Position numbers and translations under genes: made by a program
In this document: positions 1 to 64,000 of the stretch, piece by piece
Numbering within the stretch: position 1 is the stretch's first letter
How the letters are laid out: each line of letters opens with the position of its first letter
Notes under the pieces: model-generated
The model's input: only the letters and a program-made list of their open reading frames with translations
Told to the model about the DNA's origin: nothing
Databases searched by the model: none
From: Nocardioides panacis
Lineage (GTDB): Bacteria > Actinomycetota > Actinomycetes > Propionibacteriales > Nocardioidaceae
DNA: 64,000 bases
Assembly (NCBI RefSeq): GCF_019039255.1
Contig: NZ_CP077062.1
Span: 3,658,001-3,722,000, forward strand
Direction of reading: 5' to 3'

Positions 1-402
1 TCCACGCTGATGCTCCCGATCGTCGGCTTCCTCCCCGCCACGGACCCCCGGGTGCTCGCCACCCTCGACGCGATCGAGGAACGGCTCACCGACGAGCGTG
101 GTCTCGTCTACCGCTACCGGACCGAGGACGGCGTGGACGGTCTCGCCGGCGAGGAGGGCACCTTCCTGCTCTGCACCTTCTGGCTCGCCCAGGCGCTGGC
201 GATGGCCGGCCGGGCCGAGCGGGCCCGTGAGGTGTTCGAGCGGGCCGCCCGCTACGTCAACGACGTCGGGCTGCTCGGCGAGGAGGTGGATCCCGCGACC
301 GGGGAGCTGCTCGGCAACTTCCCGCAGGCCTTCAGCCACATCGGCCTGGTCAACGCGGCCTGGGCGATCGCCGAGGCCGAGCAACGCGTGCCCACCGGGT
401 GA
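1..402 (+). CDS. GH15-family glycoside hydrolase, C-terminal fragment
   Basis: The frame is open from the first base and stops with TGA at 400-402, so only the last 133 residues of a longer gene are seen. The fragment carries the signature of the last helices of an (alpha/alpha)6 barrel of glycoside hydrolase family 15: GEEGTFLLCTFWLAQALA, then GLLGEEVDP, then GNFPQAFSHIGLVNAA. The family includes glucoamylases and actinobacterial trehalases that release glucose from alpha-glucosides. The catalytic glutamates lie partly outside the window, so the substrate cannot be assigned. An internal ATG at position 10 is not a real start because the fold continues upstream. Confidence 0.85.
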   Translation, partial: STLMLPIVGFLPATDPRVLATLDAIEERLTDERGLVYRYRTEDGVDGLAGEEGTFLLCTFWLAQALAMAGRAERAREVFERAARYVNDVGLLGEEVDPATGELLGNFPQAFSHIGLVNAAWAIAEAEQRVPTG

Positions 403-479
403 GCGCCGGGTGAGCGCCGGGCGATGAGTCCCGCGGACCCGACCGGTCTGCCCTCGTGAGGGTCACCGGAGGAGGAACC

Positions 480-1079
480 ATGGGAAAGATCATCGCGTCC
501 ATCACCACGTCGGTCGACGGCTACGTCACCGGCCCGGACGACGGCCCGGAGCTCGGCCTCGGCCGCGGGGGCGAGCGCCTCCACTACTGGGTCATGGGCG
601 GTCCGTGGACCTACGAGGGTGACCACGACTTCGCGATGCACGGCCCGGACAAGGAGTTCTACGACGAGCTCGTCTCGACGCTCGCCTCCGGGGTCGTCGG
701 CCGCGGGATGTACGACGCGGCCCGGGCGTGGGGAGGGACCAACCCGTTCCCCGGGACGCTGTTCGTGCTGACCCACCGCACCGAGGACCAGCCGGCGCCG
801 GAAGCCGGCTTCCGGTTCGTCGACGGCCTCGACACGGCACTCGCCCGGGCGAGCGAGGCGGCCGGGGACGGGGACGTCGCCCTCGGTGGCGGCGCCGACG
901 TCATCCGGCAGGCGCTGGCGGCGGGGAAGGTCGACGAGCTGGTCATCTCGACCGCCCCGGTGATCCTGGGTGCGGGCAAGCGGCTGTTCGACGGGTTCGA
1001 CCGGGACGTGGACCTCGAGGTGGCCCAGGTCCGCAGCTCGCCGTACGCCACGCACGTGCGCTACACCGTCGCCAAGTAG
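480..1079 (+). CDS. RibD C-terminal / dihydrofolate reductase-like protein
   Basis: 199 residues. The ATG at 480 is preceded by a strong GGAGGAGG site; a GTG 24 bases upstream would be in frame but has no such site. The N-terminus (GKIIASITTSVDGYVTGPDD) and the ALGGGADVIRQALAAGKVDEL segment followed by PVILGAGKRLFD are typical of the RibD_C domain, which binds NADPH in a dihydrofolate reductase-like fold. In riboflavin synthesis this domain reduces a pyrimidine, but stand-alone actinobacterial copies such as this have no established substrate. It is monocistronic, with no riboflavin genes nearby. Confidence 0.85.
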   Translation: MGKIIASITTSVDGYVTGPDDGPELGLGRGGERLHYWVMGGPWTYEGDHDFAMHGPDKEFYDELVSTLASGVVGRGMYDAARAWGGTNPFPGTLFVLTHRTEDQPAPEAGFRFVDGLDTALARASEAAGDGDVALGGGADVIRQALAAGKVDELVISTAPVILGAGKRLFDGFDRDVDLEVAQVRSSPYATHVRYTVAK

Positions 1080-1253
1080 CCCCGGTGTCGGACGGCACGG
1101 AGCGTGCCACCCGCGTAGCCTGCGGCAGGTGGACGCCGCAGCAGTCGTCACCCGGCCGGTCGCCCGACCCGCCGCACGGCGCTCGACCATGCGTCTCGAG
1201 CTGGGCTGAGGTCGCACGACCGCCCCGAAGGGGGATGCCCCATATTGGGGTCC

Positions 1254-1658
1254 ATGACCTCCCCAGGCAACCACGCCCCCCGCGTCCACCCGGTGACGGC
1301 GGCGATGCTGGCGCAGCGCGCCGAGAGCGTCCAGCTGAAGATCGCTGACGGGATCACCACGTTCGCCGGGTCGATGACGTTCGTCTACATCCACGCGGCC
1401 GCCTTCGCCGTCTGGATGCTGGTGTTCGAGCGCAGCCCGTGGCCGACGCTCACCCTGATCGTCTCGCTCGAGGCGATCTTCCTGTCGACGTTCGTGCTGA
1501 TCGGCCAGAACCGCCAGGCCGCCTTCCAGCAGGCCAAGGCGGACCACGACTTCGTCGAGTCCGAGCTCGAGCTGAAGACGAACACCGAGATCACCCGGCA
1601 GATCCACACGCTCACCACCGAGCTGCACCGGCGGGTGGTGACGGAGGGGGCGGGCTGA
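1254..1658 (+). CDS. DUF1003 small membrane protein
   Basis: 134 residues. Two hydrophobic helices (about residues 42-62 and 70-90) are joined by a short ERSPWPTLTL turn. A charged C-terminal tail with a coiled-coil look follows (IGQNRQAAFQQAKADHDF, then the ELELKTNTEI stretch). This layout and the IGQNRQ motif are those of the DUF1003 family, whose function is unknown. The start is uncertain: ATG 1254 has only GGGG three bases upstream, whereas an in-frame TTG at 1245 has a GGGGG run ten bases upstream. It stands alone and converges on the DUF2200 gene, six bases away. Confidence 0.8.
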   Translation: MTSPGNHAPRVHPVTAAMLAQRAESVQLKIADGITTFAGSMTFVYIHAAAFAVWMLVFERSPWPTLTLIVSLEAIFLSTFVLIGQNRQAAFQQAKADHDFVESELELKTNTEITRQIHTLTTELHRRVVTEGAG

Positions 1659-1664
1659 GCCGGG

Positions 1665-2006
1665 TTACGCCCGCAGGACCTTGTCCATCGACTTGCCCTT
1701 GGCGAGCTCGTCGACCAGCTTGTCCAGGTAGCGGATCTTCTGCATCAGCGGGTCCTCCACGTCCTCGACGCGCACCCCGCACACCACGCCGGTGATCGAC
1801 GACGCCTGCGGAGGGAGCTGGGCAGCGGCGAAGAAGTCCTCGAAGGTCGTGCCCGTGGCCAGGTGAGCGCCGAGCGCCGGCTGGTCGAAGCCGGTCAGCC
1901 ACTCGATCACCTGGTCCAGCTCGGCCTGCGTGCGCCCCTTCCGCTCCACCTTCGTCACGTAGTGGGGGTAGACGGACGCGAAGCTGGTGGTGAAGATCCG
2001 GCTCAT
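1665..2006 (-). CDS. DUF2200 family protein
   Basis: 113 residues starting [20 protein letters not shown], with the [17 protein letters not shown] and [20 protein letters not shown] motifs typical of DUF2200. The family is cytosolic, all-helical and uncharacterised. The stop is TAA at 1665-1667. The frame stays open far upstream on the minus strand, as happens with very GC-rich DNA, but similarity to the family begins at the ATG at 2006. It is convergent with the DUF1003 gene and divergent from the PhnB-like gene at 2142. No function can be inferred from context. Confidence 0.8.
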
Positions 2007-2141
2007 CCTGCTGAGGATAGTGCGTCGGGGAACGCGGACCGATGAGTCTGCTGCCGCGGTCCGGTCCTTCCTTGCACGGGCGTGCCGCCACCGGGGGTGG
2101 GCGGTACGCCGCCGACCAGATCGACGCACGAGGAGGACGCG

Positions 2142-2621
2142 ATGGCCAGGGTGTTTCCGTGCCTGTGGTTCGACGGCAACGCGGAGGAGGCGGCCGAGTT
2201 CTACGTGACGCTGCTGCCGGACAGCCACGTCGACAAGGTCTGGCGCTCGCCGGCCGAGACGCCGTCCGGGCCGCCGGGGATGGTGCTGACGGTCGACTTC
2301 ACGGTCGCCGGCGAGCGGTTCCAGGGGCTCAACGGCGGCCCGGACTTCAGGTTCACCGAGGCGGTGTCGTTCGCCATCGAGTGCGACGACCAGGCCGAGG
2401 TGGACCGGCTGTGGGCCGCGCTCACCGCGAGCGGCGGCGAGCCGGGACCGTGCGGCTGGCTCAAGGACCGGTTCGGGCTGTCCTGGCAGATCGTCCCCCG
2501 CCGGCTGAACGAGCTGCTCGACGACCCCGACCCCCAGCGTGCTCGCCGGGCGATGGAGGCGATGCTGAAGATGGGCAAGATCGACGTCGCCGAGCTGGAG
2601 AACGCCGCCGCCGCGGCCTGA
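2142..2621 (+). CDS. PhnB-like VOC-superfamily protein
   Basis: 159 residues. ATG 2142 follows AGGAGG by five bases. The N-terminus ([20 protein letters not shown]), the [10 protein letters not shown] segment, the [13 protein letters not shown] stretch and [16 protein letters not shown] are hallmarks of the PhnB / 3-demethylubiquinone methyltransferase-like branch of the vicinal-oxygen-chelate fold. Despite that historical name, members of this group are not proven methyltransferases and bind unknown small ligands. The C-terminal [20 protein letters not shown] helix is usual for the group. It is a single gene with no operon partner. Confidence 0.85.
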
Positions 2622-2738
2622 CCCGGACTCCTCGACGGCCTCCTCCACGGCGCCCGGAGCCAAGTCGGCGCGACCATCCACTAGCGTTCGACCTGCGACC
2701 GGACGGTCGAGCCCGGCCGGGCGCGAGGAGGAGGGCCC

Positions 2739-3584
2739 ATGGTGGACGCGGACACCTCGAGCGCAGCTGTGCCGGTGTTCTTCCTCTCCGACAGCACCGG
2801 CATCAGCGCGGAGACGATGGGCAACGCGCTGCTGATCCAGTTCCCGGGTCGCCGGTTCGAGCGCACGCTGGTGCCGTTCATCTCCTCGGTGGCCGAGGCT
2901 CGTGAGGTGGTCGCCCGGCTCGACGCCGTGCTGGACACCGGCGGACCCACCCCGCTCGTGTTCACCACCGCCGCCGACGACGACGTACGCCGGGAGCTGC
3001 GCCGCACCCGGTGCCCGATGATCGACTTCTTCGACCTGCACATGGAGCACGTCGAAGCCGTGCTGGGCGCACGCGGTGCGCACGCAGCGGCCCGGTTGCA
3101 CGGTGTCGGCGACGTGAAGCGCTACAACAGCCGCATGCAGGCGATCGAGTACGCCATCGAGCACGACGACGGGCAGAGCCTGCGCGCGCTGGAGAAGGCC
3201 GACGTCGTCCTGCTCGCCCCGTCCCGGTGCGGGAAGACCCCGACCTCGATGTACCTCGCCCTCCAGCACGGCATGTTCGTGGCCAACTACCCCCTGGTCG
3301 ACGAGGACTTCACGAGCACGCACGAGCTTCCGCGGCCGGTCGCCGAGCTCGGCCACCTGTGCTTCGGGCTGGTCACCTCGCCCTCCCGGTTGTCCGCCGT
3401 CCGCAACGAGCGTCGCCCCGGGTCCCGGTACGCCTCCATCGAGCAGTGCACCTTCGAGCTGCGACGGGCCCGGGCCCTGTACGAGGCGAACGACCTCCCG
3501 GTCATCGACTCCTCGACCAAGTCGGTCGAGGAGATGTCCACCATCATCTTGCAGACGCTCAGGAAGAACCGACCGATCGCTTGA
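2739..3584 (+). CDS. ppsR: PEP synthase regulatory protein (kinase/phosphorylase, DUF299)
   Basis: 281 residues. The start [19 protein letters not shown] and the P-loop-like [17 protein letters not shown] at about residues 157-173 identify the DUF299 bifunctional regulator. Members inactivate PEP synthase (or PPDK) by ADP-dependent phosphorylation of an active-site threonine and restore it with inorganic phosphate. ATG 2739 lies six bases after GAGGAGGAG. ppsA starts 11 bases downstream on the same strand, so the regulator and its target are co-transcribed. The pair controls the pyruvate to phosphoenolpyruvate step of gluconeogenesis. Confidence 0.93.
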
Positions 3585-3595
3585 GGAGCCCGTCC

Positions 3596-5968
3596 ATGAC
3601 TGACAACGTCCGATGGTTCGACCAGATCAGCCTCCAGGACCTGGAGCAGGTCGGCGGCAAGAACGCCTCCCTCGGCGAGATGGTCGGGAACCTGTCGTCG
3701 CTGGGCGTGCGGGTGCCCGACGGGTTCGCCACCACGGCCGACGCGTTCCGGCGCTTCATCGGCGAGACCGGCCTGGCCGAGCGGATCAGCTCGGACCTGG
3801 CCGGCCTCGACACCGACGACGTACGACGGCTGGCCGAGGTCGGTCGGTCGATCCGCGAGGCCGTGGCGGCCCAGCCGTTCCCGCCCGACCTCGAGGAGGA
3901 CATCCGCTCGGCCTACGAGAAGCTGTCGTCGGGCGACGCGGAGCGTTCGTTCGCCGTGCGTTCGTCGGCGACCGCGGAGGACCTGCCCGACGCCTCGTTC
4001 GCCGGGCAGCAGGAGACGTTCCTGAACGTGCGCGGCATCGACGCGGTCCTGCACGCGATCCGCGAGGTCTTCGCCTCGCTCTACAACGACCGGGCGATCG
4101 CCTACCGGGTGCACCACGAGTTCGACCACGACGCCGTGGCACTCTCGGCGGGCGTCCAGCAGATGGTGCGCTCTGACGTCGGTGCGTCCGGGGTGATGTT
4201 CACGATGGACACCGAGTCGGGCTTCACCGACGCGGTGTTCGTGACCTCGTCGTACGGCCTCGGCGAAGCGGTCGTGCAGGGCGCGGTGAACCCCGACGAG
4301 TTCTACGTCTACAAGCCCGCGCTGCGCGCCGGCCGACCCGCGATCCTCAAGCGCGGCGTCGGGTCGAAGACCACCAAGATGGTCTACACCGACGACCCGG
4401 CGGTCGGCCGCACGACGGAGTTCGTGGACACCGAGGAGGCCGAGCGCCCGCTGCTCAGCCTCACCGACGACGAGGTCGAGGAGCTGGCCCGCCACGCTCT
4501 GACGATCGAGGAGCACTACGGCCGGCCGATGGACATCGAGTGGGGCAAGGACGGCCTCGACGGCCTGCTCTACGTGCTGCAGGCCCGGCCCGAGACCGTG
4601 CAGTCGCGGGTGACCGGCGCCCAGCAGCGGTACCGGATGGACGCCACCGGCGACGTCGTCGTCGAGGGCCGGGCCATCGGCCAGCGGATCGGCGCCGGCG
4701 CGGTGCGGGTGCTGCGGACGGTCGAGCAGATGCACGAGTTCGTCCCCGGCGAGGTGCTGGTCGCGGACATGACGGACCCCGACTGGGAGCCCATCATGAA
4801 GCGCGCGTCCGCCATCGTCACGAACCGCGGCGGCCGCACCTGCCACGCCGCCATCATCGCCCGCGAGCTCGGCATCCCGGCGGTCGTCGGCACCGGCACC
4901 GCGACCAAGGTGCTCGAGGACGGACGCCCGGTGACGGTGTCCTGCGCCGAGGGCGACACCGGCCTCGTGTACGACGGCGAGCTCGCGTTCACCGTCACCG
5001 AGACCGAGCTCGAGCAGATGCCCGAGATCGCCACGAAGATCATGATGAACGTCGGCACGCCCGAGCAGGCCTTCGCCTTCTCGCGGCTGCCGAACGCCGG
5101 CGTCGGCCTGGCCCGCCTGGAGTTCATCATCAACCGCCAGATCGGGATCCACCCCAAGGCACTCCTCGAGCTGGAGACCCTGGACGGTCCGCTGCGCGAC
5201 CAGATCACCGAGACGATCGCGGCCTACCCCGGCCCCCGCGAGTTCTTCGTGCAGCGGGTGGCCGAGGGCGTCTCGATGATCGCGGCGGCCTTCGCGCCGA
5301 ACCCGGTGATCGTCCGGATGAGCGACTTCAAGTCCAACGAGTACGCGAACCTCACCGGCGGCGAGCTCTACGAGCCGCACGAGGAGAACCCGATGATCGG
5401 CTACCGCGGCGCGTCGCGGTACCTCTCGCCCGACTTCGTGGACTGCTTCGCGATGGAGGCCGAGGCGCTCAGGTACGTCCGCGACACGATGGGCCTGACC
5501 AACGTCAAGATCATGATCCCGTTCGTCCGCACCCTCGCCGAGGCCGAGGGCGTCATCGACCTGCTCGCCCGGCACGGGCTGCGCCGCGGCGAGAACGACC
5601 TGCAGGTGATCATGATGTGCGAGGTGCCCTCGAACGCCATCCTCGCGGACCAGTTCCTCGAGCACTTCGACGGGTTCTCGATCGGCTCGAACGACATGAC
5701 CCAGCTGACCCTCGGCCTGGACCGGGACTCCGCCCTGGTCGCCGCCTCCTTCGACGAACGCGACCCCGCCGTCTCGTTCATGCTCGAACGGGCCATCCGC
5801 GCCTGCCGTGCGGCCGGGAAGTACGTCGGCATCTGCGGGCAGGGGCCGAGCGACCACCCCGACATGGCTCAGTGGCTGCTCGACCAGGGCATCGAGTCGA
5901 TGTCCCTCAACCCGGACACGGTGGTGGACACCTGGCTCCGTCTCGCCAAGAGCACGACCCCGGCCTGA
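3596..5968 (+). CDS. ppsA: Phosphoenolpyruvate synthase
   Basis: 790 residues, close to the usual 792. It makes phosphoenolpyruvate, AMP and phosphate from pyruvate and ATP. Visible domains are an N-terminal ATP-grasp ([32 protein letters not shown]), a central swivelling phosphohistidine domain with [20 protein letters not shown] (catalytic His about residue 417), and a C-terminal PEP/pyruvate TIM barrel ending in [12 protein letters not shown] (acid/base Cys about residue 747). The ATG at 3596 has GAGGAG nine bases upstream. The frame is open further upstream through ppsR, but that is a shadow. The preceding ppsR product is its expected regulator. Confidence 0.95.
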
Positions 5969-5980
5969 GCGGTCCGGCGG

Positions 5981-6370
5981 TCAGGGGTTGCGGGTCGCGC
6001 GGATGGTCGGGCTGGTGTCGGCCTTGCAGCCGATGACGTGCCGGACCCGGGCGTAGAACCTGCCCTCGGTCCCGGTGTTCCCGGTCGACCACCGGTAGAC
6101 GCCGCCCTCGAGGGACGCGGTGTCCGTGGCGAACCGCACGTCGTCCCCGCCGCCACGAGCGCCCTTCTGCCGGACCACGACGACCACCCGGTCGGCCGCA
6201 CACCTCTTCGGGCGAGGGCTCGTCACGACGCCGGACAGGTCGGTGCCCTCCGCCTGGATGGTGACCGTCGTGCTCGCGTCGCCCGGTGCGCCGGCGGCGG
6301 AGGCACCGGTGCCCAGACCCGCCGCGACGGCGATCGCCAGGACCGGGACGGTCAGCAGCGTGCCTCTCAT
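5981..6370 (-). CDS. Secreted protein of unknown function
   Basis: 129 residues with a clear Sec signal peptide: MRGT, a hydrophobic core through LTVPVLAIAVAAGLG, and an Ala-X-Ala cleavage region near residue 25 (GASAAG). The mature part is beta-rich. It contains two cysteines (KRCAADRVVVVV and VIGCKADTSP) that could form a disulfide, plus a GVYRWSTGNTGTEGRFYARV segment. I do not recognise the family. The ATG at 6370 has a GGAGG site upstream. It converges on ppsA and diverges from the VOC gene at 6600. Confidence 0.65.
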   Translation of the reverse strand: MRGTLLTVPVLAIAVAAGLGTGASAAGAPGDASTTVTIQAEGTDLSGVVTSPRPKRCAADRVVVVVRQKGARGGGDDVRFATDTASLEGGVYRWSTGNTGTEGRFYARVRHVIGCKADTSPTIRATRNP

Positions 6371-6421
6371 GACCCACCTCCACGGACGGTGTCGTCGGTC
6401 GGACCACTCCCGCGAGCGTAG

Positions 6422-9405
<2,984 letters not shown>

Positions 9406-9442
9406 CCAGCCGCGGTGGACCATCGACCGAAGGGCCTCCACC

Positions 9443-10037
9443 ATGCGCTCCGACATCGTCCCGGGCGGCACGTTCCCCGACTACGAGCTGCCCGACCACA
9501 CGAACGTCCCCAGGAGGCTCAGCGAGCTCCAGGGGGGGCGACCCGGTCGTGCTCACCCTCGCCCGCGGCCACTACTGCCCCAAGGAGCACCAGCAGCACC
9601 TCGAGCTCGCCGCGTTCTACCCGAGGATCGCGGTGGCCTACACGCAGGTGGCGACCATCGCGACCGACGAGCACCACGAGCTCCAGGAGTTCCGCGCCTC
9701 GGTCGGCGCGCAGTGGACGTTCCTCTCCGACCCCGGACGCACCGTCCAGCGGGACCTCGACATCGCGGAGTACACCGACCCCGACCACGACCCGATGATC
9801 CCGCACACCCTCGTCCTGAAGCCCGGGCTCGTGGTGCACAGCATCTACAACGGCTACTGGTTCTGGGGTCGCCCCTCGGTCACGGACCTCTGGCACGACC
9901 TGCGGGAGGTCACCCGGGAGATCCGTCCCGACTGGGACCTCAGCACCCCCGGGCTCCGGGACGCCTGGGACGCCGGGGACCTCTCCCGCTTCCACGGCTG
10001 GGACCGGCGGGCCGCCGCCGGTGCGGGCCGCTCCTGA
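9443..10037 (+). CDS. Redoxin (AhpC/TSA-like) protein, frameshifted
   Basis: The gene starts at ATG 9443 (RSDIVPGGTFPDYELPDHTN) and its frame is lost at a run of seven G at 9532-9538. Removing one G restores LSELQGGDPVVLTLARGHYC and a continuous 197-residue protein ending at 10037. The thioredoxin-like fold has one candidate peroxidatic cysteine in RGHYCPKEHQQH. Later come ASVGAQWTFLSDPGRTVQRD and a long C-terminal helix-rich tail. It probably reduces peroxides with an external thiol donor; no resolving cysteine is seen. The break matches the other single-base G/C run insertions in this window and is likely a sequence error. Confidence 0.75.
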
Positions 10038-10057
10038 CGTCGCCGCCCGACCCGGCG

Positions 10058-10892
10058 CTAGTCCGTCCCCGGTCCCTCCGGCGCGGTGTCGCCGTACGCC
10101 CGGACCTCCGCGATCCTGCCGGTGCGGCCCACGCTGAAGACGCCGAGCGCCGCCTGACGCAGCGGCTGCGAGACGTCCCGGCGCACGACGTTGTGCTCCA
10201 GGGCGCACACGCGGCCGTCGTCGACGAGTGCACAGGGCTCCACGGGGACGCCGCCGGCGGGGAACAGCCCCGCGTAGTAGGCGCTCAGGGCGTCCGGACC
10301 GCGGTGCACGTGCCGGCCCGACGGGTCGTGGGCACAGCCGTCCGGTTCGAAGGCGGCCACGACCCCCTCGACGTCTCCGGCCGCGAACGCCCCCCAGGTA
10401 CGTCGCCACGGCGTCCGGGACGGGCAGGTCGGGGTCCGCCTGCAGCAACGGGGGACGGCTCGTGCGTCGGCCCGTGAGCGGCCGGCTCGAGAAGTAGACC
10501 CGCACCTCGTCGATGCGCCCGTCCGGCTCGCGCTCGGCGACCACGGCGACCGGCAGGTCGACCGGGCCGTGCTCGGTGTCGAGGTGCAGGACCACCTCCT
10601 CGAACCCGGACCGCTCGTGGATGACGTGGTCGACGTCGTCCACCGACGCGTGGCGCTCGTGCAGCCAGGCGCTGGTCTCGGCGACGAACGCCCGGAACGC
10701 CGCCTTGCCCCTGATCCGACCGCGCACCGGGTCGTGCACCTGCGGCTCGCCGGCGAACGACTCGACCAGCGGGTCGGGGTCACCGGCCATCAGGCCGTCG
10801 AAGTACGGCACGGACACCAGCTCGTCGCGACGTCGCTCGTCCAGGATCCGCTGCAGCGACGGCGCTGTGAACAGCTCGGGCACCCACGGCAT
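10058..10892 (-). CDS. Tandem SnoaL/NTF2-like protein, frameshifted
   Basis: Starts at ATG 10892 (MPWVPELFTAPSLQRILDER). A first NTF2-like domain covers about residues 15-130 (YFDGLMAGDPDPLVESFAGE; FRAFVAETSAWLHERHASVD). A second begins near residue 155 with VATYLGAFAAGDVEGVVAAF and includes the DALSAYYAGLFPAGGVPVE segment. The frame breaks at six C at 10390-10395; deleting one base joins the halves into 277 residues. NTF2-like folds serve as small-ligand pockets or isomerases, and no substrate is evident. It lies 29 bases downstream of the MOSC-reductase gene on the same strand, so the two may be co-transcribed. Confidence 0.7.
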
Positions 10893-10921
10893 GACAACCA
10901 GCGTCCCACAGCCGCTCGCGG

Positions 10922-12657
10922 TCAGAGGTCCACGACGAGGTCCGCCGTCGGCCGCGCCGAGCAGATGAGCAGCTCGTCGCCGCCGGGTGGCTCGAGCGGC
11001 GGCGTCACGTACGCCGCCTGCCCGGACAGCACCGCGGTGGCGCAGGTGTGGCAGACGCCGGTGCGGCACGACCACCGGGTGGGTACGTCGCACGCCTCGG
11101 CGAGCTCGAGCACCGAGGCGTACCGGTCCGACCAGCTCGTGGCGAGCCCCGTCCGGGCGAAGGTCACCGCCGGCCCGGTGCCCGCGGGCCCGGGAGGCTG
11201 GTGCGGCGGCGGCGCGGCGTCCCCGACGACGCCGGGGTTGATCGGCGGTCGCGACCCGAACCGCTCGGTGTGGATACGGGCCGCTGCCACGCCGACCCCG
11301 GCGAGGGCGGCCGTGACGTCGTCCATGAACGCCTCCGGGCCGCAGACGTACGCGGTCGCGTCGGCCGGGAGACCCAGGCCGCCGATCACCTCCGGGGTGA
11401 GCCGTCCGGCCCGGACTCCCGGTCCCGCGGCGAGCGGCTGCGCCGGAGCCGTGTAGTAGACGAGGGACTGCGCGGCCGGGAGTCGCCCCAGCAGGTCGGA
11501 GACCTCGACGGAGAAGGCATGGCTGTCCGCGTCGTGCGTGGCGTGGACCCACCACACCTCGCGCCTGCTGCGCTCGCCCGAGAGCCGGTGGAGCATCGCC
11601 AGCAGCGGCGTCTGGCCGATCCCGCCGGAGACGAGCAGCACCGGCCCGGTGCCGTCGTCGAGCACGAAGTCGCCCCGCGGCGCCGCCACCTCGATCCGGT
11701 CCCCGCGGTGCAGGTGGGCGTGCAGGTGGGAGCTGACCAGCCCGTGCGGCTCGCGCTTGACGCTGATCCGGTAGCCGCCGCCCTCCGCGTCGCCCGACAG
11801 GGAGTAGGTCCGCACCGGGACCGGGTCGCCCGCGCCCGGCACCCGGACGGTGAGGAACTGGCCGGGCCGGTACGCCGGGAGCGGCGCGTCCCCCGCGAGC
11901 CGGAACGACGTCACGGACCCGCTCTCGGCGACGACGTCGGTCACGGTGAGGGGGGCGGAAGCCGGCCCAGGCCGGTGGGGGCGCGACCGCGATCCCGGCG
12001 GGCCGGGCCTCCGCGTGGTTCTCCACCATGGTGCGGAACGACTCGCGCCAGCCCGGGCTGAGGGCCGGCACGTCCAGGGCTGCCTGCAGCTGCTGCACGT
12101 CGTGCCCCGGCAGGTAGAGCAGCGCGTCGACGTCGGCCACGGTCAGCGCGTGCGGCCCGCGCGCCGTGCGCACGATCTCGTCACCGGCACTGACGTGGCC
12201 CTCGGCCAGCACCCGCAGGTAGAACCCTGGGCGGCGGTGCGCGACCAGCAGCGACGGCAGCTGCGGCTCCCCCCATCCGCATCCCCACCCGGAAGCAGGT
12301 CACGCGCGGCTGGGTGACCTCGAACTCCGCCTCGCCGATCCGGTACCGGTCCCCGATGCAGACCGCGTCGTCGGCGAGACCGTCGACGGTGAAGTTCTCC
12401 CCGAAGGCACCGTGCGCCAGGTCGTCGCGCCCGAAGAACTCCTCCCAGTGCCGGTAGGACGCGGCCTGGTAGACGAGCACCGCACGCTGCTCGCCGCCGT
12501 GCCCGACCAGGTCGCCCTGACCGTCGCCGTCGATGTTCAGGCGGCGGACCATCCGGGGCCCGGTGACCGGGCTCTTCCACACGCCGGTGTGCACGGTGCG
12601 ACCGCGCCACGTCACGTCCTCGGGCATCCCGACGTTGACCGACAACAGAGTCGCCAT
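10922..12657 (-). CDS. MOSC domain / FAD-NAD-2Fe2S ferredoxin reductase fusion, two frameshifts
   Basis: After removing one base at each of two runs (six C at 12269-12274, six G at 11950-11955) this reads as one protein of 577 residues. Residues about 1-155 are a MOSC domain (RRLNIDGDGQGDLVGHGGEQ; GAFGENFTVDGL; QPRVTCFRVG) with the 3-alpha tail. Then follow an FAD-binding domain (RTYSLSG), an NAD domain (VLLVSGGIGQTPLLAMLHRL; AYVCGPEAFMDDV) and a C-terminal plant-type 2Fe-2S domain with CRTGVCHTCATAVLSG. MOSC domains handle molybdenum cofactor, and the fusion is a known self-sufficient arrangement, probably for N-hydroxylated substrates. ATG 12657 has AAGGAGC upstream. Confidence 0.82.
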
Positions 12658-12901
12658 CGCCTCGCTCCTTCCCCGGCCTCGCAACGATTCTGTCGTGCCG
12701 GGCGGCTCGACAGCCAGCACCCGGGAGTAGACCACCTGCGCCGGCGTGGGCCCTCCAGAGCCGAGGTTCCTGGCGTTCGGGACATCCGGACAACCCTGCC
12801 CCGCGGTCGTTGTTGCAGCGGGCGCCCGACGGGCGAAGAGTGAAGGACCAGGGCCGCGACCAGAGCGCGACCGGCAACCCTGACTCAGAGGGAGACCCGA
12901 G

Positions 12902-13174
12902 ATGATCCTGGCAACGACGAAGGTCGAAGACGTGGACCGGTTCCTCACCATCTTCTCGACCAAGGGCGCCGAGAAGCGCGGGCAGCACGGGTCCAAGGGC
13001 TCGACCGTCTTCCGCGACCCTGTCGAGGAGAACCGGGTCTGGGTGCTGTTCGACTGGGATCCCGAGGGCTGGCAGGAGTTCGTGTCCGACCCGGAGGTGC
13101 CGCCGATCCTGCAGGAGGCCGGGCACGTCGGCAAGCCGCAGCCCGCGCAGCTCGTCGGTCGGTACGACGCCTGA
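12902..13174 (+). CDS. Small ferredoxin-like-fold protein (unknown)
   Basis: 90 residues beginning MILATTKVEDVDRFLTIFST. Later features are STVFRDPVEENRVWVLFDWD and PEVPPILQEAGHVGKPQPAQ. The beta-alpha-beta rhythm with an aromatic core resembles dimeric alpha/beta-barrel proteins of the antibiotic-biosynthesis-monooxygenase type, but no catalytic residues are diagnostic and I do not assign an activity. ATG 12902 follows GGGAGA. It is monocistronic, converging on the DUF2252 gene with a GC-rich hairpin in between. Confidence 0.65.
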   Translation: MILATTKVEDVDRFLTIFSTKGAEKRGQHGSKGSTVFRDPVEENRVWVLFDWDPEGWQEFVSDPEVPPILQEAGHVGKPQPAQLVGRYDA

Positions 13175-13180
13175 GCAGGA

Positions 13181-13196
13181 TCCGCCGGCGGGCGGA
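13181..13196. terminator. GC-rich hairpin between convergent genes
   Basis: TCCGCC (13181-13186), a four-base GGCG loop, then GGCGGA (13191-13196) form a six-base-pair stem just after the stop at 13174 and before the opposing stop at 13208. There is no T tract. The location between convergent genes suggests a bidirectional terminator, as is common in high-GC genomes. Confidence 0.4.
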
Positions 13197-13207
13197 GGCC
13201 CGGCAGG

Positions 13208-14656
13208 TCAGGGACGGAAGGCGGAGCCCGTCCGGTCCAGGGCACCCTCCGTGGCGGGCACCGTGCCCCGCTTGACGGCCCGGACCAGCGCGGCGTGGTC
13301 GGCCTCGGTCTGGTCGGCGTACGACCGGGCGAACCGCACCATCGCCCGGTCCAGCTTGGCGGACCCGCCGGCGTAGCCCGCGATCATCGACGCCCCGCTG
13401 GTGCGCGCGTGCCCCTTGGCCAGCAGGTGTCCCACGATGCCGGCGTAGTCGGCCAGCGCGGCGGGATCGATGGCGTCCAGCGGGATGGTGCCCTTCATGT
13501 TCCGGAACTGCCGGACGTAGTACTGCCGCTCGCCGACGGTGGTCCACCCGAGGAGCGGGTCGCTCACCGTCTGCAGGGCCTGCTGGTACTCCACCACCCG
13601 CTGGCCCTGGTGGGCGTGCCAGGCGGACTCGCCGTGCACGTGCTCGGCCAGCACCGACCGGCGGGCCTGCTTCAGCTGGAGGAACAGCACGTCCTCGGGG
13701 CTGCTGCCCTCGAGCAGCGCGACGTACGCACGCAGGCCGACGCTGCCCACCCCGACCACCTTGTGCGCGATGTCGAGCAGGGTGTAGCCGCCCAGCACCC
13801 GCCGCCAGTGCGGCGCCAGGGTGGTGAGGTACTCGTCCAGCGCGGCCGCGATCTGGTCACTGTCCTCGTCGGACACGTGGGTGATCAACGGCGGCTCGTC
13901 GACCATGCGCCGGCGCCCCTCGTGCTCGCGGGTGAACCGCGGCAGCGCGCGGTCACTGGTCCGGTTCCGGGCCCGCTTGGCGGACCGCGCGATCTCGGCC
14001 CGGAGCGTCTTCTCGCTGGCAGTCTCGTGCAGGCGCTTCACGTCCAGACGGTTGTAGGAACGCTGGAGCAGCGGCTGCTCCGCCAGGAAGTTCACCTCGG
14101 CCCGGTAGGCCGACACGCACGACCTGACGGCCTCCGCGCACTGCCGCTCGCCGGACGAGTTCTCCCGCCCGGCCACCCAGATGCTGGCCGCGAGCCGCCG
14201 CAGGTCCCACTCCCAGCCGCCCGGGTGGGCCTCGTCGAAGTCGTTGAGGTCGATGACGAGCTCACCCTCCGGGGAGGCGTAGAAACCGAAGTTCCCGAGG
14301 TGCGCGTCACCGCAGGCCACAGGCATGATCCCGGTGGCGGGCAGGCCGGCGACGTCCGCGGCCATCACGATGGCGGTGCCGCGCAGGAAGCCGTACGGCG
14401 AGCTGACCATCCGGCTCACCCGGATCGGGACCAGCTCGTCCACACGGCCGCGGTGGGACTCCTGGATCAGCCGGACCGGGTCCGGCCGGTCGGCGGGTGC
14501 CTCCCAGCCGCCCAGGGCCTTGCGGGGCACCTGCTTGCGCAGCGCCCGACCCAGCGCGAACCGCTCCCGTCGCGACGTCGGTCGCTTCCGGAGCGAGCTG
14601 AACGCCTCGCCCTCGGCCGTGGCCAGGACCTCGTGCACTCCCGGGCTGCTCGTCAC
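13208..14656 (-). CDS. DUF2252 family protein
   Basis: 482 residues. The protein has VACGDAHLGNFGFYASPEGE and VIDLNDFDEAHPGGWEWDLR, which resemble the phosphotransfer core (H-x-D-x-x-x-N and D-x-D) of aminoglycoside-phosphotransferase/kinase-like folds. Further DUF2252 blocks are DIAHKVVGVGSVGLRAYVAL and LQLKQARRSVL. The family is widespread in actinobacteria and uncharacterised; a kinase-like activity is a plausible inference. GTG 14656 is chosen because GGAGGTGA lies nine bases upstream; the open frame continues further but without family similarity. The divergent neighbour is an MFS transporter. Confidence 0.85.
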   Translation of the reverse strand: MTSSPGVHEVLATAEGEAFSSLRKRPTSRRERFALGRALRKQVPRKALGGWEAPADRPDPVRLIQESHRGRVDELVPIRVSRMVSSPYGFLRGTAIVMAADVAGLPATGIMPVACGDAHLGNFGFYASPEGELVIDLNDFDEAHPGGWEWDLRRLAASIWVAGRENSSGERQCAEAVRSCVSAYRAEVNFLAEQPLLQRSYNRLDVKRLHETASEKTLRAEIARSAKRARNRTSDRALPRFTREHEGRRRMVDEPPLITHVSDEDSDQIAAALDEYLTTLAPHWRRVLGGYTLLDIAHKVVGVGSVGLRAYVALLEGSSPEDVLFLQLKQARRSVLAEHVHGESAWHAHQGQRVVEYQQALQTVSDPLLGWTTVGERQYYVRQFRNMKGTIPLDAIDPAALADYAGIVGHLLAKGHARTSGASMIAGYAGGSAKLDRAMVRFARSYADQTEADHAALVRAVKRGTVPATEGALDRTGSAFRP

Positions 14657-14875
14657 CTCGTCACCTCCAGTGCCGGACGCGTCTCGTTCTACCAGAGTCC
14701 GCGGCCCCGGCCCTGAATCATCCGGCCCAGACGAGGCGTCGGTCCGGCCTCCCCACCCAGACTGTGAGGCTGGGTCGGCGCGCGCCGCCGGCGTACCAGT
14801 CCAGACACAACGCTGTGTCCCGACCACGGGAGTGCCGATGCAGACCCGGTGGAAGAGCACCCTGGAGCCGGAGCG

Positions 14876-16330
14876 ATGACCTCATCGTCCGCGCGGACCG
14901 GCGTCGCGTCGGGTGCCGTCGTGCTCCCCCTGGCGCTGGCGCAGTTCGTCGCCAGCTACGCCGGCAGCAACATGAACGTGGCCATCAGCACGATCGCCGA
15001 CGACATCGGCACGACAGTGGTCGGCATGCAGACGACCATCACGCTGTTCACGCTGACGATGGCCTCGTTGATGATCCCCGGCAGCAAGCTGACCGACATC
15101 TGGGGCCGCAAGCCCTGCTTCATGTGGGGGCTGGCCATCTACGGCGCCGGTGCCCTGCTGGCCTCGCTGTCCCAGGGGCTGCCGCTGATGATCGTCGGCT
15201 ACTCGCTGCTCGAGGGCGTCGGCTCCGCCCTTCTGATCCCCCCGATCTACATCCTGATCACGGTGCTGTTCTCGGACACCAAGACGCGAGCCAAGTACTT
15301 CGGCATGGTCAGCGGCGCCGCCGGGCTGGGCGCCGCGGCCGGTCCCCTGATCGGCGGCCTCGTCACGAGCGCGATCAGCTGGCGCGCCTCGTTCGTCCTG
15401 CAGGTGCTCATCGTCGCGCTGGTGGCCGTGCTGGCCCGGAAGATCGACGACCCACCGCGCGAGAGCGCCGCGCCGCACTTCGACCTGACCGGTGCGATCC
15501 TCTCCGCGGCAGGTCTCTTCTTCGTGGTCTTCGGCATCCTGCAGTCCTCGACGTACGGATGGTTCCGCTCACGGGCCGACTTCACCGTCGGCGGCACGGT
15601 CGTCCTCCCGCAGGGCGGCATCTCCCCGGTGTGGCTCTACCTCGTCATCGGCGCGCTGTTCCTGCTGTGGTTCTTCCTCCACCTCCGCTCCACTGAGCGG
15701 CACGGCAAGGACCCGTTGGTCTCGACCAGGCTGTTCCACAACCGGACCTCCAACCTCGGGCTGACGACGCAGACCATCCAGTGGCTCACCATGCAGGGGT
15801 CCTTCTTCGTCATCTCGGTGTTCCTGCAGCAGGTGCGCGGCTACAACGCCATCCAGACCGGTCTGATGCTCACCCCCACCACTGTCGGCGTGCTGCTGGC
15901 GGCCGGCACCGCGGAGCGGCTGGCCCGGCGACGTTCCCAGCGGTTCCTGATCCGGCGCGGCTTCGCCGTCACGATCATCGGCCTCCTGCTGGTGCTGGCC
16001 CTGGCCCGCGAGCACTCCAGCAACTGGACCTTCATGCCGGGACTGTTCCTCGTCGGCGCCGGCATCGGGGTCATGCTCACGTCCTCGGTCAACGTCGTGC
16101 AGTCGGCCTTCCCCGAGGAGGACCAGGGCGACATCTCCGGGGTCTCCCGGAGCGTGTCGAACCTCGGCTCCTCGCTGGGCGTCGCCCTGGCCGGCTCGGT
16201 CCTCGCCGCTGATGCCTTCCCGGGCAACAGGTCGTTCGCCGTCTCGCTGGTCATCATGACCGTCATCGCCGTGATCGGCTTCGTGGCCGCGCTGCTGATC
16301 CCCAAGGACCCCGAGAAGGCCACGGCCTGA
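14876..16330 (+). CDS. MFS transporter, DHA2-like drug exporter
   Basis: 484 residues, almost entirely hydrophobic, with about 14 membrane helices. The loop PGSKLTDIWGRKPCFMWGLA after helix 2 is MFS motif A. GPLIGGLVTSAISWRASFVL in helix 5 resembles motif C of drug:proton antiporters. The substrate is unknown; the family usually exports drugs or toxic metabolites by proton exchange. ATG 14876 follows GGAGCCGGAG. An in-frame ATG at 14849 would add nine residues but has no ribosome site. The C-terminus ends in a charged KDPEKATA tail. Confidence 0.85.
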   Translation: MTSSSARTGVASGAVVLPLALAQFVASYAGSNMNVAISTIADDIGTTVVGMQTTITLFTLTMASLMIPGSKLTDIWGRKPCFMWGLAIYGAGALLASLSQGLPLMIVGYSLLEGVGSALLIPPIYILITVLFSDTKTRAKYFGMVSGAAGLGAAAGPLIGGLVTSAISWRASFVLQVLIVALVAVLARKIDDPPRESAAPHFDLTGAILSAAGLFFVVFGILQSSTYGWFRSRADFTVGGTVVLPQGGISPVWLYLVIGALFLLWFFLHLRSTERHGKDPLVSTRLFHNRTSNLGLTTQTIQWLTMQGSFFVISVFLQQVRGYNAIQTGLMLTPTTVGVLLAAGTAERLARRRSQRFLIRRGFAVTIIGLLLVLALAREHSSNWTFMPGLFLVGAGIGVMLTSSVNVVQSAFPEEDQGDISGVSRSVSNLGSSLGVALAGSVLAADAFPGNRSFAVSLVIMTVIAVIGFVAALLIPKDPEKATA

Positions 16331-16377
16331 CCCTTCGTGCTGCGGGCTGTGCGCGGCGGGCGGGCGTCGGGCTGCTA

Positions 16378-16410
16378 GGTACCTTGACGGGTACGTAACT
16401 GGCTTGGTAC
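16378..16410 (+). promoter_or_regulatory. GGTAC repeats upstream of the ArsR-type regulator
   Basis: Three GGTAC copies occur at 16378-16382, 16390-16394 and 16406-16410, just before the ATG at 16420. A TTGACG hexamer (16384-16389) lies among them. ArsR-type repressors normally bind at their own promoter, so these repeats are candidate operator half-sites. Only the repeats are observed; regulation is inferred. Confidence 0.35.
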
Positions 16411-16419
16411 GAAGGGACC

Positions 16420-16746
16420 ATGGAAGACGCTCTGAGAGCGCTCGCGGACGACAGCCGGCGAACGATGCTGGAGGCGCTGGCCGCCGGCCCGGCCACCGCG
16501 GGCGAGCTGGCGGCGCTCGTCCCGATCGCACGCCCCGGGGTCTCACGGCACCTGCGGGTGCTGCGGGAGGCGGGCCTGGTCGAGGTGCACCGAGAAGCGC
16601 AGCGGCGGGTCTACACCCTCCGCCCCCAGCCGCTCGCCGAGATCGACGACTGGCTGGGTCGACAGCTGGCGCAGTGGGAACAGCGGCTGGACGCACTCCA
16701 CACCGAGGTCGCACGCGGCAAGCGTGCACGAAAGGACTCCCGATGA
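16420..16746 (+). CDS. ArsR-family winged-helix transcriptional regulator
   Basis: 108 residues. A classic ArsR winged helix: LRALADDSRRTMLEALAAGP, the recognition region RPGVSRHLRVLREAGLVEV, and the wing HREAQRRVYTLRPQPLAEID. There are no metal-binding cysteines in the usual alpha-3 or alpha-5 positions, so it is probably not a metal sensor. Its stop overlaps the start of the SRPBCC gene as ATGA. This ArsR plus AHSA1-like pair is common in actinobacteria, and the regulator likely controls its own operon. A ribosome site (GAAGGGA) is very close to the ATG. Confidence 0.88.
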   Translation: MEDALRALADDSRRTMLEALAAGPATAGELAALVPIARPGVSRHLRVLREAGLVEVHREAQRRVYTLRPQPLAEIDDWLGRQLAQWEQRLDALHTEVARGKRARKDSR

Positions 16747-17276
16747 CCGCCGACACACCTGGAACCGTGCGCACCCTGGGCATCCTGCGAGCAGCGGACG
16801 GCACGGGCGTCGTACGCCTGGAGGACCGGTTCGACACCGACATCGACGACCTCTGGTCAGCCCTCACCGATCCACCGCGGCTGGCCCGCTGGCTCGGCGA
16901 GGTCGAGGGCGACCTCCGTCCGGGCGGCGAGTTCCGCGCGCACTACTACGCCAGCGGGTGGGAGGGCACCTGCCGCGTGGACGTGTGCCAGCCCCCGCAC
17001 CGACTGCGGATCCTGACCACGTCCCCGGACGAGCCGGACGGCGTCCTCGAGGCGGTGCTCACCGCCGACGGCGACCACACGGTCCTGGTGATCGAGGACC
17101 GCGGCCTGCCGCTGGACCAGATCGCCGCCTACGGCGCAGGGGACCAGGTCCACGTCGAGGACCTCGCCGCCTACCTCGCCGGCCGTGCACGCTGCGACGC
17201 GCGGGCGCGGTGGCAGGAGCTGCACCCCGCCTACCAGGAGCTGGCCGCGCGGCTCGCTGGGCACGGGACCGGGTAG
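16743..17276 (+). CDS. SRPBCC (AHSA1-like) domain protein
   Basis: 177 residues. A START/SRPBCC fold of the AHSA1 branch: VVRLEDRFDTDIDDLWSALT, PPRLARWLGEVEGDLRPGGE, then YYASGWEGTCRVDVCQPPHR. The helix-grip fold forms a hydrophobic ligand pocket; the ligand is unknown. It starts inside the stop of the ArsR gene (ATGA, 16743-16746), so expression is coupled to that regulator. Similar pairs are usually annotated without a known physiological role. Confidence 0.85.
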   Translation: MTADTPGTVRTLGILRAADGTGVVRLEDRFDTDIDDLWSALTDPPRLARWLGEVEGDLRPGGEFRAHYYASGWEGTCRVDVCQPPHRLRILTTSPDEPDGVLEAVLTADGDHTVLVIEDRGLPLDQIAAYGAGDQVHVEDLAAYLAGRARCDARARWQELHPAYQELAARLAGHGTG

Positions 17277-17408
17277 TCACTGGATTCGCGACCGGCTCCG
17301 GCGGGTACACGGACGGGGCCGAGGATCCCAGCGCGGAGCGCCAGTGCTCCGTCGTTCCCGGTGCACTCCAGACATCCAGCCGTAGCGCGCTGGGGACGGT
17401 CAGCCCAC

Positions 17409-18080
17409 ATGAGCTCGATCCCCGACACCGATCTCGCACCGAACCAGGTCACCTCCCGACCGGCCTTCCCTCCCCTCAGGTCCGTCGTCGCCCGGGCGCT
17501 GGCAAGCCTCACCACCGCCGTCGTGGCGCCGACCGTGCTCTTCGCGGCGACGCTGATGACCTTCGACGTGATGGCCGCGGTGACGGTCGCGCTGGCCTGG
17601 GTGGTCGGCGCGACGGGCTGGCGGTGGGCGACCGGGCGGCCGGTGTCCGGGCTGCTCATGCTGACGCTGGGGATCATGACCATCAGGACCGGGTTCACGC
17701 TGGCCACCGGGAACACGTTCGTCTACTTCGTGCAGCCGGTCTTCGCCGATGCCGCCGTCGCGGCGCTCTTCCTGGGATCACTGGCGACCGCTCGACCCCT
17801 GGTGGCCCGGCTGGCGCCGGACTTCTACCCGGTCGACGCCGCGCTTGCCGCGCGCCCCAAGATCCGGCGGCTCTTCCGTCGGCTGACCTTGCTGTGGGGC
17901 CTGGTCGTGGTCGTCAAGGGGAGCGTGACGCTGTGGCTCCTGGTCTCCCTGTCGACGGTCCACTACGTGCTGATCCAGAGCAGCACGATCATCGCCCTCC
18001 TGCTGACCGCGACCGCCGCCACGGTCGCCCTGTCGGCCGTCGTGGGCCGTCAGGAAGGCATGTTTCGGCCGACCGCCTGA
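17409..18080 (+). CDS. Multi-pass membrane protein, VC0807-like
   Basis: 223 residues with about five or six hydrophobic segments (for example AVVAPTVLFAATLMTFDVMA, VSGLLMLTLGIMTIRTGFTL, and two near the C-terminus). The pattern with GNTFVYFVQPVFADA and DFYPVDAALAARPKIRRLFR in the middle loop is reminiscent of the VC0807/YvbJ-like small membrane proteins, but the assignment is tentative. No transport motif is seen. ATG 17409 was chosen over an upstream in-frame codon because the conserved hydrophobic core begins shortly after it. The gene converges on the LacI gene at 18124. Confidence 0.65.
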   Translation: MSSIPDTDLAPNQVTSRPAFPPLRSVVARALASLTTAVVAPTVLFAATLMTFDVMAAVTVALAWVVGATGWRWATGRPVSGLLMLTLGIMTIRTGFTLATGNTFVYFVQPVFADAAVAALFLGSLATARPLVARLAPDFYPVDAALAARPKIRRLFRRLTLLWGLVVVVKGSVTLWLLVSLSTVHYVLIQSSTIIALLLTATAATVALSAVVGRQEGMFRPTA

Positions 18081-18127
18081 CCGGGCGCCCGCCGTGTCGA
18101 CGCTCCACTGAGGTGGGCTCCGGTCAG
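18077..18127. terminator. Inverted repeat spanning two convergent stops
   Basis: CTGACCGG (18077-18084) and CCGGTCAG (18120-18127) are perfect inverted repeats that contain the stop codons of the two convergent genes, with an internal GGGCGCCC palindrome. They could form a long-loop hairpin and act as a shared terminator, although the arms also arise from identical stop contexts. Confidence 0.35.
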
Positions 18128-19137
18128 CCGACGGGTGCCGTGGTCCGCCTGACCACGAGGCGGGGAGGGACGACGACCTCGGAGCGAGGGGGTGCGTCCG
18201 ACCCGTCCACGACGCGGCTCACCGCGAGCTCCAGCGCCGAGCCGGCAAGACGGGTGGCGTCCTGGGCCACGGTGGTGAGCGCGACGCTGGAGAGACCCGC
18301 GACGTGACTGTCGTCGTACCCGACGACCGACAGCCCGCCGGGCACGGAGACACCCTGCGCGCGGACGGCGGCGAGGAGACCCGCTGCGCAGTGGTCGTTG
18401 AAGGCGGTCACGGCCGTCGGCAGCGATCCCGCCAGCAGCTCCGCGGCCGCCCTCTCACCGTCCTCCTCGGTGAGGCCGCCCGCGACCTCCGCGGCTCGCG
18501 ACTCCAGCCCCAGTGCCCGCATGGCGTCTCGGTAGCCACGACGGCGCTCGGCGGCGCCGGGCGCCCGACGGCCGTCGACGTGCACGATGGACTCGTGCCC
18601 GAGACCGGACAGGTGCTCGACGGCGATGCGTGCACCGGAGATGTCATCCGTGCGTACGACGTCCGCGACCCTCGTCCGCAGGGCCCGGGCCACGACGACC
18701 ACCGGCAGCCGCTCGGCCAGCTCCTCGATGGCCGCCTGCGGAAGGGTCGGACCGATGAGGATCAACGCCTCGCAGCGGTAGCCGAGCAGCGACTGCACCG
18801 CTCGGGTCTCGTCTCGGGTGGGTGCCGCAGCGCCGAGCGCGAGGTCGTACCCGGTCGTCTCGGCAGCGCCGTAGAGCGCCTCGACCACCTCCGCGTGGAA
18901 CTCGCGGTGCAGGCCGAACACGACACCGACGGTCCGGCTCCGGTTGCTGCCCAGCAACCGGGCCCTCTGGTCCGGACGGTAGGACAGCTGGTCGGCGGCT
19001 TCCATGACCCGCTGCCGGGTCTCGGGACTCGCCCCCGGAACGCCGCGGAACACGATCGAGACCAGAGCCCGCGAGACCCCTGCCCTCGCCGCCACGTCGG
19101 CCATCGTCACGGCGGCGGGACGCTTGTCCGACCTCAC
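18124..19137 (-). CDS. LacI-family transcriptional repressor (module 1)
   Basis: 337 residues from GTG 19137, which has GAAGGAGG upstream; a GTG nine codons earlier is weaker. The N-terminal helix-turn-helix is MADVAARAGVSRALVSIVFR with hinge LLGSNRSRTVGVVFG. The periplasmic-binding-like sugar sensor ends with LSVVGYDDSHVAGLSSVALT. The recognition helix has Leu-Val-Ser where most LacI proteins have Thr-Val-Ser. It is divergent from a Gfo/Idh dehydrogenase. Two perfect 16-base palindromes lie in the intergenic space, so it probably represses itself and the divergent operon until a sugar or polyol binds. Confidence 0.9.
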   Translation of the reverse strand: MRSDKRPAAVTMADVAARAGVSRALVSIVFRGVPGASPETRQRVMEAADQLSYRPDQRARLLGSNRSRTVGVVFGLHREFHAEVVEALYGAAETTGYDLALGAAAPTRDETRAVQSLLGYRCEALILIGPTLPQAAIEELAERLPVVVVARALRTRVADVVRTDDISGARIAVEHLSGLGHESIVHVDGRRAPGAAERRRGYRDAMRALGLESRAAEVAGGLTEEDGERAAAELLAGSLPTAVTAFNDHCAAGLLAAVRAQGVSVPGGLSVVGYDDSHVAGLSSVALTTVAQDATRLAGSALELAVSRVVDGSDAPPRSEVVVPPRLVVRRTTAPVG

Positions 19138-19170
19138 AGGCGTGCCTCCTTCGTCTCGGCGCACTCGAAG

Positions 19171-19186
19171 TCTAGAGCGCTCTAGA
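19171..19186. promoter_or_regulatory. LacI operator O1 (module 1)
   Basis: TCTAGAGCGCTCTAGA is a perfect 16-base palindrome, centred on the CG dinucleotide as in known LacI/GalR-family sites. It lies just upstream of the lacI-type gene start and 49 bases (centre to centre) from a second copy. Known LacI sites have the same type of central CG; binding by the neighbouring regulator is inference. Confidence 0.75.
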
Positions 19187-19219
19187 GCATCGCTTGACGG
19201 CTGCCCCTCCCGCGACCAG

Positions 19220-19235
19220 ACTAGAGCGCTCTAGT
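19220..19235. promoter_or_regulatory. LacI operator O2 (module 1)
   Basis: ACTAGAGCGCTCTAGT is a second perfect 16-base palindrome sharing the 14-base core of O1. A TTGACG hexamer at 19194-19199 lies between the two, and the expected -10 region for the rightward operon would overlap this operator. Repression by promoter occlusion of the dehydrogenase-isomerase operon is therefore likely. Confidence 0.75.
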
Positions 19236-19256
19236 ACCCACCGAGGGAGCGTCCGC

Positions 19257-20288
19257 ATGACCCGTCTCACCGCCGTGTCCGACCCGGTTCGAACCGGCCT
19301 CATCGGCGCCGGGAGGATCGGCACCTCGCACGCCACGCTCCTGGCCCGCCACGTGCCAGGAGCAGAGCTCGTCGCGGTGGCGGATCCGCGCCCGGCGGCG
19401 GCTACGAAGCTGGCCGACGCACTGGGCTGCCGCGCGGTCGACGTCGCCGACCTGTTCGCCGACCCGTTGATCGAGGCCGTGGTGATCACCGCCTCGTCCG
19501 AGGCGCACGCCGACCTGGTCGTGGCCGCGGCGGAGGCCGGCAAGGCCGTGTTCTGCGAGAAGCCGATGGGTCTGACGATCGACGACATCGACCGGGCGGT
19601 CGCGGCGGCCGAGTCCGCGGGCGTGGTCCTCCAGGTGGGCTTCAACCGTCGTTTCGCCGCCGACTTCGCGGCCGCTCACCAGCTGGTCCTCGAAGGTGAC
19701 ATCGGCACCCCCCAGCTGATGCGGTCGGTGACCCGTGATCCCGGCCTGGCCGACCCGGGCGGCGTGCCACCGTGGACGATCTTCGTGCAGACGCTGATCC
19801 ACGACTTCGACACGTTGCTGTGGCTCAACCCGGGTGCCAAGGCGGTCAGCGTCCATGCCACTGCTGACGCCCTGGTGGCACCTGAGTACAAGGATGCGGG
19901 CCTCCTGGACACCGCCGTCGTCGTGATCACGTTCGACAACGGCGCGATCGCCGTCGCCGAGGCCAGCTTCGCCGCGTCGTACGGGTACGACGTCCGGGGC
20001 GAGGTCTTCGGGTCGGCGGGCATGGTCACCGTCGGTGGCGGGGCGCGGTCCTCCCTCGAGCACTCCACCAGCTCCGGCCGTCACGTCGACACCGTCCGCG
20101 GTGACGTCGAGCTCTTCCGCCAGGCCTATGCAGCGGAGTTCACCGAGTTCACCGACGCGGTCCGCGAGGGGCGGCCCTCCTCCGTCGGCGGGCCCGACGC
20201 GCGCCGCGCCCTGGCCGTCGCGCTGGCCTGCATCGAGTCGGTCAAGACCGGGGCGCCGGTCCTCGTCGAGAAGGTCGACGGGCGATGA
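19257..20288 (+). CDS. Gfo/Idh/MocA dehydrogenase, inositol 2-dehydrogenase-like
   Basis: 343 residues. N-terminal NAD(P) Rossmann fold RTGLIGAGRIGTSHATLLAR, the catalytic Lys in VFCEKPMG, and the active-site VQTLIHDFDTLLWLN with its His-Asp pair. The HDFD form is typical of inositol and related polyol dehydrogenases, which oxidise one ring hydroxyl to a ketone. Substrate identity is not certain. It is the first gene of a two-gene operon with a hydroxypyruvate isomerase-like barrel, coupled by ATGA, and is divergent from the LacI gene with two palindromic operators between them. Confidence 0.85.
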   Translation: MTRLTAVSDPVRTGLIGAGRIGTSHATLLARHVPGAELVAVADPRPAAATKLADALGCRAVDVADLFADPLIEAVVITASSEAHADLVVAAAEAGKAVFCEKPMGLTIDDIDRAVAAAESAGVVLQVGFNRRFAADFAAAHQLVLEGDIGTPQLMRSVTRDPGLADPGGVPPWTIFVQTLIHDFDTLLWLNPGAKAVSVHATADALVAPEYKDAGLLDTAVVVITFDNGAIAVAEASFAASYGYDVRGEVFGSAGMVTVGGGARSSLEHSTSSGRHVDTVRGDVELFRQAYAAEFTEFTDAVREGRPSSVGGPDARRALAVALACIESVKTGAPVLVEKVDGR

Positions 20289-21076
20289 GCGGCTACGGCT
20301 TCACCCTTGCCGTCTGCGCCGAGATGGTCTTCCGCGAGCAGCCCCTCGAGGAACGGGTCCGGACGATCCACGACCTCGGGTTCGCCGTCGAGATCTGGGA
20401 CTGGACGACCAAGGACCTCGGCGCCCTGGCGGCCACGGGGGCGCACTTCACCTCCATGACCGGGTACGTCGCGGGGAACCTGACCGACCGCGAGGGCGCC
20501 GACACGCTGCTGCGGACGGCCGAGCAGTCCATCGCCGCCGCCGAGGTGCTCGGGACGCCGAACCTCAACCTGCACGGCACCGGGCTGGACGGGAACGGCC
20601 TGCCCGTCGAGCCGGTCGAAGCGGTGACACCGGCCATGTGGGACCACGCCGTCGGAACCCTCACCCGCGTTGCCCGGCTGGGCGAGCGCGAGGGGGTCGT
20701 GTTCTGCCTGGAGAACCTCAACACCGCCGTCGACCACCCGGGCACCCCGTTCGCCACGGCCGCCGACACTCGCGCACTGGTGCGTGCCGTCGACAGTGCG
20801 CACCTGCGCATGAACCTCGACCTCTACCACGCCCAGATCGGGGAGGGGAACCTGATCCAGCTGATCCGCGACAGCGTCGACGACGTCGGCGAGGTCCAGG
20901 TCGCCGACGTGCCCGGCCGGTGCGAACCCGGGACCGGCGAGGTCAACTACCCCGCGATCGCCCGGGCCCTGCACGAGGTCGGCTACGCCGGCGTGGTCGG
21001 CCTCGAGGCCTGGGCGTCCACGGACAGCCACACCGCGCTGCACCGGTTCCGGCAGGCGTTCACCGAGGCGGCCTGA
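20285..21076 (+). CDS. Hydroxypyruvate isomerase-like TIM-barrel protein
   Basis: 263 residues. The fold is an AP-endonuclease-2-like TIM barrel, with VCAEMVFREQPLEERVRTIH at the start, VVFCLENLNTAVDHPGTPFA and MNLDLYHAQIGEGNLIQLIR, and a final VGLEAWAS. The conserved Glu, Asp-x-Tyr-His and Glu metal ligands of hydroxypyruvate isomerases are present. Family members isomerise or epimerise 2-keto or 3-keto sugars. It is coupled to the upstream dehydrogenase by ATGA overlap, suggesting that it isomerises that enzyme's keto product. It converges on the minus-strand module at 21080, three bases away. Confidence 0.82.
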   Translation: MSGYGFTLAVCAEMVFREQPLEERVRTIHDLGFAVEIWDWTTKDLGALAATGAHFTSMTGYVAGNLTDREGADTLLRTAEQSIAAAEVLGTPNLNLHGTGLDGNGLPVEPVEAVTPAMWDHAVGTLTRVARLGEREGVVFCLENLNTAVDHPGTPFATAADTRALVRAVDSAHLRMNLDLYHAQIGEGNLIQLIRDSVDDVGEVQVADVPGRCEPGTGEVNYPAIARALHEVGYAGVVGLEAWASTDSHTALHRFRQAFTEAA

Positions 21077-21079
21077 CCC

Positions 21080-22081
21080 TCAGCGGTTCGCGGGAGCGGC
21101 CGCGCGCAGCAGGACGTCCGCAGCCACCTGGAGCCCTTCGATGCGACCCAGCGAGGTGTCCTCGTGCTCGATGTTGACCGCCATGTCGGGGTCGACGTCG
21201 CGCAGGGCGTCGACGAACCTGGTCCAGAAGTCGACATCGTGACCGCGGCCGAGCGCCACGAAGTCCCACGCCGAGTCCGACGGCCACTCGTTGACCCACT
21301 CGTCCCCGCCGAGGTTGACCCGGTCCTCCTCCGGTGAGAGGCGACGGAACCGCTCGTCCAGCACGCCGTACACGGAGACGTGGTCCTCGTTGATCCGGAC
21401 GTCCTTGGCCGCCGCGTGCACCACCAGCGGTCCGAGGTAGCGGACGGCGGCCACCGGGTCCATGCCCTGCCAGAACAGGTGGCTCGGGTCCATCTCGGCG
21501 CCGACGTTGGCGGCCCCCACCCTGTCGACGAGGCGCTTGAGGGTGGGCGGGTTGAACACGAGGTTCTGGGGGTGCATCTCGATGGCCACCTGGACGCCGT
21601 TGTCCGCGGCCAGGGCGTCGATCTCCCGCCAGAACGGCACAGCGACCTCGTCCCACTGGTAGTCGAGCACGTCCAGGGACCCGGAGTTCCAGGCGTTGAC
21701 GACCCAGTTGGGGACGGTGGCTCCGGGCTCGCCGCCGGGGAGGCCCGACATCGTCACGACCCGTGTCTGGCCGAGCAGGCCGGCAGCCCGGACGGACCTG
21801 CGCAGGTCCTCGGCATGCTTCGGACCGATGGCGGGGTGCGGGTGCAGCGGGTTGCCGTTGCAGTTGAGCCCGGCGAGGGTGACGCCCTTCGCCTCGAAGA
21901 GCGCCAGGTAGTCGTCGCGCGCGGCCTGGCTGACCAGGATGTCGTCGATCGGGATGTGCACCGGGGGCAGGAACCCGCCGGAGTTGATCTCGGCCGCGTC
22001 GAGGCCGAGACCGGCGATCACGTCGAGCGCCTCCGGGAGCGGGCGGTCGTGCAGGACGGCGGTGTAGACACCGAGCTTCAT
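21080..22081 (-). CDS. Sugar phosphate isomerase/epimerase (TIM barrel)
   Basis: 333 residues. MKLGVYTAVLHDRPLPEALD, HPHPAIGPKHAEDLRRS, VQVAIEMHPQNLVFNPPTLK and NVGAEMDPSHLFWQGMDP show the metal-dependent AP-endonuclease-like barrel with Glu, Asp-Pro-Ser-His and late NIEHED ligands. Such barrels act on keto-sugars or inosose-like compounds. Its ATG (22079-22081) overlaps the stop of the upstream Gfo/Idh gene (22078-22080), so the two are translationally coupled. Together with the LacI gene at 23435 and its operators they form a compact oxidation-isomerisation module. Confidence 0.83.
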   Translation of the reverse strand: MKLGVYTAVLHDRPLPEALDVIAGLGLDAAEINSGGFLPPVHIPIDDILVSQAARDDYLALFEAKGVTLAGLNCNGNPLHPHPAIGPKHAEDLRRSVRAAGLLGQTRVVTMSGLPGGEPGATVPNWVVNAWNSGSLDVLDYQWDEVAVPFWREIDALAADNGVQVAIEMHPQNLVFNPPTLKRLVDRVGAANVGAEMDPSHLFWQGMDPVAAVRYLGPLVVHAAAKDVRINEDHVSVYGVLDERFRRLSPEEDRVNLGGDEWVNEWPSDSAWDFVALGRGHDVDFWTRFVDALRDVDPDMAVNIEHEDTSLGRIEGLQVAADVLLRAAAPANR

Positions 22082-23301
22082 GAGAGGACCTTTCCGTGGT
22101 GGGGGTCGGTGTGGTGAGTGCCGGAAGGGACGGGAACCCCTGCCCCGCCGTTGGCCGCGGAGGTCGCGACCGCGGAGAGGATCTCCATGTTGTGGACGCC
22201 CTCGTCGAACGTGGCGCAGCGGGGGAGCGAGTCCGCTTCCGGCAGGCCGGCCACCTCCTCGAGGAAGGCCCGGGCCTGGTAGGCGAAGGCATCGTTCTGG
22301 CCGAAGCCCACGCTGGGCGCGTCCATGGCCAGCCCACCGGCCAGGTAGGGGTGCTGGGGGCCGAGGATGACCTGGCGGAAGCCGTCCCGGGCGGGGTCGT
22401 CGCGCAGGAACAGGCCGATCTCGGCCGGGCGGCGCTGGTCGAACGTCGCCGAGCCGTTCTCGCAGAACACCTCGAACATCAGGCTGTTCGCGTGGCCCGC
22501 CGCGACCCGGGACACCTCCAGAGCGCCGCCGGCGTCGGCGAACGCCACGGAGAACGCCGCGTAGTCGTCGTTCTCGACCGGCTCCAGGACGTCCGAGACC
22601 GCCCCGTGGTCGTGGCCCATGACCGCGCCGAGGGGCACCGGACGGGCGCGGATCACCGTGTCGAGCCGGCCGCCACTGACCTCGCTGATGGCACCGCCGA
22701 GGAACTCGGCCACGTAGCTCAGGTGGCTGCCGACGTCGGCCAGCGCACCGGACCCCGGGCCGCCCTGGTACCGCCAGCTCATCGGAGCCGACGGGCTGCA
22801 CCCGTAGTCGGTCCAGTAGCGACCGCTGAAGTGCAGCACGCGGCCGAGGACGCCGCTGTGGATCAGGTCGCGGATATAGGCGATCCCCGGGGTGCGCCGG
22901 AACGTGAACCCGATCCGGGCCAGCGAGCCGGCGCCGACGGCGTGGTCGGCCATCGCGCGGGCCTCGTCCAGGGTGTCGCTCATCGGCTTCTCGCATAGCA
23001 CGTGCTTGCCTGCGTCCAGCAGGCCCTGCACCACCTCGCGGTGCAGCGAGTTGGCGATCACCACGCTCACCACGTCGATGTCGTCGGCCTCGGCGATCGC
23101 CTGCCACGACAGGTCGTGCCGCTCGTAGCCGAAGCGGCGCGCAGCCAGCTCGCCGAACCCGGCGTTCACGTCGGCGATGGACACCAGCCGGACCGGGGGC
23201 AGGGTCGGGTCGTACAGGGACGGGGCGGTCCGGTAGGCGGCGGCGTGGGCCCGCCCCGCCATCCCGGCGCCGATGACGGCGACTCCCAGGCTGTCCTTCA
23301 T
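22078..23301 (-). CDS. Gfo/Idh/MocA family oxidoreductase
   Basis: 407 residues. NAD(P)-binding GVAVIGAGMAGRAHAAAYRT, catalytic Lys in VLCEKPMSDTLDEARAMADH, and the active-site motif GSGALADVGSHLSYVAEFLG with the Asp-x-Gly-x-His form rather than HDFD. This form is frequent in sugar and glycoside 3-dehydrogenases, so the substrate probably differs from that of the inositol dehydrogenases in this island. It is the first gene of a two-gene operon with the isomerase. A TTGACG/TAGTGT promoter and tandem palindromes directly upstream indicate LacI-type control. Confidence 0.87.
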   Translation of the reverse strand: MKDSLGVAVIGAGMAGRAHAAAYRTAPSLYDPTLPPVRLVSIADVNAGFGELAARRFGYERHDLSWQAIAEADDIDVVSVVIANSLHREVVQGLLDAGKHVLCEKPMSDTLDEARAMADHAVGAGSLARIGFTFRRTPGIAYIRDLIHSGVLGRVLHFSGRYWTDYGCSPSAPMSWRYQGGPGSGALADVGSHLSYVAEFLGGAISEVSGGRLDTVIRARPVPLGAVMGHDHGAVSDVLEPVENDDYAAFSVAFADAGGALEVSRVAAGHANSLMFEVFCENGSATFDQRRPAEIGLFLRDDPARDGFRQVILGPQHPYLAGGLAMDAPSVGFGQNDAFAYQARAFLEEVAGLPEADSLPRCATFDEGVHNMEILSAVATSAANGGAGVPVPSGTHHTDPHHGKVLS

Positions 23302-23333
23302 GGCCGGTTCTCCTCATCGCTGCTCTTGGTATT

Positions 23334-23345
23334 TGGAGCGCTCCA
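23334..23345. promoter_or_regulatory. LacI operator O1 (module 2)
   Basis: TGGAGCGCTCCA is a perfect 12-base palindrome with a central CG, followed immediately by a second, longer copy. It lies downstream of the likely -10 of the minus-strand dehydrogenase promoter, where a bound repressor would block initiation or early elongation. Confidence 0.7.
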
Positions 23346-23361
23346 TTTGGAGCGCTCCAAA
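23346..23361. promoter_or_regulatory. LacI operator O2 (module 2)
   Basis: TTTGGAGCGCTCCAAA is a perfect 16-base palindrome, 14 bases centre to centre from the first. It covers the predicted transcription start of the minus-strand operon. Its core GAGCGCTC is identical to that of the module 1 operators; the outer bases differ (TTG/CAA here, CTA/TAG there), which likely gives regulator specificity. Confidence 0.75.
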
Positions 23362-23390
23362 CACTAGGATCCGCGCTAGTGTTCCGTCAA
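23361..23390 (-). promoter_or_regulatory. Predicted promoter of the dehydrogenase-isomerase operon
   Basis: On the minus strand TTGACG (23385-23390) and TAGTGT (23361-23366) are separated by 18 bases, a fair sigma-70-like pair. The start point would fall near 23354, inside the LacI palindrome. The hexamers are seen; promoter activity is inferred. Confidence 0.5.
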
Positions 23391-23434
23391 GAGGACCAGA
23401 CAACCTCCCGACCGACCCCGCACAGAGGAGCCCG

Positions 23435-24454
23435 ATGACCCGCGGACGTCCCCCGGCCCGGCCGACGATCTACGACGTCGCCCAGCGGGCCGGGGTGTCG
23501 AAGTCCCTGGTCTCGCTGGTCCTGCGGGATGCGCCCCACGTCAGCCCGCAGCGCCGTCAGGCGGTGCTCACCGCGATCTCGGACCTCGGCTACCGACCGA
23601 GCAGCGCCGCCAGCTCCCTGGCCGGCAACCGGACGCGCAGCATCGGTGTCGCGATCGACGACTTCGAGAACCTGTGGTTCGTGGACCTGCTCAGAGGCAT
23701 GCGCCGGGTGCTCGACGAGTCCGGCCACACCGTGTCCGTCGCCGACCGCCATCTCAACGCGCACCTCGAGCGGGACCCGGTCGAGGCGTTCTTGTCGATG
23801 CAGGTCGAAGGCATCGTGCTGGCGATGGAGAGCGGCGGACCGGTTCCCGACCTCGGCGGCGTCCCGGTGGTCGTGGCAGGAGCCCGCGACGTCGTACCCC
23901 CCGGGGCGGACTTCGTCGCCAACGACGACGCCGAGGGGGCCCGCCTGGCCACCGAGCACCTGATCGGCCTGGGACACGTCAGGATCGGTCACCTGACCGG
24001 CGGCGGCGGGATCGCCGCGCTCCGCCGCGCCTCCTACGAGGCCACGATGACCGCTGCCGGGCTGACCCCGGTGGTGACCGGGAGCGGCGCCACCACCGAG
24101 GAGGACGGGTACGTCGCCACGCTCGCCCTCCTCGAGGCGCTCCCCGACGTCACCGGGATCTTCTCCGCCAACGACGTCATGCTGCTCGGGGCGCTGGCCG
24201 CCCTGCGCGAACGTCACCTCGCCGTCCCCGAGGACGTCTCGGTCGTCGGCTACGACAACTCCCCGCTGGCCGCCTCGCACTACCTGCAGCTGACCACCGT
24301 CGACGACCGCAGCGTCGACGTCGGGGCCTACGCCGCCGAGGCGATCCTCGCCCGGCAGGACGAGCCCGACCGGGACCCGTCCCACGTCCTCCTGTCGCCG
24401 ACCTTGGTGCACCGCGCCTCTACGTCGGCGCCGCCACGGACGGTCCGTCGGTAG
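23435..24454 (+). CDS. LacI-family transcriptional repressor (module 2)
   Basis: 339 residues from ATG 23435 (AGAGGAG six bases upstream). DNA-binding region TIYDVAQRAGVSKSLVSLVL with hinge ASSLAGNRTRSIGVAI. The sugar-binding domain ends with SVVGYDNSPLAASHYLQLTT and TVDDRSVDVGAYAAEAILAR. Like the module 1 regulator it has Leu-Val-Ser in the recognition helix, and their operators share a core, so they are probably related paralogues. It is divergent from the Gfo/Idh-isomerase operon and most likely represses that operon. It converges on iolH, whose stop is four bases away. Confidence 0.9.
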   Translation: MTRGRPPARPTIYDVAQRAGVSKSLVSLVLRDAPHVSPQRRQAVLTAISDLGYRPSSAASSLAGNRTRSIGVAIDDFENLWFVDLLRGMRRVLDESGHTVSVADRHLNAHLERDPVEAFLSMQVEGIVLAMESGGPVPDLGGVPVVVAGARDVVPPGADFVANDDAEGARLATEHLIGLGHVRIGHLTGGGGIAALRRASYEATMTAAGLTPVVTGSGATTEEDGYVATLALLEALPDVTGIFSANDVMLLGALAALRERHLAVPEDVSVVGYDNSPLAASHYLQLTTVDDRSVDVGAYAAEAILARQDEPDRDPSHVLLSPTLVHRASTSAPPRTVRR

Positions 24455-24458
24455 GGGC

Positions 24459-25325
24459 TCACCACCCGCTGGTGTGCCGGGTGATCGCCTCCCGCATGAA
24501 GAGGCTGGACTCACGGGCCCGGTCCTCCCAGGCGAACACGCACGCGGTCATGATGTTCCGGTCGCTGTCACCGAAGCCGAGCCGTTTCAAGGTCGCGAAG
24601 AAGAGCTCCCAGTCGACCTCTCCCTGTCCGATGTCGAGGTGCTGGTGCACCCGGGCGGTGGAGCCCGGCGGGTTCACGATGTAGCGCAGGCCCGACGACG
24701 CCGTGTGGTCGAAGGCGTCGGCGAGGTGCAGCTGGGTCATCAGCGGGCCGGCGTACTCCATGATCTCCACCATGTTGCCGCCCATGTGGAACGTGTGCGG
24801 TGCGCAGTAGAGGAACGAGACCAGCGGGCTGTTGATGCCGCGCACCATGTCCACGGCGACCAGTCCGTCCTCGACGAAGTCGTCGGGGTGCGGCTCCAGG
24901 CGCAGCTCCACGTCCTCCCGCTCGAAGACCGGGAGCAGCTCCTCCATCGACTTCCAGAACATGCCCTCGCTCCGGCTCGCCTGCTCGGGACGACCGTTGA
25001 ACTCGGAGTTCATCACGTGGCAGCCGAGGTCCACGGTGATCTGGATGGCCCGCTTCCAGTAGCGGACCGCCGCCCGACGTTCGTCCTCGTCCGGACCCGA
25101 CCACCGGTAGAGCGGCAGGTGCGCCGCGACCCTGACCCCGGCGGCGTCCAACGACTTCTTGAACCGCTTCACGCCCGAGTCGTCGATCCGCGGGTGCAGG
25201 AAGAACGGGGTGAGGTCCTCGCGGGGCGAGAGCTCGATGTACTCGAAGCCCAGGTCGGCCACGACCCCGGCCAGCTCGAGCAGGGGCGTCGTACGAAACA
25301 TGTAGGGGTCGATGGCGACCTTCAT
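24459..25325 (-). CDS. iolH: IolH-like sugar isomerase/epimerase
   Basis: 288 residues. MKVAIDPYMFRTTPLLELAG, FEYIELSPREDLTPFFLHPR, LPLYRWSGPDEDERRAAVRY, LYCAPHTFHMGGNMVEIMEY and VHQHLDIGQGEVDWELFFAT follow the pattern of IolH, an AP-endonuclease-like barrel found in bacterial inositol gene clusters. The exact reaction of IolH is not established; isomerisation of an inosose is a common suggestion. It is the last gene of the run mmsA-iolE-iolG-iolH, 45 bases after iolG, which supports an inositol role. Confidence 0.7.
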   Translation of the reverse strand: MKVAIDPYMFRTTPLLELAGVVADLGFEYIELSPREDLTPFFLHPRIDDSGVKRFKKSLDAAGVRVAAHLPLYRWSGPDEDERRAAVRYWKRAIQITVDLGCHVMNSEFNGRPEQASRSEGMFWKSMEELLPVFEREDVELRLEPHPDDFVEDGLVAVDMVRGINSPLVSFLYCAPHTFHMGGNMVEIMEYAGPLMTQLHLADAFDHTASSGLRYIVNPPGSTARVHQHLDIGQGEVDWELFFATLKRLGFGDSDRNIMTACVFAWEDRARESSLFMREAITRHTSGW

Positions 25326-25370
25326 GGCATTCCTTTCCGTGCCCGGGAGGCGTCCGCGAACGGCGGGCGG

Positions 25371-26378
25371 TCAGCCGTACAGGGCGGGCTTGGTCCCGAG
25401 CTCGATCTCGACCCGGTCACCGCTGTAGAGGGCGTTGACCCCGGCATCGCAGACGACCTGCGCCGCGTAGCCGTCCCAGGCGCTCGGCCCGACGGCACCC
25501 AGACCTCGGGAGACCGCGTTTATCCACTCCTGGAACTCGACGTCGTAGGCGGTGATGAAGCGCTGCCGCCAGTCCTCCGGCACCTCGACCCCCACCCGGT
25601 TCGCACTCCGGACGACCACCAGGCCCCGGTCCGCCAGCGCGGCGGTCCCGGTCTCGCCGATGACCTCGCCGCGGATGTCGTACCCGTAGCGGATGTTGAC
25701 CGACGTCTCGACGTTGACCAGCACCCCGGACGCGCTCTCGATGATCATCAGCAGGGGGTCCTGCAGGTCTCCGCCCAGGCTGTTCGGCTTGGCGGCGAGG
25801 ACCCGGATCGCGGCGAGCTCCTCGCCGAGCAGCCACCGGACCACGTCGAAGTCGTGGACCGCGGTGTCCACGATCGCCATGTCCTTGGTGTAGTGCTCGG
25901 GCACCGAGGGGTTGCGGTGCCCCGAGTAGTAGATCAGTGGCGCGCCGACCTGGCCCGAGTCGATGACGTCCTTCAGGGCCCGGTAGGACTCGTCGTACCG
26001 CCGCATGAAGCCGACCTGCACGAGCCGGCTGCCGTGCGCGACCTCGGCGTCGATGATGTTCCGGCAGGCCTCCGGGGTGGTGGCCAGCGGCTTCTCGCAG
26101 AACACCGGCTTGCCGGCCGCGACGGCGGCCAGCACGTACTCCTCGTGGGTCGGGCCCCAGGAGCAGACGACGACCGCGTCGACCCGCTCGTCGGCGACCA
26201 GGTGCTGACCGGACGGGTGCACCGTGGCGTCGGGGAGCCTGGAGGCCACCTCCTTGGCCACCATCTCGTTGGCGTCGGTGACCGCGACCACCTGGGCGCC
26301 GGAGACGACCTGGGTGAGCCGACGGATGTGGTCCTGCCCGATCATGCCCGTCCCGATGACTCCGACTCGCAACGTCAC
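25371..26378 (-). CDS. iolG: Inositol 2-dehydrogenase
   Basis: 335 residues from GTG 26378 (GGAGGAG upstream). NAD-binding VGVIGTGMIGQDHIRRLTQV, catalytic Lys in VFCEKPLATTPEACRNIIDA, and the VDTAVHDFDVVRWLLGE active site with conserved Asp and His typical of myo-inositol dehydrogenases. It oxidises myo-inositol to 2-keto-myo-inositol (scyllo-inosose), the substrate of IolE, whose gene is directly upstream. Two further HDFD-type paralogues are present at 19257 and 37294, so the cell may handle several inositol isomers. Confidence 0.87.
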   Translation of the reverse strand: MTLRVGVIGTGMIGQDHIRRLTQVVSGAQVVAVTDANEMVAKEVASRLPDATVHPSGQHLVADERVDAVVVCSWGPTHEEYVLAAVAAGKPVFCEKPLATTPEACRNIIDAEVAHGSRLVQVGFMRRYDESYRALKDVIDSGQVGAPLIYYSGHRNPSVPEHYTKDMAIVDTAVHDFDVVRWLLGEELAAIRVLAAKPNSLGGDLQDPLLMIIESASGVLVNVETSVNIRYGYDIRGEVIGETGTAALADRGLVVVRSANRVGVEVPEDWRQRFITAYDVEFQEWINAVSRGLGAVGPSAWDGYAAQVVCDAGVNALYSGDRVEIELGTKPALYG

Positions 26379-26435
26379 TTCTCGCTCCTCCCGCTCGCTG
26401 GTGCTGTCTGTCCGTTGGGTCCGTGTGCCTGCGCC

Positions 26436-27359
26436 TCAGTAGGGCCAGCGGCGGACCGGGCCGAGGCCGCAGCCGACGTAGTAGCCGGCGGTCCGGGCCC
26501 CGATGGGCAACGGGATGTGCGGCTCGACGGGGTAGAGGTCCTGCTCGATCACCGCGAAGATCTCCCGGTCCAGCGCGCCGAGCGCGTCGAGCAGCGGCGG
26601 CATGTCCGGCACGCCGTACGGCGGCTCGCACATGACGCCGAGCTTGACCGCCTCGGCGAGCGAGACCTTCTCGGCGAGCACCCGGGCCCGGACCACCGGG
26701 TCGACCGACTTGAGGTGGACGTAGGTGATGCGCTCGGGGAACTGCTCGATGATCTCCAGGTTGTCGCCGTCGCAGTAGGCGACGTGCCCGGTGTCCAGGC
26801 AGAGGTTCACCAGCTCCGGATCCGTGTCGTTGAGGAACCGTGCGATCCGTTCCTGGGTGTCGACGTGGGTGTCGGCGTGCGGGTGGAAGACCAGCTTGAC
26901 GCCGTGCTCCTCGAGCAGGAACCGGGCCAGCTCGTCGGTGCCGGTCACGAGGTTCTTCCACTGCTCGGGGTCGATGTCCGCGCCTTGCGTGGACTCACCG
27001 GTGTGCTGGTCGGTGTACTGCTCCGGCAGGTGCACCAGGTACTCCGCGCCCACGGCGGCCAGCAGCTTGGCCTCCTGCCCGAACTCCACCTTGGCCTTCT
27101 CCAGCGCCTCCGCGCCCTTGTGCAGGCCCGCGAAGACGGTGCCTCCGCAGACGGTGAGGCCGCGTCGCGCCAGCTCCTCGTTCAGCCGAGCCGGGTCCTG
27201 GGGCATGAATCCCTGGGGCCCCAGCTCGGTGTAGACGTATCCCACCCGGGCGATCTCGTCGAGGTACACCTCCCAGGTGACCTGGTGCGGGTCTTCCGGG
27301 AACCACACCCCCCACGAGTCGGGGGCGGTGCCGAGGCGGAGCCGGGACAGGTCGGCCAT
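26436..27359 (-). CDS. iolE: Inosose dehydratase
   Basis: 307 residues. The N-terminal LRLGTAPDSWGVWFPEDPHQ and YVYTELGPQGFMPQDPARL motifs, VKLVFHPHADTHVDTQERIA and LCLDTGHVAYCDGDNLEIIE are diagnostic of IolE, a metal-dependent barrel that dehydrates 2-keto-myo-inositol to the trihydroxycyclohexane-dione used by IolD. It sits between mmsA (11 bases upstream) and iolG (57 bases downstream) on the same strand. The start MADLSRLRLG at 27359 gives the expected length. Confidence 0.9.
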   Translation of the reverse strand: MADLSRLRLGTAPDSWGVWFPEDPHQVTWEVYLDEIARVGYVYTELGPQGFMPQDPARLNEELARRGLTVCGGTVFAGLHKGAEALEKAKVEFGQEAKLLAAVGAEYLVHLPEQYTDQHTGESTQGADIDPEQWKNLVTGTDELARFLLEEHGVKLVFHPHADTHVDTQERIARFLNDTDPELVNLCLDTGHVAYCDGDNLEIIEQFPERITYVHLKSVDPVVRARVLAEKVSLAEAVKLGVMCEPPYGVPDMPPLLDALGALDREIFAVIEQDLYPVEPHIPLPIGARTAGYYVGCGLGPVRRWPY

Positions 27360-27370
27360 CTCGGGTCTCC

Positions 27371-28871
<1,501 letters not shown>

Positions 28872-28950
28872 GGGCCTTCTCTCATCAGTAAGCATGATCG
28901 GGAACTCTCACGAGGTCGTTCTTACACGGGACAGGTGCGTCGACGCTCGC

Positions 28951-29347
28951 TCACGGTGCCTTGACCACGAGCACCGGCAGCTTCGCCTCGAGGATGACCG
29001 TCTGGGCCACGCTGCCCAGGAGCGCCTTGCCTACAGGTGAGCGTCGTCGGGCGCCGATGACGAGCAGGTCCGCGTCGACGGCGTCGACCAGCCCGAGCAG
29101 GGCGTCGCCGAGGTCGCCCCCGGCGGTCACCAGGTGGAGCTTCCACGTGATGGGGGGGCCCGTCCCCCACGACCTTCTCGATCTCGTCGGAGACACCGAG
29201 CCGGTAGGCCTCCTTGTTGTCGGCGTCGATCGACGCGACGACGTGCAGCACGGCCAGATCCGTGTCGCGGTATCTCGCTTCCCGCACGGCCTCGAAGAGC
29301 GCCTTGCGACTGGTTGCCGATACCTGGTGGGCCACAGCGACGGTCAT
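28951..29347 (-). CDS. Universal stress protein, frameshifted
   Basis: A UspA-fold protein of 131 residues once one G is removed from the seven-G run at 29152-29158 (restores VVGDGPPITWKLHLVTAGGD). The ATP-binding signature near the C-terminus is DADLLVIGARRRSPVGKALL followed by GSVAQTVILEAKLPVLVV, matching G-2x-G-9x-G-(S/T). ATG 29347 has GGAGG nine bases upstream. It lies between the ABC ATPase (19 bases upstream) and mmsA (79 bases downstream) on the same strand and so is probably co-transcribed with inositol genes. That is an unusual companion. Confidence 0.78.
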
Positions 29348-29366
29348 CGGGAGCAACCTCCTCTCG

Positions 29367-30191
29367 TCACGAGCCGGGACGCTTGAGCTCGTGGGACAGC
29401 TCGGTCAGCTCGTCCCCGCCGGCCATCTGACGGGTGAGCTCGTCGAGGCCGACCTCGGACCGCTTTTTGTCCAGCACGGCCTCGCCCAGCTTGAGGATGA
29501 TGAAGTGGTCGCCGACCAGGTAGGCGTGGTGCGGGTTGTGGGTGATGAACACGACGCCCAGGCCGGCGTCCCGCGCAGCCGCGGTGTACTTGAGCACCAC
29601 GCCGGACTGCTTGACTCCCAGGGCAGCGGTCGGCTCGTCGAGGATCAGCACCCGCGCACCGAAGTAGACCGCTCGGGCGATGGCGACACACTGTCGCTGC
29701 CCGCCCGACAGGGTCCCGATGGGCTGGTCGATGTCCTTGACGACGATCCCCATCTTGCGCAGCTCCTCGTCCGCGATCCTCTTCATGTCGCGGATCTTGA
29801 GGCCTGCGAAGGGGTACGTCCCGTTCGTCATCTCGGAGCCGAGGAAGAAGTTGCGCCACACCTCCATCAGCGAGACGACGGCAAGGTCCTGGTAGACGGT
29901 GGCGATGCCGTGCGCCAACGACTCCCGCGGCGACGAGAAGGACACCGGCTTGCCGTCGACGAGGAGCTCGCCCTCGTTGTGGGGGTGCAGGCCGGAGATG
30001 ATCTTGATCAGGGTCGACTTGCCGGCGCCGTTGTCCCCGAGCACACAGGTGACCTCCCCCGCCTTGACCGTGAGGTTGATGCCCTTGAGCGCCCGGATGG
30101 CTCCGTAGGTCTTGCCCACGTTCACCATCTCGACGAGCTTCTCGCCTTCGTGCAGCTCGGGATCGGCGTGCTCGTGCAGAGTGTCGGTCAT
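29367..30191 (-). CDS. Sugar/inositol ABC transporter ATP-binding protein (single domain)
   Basis: 274 residues with one complete nucleotide-binding domain: Walker [16 protein letters not shown]-loop [20 protein letters not shown], signature [17 protein letters not shown], Walker [20 protein letters not shown], then the switch HNPH. Carbohydrate importers of this class often have a two-domain 500-residue ATPase; this one has a single domain (as in FrcA-type proteins) and should dimerise. It is two bases from the permease gene. With the surrounding iol genes it most likely powers inositol uptake. Confidence 0.87.
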
Positions 30192-30193
30192 GG

Positions 30194-31258
30194 CTAGCCC
30201 ACCTTCCGGGTGGTCGAGAGCTTCTTGACGTAGAGGTTGACGATGACCGCCAGCAGCAGCATGACGCCGAGGAAGGCCTTGAACCAGTTGGGGTCCCAGC
30301 CTGCGTAGACGATGCACAGGTTCGTCATACCGAAGATGAAGGCGCCGATCGCCACGCCGAAGGCGTTGCCGTACCCACCCGTCAGCAGCGTTCCACCCAC
30401 GACCGCCGCGATGATGTAGAGGAACTCGTTCCCGACGCCGTTGCCGGCCTGCAGCACGTTGAAGTTGTAGAGGTAGTGCATGCCCGTGAACCAGGCCAGG
30501 AACGACACGGTCATGAACAGGCCGACCTTGACCTTCAGCACCGGGACACCGACGGCCCGGGCGCTGTCCGCGTTGCCGCCGACGGCGTAGATCCAGTTGC
30601 CGATCCTCGTCCGTTGGAGGATGTAGCCGGACATCGCTACGAACAACAGCCACCAGATCACGGTGATCGGCAACGTCACGCCGAAGACGTGGAACTCGTG
30701 CGCGAAGACGGCGTTCAGGAAGCTGTAGCCGTCCATCTGGTTGATGTTGGGGCTCGAGACCGATCCGGTGATCAGCTTGGTCACGCCCAGGTTCGCACCC
30801 TGCAGGACGAAGAACGTGCCGAGGGTGATCAAGAAGCTGGGGATGCCGGTTCTCATCACGAGGTAACCGTTGATGAAGCCCACCAACAGGCAGAACACCA
30901 GCGAGAGGACCGCTCCCACGATCAGGTTGATGCCGAGCTCGTAGCAGAACATCGCGTTGAACAGCCCTGCCGCGGTCACGGTGACGCCGGCGGAGAGGTC
31001 GAACTCGCCACCGATCATCAGCATGCCGACACCCACGGCCACGATGCCGATGGTGGAGGCCTGGTAGAGCACCGTGAAGAACGAGTCGGCCGACCGGAAC
31101 GCCGGCGCGACGATGAGGAAGAAGATGAAGATGACGATGGCGGCGACCAGGGCGCCCACTTCGGGTCGGGCGAGCAGGCGGTTGGACAGGCCGAGGGTCA
31201 CCCGATTCGAGGACTCCGCCGGCGCGGACGACGGTGGGGCTTTGGTGGTGTGGCTCAT
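30194..31258 (-). CDS. Sugar/inositol ABC transporter permease
   Basis: 354 residues with about nine or ten membrane helices of the ribose-type permease family. Conserved blocks are [20 protein letters not shown] in the coupling region, [20 protein letters not shown], and [20 protein letters not shown] near the C-terminus. A hydrophilic 30-residue N-terminal tail precedes the first helix. It lies between the binding-protein gene (73 bases upstream) and the ATPase gene (two bases downstream). The importer is assigned to inositol by position inside the iol island, not by sequence. Confidence 0.87.
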
Positions 31259-31331
31259 GGTTTGCTCCGTTGGCTGATCCGCGAGGGATGGTCGGCACGC
31301 AGCCGCCGACCACCCCTGCGGGAGGTGCGGA

Positions 31332-32324
31332 CTAGCGGGTGTTGTTCTCCACGAAGGGCAGGATCTTGTCGATGTTGGTCTTGTCGACGAACGACGGACC
31401 GGTCAGCACGGGGCCGCCGCCGCCCATGATGTTGCCGTTCTTCTTGAACAGGTAGAGCTGGCTGATGGCCAGGTAGCCCTGGAGGTAGGGCTGCTGGTCG
31501 ATGCAGAACTGGAGGTCGCCGGCCTTCACTGCCTGGGCCGCGTCGATGTTCAGGTCGAAGGTGCCGACCTTGGCCTTGCTGTTCGTCGCCTTGATGGCCT
31601 TGATCGTGTCCAGCGCCTGGGCGGCGCCGAGGGTGATGACCCAGTCGACGTCCTTGTCCTGGCTGAGCTTGGCCTGGATCGAGGAGGTGACCGCGGAGTC
31701 GTCCGCCCCGTTGACCTGGATGTTCTCGGTGTTCGGGAAGGAGTCCTTGACACCCTTGCAGCGGTCCTCCAGGGCGACCGACCCGGCCTGCTGGATCGTG
31801 CACAGGATCTTCGTGGCTCCGGCGGCCTTCGCCTTCTCCCCCGCCTGCTGGCCCGCCAGGAACTCGTCGGACGAGAAGTGCGTGAGGGCGCCCGCCTGCT
31901 TCCAGAAGTCGGAACCGGAGTTGAAGCTGTCGACGGGGATACCGGCGGCGACTGCCTTCTTGACGGACGGGATGAGCGCGTCCGGCGTGACCAGGGTGGT
32001 AGCGATCCCGTCGACGTGCGAGTCGATCGCGTTCTGGATGAGGACGGCCTGCTTCGTCGCGTCGGGGTCCGCGGAGTACTTCAGCGTGGAGCCGGTGTCC
32101 TTGGCTGCCTGGTTCGCGCCTGCCTTGATCCGGTCCCAGAACGTGTCACCCGGCGTCTCGTGGGTGATCATCGCGAAGGTGTAGCCGGAGTTGCCGCCGC
32201 CGCCGCCGCTGCCGCCGGTGTCGGTGTTCTTGGGTGCACCTCCCCCGCTGCAGGCAGAGACGAGGAGGGCGCACGCGGCGACGAGGGCCAGGGCGCCGCC
32301 TTTCCGTGGTCGAGACAGGTTCAT
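31332..32324 (-). CDS. Sugar/inositol ABC transporter substrate-binding lipoprotein
   Basis: 330 residues. A lipoprotein signal peptide with lipobox LVSAC (Cys25) is followed by a Gly/Ser-rich linker and a type I periplasmic-binding fold (FAMITHETPGDTFWDRIKAG; DGIATTLVTPDALIPSVKKA). A ligand-binding QPYLQGYLAISQLYLFKKNG segment comes near the C-terminus. It captures the sugar or inositol outside the membrane. ATG 32324 follows AAAGGAAC. The 250-base region upstream carries an element shared with the iolC operon promoter, consistent with common GntR control. Confidence 0.85.
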   Translation of the reverse strand: MNLSRPRKGGALALVAACALLVSACSGGGAPKNTDTGGSGGGGGNSGYTFAMITHETPGDTFWDRIKAGANQAAKDTGSTLKYSADPDATKQAVLIQNAIDSHVDGIATTLVTPDALIPSVKKAVAAGIPVDSFNSGSDFWKQAGALTHFSSDEFLAGQQAGEKAKAAGATKILCTIQQAGSVALEDRCKGVKDSFPNTENIQVNGADDSAVTSSIQAKLSQDKDVDWVITLGAAQALDTIKAIKATNSKAKVGTFDLNIDAAQAVKAGDLQFCIDQQPYLQGYLAISQLYLFKKNGNIMGGGGPVLTGPSFVDKTNIDKILPFVENNTR

Positions 32325-32497
32325 CGGGACGTTCCTTTCGTCATGAACACACTTCCGCCCGACAGGGACGGGAGGCGGGGGTCGCTTCCGATACGGCTGG
32401 GCCTGGGACCTGAGCGAGAGCTCATGCGGCGACCTCCACCTCCGGGTGCCGGCGGGATACCGGCGGGACCTCAGCCTTCCGAAGCGATCCATCTCCT

Positions 32498-32523
32498 GTC
32501 AAGCATTTGTCCTAACATATTGA
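32498..32523 (-). promoter_or_regulatory. Shared regulatory element, copy A (ABC/iolA operon)
   Basis: On the plus strand this reads GTCAA, three bases, then TTTGTCCTAACATATTGA. It matches copy B at 38385 in GTCAA, TTTGTCCT, AC and further positions. On the minus strand the GTCAA portion is part of a perfect TTGACA -35 hexamer (32497-32502) pointing to the binding-protein gene, so a bound regulator would mask the promoter. The surrounding 32325-32575 stretch has no gene; the element is its most AT-rich part. Confidence 0.6.
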
Positions 32524-32575
32524 TCTCAGACGGCAGGCGCCGTCAGCTTCGACAGAACCGAGTCGCGCCAAGTCG

Positions 32576-34528
32576 TCACAAGAGGGGCGCTTCGCCCGCT
32601 GGCGGCGTGACGAAGCTTCGCTGGGTGCTCCGGTGCTCCTCGTAGCGCTGGTAGGCGCTCCGGGTCGAGTCCAGCTGCGAGACCTCGCTGACCGGGACGT
32701 CCCACCACGCCCGGCTGTCCGGCGCGTAGACCGTCGGGTCCGTGTTGACATGGATGACGACGGGTCCGGCGTCCGCCGGCGACTGCTTGGCCGTCCGGAT
32801 GGCCTTCTCGAGGTCGTCGCGGGACGCGACCTCGATGACGTGCACGCCCAGGCTCCGGGCGTTGGCGGCGAGGTCCACGGGCAGGACGTCACCGTCGAGC
32901 CGGCCGTCGGGGTCCCGGTAGCGGTACCGGGTGCCGAACCGTTGCGAGCCCAGCTCCTCCGACAGCGACCCGATCGAGTGGAAGCCGTGGTTCTGCACCA
33001 GCACGACGATGACCTTGACGCGCTCCTGGACCGCGGTGACCAGCTCCGTGGGCATCATCAGGTAGCCGCCGTCGCCGACCATCGCGAAGACGTCGCGGGT
33101 CTCGTCGGCGAGGCGCACCCCGATCGAGGCCGGCACCTCGTATCCCATGCAGGAGTAGCCGTACTCGACGTGGTACCCCTTGCGGTCCCGCACCCGCCAC
33201 AGCTTGTGGAGGTCTCCCGGCATCGACCCGGCCGCGCAGAGCACGACGTCGCGCGGGTCGCTCAGCTCGTTGACCAGGCCGAGCACCGTGCCCTGGGTGA
33301 GCAGGCCCGGCTCCAGCCGGTCGGTGACCGAGGCAGGCGGGTCGTAGGCGGCCTCCACCTCGGCGTCCCACTCCCGCCACAGTCTCGCCTGCTCCTCGCG
33401 GTAGTCGTCCCCCACGGAGTGGTCGCCGAGCGCCTCGGCGAGGCCGGTCAGCGACTCGCGGGCGTCGGCCACCACGGACAGCCCGGCCTGCTTGCCGGCG
33501 TCGTAGCCGGCGATGTTGAGGTTGACGAAGCGCACCTCGGGGTTCTGGAAGACCGTCCGGGACGCCGTCGTGAAGTCGCTCCACCGCGTCCCCACGCCGA
33601 TCACGACGTCCGCCTCGCCCGCCAGTGCGTTGGCGGCCGTCGTCCCCGTGGAGCCCACGGCACCCATCAGCTGCGGGTGGCCGTGCGGGAGCGATCCCTT
33701 GCCTGCCTGGGTCTCCCCCACCGGGATCCCGGTCCGGGCGCACAGGTCCAGCAGGGCCCGCTCGGCGCCCGAGTAGTGCACCCCTCCCCCGGCGACGATC
33801 ATCGGCCGCCGGGCGGCGCGGACCACCTCCGCGGCCGCGACGACGCGGGCGTGCTCGGCCGGGGGCCTGGCCACGTGCCACGTGCGGTCGGCGAACAGCT
33901 CGACGGGCCAGTCGTGCGCCTCCGCCTGGACGTCCTGCGGCAGCGCCAGGGTGACGGCCCCGGTCTCCGCGGGATCGGTGAGCACGCGCATCGCCTGGAG
34001 CAGCGCGGAGGGCAGCTGCTCGGCGCGCCAGACCCGGTCGAAGTACCGGGAGACCGGGCGGAACGCGTCGTTGACGGTCACGTCCCCGGCGTACGGCGCC
34101 TCGAGCTCCTGCAGCACCGGCGCCGACCGCCGCGTCGCGAACGTGTCCGAGGCGAGCAGCAGCACGGGAAGCCGGTTGATGGTCGCCAGCGCGGCCCCGG
34201 TCACCATGTTCGTCGAGCCCGGACCCACCGACGCGGTGCAGACCCAGGTCTGCAGCCGGTCCTTCTGCCGCGCGTAGGCGACGGAGGTGTGCACCATCGC
34301 CTGCTCGTTGCGCGCCAGCACGTAGGGCAGCGCCGGCCGGTTGCCGGCGTCGAGCGCCTTCGTCTCGTGCTGCAGCAGCGCCTGACCGATGCCGGCGACG
34401 TTGCCGTGCCCGAAGATGCCGAAGCAGCCGGCGAACAGCCGCTGCCGCTCGCCGTCCCGCTCCGACCACTGCACCGCCAGGAACTCGACCGTCGCCTGGG
34501 CGACGGTGAGTCGGACCGTCTCGCTCAT
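32576..34528 (-). CDS. iolD: 3D-(3,5/4)-trihydroxycyclohexane-1,2-dione acylhydrolase
   Basis: 650 residues. A thiamine-diphosphate enzyme: activating Glu75 in VLARNEQAMVHTSVAYARQK, central domain AARRPMIVAGGGVHYSGAER, and the ThDP motif VFAMVGDGGYLMMPTELVTA ending at VQNHGF. SVGPGSTNMVTGAALATINR is also conserved. It opens the cyclohexane ring to 5-deoxyglucuronate, the step after IolE. Its ATG overlaps the iolB stop (34525-34528). It is the last gene of the iolC operon, followed by the promoter region of the ABC importer. Confidence 0.93.
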   Translation of the reverse strand: MSETVRLTVAQATVEFLAVQWSERDGERQRLFAGCFGIFGHGNVAGIGQALLQHETKALDAGNRPALPYVLARNEQAMVHTSVAYARQKDRLQTWVCTASVGPGSTNMVTGAALATINRLPVLLLASDTFATRRSAPVLQELEAPYAGDVTVNDAFRPVSRYFDRVWRAEQLPSALLQAMRVLTDPAETGAVTLALPQDVQAEAHDWPVELFADRTWHVARPPAEHARVVAAAEVVRAARRPMIVAGGGVHYSGAERALLDLCARTGIPVGETQAGKGSLPHGHPQLMGAVGSTGTTAANALAGEADVVIGVGTRWSDFTTASRTVFQNPEVRFVNLNIAGYDAGKQAGLSVVADARESLTGLAEALGDHSVGDDYREEQARLWREWDAEVEAAYDPPASVTDRLEPGLLTQGTVLGLVNELSDPRDVVLCAAGSMPGDLHKLWRVRDRKGYHVEYGYSCMGYEVPASIGVRLADETRDVFAMVGDGGYLMMPTELVTAVQERVKVIVVLVQNHGFHSIGSLSEELGSQRFGTRYRYRDPDGRLDGDVLPVDLAANARSLGVHVIEVASRDDLEKAIRTAKQSPADAGPVVIHVNTDPTVYAPDSRAWWDVPVSEVSQLDSTRSAYQRYEEHRSTQRSFVTPPAGEAPLL

Positions 34529-35454
34529 CGGGGCTCCCCTCCCACTGGCAGCCTGGGGTCGACCGCCATGCCTTCCCACGTCTGACGCACCCAGCCGTGG
34601 CTCGGGTCGTCGCAGATCAGCCAGGCCCGCTGGTCGCCGGGGCCGGCCATCACGTTCAGGTAGTACAGGTCGTAGCCGGGCGCGGCCATCGACGGCCCGT
34701 GCCAGCCGTGCGGCACCAGGACCACGTCCCCCGTGCGCACCTCGGCGAAGACGTCGATGGGCCGCTCGGCGGTGCCGTAGACCCGCTGGTACCCCACCGG
34801 GTCCTGGCCTCCGGTCGTGGGAGCACCACCCTCGACCTGGGTCTCGAAGTAGTAGATCTCCTCGAGCTCGGTCTCCACCCCGTCCCGGTCCTCGTCGTGC
34901 TTGTGCGGGGGGTACGAGCTCCAGTTGCCCGCCGGGGTGACCACCTCCACCGCGATGATCGAGTCGGCTTCGAGCGAGCCGGGAGCGGCGAAGTTCCGGA
35001 CCTCCCGCGAACAGCTCCCGGCCCCCCGCAGCTCGACCGGGACCTCGTCCGCCAAGACGTGCCGGAAGGCGGTCTCCGCGCGTCCGTCGCGCACCCGCGC
35101 CGCGCAGATCGCGATCCGGGAACCGGCGGCGGTGCCGGACACCTCGAGCCTCGACCCCGCGGGCACGTAGGCCACGTCCGTGCTGCCGGCGAAGACCGAT
35201 GCCCGACCCAGCAGGGCGGCCTGGTGCGTCGTCCCGGCGGAGTCGGTGCACGCGACCGACGCGGCTCCGGACAGGGGGACGACGACGTACTCCCAGCCGG
35301 GCTCCGCGGTCGACCAGCACTCGCCGACGTCCAGGGTGACGACCCGCAGCCCCGTGTGCTGCCAGCCGGGGAGCGAATGGTCGACGAGCACGTCACAGCC
35401 GTCGCGCCGCGCGGAGCCGCTCGGCAGGAACCACTGCGACCGGCTCTCGCTCAT
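34525..35454 (-). CDS. iolB: 5-deoxy-glucuronate isomerase
   Basis: 309 residues, a bicupin. Features are EPGWEYVVVPLSGAASVACT, FVAGSTD-like spacing before VAYVPAGSRLEV, and the metal-binding SSYPPHKHDEDRDGVETELE followed by EIYYFETQVEGG and VVLVPHGWHGPSMAAPGYDL. The enzyme converts 5-deoxyglucuronate to 2-deoxy-5-keto-gluconate, the IolC substrate. It overlaps both neighbours by ATGA (35451-35454 upstream, 34525-34528 downstream), so the operon is translated as a chain. A genuine run of six C in the HKHD region remains in frame. Confidence 0.92.
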   Translation of the reverse strand: MSESRSQWFLPSGSARRDGCDVLVDHSLPGWQHTGLRVVTLDVGECWSTAEPGWEYVVVPLSGAASVACTDSAGTTHQAALLGRASVFAGSTDVAYVPAGSRLEVSGTAAGSRIAICAARVRDGRAETAFRHVLADEVPVELRGAGSCSREVRNFAAPGSLEADSIIAVEVVTPAGNWSSYPPHKHDEDRDGVETELEEIYYFETQVEGGAPTTGGQDPVGYQRVYGTAERPIDVFAEVRTGDVVLVPHGWHGPSMAAPGYDLYYLNVMAGPGDQRAWLICDDPSHGWVRQTWEGMAVDPRLPVGGEPR

Positions 35455-36341
35455 CGGGACCCCGGGGTGACCCCGTGCACCAGCTCGGCCGCGATGTCCA
35501 CGGCGGCGGCCACGTCGCCGTCCGGCGGGAACAGCAGCGCCCGACCGATGACGAGCCCGCGCACGGCCGGCAGCTCGAGGGCCTTGCCCCAGGACGCGTA
35601 GGTGTCCGCCGGGTCCCCCTGGGGATCCCCGCCGAGCAGCAGGGTGGGCATGGTGGTGGCTTCCATCACCCGGGCGAGCTCGTCGACGACCGGCAGCTTC
35701 AGCCAGGTGTGGGCGCTGCTGGCCCCGAGCCCCGCCGCGATGTGGATGGACCGGATCGTGTTGTCCGGGTCGAGCAGGTTCGTCACCCGACCACCGTGGA
35801 CGACGGACATGAAGGGCTCCACCATCGCCATCAGGCGGCGTTCGGCGAGCTCGCTCACGGCCCTCCCGGTGCTCTCCAGCGTCGCGACGGTCCCCGGCTC
35901 GGACAGGCAGATGCGGGTCAGCATCTTGCCGCCGTCGAGGCCACGCGCGGCGATCTCGGCGGCTGTGTAGGCGGTGAACCGGTCATCGAGCTCGAAGCTC
36001 GCGCCCTGGAGCCCGCCGCGGTTCATCGAACCGATGACCAGCTTGCCCTCCAGGACACCCATCAGCAGCAGGTCGTCGAGGATGTCGGGGGTTCCCAGCA
36101 CGCCGTCGACCCCGGGCCGCGCGAGCGCGGTCGCCAGTCTCTCCAGCAGGTCCGGACGGCTCGCCATCGCCATCGCCTCGGAGCGCACCCCGAGGGCGCC
36201 GCGGGCGGGGTGGTCGGCGGCAACGAGCAGCAGCCGCCCGTCTGCCCCGAGCAGGGGGCGCTTGGCGCGGGCGTCCCAGCCTTCTGCGATCCGGTGCGGC
36301 TCGCGGGCGCGGATCTCGGTGAGGTCCACCATCGCTGTCAC
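35451..36341 (-). CDS. Class I aldolase-like (beta/alpha)8 protein of the iol operon
   Basis: 296 residues from GTG 36341, which overlaps the iolC stop as GTGA and has GGAGGAAG five bases upstream; ATG 36332 is an alternative. The barrel shows LLLVAADHPARGALGVRSEA, VDGVLGTPDILDDLLLMGVL, GKMLTRICLSEPGTVATLES and AHTWLKLPVVDELARVMEAT (candidate Schiff-base Lys in TWLKLPV). It belongs to the Cgl0159-like group related to LacD/DeoC aldolases. In this position it plausibly cleaves 2-deoxy-5-keto-gluconate 6-phosphate to DHAP and malonate semialdehyde, replacing IolJ. That role is inference. Confidence 0.8.
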   Translation of the reverse strand: MTAMVDLTEIRAREPHRIAEGWDARAKRPLLGADGRLLLVAADHPARGALGVRSEAMAMASRPDLLERLATALARPGVDGVLGTPDILDDLLLMGVLEGKLVIGSMNRGGLQGASFELDDRFTAYTAAEIAARGLDGGKMLTRICLSEPGTVATLESTGRAVSELAERRLMAMVEPFMSVVHGGRVTNLLDPDNTIRSIHIAAGLGASSAHTWLKLPVVDELARVMEATTMPTLLLGGDPQGDPADTYASWGKALELPAVRGLVIGRALLFPPDGDVAAAVDIAAELVHGVTPGSR

Positions 36342-37297
36342 GACTTCCTCCCACTGTCTCGGCTGGCGAGAGCCTGTTCGATCTCCGCCTCGTCCGGCAT
36401 GGCGGTGGAGCATTCCAGCCGTCCGGCGACCAGGGCCCCGGCGACGTTGGCGAACTCGAGGATGCGTCGCAGCCCCCACCCGGCGAGGAGGCCGTGCACC
36501 AGCGCCCCGCCGAAGGCGTCGCCGGCACCGAGGCCGTTGACGACGTCGACCGGATGGGGAGGCACCTCGACCCGCTCGTCCGCAGTCGCCGCCAGCACGC
36601 CCTTGGGGCCCTGCTTGACGACGGCGAGCTCGAGGCCGCGCTCGAGCAGGGCGTCGGCGGCACGCTGCGGGTCGGTCTCACCGACCGCCACCTCGCACTC
36701 CTCACGGTTCCCGACGGCCACGGTGACGTGCTCGAGCGCCTTGCCGACCTCCGTGGAGGCCTCGGCGGGGTCCGCCCAGAACATCGGCCGGTAGTCGAGG
36801 TCCAAGATCGTGTGGCGGCGGCGGGCCCGGGCCTCCCAGGCGGCGGCGTGGGCCGCACGGGAGGGCTCCTGGGACAGCCCGGTGACCGTGGCCCAGAACA
36901 CCTCGGCGTCACGGATCGCCTCGAGCGGCAGGTCGGCCGCGGTGATCTGCAGGTCCGGTGCAGTGGGGTAGCGGTAGAAGTACAGCGGGAAGTCGTCCGG
37001 GGGGAAGACCTCGCAGAAGGTCACCGGCGTCGGCGGCCCCTCACCGGCCGTGATGAAGGTGGGGTCCACGCCGAGGCGCTCCGCCTCGAGGCGCACGTAC
37101 CGGCCGAACGGATCCTGGCCGGTGCGGGTCACCAGCGCCGTACGGCGTCCGTAGCGGGCGGCGGCGACGGCCACGTTGGTCGCGCTCCCGCCGAGGAACT
37201 TCTGGAACGTCTGCACCTCCTCGAGCCCGACACCGTGCTCGAGCGGGTAGATGTCGACGCCCGTGCGTCCCATCGACACCAGGTCGAAACCAGTCAC
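36338..37297 (-). CDS. iolC: 5-dehydro-2-deoxygluconokinase
   Basis: 319 residues from GTG 37297, overlapping the upstream stop as GTGA. A PfkB-family sugar kinase: FQKFLGGSATNVAVAAARYG at the N-terminus, TLDLDYRP-like ILDLDYRPMFWADPAEAS, and the anion-hole motif VVNGLGAGDAFGGALVHGLL with catalytic Asp. The AVGNREECEVAVGE segment is typical of IolC. It phosphorylates 2-deoxy-5-keto-gluconate. Genes for the aldolase-like protein, iolB and iolD follow with 4-base overlaps. Confidence 0.92.
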   Translation of the reverse strand: MTGFDLVSMGRTGVDIYPLEHGVGLEEVQTFQKFLGGSATNVAVAAARYGRRTALVTRTGQDPFGRYVRLEAERLGVDPTFITAGEGPPTPVTFCEVFPPDDFPLYFYRYPTAPDLQITAADLPLEAIRDAEVFWATVTGLSQEPSRAAHAAAWEARARRRHTILDLDYRPMFWADPAEASTEVGKALEHVTVAVGNREECEVAVGETDPQRAADALLERGLELAVVKQGPKGVLAATADERVEVPPHPVDVVNGLGAGDAFGGALVHGLLAGWGLRRILEFANVAGALVAGRLECSTAMPDEAEIEQALASRDSGRKS

Positions 37298-38298
37298 GTC
37301 GCGTCTCCGATCTCGTTCATCTCCACGGCGCGTCCGGTCGCGCGTGACAGCTCGCAGGCCTCGGCGACCCGGAACGCCTGCAGGGAGTCCGCCACCGTGC
37401 AGGGACTGTCGGTCCGCCCGGCCACCACGTCGCAGAACGCGGCCAGCTCGGTGCGGTAGGCGGGGAGGAACCGTTCCATGAAGGACCACTTGCGGGGGCC
37501 GCACGGGTAGTCGACGCCGGCCTCGGCCGAGCGGACGGCCAGCGAGTCGTCGTACCCGACGCCGATGGTCCCCTCCGAGCCCATCACCTCCATCCGCACG
37601 TCGTGACCACCACCGTTGTACCGAGTGGCAGAGACGGTGACCAGGGTCCCGTCGTCGAGGGTCAGCACCGCGGCAGCCGTGTCGACGTCCCCCGCGTCGG
37701 CGAAGAAGCTCGCGCCCTTGTTGGCACCGACGGCGTAGACGCTGGCGACCTCGCGACCGGTCACGAACCGGAGCACGTCGAAGTCGTGGATGCTGCAGTC
37801 GCGGAACAGACCTCCGCTGGTCGGGATGTACGCCGCGGGCGGTGGTGACTGGTCGTGCGTGTTCGCCCGGACCGTGTGGAGGAAGCCCAGCTCCCCGCTG
37901 ACGACGGCCTCCCGCGCACGCCGGTAGCCGGCGTCGAACCGGCGCTGGAAGCCGACCTGCACCGGGACCTCGGCCTCCTCGACGAGACGCACCAGTTCGA
38001 TCGTCTCGGAGAGCGTTGACGCCACGGGCTTCTCGCAGAAGACAGGGACCTTCGCGGTCAGGGCCGCGCGGAGCGCCGGGGCGTGCCCGGACGTCGAGGT
38101 CGTGATGACGAGGGCGTCCACCCTCGTCAGCAGGTCGTCGAGGTCCGGAGAGAGCTCGTACCCGTTGGCCTCGGCCAGCCGGGCGGCGCCCTCGGGCAGC
38201 ACATCGGTCAGCACGATCTGCTCGACGTCCTCGAGCGCTGCCAAGGTCGATGCGTGGAAGGCACCGATCCGTCCTGTGCCTGCCAGTCCGATTCGCAT
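37294..38298 (-). CDS. Gfo/Idh/MocA inositol dehydrogenase paralogue
   Basis: 334 residues. MRIGLAGTGRIGAFHASTLA, the catalytic VFCEKPVASTLSETIELVRL, and FRDCSIHDFDVLRFVTGREV. The HDFD motif groups it with inositol dehydrogenases; it probably oxidises another isomer (for example scyllo- or chiro-inositol) or acts in parallel with iolG. It is the first gene of the operon ending in iolD and overlaps iolC by GTGA. Its promoter region contains the shared regulatory element and the divergent GntR gene. Confidence 0.85.
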   Translation of the reverse strand: MRIGLAGTGRIGAFHASTLAALEDVEQIVLTDVLPEGAARLAEANGYELSPDLDDLLTRVDALVITTSTSGHAPALRAALTAKVPVFCEKPVASTLSETIELVRLVEEAEVPVQVGFQRRFDAGYRRAREAVVSGELGFLHTVRANTHDQSPPPAAYIPTSGGLFRDCSIHDFDVLRFVTGREVASVYAVGANKGASFFADAGDVDTAAAVLTLDDGTLVTVSATRYNGGGHDVRMEVMGSEGTIGVGYDDSLAVRSAEAGVDYPCGPRKWSFMERFLPAYRTELAAFCDVVAGRTDSPCTVADSLQAFRVAEACELSRATGRAVEMNEIGDAT

Positions 38299-38384
38299 GG
38301 GTCAGATGTCCCGTTCTGTCGCGGTTGGGAGTCGCGGGTCGTCGATGACCAGTACAGGAAACGATGCAGGCTGCGCGTCAACGC

Positions 38385-38410
38385 GTCAATAGTTTGTCCT
38401 TACGTCATTA
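38385..38410. promoter_or_regulatory. Shared regulatory element, copy B (iolC operon / GntR)
   Basis: On the plus strand: GTCAA, TAG, then TTTGTCCTTACGTCATTA. It shares GTCAA, TTTGTCCT and AC at the same spacing with copy A upstream of the ABC importer operon. An additional GTCAA lies at 38377-38381 and an inverted TTGAC at 38412-38416. On the minus strand the GTCAA part forms a TTGACG -35. It lies between the iolC operon and the divergent GntR gene, the expected place for a GntR operator. Confidence 0.6.
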
Positions 38411-38437
38411 CTTGACCATGACCTGATGAGGCTCCGC

Positions 38438-38443
38438 TAGAAT
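38438..38443 (+). promoter_or_regulatory. -10 element of the GntR gene, leaderless start suggested
   Basis: TAGAAT sits seven bases before the ATG at 38451 and no ribosome-binding site is visible between them. A start of transcription at or next to the ATG would make a leaderless message, which is common in actinobacteria. The nearest -35-like TTGACC (38412-38417) is 20 bases away, a long spacer. Confidence 0.45.
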
Positions 38444-38450
38444 CCGTGCC

Positions 38451-39191
38451 ATGAGCGCTCTCCAGGTCAAGGTGATGATCGACCGGCAGTCCCCCGTGCC
38501 GCTGTACCACCAGCTTGCCGAGCAGTTCAGCAACGCGATCACCGTCGGTCAGCTGCAGCCGGGCGACGCGTTCGAGAACGAGATCGCGGTCGCGGAGCGC
38601 CTCCAGGTCTCCCGGCCCACGGTTCGCCGGGCCATCCAGGAGCTCGTCGACCAGGGCCTGCTGCTGCGCCGCCGCGGGCTCGGCACGACGGTCGCGAACA
38701 GCAAGGTGCACCGGAAGTTCGAGCTCACGAGCCTGTACGACGACCTGGCGCGGGACAAGCGCCATCCGCGCACCACCGTCCTCGACCACGCGATCCGGAC
38801 CAACGAGCGGGCCGCGTCCGCGCTCGACCTGGGCGCGGACGTGCCGCTCCTGCACCTCGTCCGGGTCCGTTACGCGGGCGACACCCCGCTGGCCCTGATG
38901 ACGAACTGGCTGCCGCCGGGCCTGAGCGACCTGACCCGTGAGGACCTCGAGGACCAGGGGCTCTACGCCTGCCTGCGCGACCGCGGGGTGAAGCCGGTCG
39001 TCGCCCAGCAGAACATCGGCGCCCGCATGCCGACCACGCTCGAGCGCCGGCACCTCGAGATCCGTGGCTCGCAGCCGGTGCTCACGATGACCCGGATGGC
39101 CTTCGACGCGTCCGGCAAGGCCGTCGAGTTCGGCGACCACAGCTACCGCGCCTCGGACTACACGATCGACCTGATGGTCGACGAACGCTGA
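38451..39191 (+). CDS. GntR-family (HutC/UTRA) regulator of inositol genes
   Basis: 246 residues. The N-terminal winged helix has VPLYHQLAEQFSNAITVGQL, PGDAFENEIAVAERLQVSRP and TVRRAIQELVDQGLLLRRRG. The C-terminal UTRA effector domain includes VPLLHLVRVRYAGDTPLALM and SYRASDYTIDLMV. Its divergent position at the head of the inositol operon and the two copies of a shared element suggest it controls both inositol transcription units, releasing DNA when an inositol intermediate binds. The UTRA ligand cannot be read from sequence. Confidence 0.88.
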   Translation: MSALQVKVMIDRQSPVPLYHQLAEQFSNAITVGQLQPGDAFENEIAVAERLQVSRPTVRRAIQELVDQGLLLRRRGLGTTVANSKVHRKFELTSLYDDLARDKRHPRTTVLDHAIRTNERAASALDLGADVPLLHLVRVRYAGDTPLALMTNWLPPGLSDLTREDLEDQGLYACLRDRGVKPVVAQQNIGARMPTTLERRHLEIRGSQPVLTMTRMAFDASGKAVEFGDHSYRASDYTIDLMVDER

Positions 39192-39319
39192 CCCGTCCGT
39201 CGGCCCCGCGACCCGCGGAACCGGGAGCCGGATGGCGGCCTCCCGGTCACCCGGGAGGCACCGTAAAATCACCTTCGCACGCCAGCCACAGCGGCTGGTC
39301 TCGGTGGGAAGGCATGGAC

Positions 39320-39577
39320 ATGGGCGACCAGGAGCAGCTGCAGGAGCTGCACGACGCCTATGTGTGGGAGGTCAACGCGGCGGTCGGCGAGGGTCGTCCC
39401 GACCTGGTCTCGAGGCTGGCCGACGACTACGTCGACCGGGCCCTGGAGCTCCTGACCGCGGGAGCGCCCACCCCGTGCGGACGAGGAGACTGCGCCATCT
39501 GCCGGCAGCCCCGCCCGGCGCACGGCCGGCCGCGTCGCCGCGGGTGGCGCCCCGTCGGGCGGCGCAGAGGGCGCTGA
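39320..39577 (+). CDS. Small cysteine-containing protein of unknown function
   Basis: 85 residues from ATG 39320; GGGAAGG seven bases upstream fits this start better than the ATG at 39314. The N-terminal half is helical and acidic (GDQEQLQELHDAYVWEVNAA; RLADDYVDRALELLTAGAPT). It is followed by CGRGDCAICRQP with three cysteines spaced x4 and x2, and a strongly basic tail (RPRRRGWRPVGRRRGR). The cysteines could bind a metal or form a disulfide, and the tail could bind nucleic acid. I do not recognise the family. Confidence 0.6.
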   Translation: MGDQEQLQELHDAYVWEVNAAVGEGRPDLVSRLADDYVDRALELLTAGAPTPCGRGDCAICRQPRPAHGRPRRRGWRPVGRRRGR

Positions 39578-39627
39578 GCCGTCCCTGCAGGTCCCGGCGG
39601 GGGCGAACCCTGGCCTCAGCCGCTGCC

Positions 39628-40554
39628 TCATCGCTGCGCGCGTGCGGCCCACGGTTGGAGGACGCCGTACACAGCCCTGCTCGTGGGCACGTCGACGCTC
39701 CGGAGGCCGCCCCGTCGGACGACCTCGCCCAGCAGGCTGTCCAGCTCCATCCGACGCCCGTGGACCAGGTCGTGGTAGAGCGACGAGGTGCCGCCCGGCT
39801 CGAGCGCGTCGGCGAAGCCGAGCGTCCTGTCGGGCAGGTCAGCGGGCAGCTCGACCCCCTCTGCCGCCGCCACCGCACACACCTCGGCGGCGAGGTCGCG
39901 GAACAGCGCGCGACCGGCGGGCTGCGACCGGATCTCACCGATGGGCAGCCGTACGGCGGCCGTCACTCCCGCCTGGGCGCAGATGAACGCGAACTTGGAC
40001 CACAACGCCGCCCGGATGTCCGGCGACTCGTCGGCCGTGACGTCGGCCGCGCGGAACGTCTCCACCAGCGACGCGACCCGCTGGCTGCCGCCGCCGCTCC
40101 ACTCGCCGACCACCAGGCTGGCCGGGCCACCGGTGTGGTCGACGACACCCGGTTCCGCAAGGGTGGCGAAGATGTAGGCGGCACCACCGACCACCCGGTG
40201 GTTCCCGAGTGCGGCCGCGAGGCGCTCCTCGTTGTCCACGCCGTTCTGCAGCGAGACCACGGCGCTCCGGTCGCCCAGCACCGGCCGGAGCATCGACGCG
40301 ACCCGGTCCGTGTCGTAGGACTTCACGGTGACCAGCACGTAGTCGGCCACTCCGCCGGCCGCGGGGTCCTCGGTCGCCCGGACCGGCACCTCGAAGTCAC
40401 CCCGGATGCTGCGGACGTGCAACCCGCCGGCCTTCAGCGCCTCGAGGTGGGCGCCGCGCGCGACGAAGGTGACGTCGACACCGGACTGGACCAGCCGTCC
40501 GCCGAAGTACCCGCCCACCCCACCGGCACCGACCACCGTGACCTTCACGTCCAC
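39628..40554 (-). CDS. Ketopantoate reductase-like (PanE/ApbA) protein
   Basis: 308 residues. The N-terminus has the NADP motif VTVVGAGGVGGYFGGRLVQS, then VLVTVKSYDTDRVASMLRPV, VVSLQNGVDNEERLAAALGN and, in the C-terminal helical domain, ALWSKFAFICAQAGVTAAVR (catalytic Lys) and HDLVHGRRMELDSLLGEVVR. PanE reduces 2-dehydropantoate in pantothenate synthesis, but many stand-alone paralogues reduce other 2-keto acids. No pantothenate genes are nearby. Two GTG starts (40554, 40548) are possible and both lack a strong ribosome site. Confidence 0.83.
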   Translation of the reverse strand: MDVKVTVVGAGGVGGYFGGRLVQSGVDVTFVARGAHLEALKAGGLHVRSIRGDFEVPVRATEDPAAGGVADYVLVTVKSYDTDRVASMLRPVLGDRSAVVSLQNGVDNEERLAAALGNHRVVGGAAYIFATLAEPGVVDHTGGPASLVVGEWSGGGSQRVASLVETFRAADVTADESPDIRAALWSKFAFICAQAGVTAAVRLPIGEIRSQPAGRALFRDLAAEVCAVAAAEGVELPADLPDRTLGFADALEPGGTSSLYHDLVHGRRMELDSLLGEVVRRGGLRSVDVPTSRAVYGVLQPWAARAQR

Positions 40555-40715
40555 CCACGATGCTCGGCGCCGAGCAGCACGTCAACGTCGTGACGGCCCG
40601 CCCGAGCGCCGGGACCGAGCCCCGGAAGGGTGCTCCCCGGTCCAAACGCCGAACTAGTCGTAGGCCGCCACACCCGCGGGGCTAGCATTCGCCCTCCGCC
40701 CCGAGAGGAATCCAT

Positions 40716-41012
40716 ATGGCTACCGACTACGACGCTTCCCGCAAGTCAGAGGACGAACAGAAGGAGGAGAGCCTGGAGGCCCGTCGCCTCACCTCGGGTG
40801 ACCAGGACAAGACGTCGGGGAAGGTGGACGAGGACGAGTCCGACCTCGCCGACACCTTCGAGCTTCCCGGCGCTGACCTGTCCCACGAGACCTTCACCGT
40901 CGAGGTGACGCCGAGGCAGGCCGACGAGTTCACCTGCTCAGCCTGCTTCCTCGTCCAGCACGTGTCCCGTCGGTCCGCCCCGGCCGTCGACCTGTGCAGC
41001 GACTGCGCCTGA
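40716..41012 (+). CDS. DUF4193 zinc-ribbon-like protein
   Basis: 98 residues. MATDYDASRKSEDEQKEESL, then FELPGADLSHETFTVEV and the cysteine pair motif FTCSACFLVQHVSRRSAPAV ending CSDC. The two C-x2-C pairs form a probable zinc ribbon. The sequence follows the actinobacterial DUF4193 family, whose function is unknown. ATG 40716 follows GAGAGGAA. A highly acidic N-terminal half (residues 9-50) is probably disordered. Confidence 0.88.
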   Translation: MATDYDASRKSEDEQKEESLEARRLTSGDQDKTSGKVDEDESDLADTFELPGADLSHETFTVEVTPRQADEFTCSACFLVQHVSRRSAPAVDLCSDCA

Positions 41013-41043
41013 GGGCGGGGGACGCCGCCGCCCGGGTGGGTCG

Positions 41044-41235
41044 TCAGCGGTCGATCATCTTCTGCACGGCTGCCGGGTAGCGGTCTCCCTGGACCTGCAC
41101 GCTGGTTGAGGCGTCGTCCAGCTCGGCGAGGTCGTCGGGGGTGAGGCCCAGGCCCGCCGACCCCAGGTTCTCGTCGAGGCGCTCGAACTGCCCGGTGACC
41201 CCGGGCTCACCCTCATCACCCACACGGTCGAGCCC
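41044..41235 (-). pseudogene. Aldo/keto reductase C-terminal remnant
   Basis: The last 60 or so codons of this minus-strand frame read FERLDENLGSAGLGLTPDDL, AELDDASTSVQVQGDRYPAA and VQKMIDR, the characteristic C-terminal helix and tail of aldo/keto reductases. Upstream there is no TIM barrel: the sequence becomes unrelated before 41280, and the promoter region of the next gene begins. About 250 residues are missing, so this is a decayed fragment rather than a gene. Confidence 0.65.
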
Positions 41236-41355
41236 GCCTCCCCGAAGACTCCCTGAGGACCAGCTGAGCCGGAGCACCGGGACCCGGAAGGGCCAGGCGA
41301 TCCGCCGCCGCCCCCGCTAGCGTGGGGTCGACAACCCCAGATCCGGGAGGTGCCC

Positions 41356-41820
41356 ATGCCGTACGTCGTCGACTTCGTGGACGTGTCCACGGTCGGGTTG
41401 GAATCGTCACCGGTCGCGGAGGCGCTTGCCGGGCTGAGGGCGAACGAGGCTCGCTACTTCAAGAACAAGTACGACCACACCTTCACCGTCGAACCGGCCG
41501 ACGACGCGACGGACGTCGTCGACTGGGTGCACCGCATCCTCAAGGAGGAGCGCGACATCGTCCCCGCGGCCCGACCGCTCGAGGCGACGGCCTTCGAGGT
41601 CGACGGGATCCGGATGGCCTACGTCTTCTACGAGTCCGGCTTGTCGATCAACGTGATGTACGCCGTCGCGGAGTCGGGAAAGCGCGCTGTGGGGTTCAAG
41701 CTCTCCGAGGGCATGGAGGTCCCCGAGGAGCTCGCCTCGCGTTTCAAGTTCGCGCGGCAGAAGTCGAAGCTGGCCGGCACGATCCGCGGGTCCTACTTCG
41801 TCATCAAGGGCGCGTACTGA
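41356..41820 (+). CDS. Conserved protein of unknown function
   Basis: 154 residues from ATG 41356 (GGGAGG five bases upstream). It starts MPYVVDFVDVSTVGLESSPV. The middle contains EARYFKNKYDHTFTVEPADD and ATAFEVDGIRMAYVFYESGL, and the C-terminus FARQKSKLAGTIRGSYFVIK is basic. No signal peptide or membrane segment is seen. I do not recognise the family. Its end overlaps the end of the convergent SRPBCC gene by 17 bases. Confidence 0.7.
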   Translation: MPYVVDFVDVSTVGLESSPVAEALAGLRANEARYFKNKYDHTFTVEPADDATDVVDWVHRILKEERDIVPAARPLEATAFEVDGIRMAYVFYESGLSINVMYAVAESGKRAVGFKLSEGMEVPEELASRFKFARQKSKLAGTIRGSYFVIKGAY

Positions 41821-42223
41821 GTCGGGTGAAGGTCTCGGCCTCGGTCTCGACCATGCCCCGGGACTTGCGCCCGAGGAGCAGCTCGACGACCCGGGACAGA
41901 GGTCCGGACCACTCCAGCCGCAGGTCCAGCCGCGATCCGGCGCCGTCGTCGTGCACGGTGTGCACGCCCGTGCTCCGCACCCCCGGACCGGTGGACACCC
42001 AGGTGAAGGACCGCGCCTGCGGCTGCCACTCGGTCACCTCCCAGACCGCCTTGGGCAGGCCGGGCTGACGGACCTCGAACCTGGATCCGACCCCGGTCGG
42101 CCCACCTCCGAGCGACCGCACCGAGTCGACGGTCGGGAGGCGGTCGCCCCAGCGCTCGACGTCGCTGACGACCGACCACAGCCGGTCAGCCGTCGCGGCG
42201 GACCGGGCGCTCGCACGGATCAT
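41804..42223 (-). CDS. SRPBCC (polyketide cyclase-like) protein
   Basis: 139 residues. MIRASARSAATADRLWSVVS, DVERWGDRLPTVDSVRSLGG and VGSRFEVRQPGLPKAVWEVT show the helix-grip fold of the polyketide cyclase/dehydrase-like SRPBCC group, a hydrophobic ligand pocket with no assigned ligand. The open frame extends upstream without similarity; the ATG at 42223 is placed where the domain begins. It overlaps the convergent gene at 41820. Confidence 0.8.
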   Translation of the reverse strand: MIRASARSAATADRLWSVVSDVERWGDRLPTVDSVRSLGGGPTGVGSRFEVRQPGLPKAVWEVTEWQPQARSFTWVSTGPGVRSTGVHTVHDDGAGSRLDLRLEWSGPLSRVVELLLGRKSRGMVETEAETFTRLSTRP

Positions 42224-42360
42224 GGGGCCATGATGCTCGCCCTGGTGGGGGCGGGACCAGCGTCGCCGTAGGCTCCGCCGGCCCGAAGGCCGACGGTCGA
42301 CGCCTGCATCACGTGACCGAGGGTCGCGGGATCGGCGGGACGCGAGTACGGTCACGTGTC

Positions 42361-42933
42361 ATGAATCGGGCGCCTCGAGCGCAGATAGTCGTGGTCATGG
42401 GTGTTTCGGGCGTCGGCAAGACGACTGTGGCCAAGGGCCTGTCGACGGTCCTCGGCTGGACGTACGCGGAGGGCGACGCGTTCCACTCCGAGGCCAACGT
42501 CGCGAAGATGGCCGCCGGGACGCCGCTGACCGACGAGGACCGCTGGCCGTGGCTGCGCAGCATCGGCGAGTGGATGTCGGCTGAGATCGCGGCGGGTCGC
42601 TCCGCGGTGGTGACCTGCTCGGCGTTGCGCCGGGTCTACCGCGAGCTCGTGCGCGCGGGCCGTCCCGAGGTCGTCTTCTGCCACCTCGTCGCCGACCCAG
42701 GACTGATCGGCGACCGGATGGAGCGGCGCGCCGACCACTACATGCCCGCGTCCCTGCTGCCCAGCCAGCTGGCCACGCTCGAGCCGCTCGAGCCCGACGA
42801 GCCCGGCGTCGAGGTGTCCGTCGACGGCGAGGCAGCCCAGGTCATCGCCCGGGCGCTGGCGGCACTGGACCTGCAACCACCCGGGACGAGAACGCCCCGG
42901 GACACGCGAACCCGCGAAGGGAACACCAGATGA
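42361..42933 (+). CDS. gntK: Gluconokinase
   Basis: 190 residues. P-loop IVVVMGVSGVGKTTVAKGLS (about residues 9-28), then EGDAFHSEANVAKMAAGTPL and TDEDRWPWLRSIGEWMSAEI, and the CSALRRVYRELVRAG and LPSQLATLEPLEPDEPG motifs of the GntK family. It phosphorylates D-gluconate to 6-phosphogluconate with ATP, feeding the pentose phosphate or Entner-Doudoroff route. Its stop overlaps the start of the permease gene (ATGA), so uptake and phosphorylation are coupled. No dedicated regulator is adjacent. Confidence 0.92.
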   Translation: MNRAPRAQIVVVMGVSGVGKTTVAKGLSTVLGWTYAEGDAFHSEANVAKMAAGTPLTDEDRWPWLRSIGEWMSAEIAAGRSAVVTCSALRRVYRELVRAGRPEVVFCHLVADPGLIGDRMERRADHYMPASLLPSQLATLEPLEPDEPGVEVSVDGEAAQVIARALAALDLQPPGTRTPRDTRTREGNTR

Positions 42934-44513
42934 GCGCCCTGCTGAGTGCCACGGCGGCCGTCCGGCCGCGCCTGCTGTCGCTCGTCGAGGACCCGCCGAC
43001 GCTGACCCACGCCGGCAACACCCAGATCGTGCTCGCCGCCGTGCTGGGCATCGCCGCGGTGGTGGTGCTGATCGTGTGGGTGAAGATGCACCCGTTCCTG
43101 GCTCTGATGCTGGGCACCGCGGTGATGGGGATCGTCGCCGGTGTGGCTCCGCTCGACATCATCACGAGCTTCACCACCGGGTTCGGCGGGACTGTCGGTG
43201 CCGTGGGACTGCTGATCGGTCTCGGCGCGATGCTGGGCGCGCTGCTCGCCGACTCCGGGGGCGCGGACACCATCGTGGACACCATCATCGGCAAGGTCGG
43301 CAAGCGAGGGCTGCCCTGGGCGATGGCGTTGATCGCGGCCATCCTCGGGCTCCCGCTGTTCTTCGAGGTCGGCGTGGTGCTGCTGGTCCCGGTGGTGATC
43401 CTCGTGGCCCGCCGCACCGACGTCCCGTTGATGCGGGTCGGCATCCCCGCCCTGGCCGGCCTGTCCATCCTGCACGGCCTGGTCCCGCCGCACCCCGGCC
43501 CCCTGGTGGCCATCGACGCCCTCGGCGCCGACCTGGGGCTGACCCTGCTCTTCGGGCTGATCGTCGCCGTGCCGACGCTGGTGCTGTGCGGTCCGCTGCT
43601 GGCCAGGTTCGTCGAGCAGTGGGTGCCCCTCCACGCCAGCGACGAGGCAGTGGCCCGGGTCACCGGCGGGCACCTCGGCGTCAGTGCCGGGGCCACCGCC
43701 CGAGGCTCCGCTGCGGGCCCGTCGGACGGGACCTCCACGGAGGTGGCGGGGGGCGCACCCGCGCGCGCCGGCGCCGCGGGAGGGTTCGCCGATGCTCCGG
43801 CGGGCACCGGCGGGGACCGTGCCCCCGCACCTGACCGCGTACGTCGCCGCCCGTCGTTCGCCTTCGCGGTCATCTCGATCACCCTGCCGGTGATCCTGAT
43901 GCTGGTCCGGGCGATCGCCGAGCTCACCATGAAGGAGGGCACGCAGCCGCGCACCTTCCTGGAGTTCATCGGCACACCCGCGGTCGCGCTGCTGCTGGCC
44001 GTCCTGCTCTCCATGTTCCTCCTCGGCTACAGCACCGGCATGACCCGGGAAGGTGTGGAGAAGGCGATGGGGTCCGGCCTGCCGGGCATCGCGGGCATCC
44101 TGCTCATCGTCGCGGCCGGCGGAGGCTTCAAGCAGATGCTCGTCGACGCCGGCGTCGGCGGCGTGATCGCCGACTGGGCCCAAGGGTCGGGGATCTCGAC
44201 CCTCCTCCTCGGCTGGCTGGTCGCCGTCGGCGTCCGCCTCGCGACCGGATCGGCCACCGTCGCCACCATCACCGCCGCCGGCATCGTCAGCGGGATCGCT
44301 GCGGACCTGCCGACCAACGAAGTCTCCCTGCTGGTGCTCGCGATCGGCTGCGGGTCACTGTTCTTCAGCCACGTCAACGACGCGGGATTCTGGCTGGTCA
44401 AGGAGTACTTCGGGCTCACGGTCGGGCAGACCATCAAGTCCTGGTCGGTGATGGAGACGGCCATCTCGGTCGTCGGCATCATCTGCGTCCTGCTGCTCAA
44501 CCTCGTCGTCTGA
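42930..44513 (+). CDS. GntP-family gluconate:proton symporter
   Basis: 527 residues with 12 or more membrane helices. GFGGTVGAVGLLIGLGAMLG, HGLVPPHPGPLVAIDALGAD and TGSATVATITAAGIVSGIAA are typical of GntP/GntT gluconate permeases. A long hydrophilic insertion rich in Ala, Gly and Ser (about residues 245-305) separates the two halves and is longer than in enteric family members. The start overlaps gntK as ATGA. The substrate gluconate is inferred from family and from gntK. Confidence 0.9.
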   Translation: MSALLSATAAVRPRLLSLVEDPPTLTHAGNTQIVLAAVLGIAAVVVLIVWVKMHPFLALMLGTAVMGIVAGVAPLDIITSFTTGFGGTVGAVGLLIGLGAMLGALLADSGGADTIVDTIIGKVGKRGLPWAMALIAAILGLPLFFEVGVVLLVPVVILVARRTDVPLMRVGIPALAGLSILHGLVPPHPGPLVAIDALGADLGLTLLFGLIVAVPTLVLCGPLLARFVEQWVPLHASDEAVARVTGGHLGVSAGATARGSAAGPSDGTSTEVAGGAPARAGAAGGFADAPAGTGGDRAPAPDRVRRRPSFAFAVISITLPVILMLVRAIAELTMKEGTQPRTFLEFIGTPAVALLLAVLLSMFLLGYSTGMTREGVEKAMGSGLPGIAGILLIVAAGGGFKQMLVDAGVGGVIADWAQGSGISTLLLGWLVAVGVRLATGSATVATITAAGIVSGIAADLPTNEVSLLVLAIGCGSLFFSHVNDAGFWLVKEYFGLTVGQTIKSWSVMETAISVVGIICVLLLNLVV

Positions 44514-44514
44514 C

Positions 44515-44532
44515 CCTCCGTCCCGCCGGAGG
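44515..44532. terminator. Hairpin after the gluconate operon
   Basis: CCTCCG (44515-44520), a six-base loop, and CGGAGG (44527-44532) form a perfect six-base-pair stem immediately after the permease stop and before the convergent gene ending at 44543. No T tract follows, which is usual in such GC-rich DNA. It may serve both strands. Confidence 0.45.
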
Positions 44533-44542
44533 TCGGCCGGAG

Positions 44543-45550
44543 TCAGTCGGTGGTCGCGAACGCCGAGTCGAAGGCCGCGTCGGGCGGGTCGAAGGCCAGC
44601 GAGCGCACGAAGTCGAGCGCCTCGGGCGCCCCGCGGAGCCGGTCCATGCCGGCGTCCTCCCACTCCACCGAGAGGGGGCCGGTGTAGCCGATCGTGTTGA
44701 GCATCCGGAAGCAGCGCTCCCACGGCACGTCCCCGTGACCGGTCGAGACGAAGTCCCAGCCGCGGCGTGGGTCGGCCCACGCCAGGTGCGACCCGAGTCG
44801 GCCGTTGCGGCCGTTGCCGACCTGGAGCTTCGTGTCCTTGCAGTCCACGTGGTAGATCCGGTCCCGGAAGTCCCACAGGAACGACACGGGGTCGAGGTCC
44901 TGCCAGACGAAGTGGGACGGGTCCCAGTTGAGCCCGAAGGCCTCCCGGTGGCCGACGGCCTCGAGCGCCCGCACGGTCGTCCAGTAGTCGTAGGCGATCT
45001 CCGAGGGGTGCACCTCGTGGGCGAAGCGCACCCCCTCGGCGTCGTACACGTCGAGGATCGGGTTCCACCGGGCGGCGAAGTCGTCGTAGCCGGCGTCCAC
45101 CATCGCCTGGGTGGCCGGCGGGAACATCGCGACGTACTTCCAGATGGAGGATCCGGTGAAGCCGATCACGGTGTCGACGCCCAGCCGCCGCGCGGCCCGC
45201 GCGGTCATCTTCATCTCCTCGGCGGCCCGCTGCCGCACGCCTTCGGCGTCGCCGTCGCCCCAGATCCGGCTCGGCAGGATCTCGCGGTGCCGCTCGTCGA
45301 TCGGGTCGTCGCACACCGCCTGTCCCTTGAGGTGGTTGGAGATCGCCCACACCTTCAGGTCGTACTTCGCGAGCACCTCGCGCTTGCTCGCGAGGTAGGC
45401 GTCGTCCTCCACGGCGGCCCAGACGTCGAGGTGGTCGCCCCAGCAGGCGATCTCGAGCCCGTCGTACCCCCAGCCGGAGGCCAGGCGGCAGACCTCCTCG
45501 AAGGGCAGGTCGGCCCACTGTCCGGTGAACAGGGTGATCGGTCGCGTCAT
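44543..45550 (-). CDS. Sugar phosphate isomerase/epimerase (TIM barrel)
   Basis: 335 residues. [80 protein letters not shown] and [12 protein letters not shown] give the metal ligands (Glu, Asp-Pro-Ser-His, His/Asp, Glu) of the AP-endonuclease-like barrel. Close relatives in actinobacteria accompany Gfo/Idh dehydrogenases and sugar ABC importers and probably isomerise keto-sugars. It lies 25 bases downstream of xylA on the same strand. Confidence 0.83.
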
Positions 45551-45575
45551 CGTCGGTTCCTTCCGGTCCGGGTGC

Positions 45576-46742
45576 TCAGCGGGCGCCGAGCAGGTGTTCC
45601 ATGGCGAGCTGGTCGAGCGCCTCGAACGCCAGGCCCTGCTCGGCGAGGGCGGCGACGTCGTGCCGCTCGGCCCGCAGCTCCTCGATGGTCTCGCCGTCGG
45701 CCAGCGTGGGCACGCCGAGATCGCCGACCCTGGCGGCCTGCAGGGCCTCGTGCACCGCAGGGTCGGCCCGGAACGCCCGGGTCCGCTCCCGGAGCATCAG
45801 GTAGTTGCGCATGCAGGCCTCGGCGGTGACCCAGACCCCCTCGTCGTCCTCGGTCCGGGCCGGCTTGTAGTCGAAGTGCCGGTAGCCGTCGTACGCCGCG
45901 CCGCCCGGGCCGCCCTCGAGGACGTCGACCGTCCAGAAGGCACCGCGGAGGTTGCCGGCGCCGAAGCGGAGGTCCTGGTCGAAGCGGGGACCGTGCTGGC
46001 CGTTGAGGTCCACGTGGAAGAGCTTGCCGTGCCAGAGCGCCTGGGCGATGCCGTGCGCGAAGTTCAGCCCGGCCATCTCCTCGTGACCCACCTCGGGGTT
46101 GAGGCCGACCCGGTCGGGCTCGTCGAGCTCGGAGATGAACGCGAGGGCGTGCCCGATGGTCGGGAGCAGGATGTCCCCGCGCGGCTCGTTGGGCTTGGGC
46201 TCCAGGGCGAAGCGCAGGTCATAGCCCTGGTCGCGCACGTAGGCGCAGAGCAGGTCGAGCGCCTCCTTGTAGCGGGCCAGCGCCGACTGGACGTCCTTGC
46301 TGCCACCGGACTCCGAGCCCTCGCGGCCGCCCCAGAGCACGTAGGTGCGGGCGCCGAGCTCGGCGGCGAGGTCGATGTTGCGCAGCACCTTGGCCAACGC
46401 CAGGCGGCGCACCCGGCGGTCGTTGGCGGTGAACCCCCCGTCCTTGAAGACGGCGTGCCCGAACAGGTTGGTGGTCGCCATCTCGACGACCAGGCCGGTG
46501 TCGGCGATCGCCTTCGCGAACCGGTCGAGGGTCAGCTGCCGCGTGCTGTCGTCGGGCACGAGGTCGTCGTCGTGGAAGCTCAGGGCCGCGGCCCCGATCC
46601 CGGCGAGCCGCTCCACCGCGTAGACGGGATCCATCGGTGGCCGCACCGGCCCGCCGAAGACGTCGACCCCCTGCCACCCGACCGTCCACAGGCCGAACGA
46701 GAAGCGGTCATCGGGGGTGGGGACGGGCAGTGCTGCTGACAT
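45576..46742 (-). CDS. xylA: Xylose isomerase
   Basis: 388 residues, the same length as Streptomyces enzymes. The catalytic His57 in [11 protein letters not shown], metal ligands in [20 protein letters not shown] (Glu181, Lys183), [20 protein letters not shown] and [20 protein letters not shown] are intact. It interconverts D-xylose and D-xylulose and usually also D-glucose and D-fructose. No xylulokinase (xylB) lies near it; instead it is flanked by a keto-sugar isomerase and a Gfo/Idh dehydrogenase, so its physiological substrate here is open. Confidence 0.93.
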
Positions 46743-46775
46743 CGGGACTCCTCGTGGTGCGGTGTGGGACGGGGG

Positions 46776-47984
46776 TCAGGCGGCGGGGACGGGGGCGGCG
46801 GTCGGCTCCCAGGCGCCCAGCTCGGCACTTCGCTGCACGGCGGCCAGGACGCACTGGACCTGCAGCCCGTCACGGAAGGACGGGAGCGGCTGGTCACCGC
46901 GGCCGAGCGCCGTGACCAGGTCGACGACCTGGTGGGTGAAGCCGTGCTCGTAGCCGAGGCCGTGGCCGGGCGGCCACCAGCTCCCGACGTAGGGGTGCCC
47001 GGGCTCGGTGACCAGGATCCGGCGGAAGCCGGCGGTCTCGGCGGGCTCGTCGGCGTCGTAGAGCTCCAGGACGTTCATGTCCTCGAAGTCGAACGCCAGG
47101 CTGCCCCGGGACCCGTTGATCTCCAGCCGGATGGCGTTCTTGCGCCCCGTGGCGAACCGGGTCGCCTCGAAGACACCGACCGCCCCGCCGGTGAAGCGGG
47201 CCAGGAAGGTCGCGGCGTCGTCGACGGTCACCTGGCCGGTCCCGAGGCTCGAGCCGCGTCCGGTGTCGCCACCCAGGTGCGTCGCAGACGAGCCGTCGGA
47301 CAGGGGGCGCTCCCGGACGAAGGTCTCGAGCATCCCGTTGACCGTGACGATGCGCTCGCCGGTGATGTGCTGGGCCAGGTCGACGATGTGGGCCCCGATG
47401 TCGCCCAGGGCGCCCGAGCCGGCCTTGTCCTTGTCGAGCCGCCAGGTCATCGGCGACTGCGGGTCGGTCAACCAGTCCTGGAGGTACTGCGCGCGGACGT
47501 GCCGGATGTCGCCGATCCGGCCCTGCTCGACCAGCTGCCGGGCCAGGGCGACGGCGGGCACCCGGCGGTAGGTGAAGCCGACCATGGCACGCACGCCGTC
47601 GCCGGCGGCGAGGTCCGCGGCGTCCGCCATCGCCTGCGCCTCGGCCACCGAGTTGGCGAGCGGCTTCTCGCAGAGCACGTGCTTGCCGGCCCGGAGAGCC
47701 GCGATCGCGATCTCTGCGTGGGTGTCCCCCGGGGTGCAGACGTCGACCAGGTCGATGTCGCTGCGTGAGACCAGCCGGGTCCAGTCGGTCTCCGTGGACT
47801 CCCAGCCGAGCCGGCGGGCGGCCTCGGTCACCCGGCCCGGGTCCCGTCCGCACAGCGCCCGGAGGCGCGGGTGCAGCGGGAGGTCGAAGAAGTGCGGTGC
47901 CGTGCGCCAGGCCTGGGAGTGAGCGGCGCCCATGAAGGCGTACCCGACCAGGCCGATGCCGAGGTCCGGGACGATCGGGTGCAT
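46776..47984 (-). CDS. Gfo/Idh/MocA family oxidoreductase (sugar module 3)
   Basis: 402 residues from ATG 47984. LGIGLVGYAFMGAAHSQAWR, catalytic VLCEKPLANSVAEAQAMADA, FTYRRVPAVALARQLVEQGR, and GSGALGDIGAHIVDLAQHIT with the Asp-x-Gly-x-His motif. This branch includes glycoside and sugar 3-dehydrogenases. With the downstream xylA and barrel protein, and the upstream ABC importer, it suggests uptake of a sugar or glycoside, oxidation, then isomerisation. A seven-G run lies just upstream of the start and is non-coding. Confidence 0.86.
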   Translation of the reverse strand: MHPIVPDLGIGLVGYAFMGAAHSQAWRTAPHFFDLPLHPRLRALCGRDPGRVTEAARRLGWESTETDWTRLVSRSDIDLVDVCTPGDTHAEIAIAALRAGKHVLCEKPLANSVAEAQAMADAADLAAGDGVRAMVGFTYRRVPAVALARQLVEQGRIGDIRHVRAQYLQDWLTDPQSPMTWRLDKDKAGSGALGDIGAHIVDLAQHITGERIVTVNGMLETFVRERPLSDGSSATHLGGDTGRGSSLGTGQVTVDDAATFLARFTGGAVGVFEATRFATGRKNAIRLEINGSRGSLAFDFEDMNVLELYDADEPAETAGFRRILVTEPGHPYVGSWWPPGHGLGYEHGFTHQVVDLVTALGRGDQPLPSFRDGLQVQCVLAAVQRSAELGAWEPTAAPVPAA

Positions 47985-48073
47985 GGGGGGGTCCTCGGAT
48001 TTCTGGAGGGAGGGGAGGAGGGCGGCGGTGGAACCGGGCCGGCCGGGACGTGCGGCCCCGGCCGGCCACCAGC

Positions 48074-49126
48074 TCAGGACTCGAAGCCGAGCGCCATGTA
48101 GTCGTCCACGTTGTCCTTGGTGACGACGGGCGCGTTCAGCACGATCCGCTTCGGGACCTCGACCTGGACCAGGTCGGAGAGGCCCTTGTTCTGGGCGATC
48201 AGCCGGGCCAGGCGGATGCCGTCGGCCGCCTGGGTCGGCGGGTAGATCACGGTCGCGGCCATCGAGCCGTCCTTGATCCAGCGCATCGCGTTGGCCGAGC
48301 CGGCACCACCGATGAAGGCGAACTCGTGACGGTCCGCGTTGTCGAAGGCCGCCTTGACGCCGACGCCCTGGTCGTCGTCGTGGTTCCAGATGACGTCGAT
48401 CTTGGGAGCCGCCTGGAGCAGGTTGGAGGCGGCCTTCTCCCCGGACTCCACGGTGAACTCGGCGGCGACCCGGTTGTCGACGTTCTGACCGCAGGCCTTG
48501 AGCGCGTCCTTGAAGCCCTTCGACCGGTCCTGGGTCAGCGGCAGCGAGTCGATGCCGGCGATCTCCGCGATCACGGCGTCGTCGAGGCCCTTGTCCTTGA
48601 CCACCTTGCAGGCGTACGTGCCGGCCGAGACGCCCATGCCGTAGTTGTCGCCCAGGACGGTGGTCCGCGCCGCGAACGGCGAGGAGAACTCGCGGTCGAC
48701 GTTGATGACCGGGATGCCGGCCTCCATCGCCTTGGTGGCCACGTCGGTCAGTGCCGCCCCGTCGGTCGGCAGCAGCACGATCGCGTCGACCTTGTCGTTG
48801 ATGAAGGTCTCGATCTGGCTGATCTGCAGGCTGGCGTCGTTGGTGCCCTCGGCAGCCTTCAGCTCGACGTCGTCGTACTTCTTCGCCTCGGCCAGCGCCG
48901 AGCTGTTGATGGCGGCGAGCCACCCGTGGTCGGCGGCAGGACCGGAGAACCCGATGACGACCTTCTTGCCCGGGTCGTCGTTGGCGGACACGGCCTTGCT
49001 GTCGGTGCCGCCCGACGAGCTGTCGGTCTCCGGCGTGTTGCTGGTGCAGCCGGCGACGACCAGCAGGGCGGCGAGCGCACCTCCGGTGACCAGGCGGAGC
49101 CGGCGGTGCGGGTGGGGACGAGACAT
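48074..49126 (-). CDS. Sugar ABC transporter substrate-binding lipoprotein (importer 2)
   Basis: 350 residues. Signal peptide with lipobox VVAGC (Cys27), then the type I sugar-binding fold: KVVIGFSGPAADHGWLAAIN, DKVDAIVLLPTDGAALTDVA, AGIPVINVDREFSSPFAART and WNHDDDQGVGVKAAFDNADR. It resembles ribose/xylose-type binding proteins. ATG 49126 has AAGGAGC seven bases upstream. It is followed by the Gfo/Idh gene and preceded by the permease gene (82 bases) on the same strand, so ligand and pathway belong together. Confidence 0.87.
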   Translation of the reverse strand: MSRPHPHRRLRLVTGGALAALLVVAGCTSNTPETDSSSGGTDSKAVSANDDPGKKVVIGFSGPAADHGWLAAINSSALAEAKKYDDVELKAAEGTNDASLQISQIETFINDKVDAIVLLPTDGAALTDVATKAMEAGIPVINVDREFSSPFAARTTVLGDNYGMGVSAGTYACKVVKDKGLDDAVIAEIAGIDSLPLTQDRSKGFKDALKACGQNVDNRVAAEFTVESGEKAASNLLQAAPKIDVIWNHDDDQGVGVKAAFDNADRHEFAFIGGAGSANAMRWIKDGSMAATVIYPPTQAADGIRLARLIAQNKGLSDLVQVEVPKRIVLNAPVVTKDNVDDYMALGFES

Positions 49127-49208
49127 GTTCTGCTCCTTGGTTGCCGGGAACACGCGTTCCTGGGTTCTTGACGTCCGAGACAGAGGCGGTTCTGGTGGTG
49201 CGGGTGGG

Positions 49209-50303
49209 CTAGGTGCCGCTGTTGCTGCGCGTCGCGAGCCGCTGCTGGAGCAGGACCGCGGCGACGATGATGAGTCCCTTGGCGACCGACTGGGCCGAGC
49301 TGGACAGGTTGTTCTGGGTGAAGACGTTGGAGAGCGTGGTGAAGATCAGCACGCCGAGCACGGTGCCGACGATGGTGCCGCGGCCGCCCGACAGGAGGGT
49401 GCCGCCGATGACGACGGCGGCGATGGCGTCGAGCTCGTAGAGCGTGCCGTGGGTCGAGGACCCGGTCGTCGTACGAGCCACGATCATCACCGCGGCGATC
49501 CCGCAGCACAGGCCGACGATCGCGTAGAGCGCGACCGTGTGCCGGCGTACGTCGATGCCGGCGAGCCGGGCCGCCTCGGGGTTCCCGCCCACCGCGAAGG
49601 TGCGACGGCCGAAGGTGGTCCGGTTCAGGACGACCCAGCCGACCGCCGCGACGACGGCGAAGATGATGACCAGCAGGGGCACCCCGAGCGCCGAGTGACG
49701 GAAGAAGTCGCTGAAGCCGGGGACGTCGACGATCTGGGTGCGGCGCTGGGCGATGATCTCCGCGAGCCCGCGGGCGGCGGCGAGCATCGCGAGGGTGGCG
49801 ATGAACGGCACGACCTTCCCGTAGGCGATCAGCAGACCGTTGACCAGGCCGCAGACCGTGCCCACCACCACCGCGGCCAGCACGATGATCGACCAGTGGT
49901 AGTCGCGCGCCATCGCCTGCGTGGCCAGCGTCGTCGACCACACCGAGGCGAGCGCGACGATCGCACCGACGGACAGGTCGATCCCGCCCCCGGTGATCAC
50001 GAACGTCATGCCCACCGACACGACGCCGATCACGGCGGCGAGCCGCAGGATCGTCAGCGCGTTGTCGATGCTGGCGAACTCCTGGCCGGCCGTGGCGATC
50101 CCGACCAGGCAGAGGAGGAAGAGCGCCACGACGAGACCGAGGTTGCGGCCCACGGAGGAGCTCATCAGACCCCCGAGCACACCGCGCGACCTCTCGCGGC
50201 CGCTGCCCGACAGCGACTCCTGGACGACCTGGTCCCGCGCCGCGACCGGATGGCTCGTGGCGGCCGCGCCCGTGGGGCGAGCCGTCTCCTGTTCCGGGTT
50301 CAT
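49209..50303 (-). CDS. Sugar ABC transporter permease (importer 2)
   Basis: 364 residues. After a hydrophilic N-terminal tail of about 50 residues come eight to ten helices of the RbsC/XylH family: SVGMTFVITGGGIDLSVGAI, VVPFIATLAMLAAARGLAEI, TFGRRTFAVGGNPEAARLAG and AAVVIGGTLLSGGRGTIVGT. The start (ATG 50301-50303) overlaps the ATPase stop as ATGA. This is the membrane channel of the second importer. Confidence 0.88.
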   Translation of the reverse strand: MNPEQETARPTGAAATSHPVAARDQVVQESLSGSGRERSRGVLGGLMSSSVGRNLGLVVALFLLCLVGIATAGQEFASIDNALTILRLAAVIGVVSVGMTFVITGGGIDLSVGAIVALASVWSTTLATQAMARDYHWSIIVLAAVVVGTVCGLVNGLLIAYGKVVPFIATLAMLAAARGLAEIIAQRRTQIVDVPGFSDFFRHSALGVPLLVIIFAVVAAVGWVVLNRTTFGRRTFAVGGNPEAARLAGIDVRRHTVALYAIVGLCCGIAAVMIVARTTTGSSTHGTLYELDAIAAVVIGGTLLSGGRGTIVGTVLGVLIFTTLSNVFTQNNLSSSAQSVAKGLIIVAAVLLQQRLATRSNSGT

Positions 50304-51853
50304 GCGGCACTTCCTTCCATGACCAGGTCGAGGACCCGGTGCTCGTCGATCTCGTCGGCCGGTCCCTCGTGCACGACCAGCCCTTCCCTGATCACCAGGA
50401 CCCGGTCGGCGAGACCCAGGACCTCTTCCATCTCGCTGGAGACCACCACGACCGCGACCCCGCGCTCGGACAGCGACCGGATGAGTGCGTAGATCTCGCT
50501 GCGCGCGCCGATGTCGACGCCGCGGGTCGGCTCGTCGAGCAGCAGCACCCGGCAGTCCCGCATCAGCCACCGCGCCAGCACGACCTTCTGCTGGTTGCCA
50601 CCGGACAGCGTCCTGACCGGCCGGGTGACCCCGGGCGGGCGCACGTCGAGCGCCTTCGTCAGCTCCAGGGCGGAGGAGCGCTCGGCCGACCCGTCGAGGA
50701 AGCCGGCCCGCGCGAAGCGCCCGAGGCTGGAGACCGTGATGTTCTGGTAGATCGCCTGGTCCAGGAGCAGGCCCTGGCTCTTGCGCTCCTCGGGTGCCAG
50801 ACCGATGCCCGCTCGGACTGCGGCGGAGACCGACCCGCCGCGCAGGCGCTTGCCGTTCACGGCGACCGTCCCGCTCGTCGGCTTCCGAGCGCCGTACACG
50901 GACTCGAGGATCTCGGAGCGACCCGAGCCGACGAGGCCGGCCAGCCCGACGATCTCTCCGGCCCGCACCGAGAAGGAGACGTCGGCGAACGACTTGGCGA
51001 GGCTGAGGCCGGTGACCTCGAGGACGGTCGGAGCAGCGGCGTCCAGCGTGGCCCGCGGCGGGAAGACGTACTCGATGTCGCGGCCGGTCATCAGCCGGAT
51101 CAGGTCGGAGGTGGGGGTGTCTCGCGCCCGGAGGTCGGTGGCGACGGTGCGACCGTCCTTGAGCACCGTGACCCGGTCGCCCACCTGCCGGATCTCCTCG
51201 AGCCGGTGGGAGATGTAGACGACCGCGACCCCCTGGTCGGTGAGGTCGCGGATCACCCGGAACAGCGACTGCACCTCCTGCTGGTCGAGGGCCGCCGACG
51301 GCTCGTCCATGACGATCAGCCGGGTGTCGTGCGACAGCGCGCGGGCCATGCTGACGATCTGTTGCCCGGACGCCGGCAGGGTCCCGACCTCGCGGTCGAC
51401 GCGGATCTCCTCGTGACCCAGACGGGCGAGCAGGGCCCGGGCCGCGCGACGGGTGTCGCCCCGGCGGAGCAGCCCGCCACGGGACTTCTCGTGGCCGAGG
51501 AAGATGTTCTCGGCGACGCTCAGCCCCGCGACCAGGTCGAGCTCCTGGTAGATCGTGGAGATGCCCAGCGAGATCGCGGTGTCCGGGGTGCTCAGGGCGA
51601 CGGCCTCGCCTCGCCACTCGATCTCGCCCTCGTCCGGACGGTGGGCGCCGGCCAGCACCTTGATGAGCGTGGACTTCCCCGCGCCGTTCTGTCCCAGCAG
51701 GCAGTGCACCTCACCGGGCCGCACCAGCAGGTCGACTCCGTCGAGCGCCCGGACGCCGGGGAAGGTCTTCACGATCCCGCGCATCTGCAGCAGGGGCGCG
51801 GCGCTGTCGAGCGACGGTGCCCCGGACGGGCTGCTGGTCAGGTCGCTGTCCAC
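50300..51853 (-). CDS. Sugar ABC transporter ATP-binding protein, two-domain (RbsA/XylG type)
   Basis: 517 residues from GTG 51853. Two fused nucleotide-binding domains. The first has Walker [21 protein letters not shown], a divergent signature LPASGQQIVSMARAL and Walker B LIVMDEPSAALDQQEVQSLF. The second has a degenerate P-loop GLAGLVGSGRSEILESV, signature TLSGGNQQKVVLARWL and LLLDEPTRGVDIGARSEIYA. This is the standard layout of ribose/xylose-type ATPases, in contrast to the single-domain ATPase of importer 1. It is the first gene of the operon, and a 21-base palindrome lies about 85 bases upstream. Confidence 0.92.
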   Translation of the reverse strand: MDSDLTSSPSGAPSLDSAAPLLQMRGIVKTFPGVRALDGVDLLVRPGEVHCLLGQNGAGKSTLIKVLAGAHRPDEGEIEWRGEAVALSTPDTAISLGISTIYQELDLVAGLSVAENIFLGHEKSRGGLLRRGDTRRAARALLARLGHEEIRVDREVGTLPASGQQIVSMARALSHDTRLIVMDEPSAALDQQEVQSLFRVIRDLTDQGVAVVYISHRLEEIRQVGDRVTVLKDGRTVATDLRARDTPTSDLIRLMTGRDIEYVFPPRATLDAAAPTVLEVTGLSLAKSFADVSFSVRAGEIVGLAGLVGSGRSEILESVYGARKPTSGTVAVNGKRLRGGSVSAAVRAGIGLAPEERKSQGLLLDQAIYQNITVSSLGRFARAGFLDGSAERSSALELTKALDVRPPGVTRPVRTLSGGNQQKVVLARWLMRDCRVLLLDEPTRGVDIGARSEIYALIRSLSERGVAVVVVSSEMEEVLGLADRVLVIREGLVVHEGPADEIDEHRVLDLVMEGSAA

Positions 51854-51937
51854 CTGGACTCCTCGGCTGGCGACGTGACGGGCGTCACGGCGGCATGCAG
51901 AGAAACCTAGGGCGCCAAACGAAAGTTGACAAGAGTA

Positions 51938-51958
51938 TTTCGCAAGTTACTTGCGAAA
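51938..51958. promoter_or_regulatory. 21-base palindrome, candidate ROK operator
   Basis: Arms TTTCGCAAGT (51938-51947) and ACTTGCGAAA (51949-51958) flank a single central T, a perfect inverted repeat. It overlaps the last codons of the ROK gene and lies upstream of the importer 2 operon on the same strand. A CGAAAGT half-site recurs at 51920-51926. ROK repressors bind such AT-edged palindromes at sugar operons, so this is the best operator candidate. Confidence 0.65.
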
Positions 51959-53155
51959 GTCTCCCGGTGCATAGACCGCGTCGCTGATCAGCCGGGCCGC
52001 GCCGACCACCCCGGCGTCGCCACCGAGCTCGCTGAGCACGACCGGCAGGTTCCCGGTCGCGAGCGGCAGCGACTGCCGGTAGATCGCGCTGCGGATCTCG
52101 GCCAGCAGCGTGTGCCCCAGACCGGCGACGCCACCCCCGATGACGATCAGCCCCGGGTTGAAGAACGACACCAGGTTCGCGAGCACCGTCCCCACCCGGC
52201 GACCGCCGTCGCGGGTCAGCTGGAGCGCCGTCGCGTCACCGCGCTCGATCGCCCGACCGATGTGCGCCGCCGTCAGCCGACCGTCCGCCTCGAGCATCTC
52301 GGCGAGAATCTCGGAGCGTCCCGCCCGTGCCGCACTCGACGCATCGCGCGCCAGAGCCGCTCCGCCGAAGAACGCCTCCAGGCACCCGTGGTTCCCGCAC
52401 GCGCAGACGGGCCCGGACTGCTCGATGCGGATGTGCCCGATGTCGCCGGCGCACCCGTCGGCGCCGCGGTAGAGGTGCCGGTCCACCACGATGCCGCAGC
52501 CGATGCCGGTGCCGATCTTGACGAACAGGAACGCGGAGGCGGACCGGGCCACGCCGGTGTGCTGCTCCCCCAGGGCCATCACGTTGACGTCGTTGTCCAG
52601 CAGCACCGGCGTCCCGAGCTCACGCGAGAGCGCGTCGCGGACCGGGTAGCCGTCCCACCCGGGCATGATCGGCGGCGACACCGGCATCCCCGCGTGGAAG
52701 TCCACCGGGCCCGGCACCCCGATGCCCAGCCCGGCGGGACGCTCCACGCCCTGCTCGGCCAGGAGCTTGCGGGTCAGCTCGATCGCCTCGGCCAGCACCC
52801 GCTCGGGGCCACGCCGGATGTCCGCGTCGGGCGTCGAGGCCCGGGCCAGCACGCCGAGCCGGCCGTCGGTGACAGCGATCCTCATCGAGGTGGCGCCGAG
52901 CTCGATGCCGACGAAACGGAGCCCCGCGTCGAGGTCGACCAGCGTCGAGCGCCGCCCGCCCCGTGACGCCGCCGGCCCGCCGTCCTCGGCGAGGCCGAGC
53001 TCGACCAGGCGCCCCACCTCGGCGGCCACCGTCGTCCGGGACACCCCGAGCCGGGCGGCCAGGTCCATCCGGGACAGCGGCCCCTCGTCGCGCACGTAGG
53101 TCAGGATCCTGGATTGGGTGGGAGTCTCGGCCCGGCCGGAGAGTACGTGCGCCAT
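51947..53155 (-). CDS. ROK-family transcriptional regulator
   Basis: 402 residues from ATG 53155; an in-frame GTG at 53173 is an alternative. N-terminal winged helix SRMDLAARLGVSRTTVAAEV, then the ROK sugar-kinase-like domain: RFVGIELGATSMRIAVTDGR, LGIGVPGPVDFHAGMPVSPP, the zinc motif GHIRIEQSGPVCACGNHGCL (His and CACGNHGC cysteines) and LIVIGGGVAGLGHTLLAEIR. Such XylR/NagC-like regulators bind a sugar instead of phosphorylating it. It lies just upstream of the importer 2-Gfo/Idh-xylA genes, in the same direction, and likely controls them. Confidence 0.9.
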   Translation of the reverse strand: MAHVLSGRAETPTQSRILTYVRDEGPLSRMDLAARLGVSRTTVAAEVGRLVELGLAEDGGPAASRGGRRSTLVDLDAGLRFVGIELGATSMRIAVTDGRLGVLARASTPDADIRRGPERVLAEAIELTRKLLAEQGVERPAGLGIGVPGPVDFHAGMPVSPPIMPGWDGYPVRDALSRELGTPVLLDNDVNVMALGEQHTGVARSASAFLFVKIGTGIGCGIVVDRHLYRGADGCAGDIGHIRIEQSGPVCACGNHGCLEAFFGGAALARDASSAARAGRSEILAEMLEADGRLTAAHIGRAIERGDATALQLTRDGGRRVGTVLANLVSFFNPGLIVIGGGVAGLGHTLLAEIRSAIYRQSLPLATGNLPVVLSELGGDAGVVGAARLISDAVYAPGDFRK

Positions 53156-53450
53156 GACTCCGGATCCTGCCACGCCGGCTCACCGTCCGCGATCTTTCGA
53201 AGGCGGATGACGTAAGCCCGCGGACCGTGACCCGGCGCCGACGGGTCGCCCGCGCGACACCACCACCCGAATGGACAGACCCCATGCGGGAGCCGACACT
53301 GCGCGTGCCTTGCTGCGCCTCGCGGGTCACCGGGCTAGACACAAGGCACCCTTTTGTCGGTTTCACGTGCCCTCGGGCGGGGCTTGGTACGGTCGCCGTC
53401 GCTGTCGCCCCTGATCTGGGAGACCGTCGTACCAGGGAGCCGGGGCCCAC
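53156..53450. other. Intergenic region without a recognised gene
   Basis: About 295 bases between the divergent ROK and GGDEF-EAL genes. No frame here has family similarity. The last 100 bases include the less GC-rich CCCTTTTGTCGGTTTCACGT stretch, likely part of the promoter for the GGDEF-EAL gene, but I cannot place hexamers with confidence. Confidence 0.4.
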
Positions 53451-55990
53451 GTGTCTGTCGACGCTGACGCAGCAGGAGAACGCCTCCTGGCGGAGAATCT
53501 GGCTGCCCTGCTGTCGGCCGGCAGCGACACCACGGACGCGTCACCCGAGGCCTCCACGCCGAGTGCGGCCCTGCGCCTCATCGAGGCCCTCGACGCGTTG
53601 CCCGATGCGCTGATGGTCCTCGACGCCCACGGGATCGTGACGTGGGCGAGCTCGGCGACCTCCGAGGTCCTGGGCTGGTCCCCGGACGAGCTCGTGGGGC
53701 GGTCGATCGCCGTCGTGGCGCTGGAGGAGAACGCCGAACACCAGCAGCAGGTGCTGGAGGAGATGCGACGGACCGGCACGGCTGTCACCTTCTCGGCCCA
53801 ACGGCGACGTGGCGACGGCGAGGTCATCGAGGTCTCGGTGTCGATGGCGCCGCTCCGCGACTCCACGACCGGCGTGTCCCTCGGCAGCTGCGCCTCGGTC
53901 CGCAGAACGGCGCCGCAGGTCCGGCTGCAGACCCAGCTGGCGCAGCAGGACTCGATCAGCGCGGCACTGAGCCGTCGCTCCTCCGACGTCGCCTTGATCG
54001 CCAAACCGGACACCGAGATCACGTTCATCTCACCCTCGATCCTCGACGTGATGGGCTACACCCCCGAGGAGCTCGTGGGCGCGAAGGGCCTGGGGCTCGT
54101 CCACCCGGACGACCTGCCCGGGGTGGAAGCCTTCGTGGGTCGAGTGGTCTCATCCCCGGGCGCGGTCGAGCGCATGACCTTCCGGGTCACCAACGCGGCA
54201 GGTGAGTGGCGCTGGATCGAGGAGACGCTGACCAACTGCTTCGAGGTTCCGGGTGTCCAGGGACTCGTCGCCAACGTCCGCGACGTGACCAACGAGGTCG
54301 AGGCACGTGCTGCACTCACGGCGTCCGAGCGCCGGTACCGCACCATCGTCGAGACCGCCCAGGAAGGTGTGCTCGTGCTCGACCGCGACTCACGCGTCCT
54401 GTTCGCCAACCGCAAGGCAGCAGATCTCCTCGGGCACGCACGAAGCAAGCTCTTCCGTCGTCAGCTCACCGAGCTCGTCGACCAGACGACCACCGAGGAG
54501 ATCCGGCGAAGAATCGGCTCCCGCGCAGACAGGGGGCATGAACGTTTCGAGGTCACCTATCCGCATCCGGACGGGGGCAACCGGATCTTCGAGGTCGCCG
54601 CCTCCCCGATCTCCCTGGACGCCGAGGGCGCCACCGGTTCCCTGACGATGATCTCCGACGTCACCGACGCGCGGCGCATCGAGACGGAGCTGCAGCACCG
54701 CGCTCTGCACGACGCCCTCACCGGACTGCCCAACCGGGCGTTGTTCACCGACCGGCTCTCGATGGCGCTGTCCCGGCAGCAGCAGGAGCCGGACCATCCG
54801 AGCGTCGCAGTGCTCTCCCTCGACGTGGACGGCTTCAAGCTCATCAACGACGTCCACGGGCACGAGTTCGGCGACGCGATCCTGGTCGAGGTCGCCCACC
54901 GGCTGCGCAGCGCCTCCGGACCGGCGGACACCGTCGCTCGCATCGGGGGGCGACGAGTTCTTGGTGGTCGCCGAGGGAGTCGGGGTCGACGGGGCCCTGG
55001 CCCTCGCGGACCACCTGCGCAGGTCCTTGCTCGAACCGGTCGTCGCGTTCGGAACCACCCTCTACGTGGACGCCAGTGTCGGCATCGCCGTGGGTCCCCA
55101 ACAGTCGCCGTCCTCGCTGCTGAGGTCGGCTGACGACGCGATGCACCAGGCCAAGGCGCAAGGACGCGGTCGCGTGCAGGTGTACGACGTCGCGAGCGGC
55201 ACCGACAACGGACGCAAGCTCCAGGTGTCCATCGCGTTGCGCGAAGCCCTCGACGCCGACCGCATCACGCTGGGCTACCAGCCCGTCGTCGACCTGACGC
55301 ACGGCGGCGTCGTCGGGGTGGAGGCCTTGCTGCGCTGGGAGCACCCCGACCTCGGCCCCGTCCCGCCACCGGAGGTCGTCGCGGCCGCCCACGCCATCGG
55401 TCTCGCGGAGCGGCTCGACCTGTGCGTCCTGCGGCGGGCCTGCACCGACATGGCCCGGATGCGAGACCGTGGGATCGGCACGGACATCCACTTGGCTGTG
55501 AACCTCAGCGCGCAGAGTATCGAGGGCACCCGACTCCCCCCAGATGGTGTCCGACACGTCCCGCCTGGCCGGGTGGCCCTTGGGTCAGCTGACCCTCGAG
55601 GTCACCGAAGGCGTGCTCATGAGTGACACAGGTGCGGCCGCCGCCGTCCTGGCACGACTTCGCGAGCTCGACGTGTCCGTCGCGATCGACGACTTCGGCA
55701 CCGGGTACAGCTCGCTGGCCTACCTCAAGCGACTGCCCGTCGCCACCCTCAAGGTCGATCGGTCCTTCGTCGAGCAGGTGCCGGGTGACCCCGAGTCGTG
55801 TGCCATCGCGCGCTCGATCACCGATCTGGCCCGAGCACTGTCGCTGACCACCGTGGCGGAGGGTATCGAGACCCAGGCGCAAGCCGACTACATGCGCCGT
55901 CTGGGGTGCACGCGTGGTCAGGGGTTCCTGTGGAGCCCCGCCGTCCCGCCGCTGGAGCTCGAGGACCTGCTGCTCGCCTGGCCTGGCTAG
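53451..55990 (+). CDS. PAS-GGDEF-EAL cyclic-di-GMP enzyme, two frameshifts
   Basis: From GTG 53451. Removing one base at 54945-54950 (six G) and one at 55536-55541 (six C) gives 845 residues. PAS 1 is about residues 42-140 (ALPDALMVLDAHGIVTWASS), PAS 2 about 175-290 (SPSILDVMGYTPEELVGAKG), PAS 3 about 295-410 (AQEGVLVLDRDSRVLFANRK). GGDEF follows (LHDALTGLPNRALFTDRLSM; restored VARIGGDEFLVVAEG), then EAL (GVEALLRWEHPDLG; VAIDDFGTGYSSLAYLKRLP; LTTVAEGIETQAQAD). Both active-site motifs are intact, so it could make and break cyclic-di-GMP under PAS control. No membrane segment is seen. Both breaks are probably sequence errors. Confidence 0.87.
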
Positions 55991-56012
55991 GCAACCGCGC
56001 GCGCTGTTCCTG

Positions 56013-57038
56013 TCAGGAAGCGACGGGCGCGGGCACCACCGCCGCCGCCGGTCGGCGACCTTGCAGCGGGACCTCGATGAACCGGAACGACAGCGCGGCG
56101 ATCGCCAGGGCCACGCCACACAGGGCGAGCTTCAGGGGCACCTCCACGCCGGGCATTCCAGGGGTGGAGAACAGGGTGATCAGCGGGATGTGCCAGAGGT
56201 ACCAGCCGTAGGAGACCCGGCCGACGTACCGCAGCGGCGGGAACCTCAGCAGGGGATCGCCCCTGCCGGCCACCTCGCCGGCGATCATGAGGACGGCGCC
56301 CGCGGTGGTCAGGGTGGCGACCATGTCCACCCGGGGCGCGGTCGGCGACCAGAGAGCGCTGGCGATGACCGCCGCGGCTCCGATCCACGTCGCACCTCGC
56401 CCGATGGGGGGCTTCCAGCCGGTTGCGAAGGCGGCGGCCAAGGCGGTCCCGGCGAACATCGCGAAGGCGTTCGTGTCCGTTCCCAGCACCGCGTGGAATC
56501 CCTCGGCGTTCCAGCGAGCCATCACGGATGCCGCCACCCCCAGAAGGCTGACCGCCAGCACCGCCGCGGGACGACGACGGAGGGCGACGACCACCAAGGG
56601 CCAGACGACGTAGAACTGCTCCTCGACGGAGAGTGACCACAGATGCCCGAAGGGGAAGATCCATCCGGTCTGCATCTCGCGGATGTTGGCGACGTACAGA
56701 AGACCCGGCCACGCTGCATCGCCGTACTGCCTGACCGTCCACCCTGCCAAGACGAACGCCGGCAGGAGCAGAGCCAGCATCACGAGGAGCGCCGGCAGGA
56801 GTCTGCGTGCTCGCCTGGGCCAGAAGGACGAGAGGTTCTGGCCTCCGAGCAGGATGCCCGTGATGAGGAAGCCGGAGAGGACGAAGAACAGGGTCACGCC
56901 CGCTTGACCAGCCAGGTTGAGGTGCGGGACGGCGGAGTGGCAGAGGATCACCAGGATGATCGCCAGGCCGCGAACACCGTCGAGCCCAGGCAGCCGACGT
57001 AACCGCCAAACTTCCCCTGAAGAACGCATAGGGAACAT
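56013..57038 (-). CDS. Membrane acyltransferase, OafA/YrhL type
   Basis: 341 residues with about ten membrane helices. LPGLDGVRGLAIILVILCHS holds the family's early His; then AGVTLFFVLSGFLITGILLG, the SFWPRRARRLLPALLVM segment and FGHLWSLSVEEQFYVVWPLV follow. The family transfers acyl groups to cell-surface sugars or peptidoglycan. It lacks the C-terminal SGNH domain often fused to OafA proteins, but a separate SGNH gene lies 39 bases upstream on the same strand. The two possible starts (57038, 57029) differ by three codons. Confidence 0.88.
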   Translation of the reverse strand: MFPMRSSGEVWRLRRLPGLDGVRGLAIILVILCHSAVPHLNLAGQAGVTLFFVLSGFLITGILLGGQNLSSFWPRRARRLLPALLVMLALLLPAFVLAGWTVRQYGDAAWPGLLYVANIREMQTGWIFPFGHLWSLSVEEQFYVVWPLVVVALRRRPAAVLAVSLLGVAASVMARWNAEGFHAVLGTDTNAFAMFAGTALAAAFATGWKPPIGRGATWIGAAAVIASALWSPTAPRVDMVATLTTAGAVLMIAGEVAGRGDPLLRFPPLRYVGRVSYGWYLWHIPLITLFSTPGMPGVEVPLKLALCGVALAIAALSFRFIEVPLQGRRPAAAVVPAPVAS

Positions 57039-57077
57039 CTTGGGGCATGGCGGCCCGGATTGTCTCCCTCGCCAGCG

Positions 57078-57846
57078 TCAGGAGGGTGAGATCTGCCGCA
57101 TGGTCCTGACCGCTTGGACCAGGCGCTGCGCAATGTAGGCATGCCCCGCGCTGTTGACGTGGGTGTGGTCGAAGTCGTAGCCGGGACTGTTCGCATCGGT
57201 GAACCACTTGCGTGCTGCAGGGTTCACGGAGTAGGCGCCGGCGGCCCTGGCGGCCGCGTCGATGGCGGCGGCCGTGTCAGCGAGGACGTGCTGCAAAGGC
57301 TGAGGCGCGCACGGGCCCAGCACGATGATCACGGCCCCGGGCCACGCCTCATGAACCGCAGCGATGACCTGCCCGGTGTCTCTCAGGAGCTGCGACCGAT
57401 CGGCACGGAGGTCGTTCTGACCGCCCTCCAGGACCACGACGTTGAACTGCGTCGGAGTCCCGGCGAGTGCCCTCACCCGGGTGAGGTAGTCCTGGCCGGC
57501 TTCGCCGCTGACCCCGCCCCCGAACGTGAACCCCGTGCCCCCCCACAGCGTTGACGGTGGGGGTCCAGCCGAGAGCCGCAGCGGTCTTCATCGCCCAGGT
57601 GTCCGCCGGCTGGTCGGCGCCGACCCCGGCTGCGTAGGAGTCGCCGATGAACAGCGCGTTGGAACCCGGCGGCACCAGCTTGACCAACCTGGGCGCGTCA
57701 GCACGGAGGGTGGGCAGTGGACGGTTCAGAGCGCGGTTGGGGTCCAGTGTGTCGCTCCACCGCCCGACGACGAAGCCAGCCGCCGCCACCAGCACCAGCA
57801 CCACCGCGCCCAGGACCAGCGCTGCCGGCCTACCTCCACGACTCAC
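57078..57846 (-). CDS. Membrane-anchored SGNH/GDSL hydrolase, frameshifted
   Basis: From GTG 57846. An N-terminal signal anchor (AALVLGAVVLVLVAAAGFVV) is followed by the SGNH blocks: GSNALFIGDSYAAGVGADQP (Ser nucleophile in GDSY), the Gly block restored by removing one base of seven C at 57538-57544 (AVGGTGFTFGGG), EGGQNDLRADRSQ (Asn) and FDHTHVNSAGHAYIAQRL (Asp-x-x-His). Corrected length is 255 residues. It is a secreted or membrane-tethered esterase or acyl-transfer partner. With the adjacent acyltransferase it forms a split OafA-like pair. Confidence 0.82.
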
Positions 57847-58046
57847 GGGCAGACCCTCTCACCCACGCCCGCCGTACGCACCAGGGAGGTCACCTCTGCG
57901 GCGACCACGTCGTGCCGGCGCAGCCCGTCGAGGTCGAGCCTCGACGCCGGGCCGAAACCTGCAAATTCCCTCCGCTCCTTCAATCGCATGCCGACGCATT
58001 CGGGCAGTCGCCGTTGGAGGAGCTGCCGGCGCTTCCTGTCAGACGG

Positions 58047-58268
58047 ATGGTCATGGCCGAGGACTTTGGGACGGGCTTTGCCGAGGTGCTGTCGGTGATG
58101 AACGCCAGCACCCAGGAGCAATCCACGAGGATCCTCGGCAGATACGAGCGCACCGGCGAGATCAAGCGGTACATGGATCTTCCGCCGGATCCGGCGCTGG
58201 TCGACGTGAGACCGACCGTAGCGGTGACCACGGATGGAATCGGTTGGCCGGGAGCCGCTGCAGGCTGA
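58047..58268 (+). CDS. Doubtful small ORF of unknown function
   Basis: 73 residues from ATG 58047. The frame has protein-like content: FAEVLSVMNASTQEQSTRIL, GRYERTGEIKRYMDLPPDPA and DVRPTVAVTTDGIGWPG. Codon use is somewhat less GC-biased than in neighbours. The open frame extends upstream (a LEELPALPVRRM segment), so the start is uncertain and it may be the tail of a decayed gene. I do not recognise it. Apart from this frame the stretch 57847-58371 shows nothing. Confidence 0.35.
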   Translation: MVMAEDFGTGFAEVLSVMNASTQEQSTRILGRYERTGEIKRYMDLPPDPALVDVRPTVAVTTDGIGWPGAAAG

Positions 58269-58371
58269 CTCCGGACGCGAGTCAGCTCAGGTCCGCGGTG
58301 TGCTTCACTTCCCCGCTCCCGGGCATGCCACCCCCGGAGCCAGATGAGGTACGTGGCCTGGCACCGCGCCG

Positions 58372-59302
58372 TTAGCCGCCGAACTGCGGCCTTGCGTACC
58401 GGGAGAGCCGCAACTCGGCTCCGAGCTCCTCACCCGCGGATGTCAGCGGCTGACCGCCGCTGGTCTGGCTGCTCCAGATCCAGGGCAGCACGTGTTTCGT
58501 TGCACTGCCCTCAGCAGCCGCGATGACTAGCTCGCGTGCCCGGTCACGGAGGTCCTCGAGGCTCTCCCCCGACTCTGTGTGTGCGTCGGACGCGCGTTGC
58601 TTGCCGTCGTCCGCGGTCGCAACGATCAGCTCCCATAGGTCGTCTCGCGGCACGGCCGGCTCGCTGGCCTCGACCGCTCTTGCTACCTCGCTCATCCACC
58701 CGGCGCGCCACTCTGTCCAGGGTGTCCCCAGCGAGCTGATCAGCTGCCGCGCCGCCTCGACGTACGCCCCGGCGGCCGGCTCGTCGTCGGCCCAGACCGC
58801 CTTGATCAGCGGGAGGACCTCGGTCCACACGATGTGGTGGTACCGCTGGCCAGCACGCACCTCCGGAGCTGGCTTGTCCAACGTGCCGGTCAGATAGGTC
58901 AGATCGATGGACGCGTCCGGATAGTGGTGCGCCCCGAGGTCGAGGTAGTGGGGCAACTGGTCGGGCCGGTGACTCCTCGCCTCCGTCTTCAGCTCGACCA
59001 TCCAGACTCGGTCCGGCCACAGCACCGCCCAGTCCGGCCATCCCGACCGCTCGGCCTCGTGACGGCGTGGCAGCTCGAACTCGTCGACGAAGACGTCGCA
59101 CGGCGAACCCGGGTCTTCACCGAAGACCAGGACATGGAGCCGACGCAGGAACTCGGCGCCCCGCACGGTCGGCTTGCTGCGCGTGCCCCACGGGGGGATA
59201 CGTCCCACCCACGATCAGACAGGTCAGCACGAGTTGCAACGATTCCTCGCGCCACAGCTTGCGGCGCGTCAGCACGCGGCGGATGTCTTCGTAGGGGTCC
59301 AA
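58372..59302 (-). CDS. PD-(D/E)XK nuclease-superfamily-like protein, frameshifted
   Basis: Starts probably at TTG 59302 (LDPYEDIRRVLTRRKLWREE) with AAGGA about ten bases upstream. A run of six G at 59192-59197 breaks the frame; removing one base gives LIVGGTYPPWGTRSKPTVRG and 309 residues. The central RSGWPDWAVLWPDRVWMVEL plus KTEARSH fits the PD-(D/E)XK core: Asp in WPDWAVLW and Glu-x-Lys in VELKTE. The C-terminal half is helical with no recognised domain. It resembles restriction-like or DNA-repair nucleases, but no methylase or specificity gene is adjacent. Its activity is unproven. Confidence 0.6.
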
Positions 59303-59993
59303 GAGACGTCTTCCTTTTAGTAGCCATGACCGTACGACAGGACCGCCCAACTCAGATGAGCCGCATCGCCGCCCCGGGCGGGCCGCCCCTGCCGTCGGGC
59401 TGGCTGTGGGACCCAAGAAGACGCTGCTTGTGCCAGCGCTCCTCAGGCGGCATCACCCTCATCAACTCCCTGAGAAACGACACACCTCCACTGCCACCCC
59501 GTTCACGTGGAGGCGCCGCAGTCCTACTGCGCCCTGGTTTGGCCGGGGGCAGTTTCTCAGGCCAGGACGTAACTGCTCGGCAGCGTCCGCGGTCACGTGC
59601 TCCCGGGGTCACCGGTCGCGCAGGTGGCGAGCCCCGGACGGCGCACGAACCGGCCACTCCTCTGCGCTTTTCGGATGGTCCGACGCGACAGCAGCATGTT
59701 GACTGTCAACGTGCGACCCGCTCCCGCACAGGCGTACATGGCGGGGGCCCTCGCTGCCACGGCGGCGACGTGCACATCTTCTCCGTCAGGCTGTCCCGCC
59801 ACAGGAAAGGGCATAGTCCGGCCTCGTCGAACTTGAGCAGCCAGGTTTCGCGGAGCCGTGGGAAGCGGTTCACGGCCCTCTCCGGAACCGCTCCCGGCGC
59901 ACCGTCCGGCTCGTCGCGACGGGAAACCGCCGGCACCCCCGAGGGGAGCCGGCCTCGGAGGGATGGGCTTCAGCGATCGGAAGGATCAGCGAC
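59303..59993. other. Region of about 690 bases with no supported gene
   Basis: No frame on either strand shows a convincing domain, and codon patterns are irregular. Visible are a 13-base inverted repeat GTTGACTGTCAAC (59698-59710) and a nearby TCGGA/TCCGA pair around 59671. A minus-strand frame near 59710-59900 contains a NRFPRLRETWLLKFDEAGLC segment that might be debris of a gene. This is the least organised part of the window and may mark decay or past insertion. Confidence 0.4.
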
Positions 59994-60912
59994 GTGAACC
60001 GCTGGGCAATTCCACAGGCGAACTCCCGGATCAACCCGAACGGGGGTACCCGGATCGGCTTCGTTCTTCTGACGGACCACGAGCCCGATGGCCGAGCGTG
60101 GTGGTTTGTTCCGATCCCCGGCGGTGGCGGCCTCTTGATGGGACCCCTCGCACCGCACCGCCCCTCCTCCCCTGGTGGGCGAAAGCCCGCCGATCGCGAG
60201 CGCACCGCCGAGCCGCCCCGCACCCTGCCCCTCGAGAACGAGCACCTGCCACCACACGTGCCCCGCCAGATCGGTTCGGTGGAGCTGGCCTCGCACTACC
60301 GCACGGGCGACCGAGCACTCGACGTCGGCGGCGACTGGTTCGACGCGGTGCCCGTCGACGACGGTCTGGTGCTCGTCATGGGGGATGTTGAAGGTCACGA
60401 CTCCCGCGCAGCGGCCCTCATGCTGGAGCTCCGGGAGGTCACCCGGGTCGCGGCGCGCGAGGAGAAGACCCCCGCTGCCGTCCTGGCGCGCTTCAGCCTG
60501 GCTCGACGGGAACGACAGCGACCGGTTCGCCACAGCTCTGGTCGTCCACATCGACGTCCCTACCCGCACCGCCACCGTCGCCTCGGCCGGACACCTGGCC
60601 CCGGCTCTGCTGAGCCCGACGCCGACAGGCACGGTGCCGAGCGCCCTGGAGCTCGAGACGGGACCACCGTTGGGCATCGGACAGGAATGGCATGACCGCA
60701 GCACGCAGTTGCCGGCCGACGCCGTTCTGTTCCTCTTCACCGACGGCCTCGTCGAGACCCGGGTCGACGACATCGACGAGGGGGTACGCCGCCTCGGCGA
60801 GCTCCTGGAGGGCTTGCCCTTCGACGCTCGCACGATCCTCCACAGCGCGCTCGAGCTCCATCCGGGCGAGGATGAGGACGACGTCGCCGTCCTCGTCGCA
60901 CACGTCCCTTAG
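59994..60912 (+). CDS. SpoIIE/PP2C-type serine phosphatase, frameshifted
   Basis: GTG 59994 has AAGGAT eight bases upstream. After about 80 residues of unknown sequence comes the SpoIIE core: HLPPHVPRQIGSVELASHYR, DVGGDWFDAVPVDDGLVLVM and GDVEGHDSRAAALM (metal Asp). The frame is lost near 60499-60505, where VLARFS should continue as WLDGNDSDRFATALVVHID; the rest includes VASAGHLAPALLSPTP, LFLFTDGLVETR and EDDVAVLVAH. One extra base or two missing bases would explain it, and no long homopolymer is present. It may be a genuine pseudogene or another error. Such phosphatases act on anti-anti-sigma factors; none is adjacent. Confidence 0.6.
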
Positions 60913-60937
60913 CGCAGCCATCCCGGCTCGTGCCGCG

Positions 60938-62041
60938 TCACACCGGTGACCCCGAGATGACGACGCCTTGCAGCAACGCTTCCTGGGGCTCTCGCAGCTT
61001 GACGAACTGCAGGCCCACCGCTGCCCCGCTCTCCTCGACACGGCACCAGCCGACGCGGGCCCGGAGAACAACCAGCGTGCCGTTCACGTTCAGCGTGACG
61101 TGAGCTGACGTCCCGGTGACCGGCAGGGACTCCGGCGGCAGGTCCGGTGCCAGGTCGCACCTGACGCCCTGCATGCTGAGGTTGGCCGTGGTGCACGCGA
61201 CGTCGTGACCAGGCCATTGGAGCCGGGCGCGGGAGACGAACACGACTCGCTGACTCAGGCGCCGGTCGAAGATCACGACCCGGGTGCTCATCGTTCCCGG
61301 GTCCGCCTGTGGGGTGCGGTCCCGTCCGGGGAGCCCGACCGGTTCCGCGACGGGGGCAGGACGGGAGCGGTCCGCTGCTCCCCCGCCATGCGCTTGCGGC
61401 ACGGCTGGCTGCTCCGCTTTGTCCTCACCCAGCTCGGGTGCGCCCGCATCCCGGGCGTCGTGATCCGTGGACTGCGCCGCCGGATCCTCGATCTCCGGGG
61501 AGTCGTCTCGCTCCTGCTCCGGCGACTCGTCCTCGACGCGAGGGCTCTCGGGCGCGCGGCTGCCCGGGACCTCGCGTCGACGGCGCAGGGCCCGGAGGAC
61601 GAGCAGTCCGATCCCATGGATGGCAGCGATCAGGGCCACAGCCAGCGCGGTCCCACTGATCGTCGTGGCTCGGGCAGGTGTGCCGACCGATTGGGCCCGC
61701 GGGGCGACGTGGTGGGGCCCGGCCGACACTGACTCGGGCCGCCGAGCAAGCTGATCCGGACCGCGCTGCGTGTCGGCAACCTCGCTCGTCGTCTGGGCCG
61801 GCCGGCCGAGCTCGAACTGGTCGCCGGAGAGCTCGTTCCAGATCATCGCTGACGACAGGAGAACGAGCTCGACGACCAGCAAGGCGGCGGCGCCGTACGC
61901 GGACGCCAGAGACCGCAGCCACGACTCTCGTCGCGTCCGAGCGCGGGGACCGGTGTGGGCGAGCTCCGACCGCGGGGAGCGCCCACTTCGCACGACGGGG
62001 ACCGGTGGCAGGAGGAGGCGCCAGGCCAGGTTGTGCCTCAT
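60938..62041 (-). CDS. Membrane protein with C-terminal PilZ domain
   Basis: 367 residues. Two membrane helices (about 48-68 and 129-150) enclose an extracytoplasmic loop. A long acidic, Pro/Glu-rich cytoplasmic linker (about 157-250) follows, then a PilZ domain. The cyclic-di-GMP-binding pattern is present: Arg-x3-Arg at Arg261-Arg265 (RLSQR), then NLSMQG at residues 287-292 (Asn/Asp-x-Ser-x2-Gly), and VLRARVGWCRVEESGAAVGL at the end. It should sense cyclic-di-GMP at the membrane. It lies 98 bases downstream of a GGDEF-EAL gene on the same strand, which may supply or remove the signal. Confidence 0.82.
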   Translation of the reverse strand: MRHNLAWRLLLPPVPVVRSGRSPRSELAHTGPRARTRRESWLRSLASAYGAAALLVVELVLLSSAMIWNELSGDQFELGRPAQTTSEVADTQRGPDQLARRPESVSAGPHHVAPRAQSVGTPARATTISGTALAVALIAAIHGIGLLVLRALRRRREVPGSRAPESPRVEDESPEQERDDSPEIEDPAAQSTDHDARDAGAPELGEDKAEQPAVPQAHGGGAADRSRPAPVAEPVGLPGRDRTPQADPGTMSTRVVIFDRRLSQRVVFVSRARLQWPGHDVACTTANLSMQGVRCDLAPDLPPESLPVTGTSAHVTLNVNGTLVVLRARVGWCRVEESGAAVGLQFVKLREPQEALLQGVVISGSPV

Positions 62042-62139
62042 GTCAAGTCTCTCCGGATGAGGTCCGTCGGGGGTCGAAGCGCGTCACGTCCGACGGGCAG
62101 GCGGTGCGGCGCAACGACGGGCAGGTGGCCCGTGGGGAG

Positions 62140-64000
62140 TCATCTGGCGGTCCGCTTCCAGAGGTCCGGGTAGGCGTGGTCGGCGATGACGGAGGCCACG
62201 GAGCTGGGATGCCACCGCGTTCCCCGTGGCGTGCGGTAGTCCTGCGAGTTGAGTGCGGCGGCAATGGTGCGCAGGGACGCCCCTTCCCGGTGCAGGCGAA
62301 GGAGCAGCATCAGGCCGTGCTCCCGGGTCGCACGAGATCCCGCGGCACGTGCTGGCGTGTCCGCGCGGGCGGGGGCCTGCACGTCGAACTGCTCGCCCGA
62401 CGAGGACAGGACCTGGCTCAGGTCTGGAAGACTCAGCGGCTTGCTCCAGAGGTAGCCCTGGGCGGCGTGACAGTCGAGGCGCTGCAGCAGGTCGAGCTGC
62501 TCGTTGGTCTCGACCCCTTCCGCGATGGCCAGCACACCCATCGCCCGGCAGAGGTCGACGACGCTGGCGCAGATCGCGAGATCGTCGGCCTCGGTGGTGA
62601 CATTCCCCACGAAGCGGCGATCGATCTTGAGTCGAGCGACCGGCAGCGCCTGGAGGCGGGACAAGCCGCTGTAGCCGGTGCCGAAGTCGTCCAGGGAGAC
62701 GCTGAAGCCCTTCGCCACGATGCCCTGGAGGATGGCCGCCGCTTCCTCGGGATCACCGATGACGGCGGTCTCGGTCACCTCGAGAGCCACGCACGTGGCC
62801 GGCAGCCCGGACATCCAGACGGCCTCGTCCACGGCAGCCTGGAGATCCCCCTGGGTGAGGTGCAGGGCCGAGATGTTGACGGACACGTACACGTCCTCGG
62901 CGACCAGGTCGAGGGTTCGCAGCCGAGCGAGGTCGGCGGTGGCCCGCTGCAGGACCCACCGGTCGAGCTGACAGGCGAGGCCGCACTGCTCGGCGACCGA
63001 GACGAAGACCTCGGGGGAGATCGAGCCCTTGTCCGGGTGGCGCCACCGGGCGAGCGCTTCCACGCCGAGGAGACGGCCGGTGCTCAGCTCGACGATGGGC
63101 TGGTAGTGCAGCTCGAGAACGTCTTGGTCCAAGGCCTTCGCGAGGTCGACCGACAGCTCGAACCTCGCGCGCGCTTCTCCGGTGCGACCGGGGTCGAACA
63201 CCTCGACGTTGCCCGCGCCGCGGCGCTTGGCGGCATGCATCGCGGCCCCCGCAGCTCCCAACAGCTCGGTGGTCGCACAGTCGTCGGAGGAGGTCGCGAC
63301 CCCTCCGCTCACCGTGATCCGCACCTCATGGCCCTGCACGTCGAACGGTTCCCGAAGAGCCGTCATCACGCGTTCGGCCAGCTCCATGCAGTCGTCGGCG
63401 GGCACGTTCTCGGTGAGGACCACGAACTCGTCCCCTCCGCCGCGCGCGACCGTCTCCCCCGGGCGGGCGCAGCGCTGGACACGTTTCGCGAGCTGCACGA
63501 GAAGCTCATCCCCGGCCGCGTGCCCGAACGACTCGTTGACGAGGGCGAAGCCGTCCACGTCGAAGGCCATCACGGTCACGGTCGCCGCGGCGTCGCCCTG
63601 GTGCCGCTCGACCGCCTGCGAGATCCGGTCATGGAGCAACGTGCGGTTGGCGAGACCGGTGAGCTCGTCGTGCAGGGCCCGCCCGCGCAGCACAGCTTCG
63701 CTGTGCTTCATCTCGGTGATGTCGGAGAGCATGGTGAGTCGTGCGACGTAGGCGCCGGTGGCGTCCGTGAGGGGGCTGCTGGTGGCCCGGAACCATCGCT
63801 CCCGCCCGTCCGGGTGGGGGTAACGGAGCTCGTACTCCTCCGTGCCCTGGAACTCAGCGTCCCCCAGACGGGGCAGCAGCGCACTTCCCTCGTCCGGGCC
63901 GAACAGATCGGTGGGACCGCGGGTGTAGAGCTCCTCGAAGGTGCAACCGGTCATGTCCGCCACCTTCTGGTTGACGTAGGTCGTCCGGCCCTGCGGGCTG
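62140..64000 (-). CDS. PAS-GGDEF-EAL protein with recombinase-like C-terminal tail (partial)
   Basis: The N-terminus lies beyond the window; the frame is open to base 64000. A PAS domain (TYVNQKVADMTGCTFEELYT) leads into GGDEF (LHDELTGLANRTLLHDRISQ; ETVARGGGDEFVVLTENV) and EAL (GVEALARWRHPDKG; SLDDFGTGYSGLSRLQALPV; LAIAEGVETNEQLDLL). Both catalytic signatures look intact. After the EAL domain comes a linker and a segment of about 50 residues (62140-62320) with HREGASLRTIAAALNSQDYR and TPRGTRWHPSSVASVIA, which resembles the Recombinase domain of large serine recombinases. Such a tail could bind DNA. No resolvase catalytic domain is present. Confidence 0.85.
   Translation of the reverse strand, partial: SPQGRTTYVNQKVADMTGCTFEELYTRGPTDLFGPDEGSALLPRLGDAEFQGTEEYELRYPHPDGRERWFRATSSPLTDATGAYVARLTMLSDITEMKHSEAVLRGRALHDELTGLANRTLLHDRISQAVERHQGDAAATVTVMAFDVDGFALVNESFGHAAGDELLVQLAKRVQRCARPGETVARGGGDEFVVLTENVPADDCMELAERVMTALREPFDVQGHEVRITVSGGVATSSDDCATTELLGAAGAAMHAAKRRGAGNVEVFDPGRTGEARARFELSVDLAKALDQDVLELHYQPIVELSTGRLLGVEALARWRHPDKGSISPEVFVSVAEQCGLACQLDRWVLQRATADLARLRTLDLVAEDVYVSVNISALHLTQGDLQAAVDEAVWMSGLPATCVALEVTETAVIGDPEEAAAILQGIVAKGFSVSLDDFGTGYSGLSRLQALPVARLKIDRRFVGNVTTEADDLAICASVVDLCRAMGVLAIAEGVETNEQLDLLQRLDCHAAQGYLWSKPLSLPDLSQVLSSSGEQFDVQAPARADTPARAAGSRATREHGLMLLLRLHREGASLRTIAAALNSQDYRTPRGTRWHPSSVASVIADHAYPDLWKRTAR

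Follow-up and report, generated by a model that had tools for sequence, protein, structure and literature searches.

Enzymes that join an EAL domain, the phosphodiesterase domain acting on c-di-GMP, to a helix-turn-helix (HTH) are already known, and the few such fusions that we found described are proteobacterial. PdeL (YahA) of Escherichia coli is a trigger phosphodiesterase: c-di-GMP favours dimer formation by its EAL domain, and the HTH joined to that domain works on a promoter (PMC5052742). VieA of Vibrio cholerae has the order REC-EAL-HTH, with an active EAL domain, and its DNA binding has been proposed only (PMC4352251). FimK of Klebsiella pneumoniae also carries an HTH and an EAL domain in one protein, and its HTH is DNA-binding (PMC9487511).

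The window, a 64,000-nucleotide stretch of the genome of Nocardioides panacis, contains most of a gene for a related arrangement. Its product, like PdeL, combines an active-type EAL domain and an HTH in one polypeptide, so that c-di-GMP-promoted EAL dimerization could set DNA binding (PMC5052742), and, as in VieA, the HTH is C-terminal to the EAL domain (PMC4352251). The differences lie in the input and in the kind of HTH. In PdeL the HTH is LuxR-type, N-terminal and of an unrelated family, and there is neither PAS nor GGDEF; VieA has a response-regulator input instead of PAS-GGDEF, and its HTH is not described as recombinase type (PMC4352251); the FimK HTH is N-terminal, with no sensory PAS or GGDEF described for that protein. 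The HTH of the window protein is instead of the same length, and follows the same pattern (G-x-S-L-x-x-I-A-x-x-L-N ... W-H), as that of the small serine recombinases (resolvase/invertase type, 225-290 aa) and of the Recombinase domain (PF07508) of the large ones. Unlike these recombinases, the protein has no recombinase catalytic domain, long helix E or zinc ribbon, and its HTH is attached to a signalling enzyme. The large-serine-recombinase domain contains a resolvase-like HTH core, of which helix H in A118 integrase contacts 3 bp through the major groove (PMC3783163). Since so few bases are contacted, the tail by itself may not suffice for specificity.

Gene and domain organization

The earlier note on this DNA had described 62140-64000 as a GGDEF-EAL protein with a C-terminal segment of Recombinase pattern and no resolvase catalytic domain; coordinates and domains both agree with the open reading frame (ORF) and with Pfam. 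The features are as follows.

60938..62041, minus strand: PilZ-domain protein (Pfam), candidate c-di-GMP receptor, next gene downstream
62140..64000, minus strand: PAS-GGDEF-EAL-HTH protein, C-terminal 619 codons (ORF and Pfam); the gene runs past the window end
63712..64000, minus strand: third PAS domain (Pfam), cut by the window end; two further PAS domains lie outside the window
63214..63678, minus strand: GGDEF domain with an unbroken GGDEF motif; RPGE stands at the RxxD inhibitory site
62440..63147, minus strand: EAL phosphodiesterase domain with a complete catalytic signature (EAL, N, E, DD, K, E, Q)
62335..62439, minus strand: variable linker of 35 residues
62152..62334, minus strand: recombinase-type HTH tail of ∼61 residues (RATREHGL...DLWK), from the tail profile match and AlphaFold2 helices
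62170..62289, minus strand: core matching PF07508 positions 15/16-54 of 102 (Pfam)

The minus-strand stop is at window position 62140 and the ORF starts at G000:C1:3723028 (L003:5141-8029), so that the window covers the C-terminal two thirds of the protein. From the first TTG the protein would be 962 aa long; translation more plausibly begins at the ATG of MTTPRV, ∼170 bases inside the ORF, which gives ∼906 aa. The Pfam order in the full protein is three PAS domains, GGDEF, EAL (235 bits) and, at the extreme end, PF07508. No match to the resolvase catalytic domain (PF00239) was found in a Pfam scan of all 962 aa.

The PilZ-domain protein has a long low-complexity region ahead of its PilZ domain. 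Elsewhere in the window (55180-55980, plus strand), an EAL gene is split across two frames near 55530-55550 at a C run, and is thus either a pseudogene or a sequencing error.

Identity of the tail

PF07508 matches residues 915-953 with 24.5 bits in the Pfam scan and 27.6 bits in a whole-genome search, above its curated cut-off of 21.1 bits; several, though not all, of the tail homologues also exceed the cut-off. HTH_62 ('recombinase-like helix-turn-helix') is a second, weaker Pfam match. The alignment spans profile positions 16-54 of 102; the beta-strands and following helices of the profile are not covered, and the protein stops ∼10 residues later. The segment in which the earlier note saw the pattern of the Recombinase domain is thus the HTH core of that domain, the remainder of its 102 positions being missing.

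The profile search and the structure prediction that the note had proposed both bear out an HTH. AlphaFold2, given a 35-row alignment of the tail, predicted a confident three-helix HTH (helices 4-22, 27-36 and 49-60; mean pLDDT 84.6, helices 91-97), and in a model of EAL plus tail the helices reappear with good confidence past a low-confidence linker. In a Foldseek search with the tail model, chains of Bxb1 recombinase rank first, with a weak score (E 0.77). By VIA, 47 residues of the tail align at 1.7 A (Z 4.3); the recombinase matches have Z 4.3-5.0, and a terminase HTH scores higher (Z 7.0). The tail resembles solved structures weakly, as any small HTH does, and since the VIA score is no better than for unrelated HTHs, structure alone cannot settle the kinship of the tail; sequence does. 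A PDB sequence search with the tail profile gave chance-level matches only.

Aligned by hhalign with the C-termini of small serine recombinases, the EAL tails matched at 99.4% (E 2.6e-21), and among the plasmid matches listed for the tail nearly all are annotated as resolvases or recombinases. In a tree of tails, which has few alignment columns, all 39 recombinase HTHs fall on one side of one branch (93% support), and this fits a single origin of the EAL tails. Comparison of sequences confirmed the tail as a serine-recombinase-type HTH; outside EAL proteins, its nearest kin are the HTHs with which small serine recombinases end. The note's kinship with large serine recombinases was right as to the type of motif and wrong as to the nearest relatives, which are the small resolvase/invertase-type enzymes.

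Other sources were considered and rejected. The large serine recombinase that this genome encodes (L001, C1:934 kb) is an ordinary member of its kind, and the tail is far nearer to EAL tails elsewhere than to any recombinase. No match to the tail was found in 50,697 phage records, and the protein has no PADLOC match as an anti-phage defence protein.

Recurrence and phylogeny

The combination had been called unusual. It is instead a recurrent architecture in Actinomycetota, with 54 distinct EAL-tail proteins in total (the window protein included), the tail starting 23-45 residues after the EAL domain. It occurs in 18 of the 394 sampled genomes of the class, under eight family codes; most carriers are uncultured Frankiales, and one is an isolate, Pengzhenrongella frigida HLT2-17 (L154). 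Pfam scans of the ORFs gave the architectures (PAS)n-GGDEF-EAL-tail, GAF-EAL-tail and EAL-tail. Within a genome the tail is a minority feature of EAL proteins, found with 18-19 of 123 EAL matches in seven other genomes and with one of ∼25 in the window genome.

A further scan, with the pattern GASLxTIAAA, covered ∼85,000 species; it was seeded with a 9-row subset because the 29-tail alignment was too diverse for the purpose. (Row 5 of the nine has TIAAALN for the true TVAAALN, which touches the seeding pattern only.) The 36 loci obtained comprise 34 EAL fusions, one resolvase (Ca. Eremiobacterota) and one fragment, and almost all lie in metagenome-assembled genomes labelled Frankiales or Frankiaceae, P. 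frigida HLT2-17 again being the addition.

Adjacent pairs of tail-bearing EAL genes occur at two loci in two genomes (L072, G127:C40; L085, G150:C2); one pair lies in tandem, the other on opposite strands. Two further small proteins, with frames of 171 and 271 aa, each consist of two copies of this recombinase-type HTH with no recognised catalytic domain (L063:4310-4822, plus strand; L069:3853-4665, minus strand).

In a tree built from 89 EAL domains, whose tail-less rows were taken as the best-scoring ones and not at random, the tail state needs 7 changes, compared with 28 for shuffled labels. The window EAL domain has as its sister that of a paralogue lying 20 kb away, which lacks the tail (97% support). 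Because both lie inside a mostly tail-bearing clade, the paralogue most simply lost its tail. This paralogue (L047:6880-9553, minus strand; G000:C1 about 3741.9-3744.6 kb) is 56% identical to the window protein and its frame is broken near L047:8500-8600; an AraC-type gene lies upstream of both genes. Among 197 genomes of the window's family, a strong tail match was found in the window genome only. The ORFs of the other matches are mostly recombinase-sized, and the two that were read (L006, L008) are recombinases. No tail was found in six congeners.

Conservation and neighbourhood

In pairwise comparisons, tail identity keeps pace with EAL identity almost throughout the range of divergence (tail/EAL from 0.42/0.37 to 0.68/0.78), whilst the linker stays at 0.18-0.46; in one example, tail, EAL and linker are at 0.47, 0.45 and 0.22. 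Collecting proteins by the similarity of their tails biases the set towards conserved tails, but this does not remove the difference from the linker. GASLxTIAAA is invariant within the scan set because it was the search pattern; outside it, W47, G44, N35, V52 and A53 of the tail are also conserved there. Seven EAL residues (E36, E129, D159, D160, K180, E219 and Q236) are invariant in 31 proteins, and the catalytic residues overall vary little or not at all. Although the window protein has an intact GGDEF motif, only 18 of 44 tail proteins do, and the motif is often degenerate, which suggests that the function common to the family is phosphodiesterase activity with c-di-GMP sensing. The window protein itself is most likely a net phosphodiesterase.

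Among 91 immediate neighbours of tail genes, no family recurred in more than 6 members and PilZ was not among the recurrent families, and no excess of a common palindrome or dyad over shuffles was found upstream of 48 tail genes.

Possible function of the tail

Our preferred reading, to which we give a probability of roughly 0.55, is that the PAS-GGDEF-EAL protein acts as a DNA-bound regulator that reads and degrades c-di-GMP and has a recombinase-derived HTH as its output. By sequence and predicted structure, the protein resembles a PdeL-like trigger phosphodiesterase in having both an HTH and the signature of an active EAL domain on a single chain. PAS input and c-di-GMP would favour EAL dimerization, which would pair two HTHs on an inverted site and give a DNA-bound regulator in the manner of PdeL, possibly also of VieA. 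The tail probably binds DNA, and in its favour 89% of tails have a positive net charge; that the protein regulates transcription under the control of c-di-GMP is a more tentative proposal, at somewhat below even odds. Against the regulator stand the failure to find an upstream dyad or a conserved neighbour, and the lack of a tail in the nearest paralogue and the six congeners.

Alternatively, the tail might bind DNA purely as an anchor. The phosphodiesterase would then sit on the nucleoid, or at particular loci, and break down c-di-GMP there, and the protein itself would regulate no promoter. We consider this unlikely, as we know of no c-di-GMP pool localized to chromosomal DNA. The small size of the HTH, its attachment through a flexible, variable linker of 23-45 residues and the few bases contacted by a single recombinase-type HTH (PMC3783163) would suit such anchoring, whereas PdeL, the best-studied HTH-EAL precedent, acts on gene expression (PMC5052742). 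It is also rather improbable that the HTH was recruited for protein-protein contact, in dimerization or regulation of the EAL domain, and has lost DNA binding. HTH folds are frequently reused in protein contacts, and the tail is only moderately positive (mean net charge +2.15); however, recombinase C-termini are similarly charged (mean +3.1), and the EAL-tail family as a whole retains the recombinase pattern, with its turn and the W-H that opens the third helix. An accidental in-frame fusion or functionless relic could explain why the congeners and the nearby paralogue do without a tail, but in 54 proteins it is retained, in one and the same position and with EAL-like conservation, and it is strongly clustered on the EAL tree; recurrence and conservation together rule this out as a serious candidate.

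Implications

Returning to the c-di-GMP-reading regulator, a wider possibility, which we put forward with less confidence than the reading of the single protein, is that Actinobacteria domesticated a serine-recombinase HTH once, early in an EAL lineage. The HTH would then have been passed on, as an output module, to enzymes of the PAS-GGDEF-EAL, GAF-EAL and EAL-only types. The result would be a large family of one-component regulators, so far undescribed, whose c-di-GMP turnover determines how far a promoter is occupied. In the open-access literature searched we found no description of a fusion of EAL with a recombinase-type HTH, nor of a serine-recombinase-descended HTH in this role recurring across actinobacterial families. 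In actinobacteria, several paralogues within a genome can share this predicted DNA-binding output of mobile-element origin. The known link between c-di-GMP and transcription in actinobacteria runs through separate receptors such as BldD; if the proposal is true, the tail proteins would be direct links, and the cultured carrier P. frigida HLT2-17 makes the idea directly testable.
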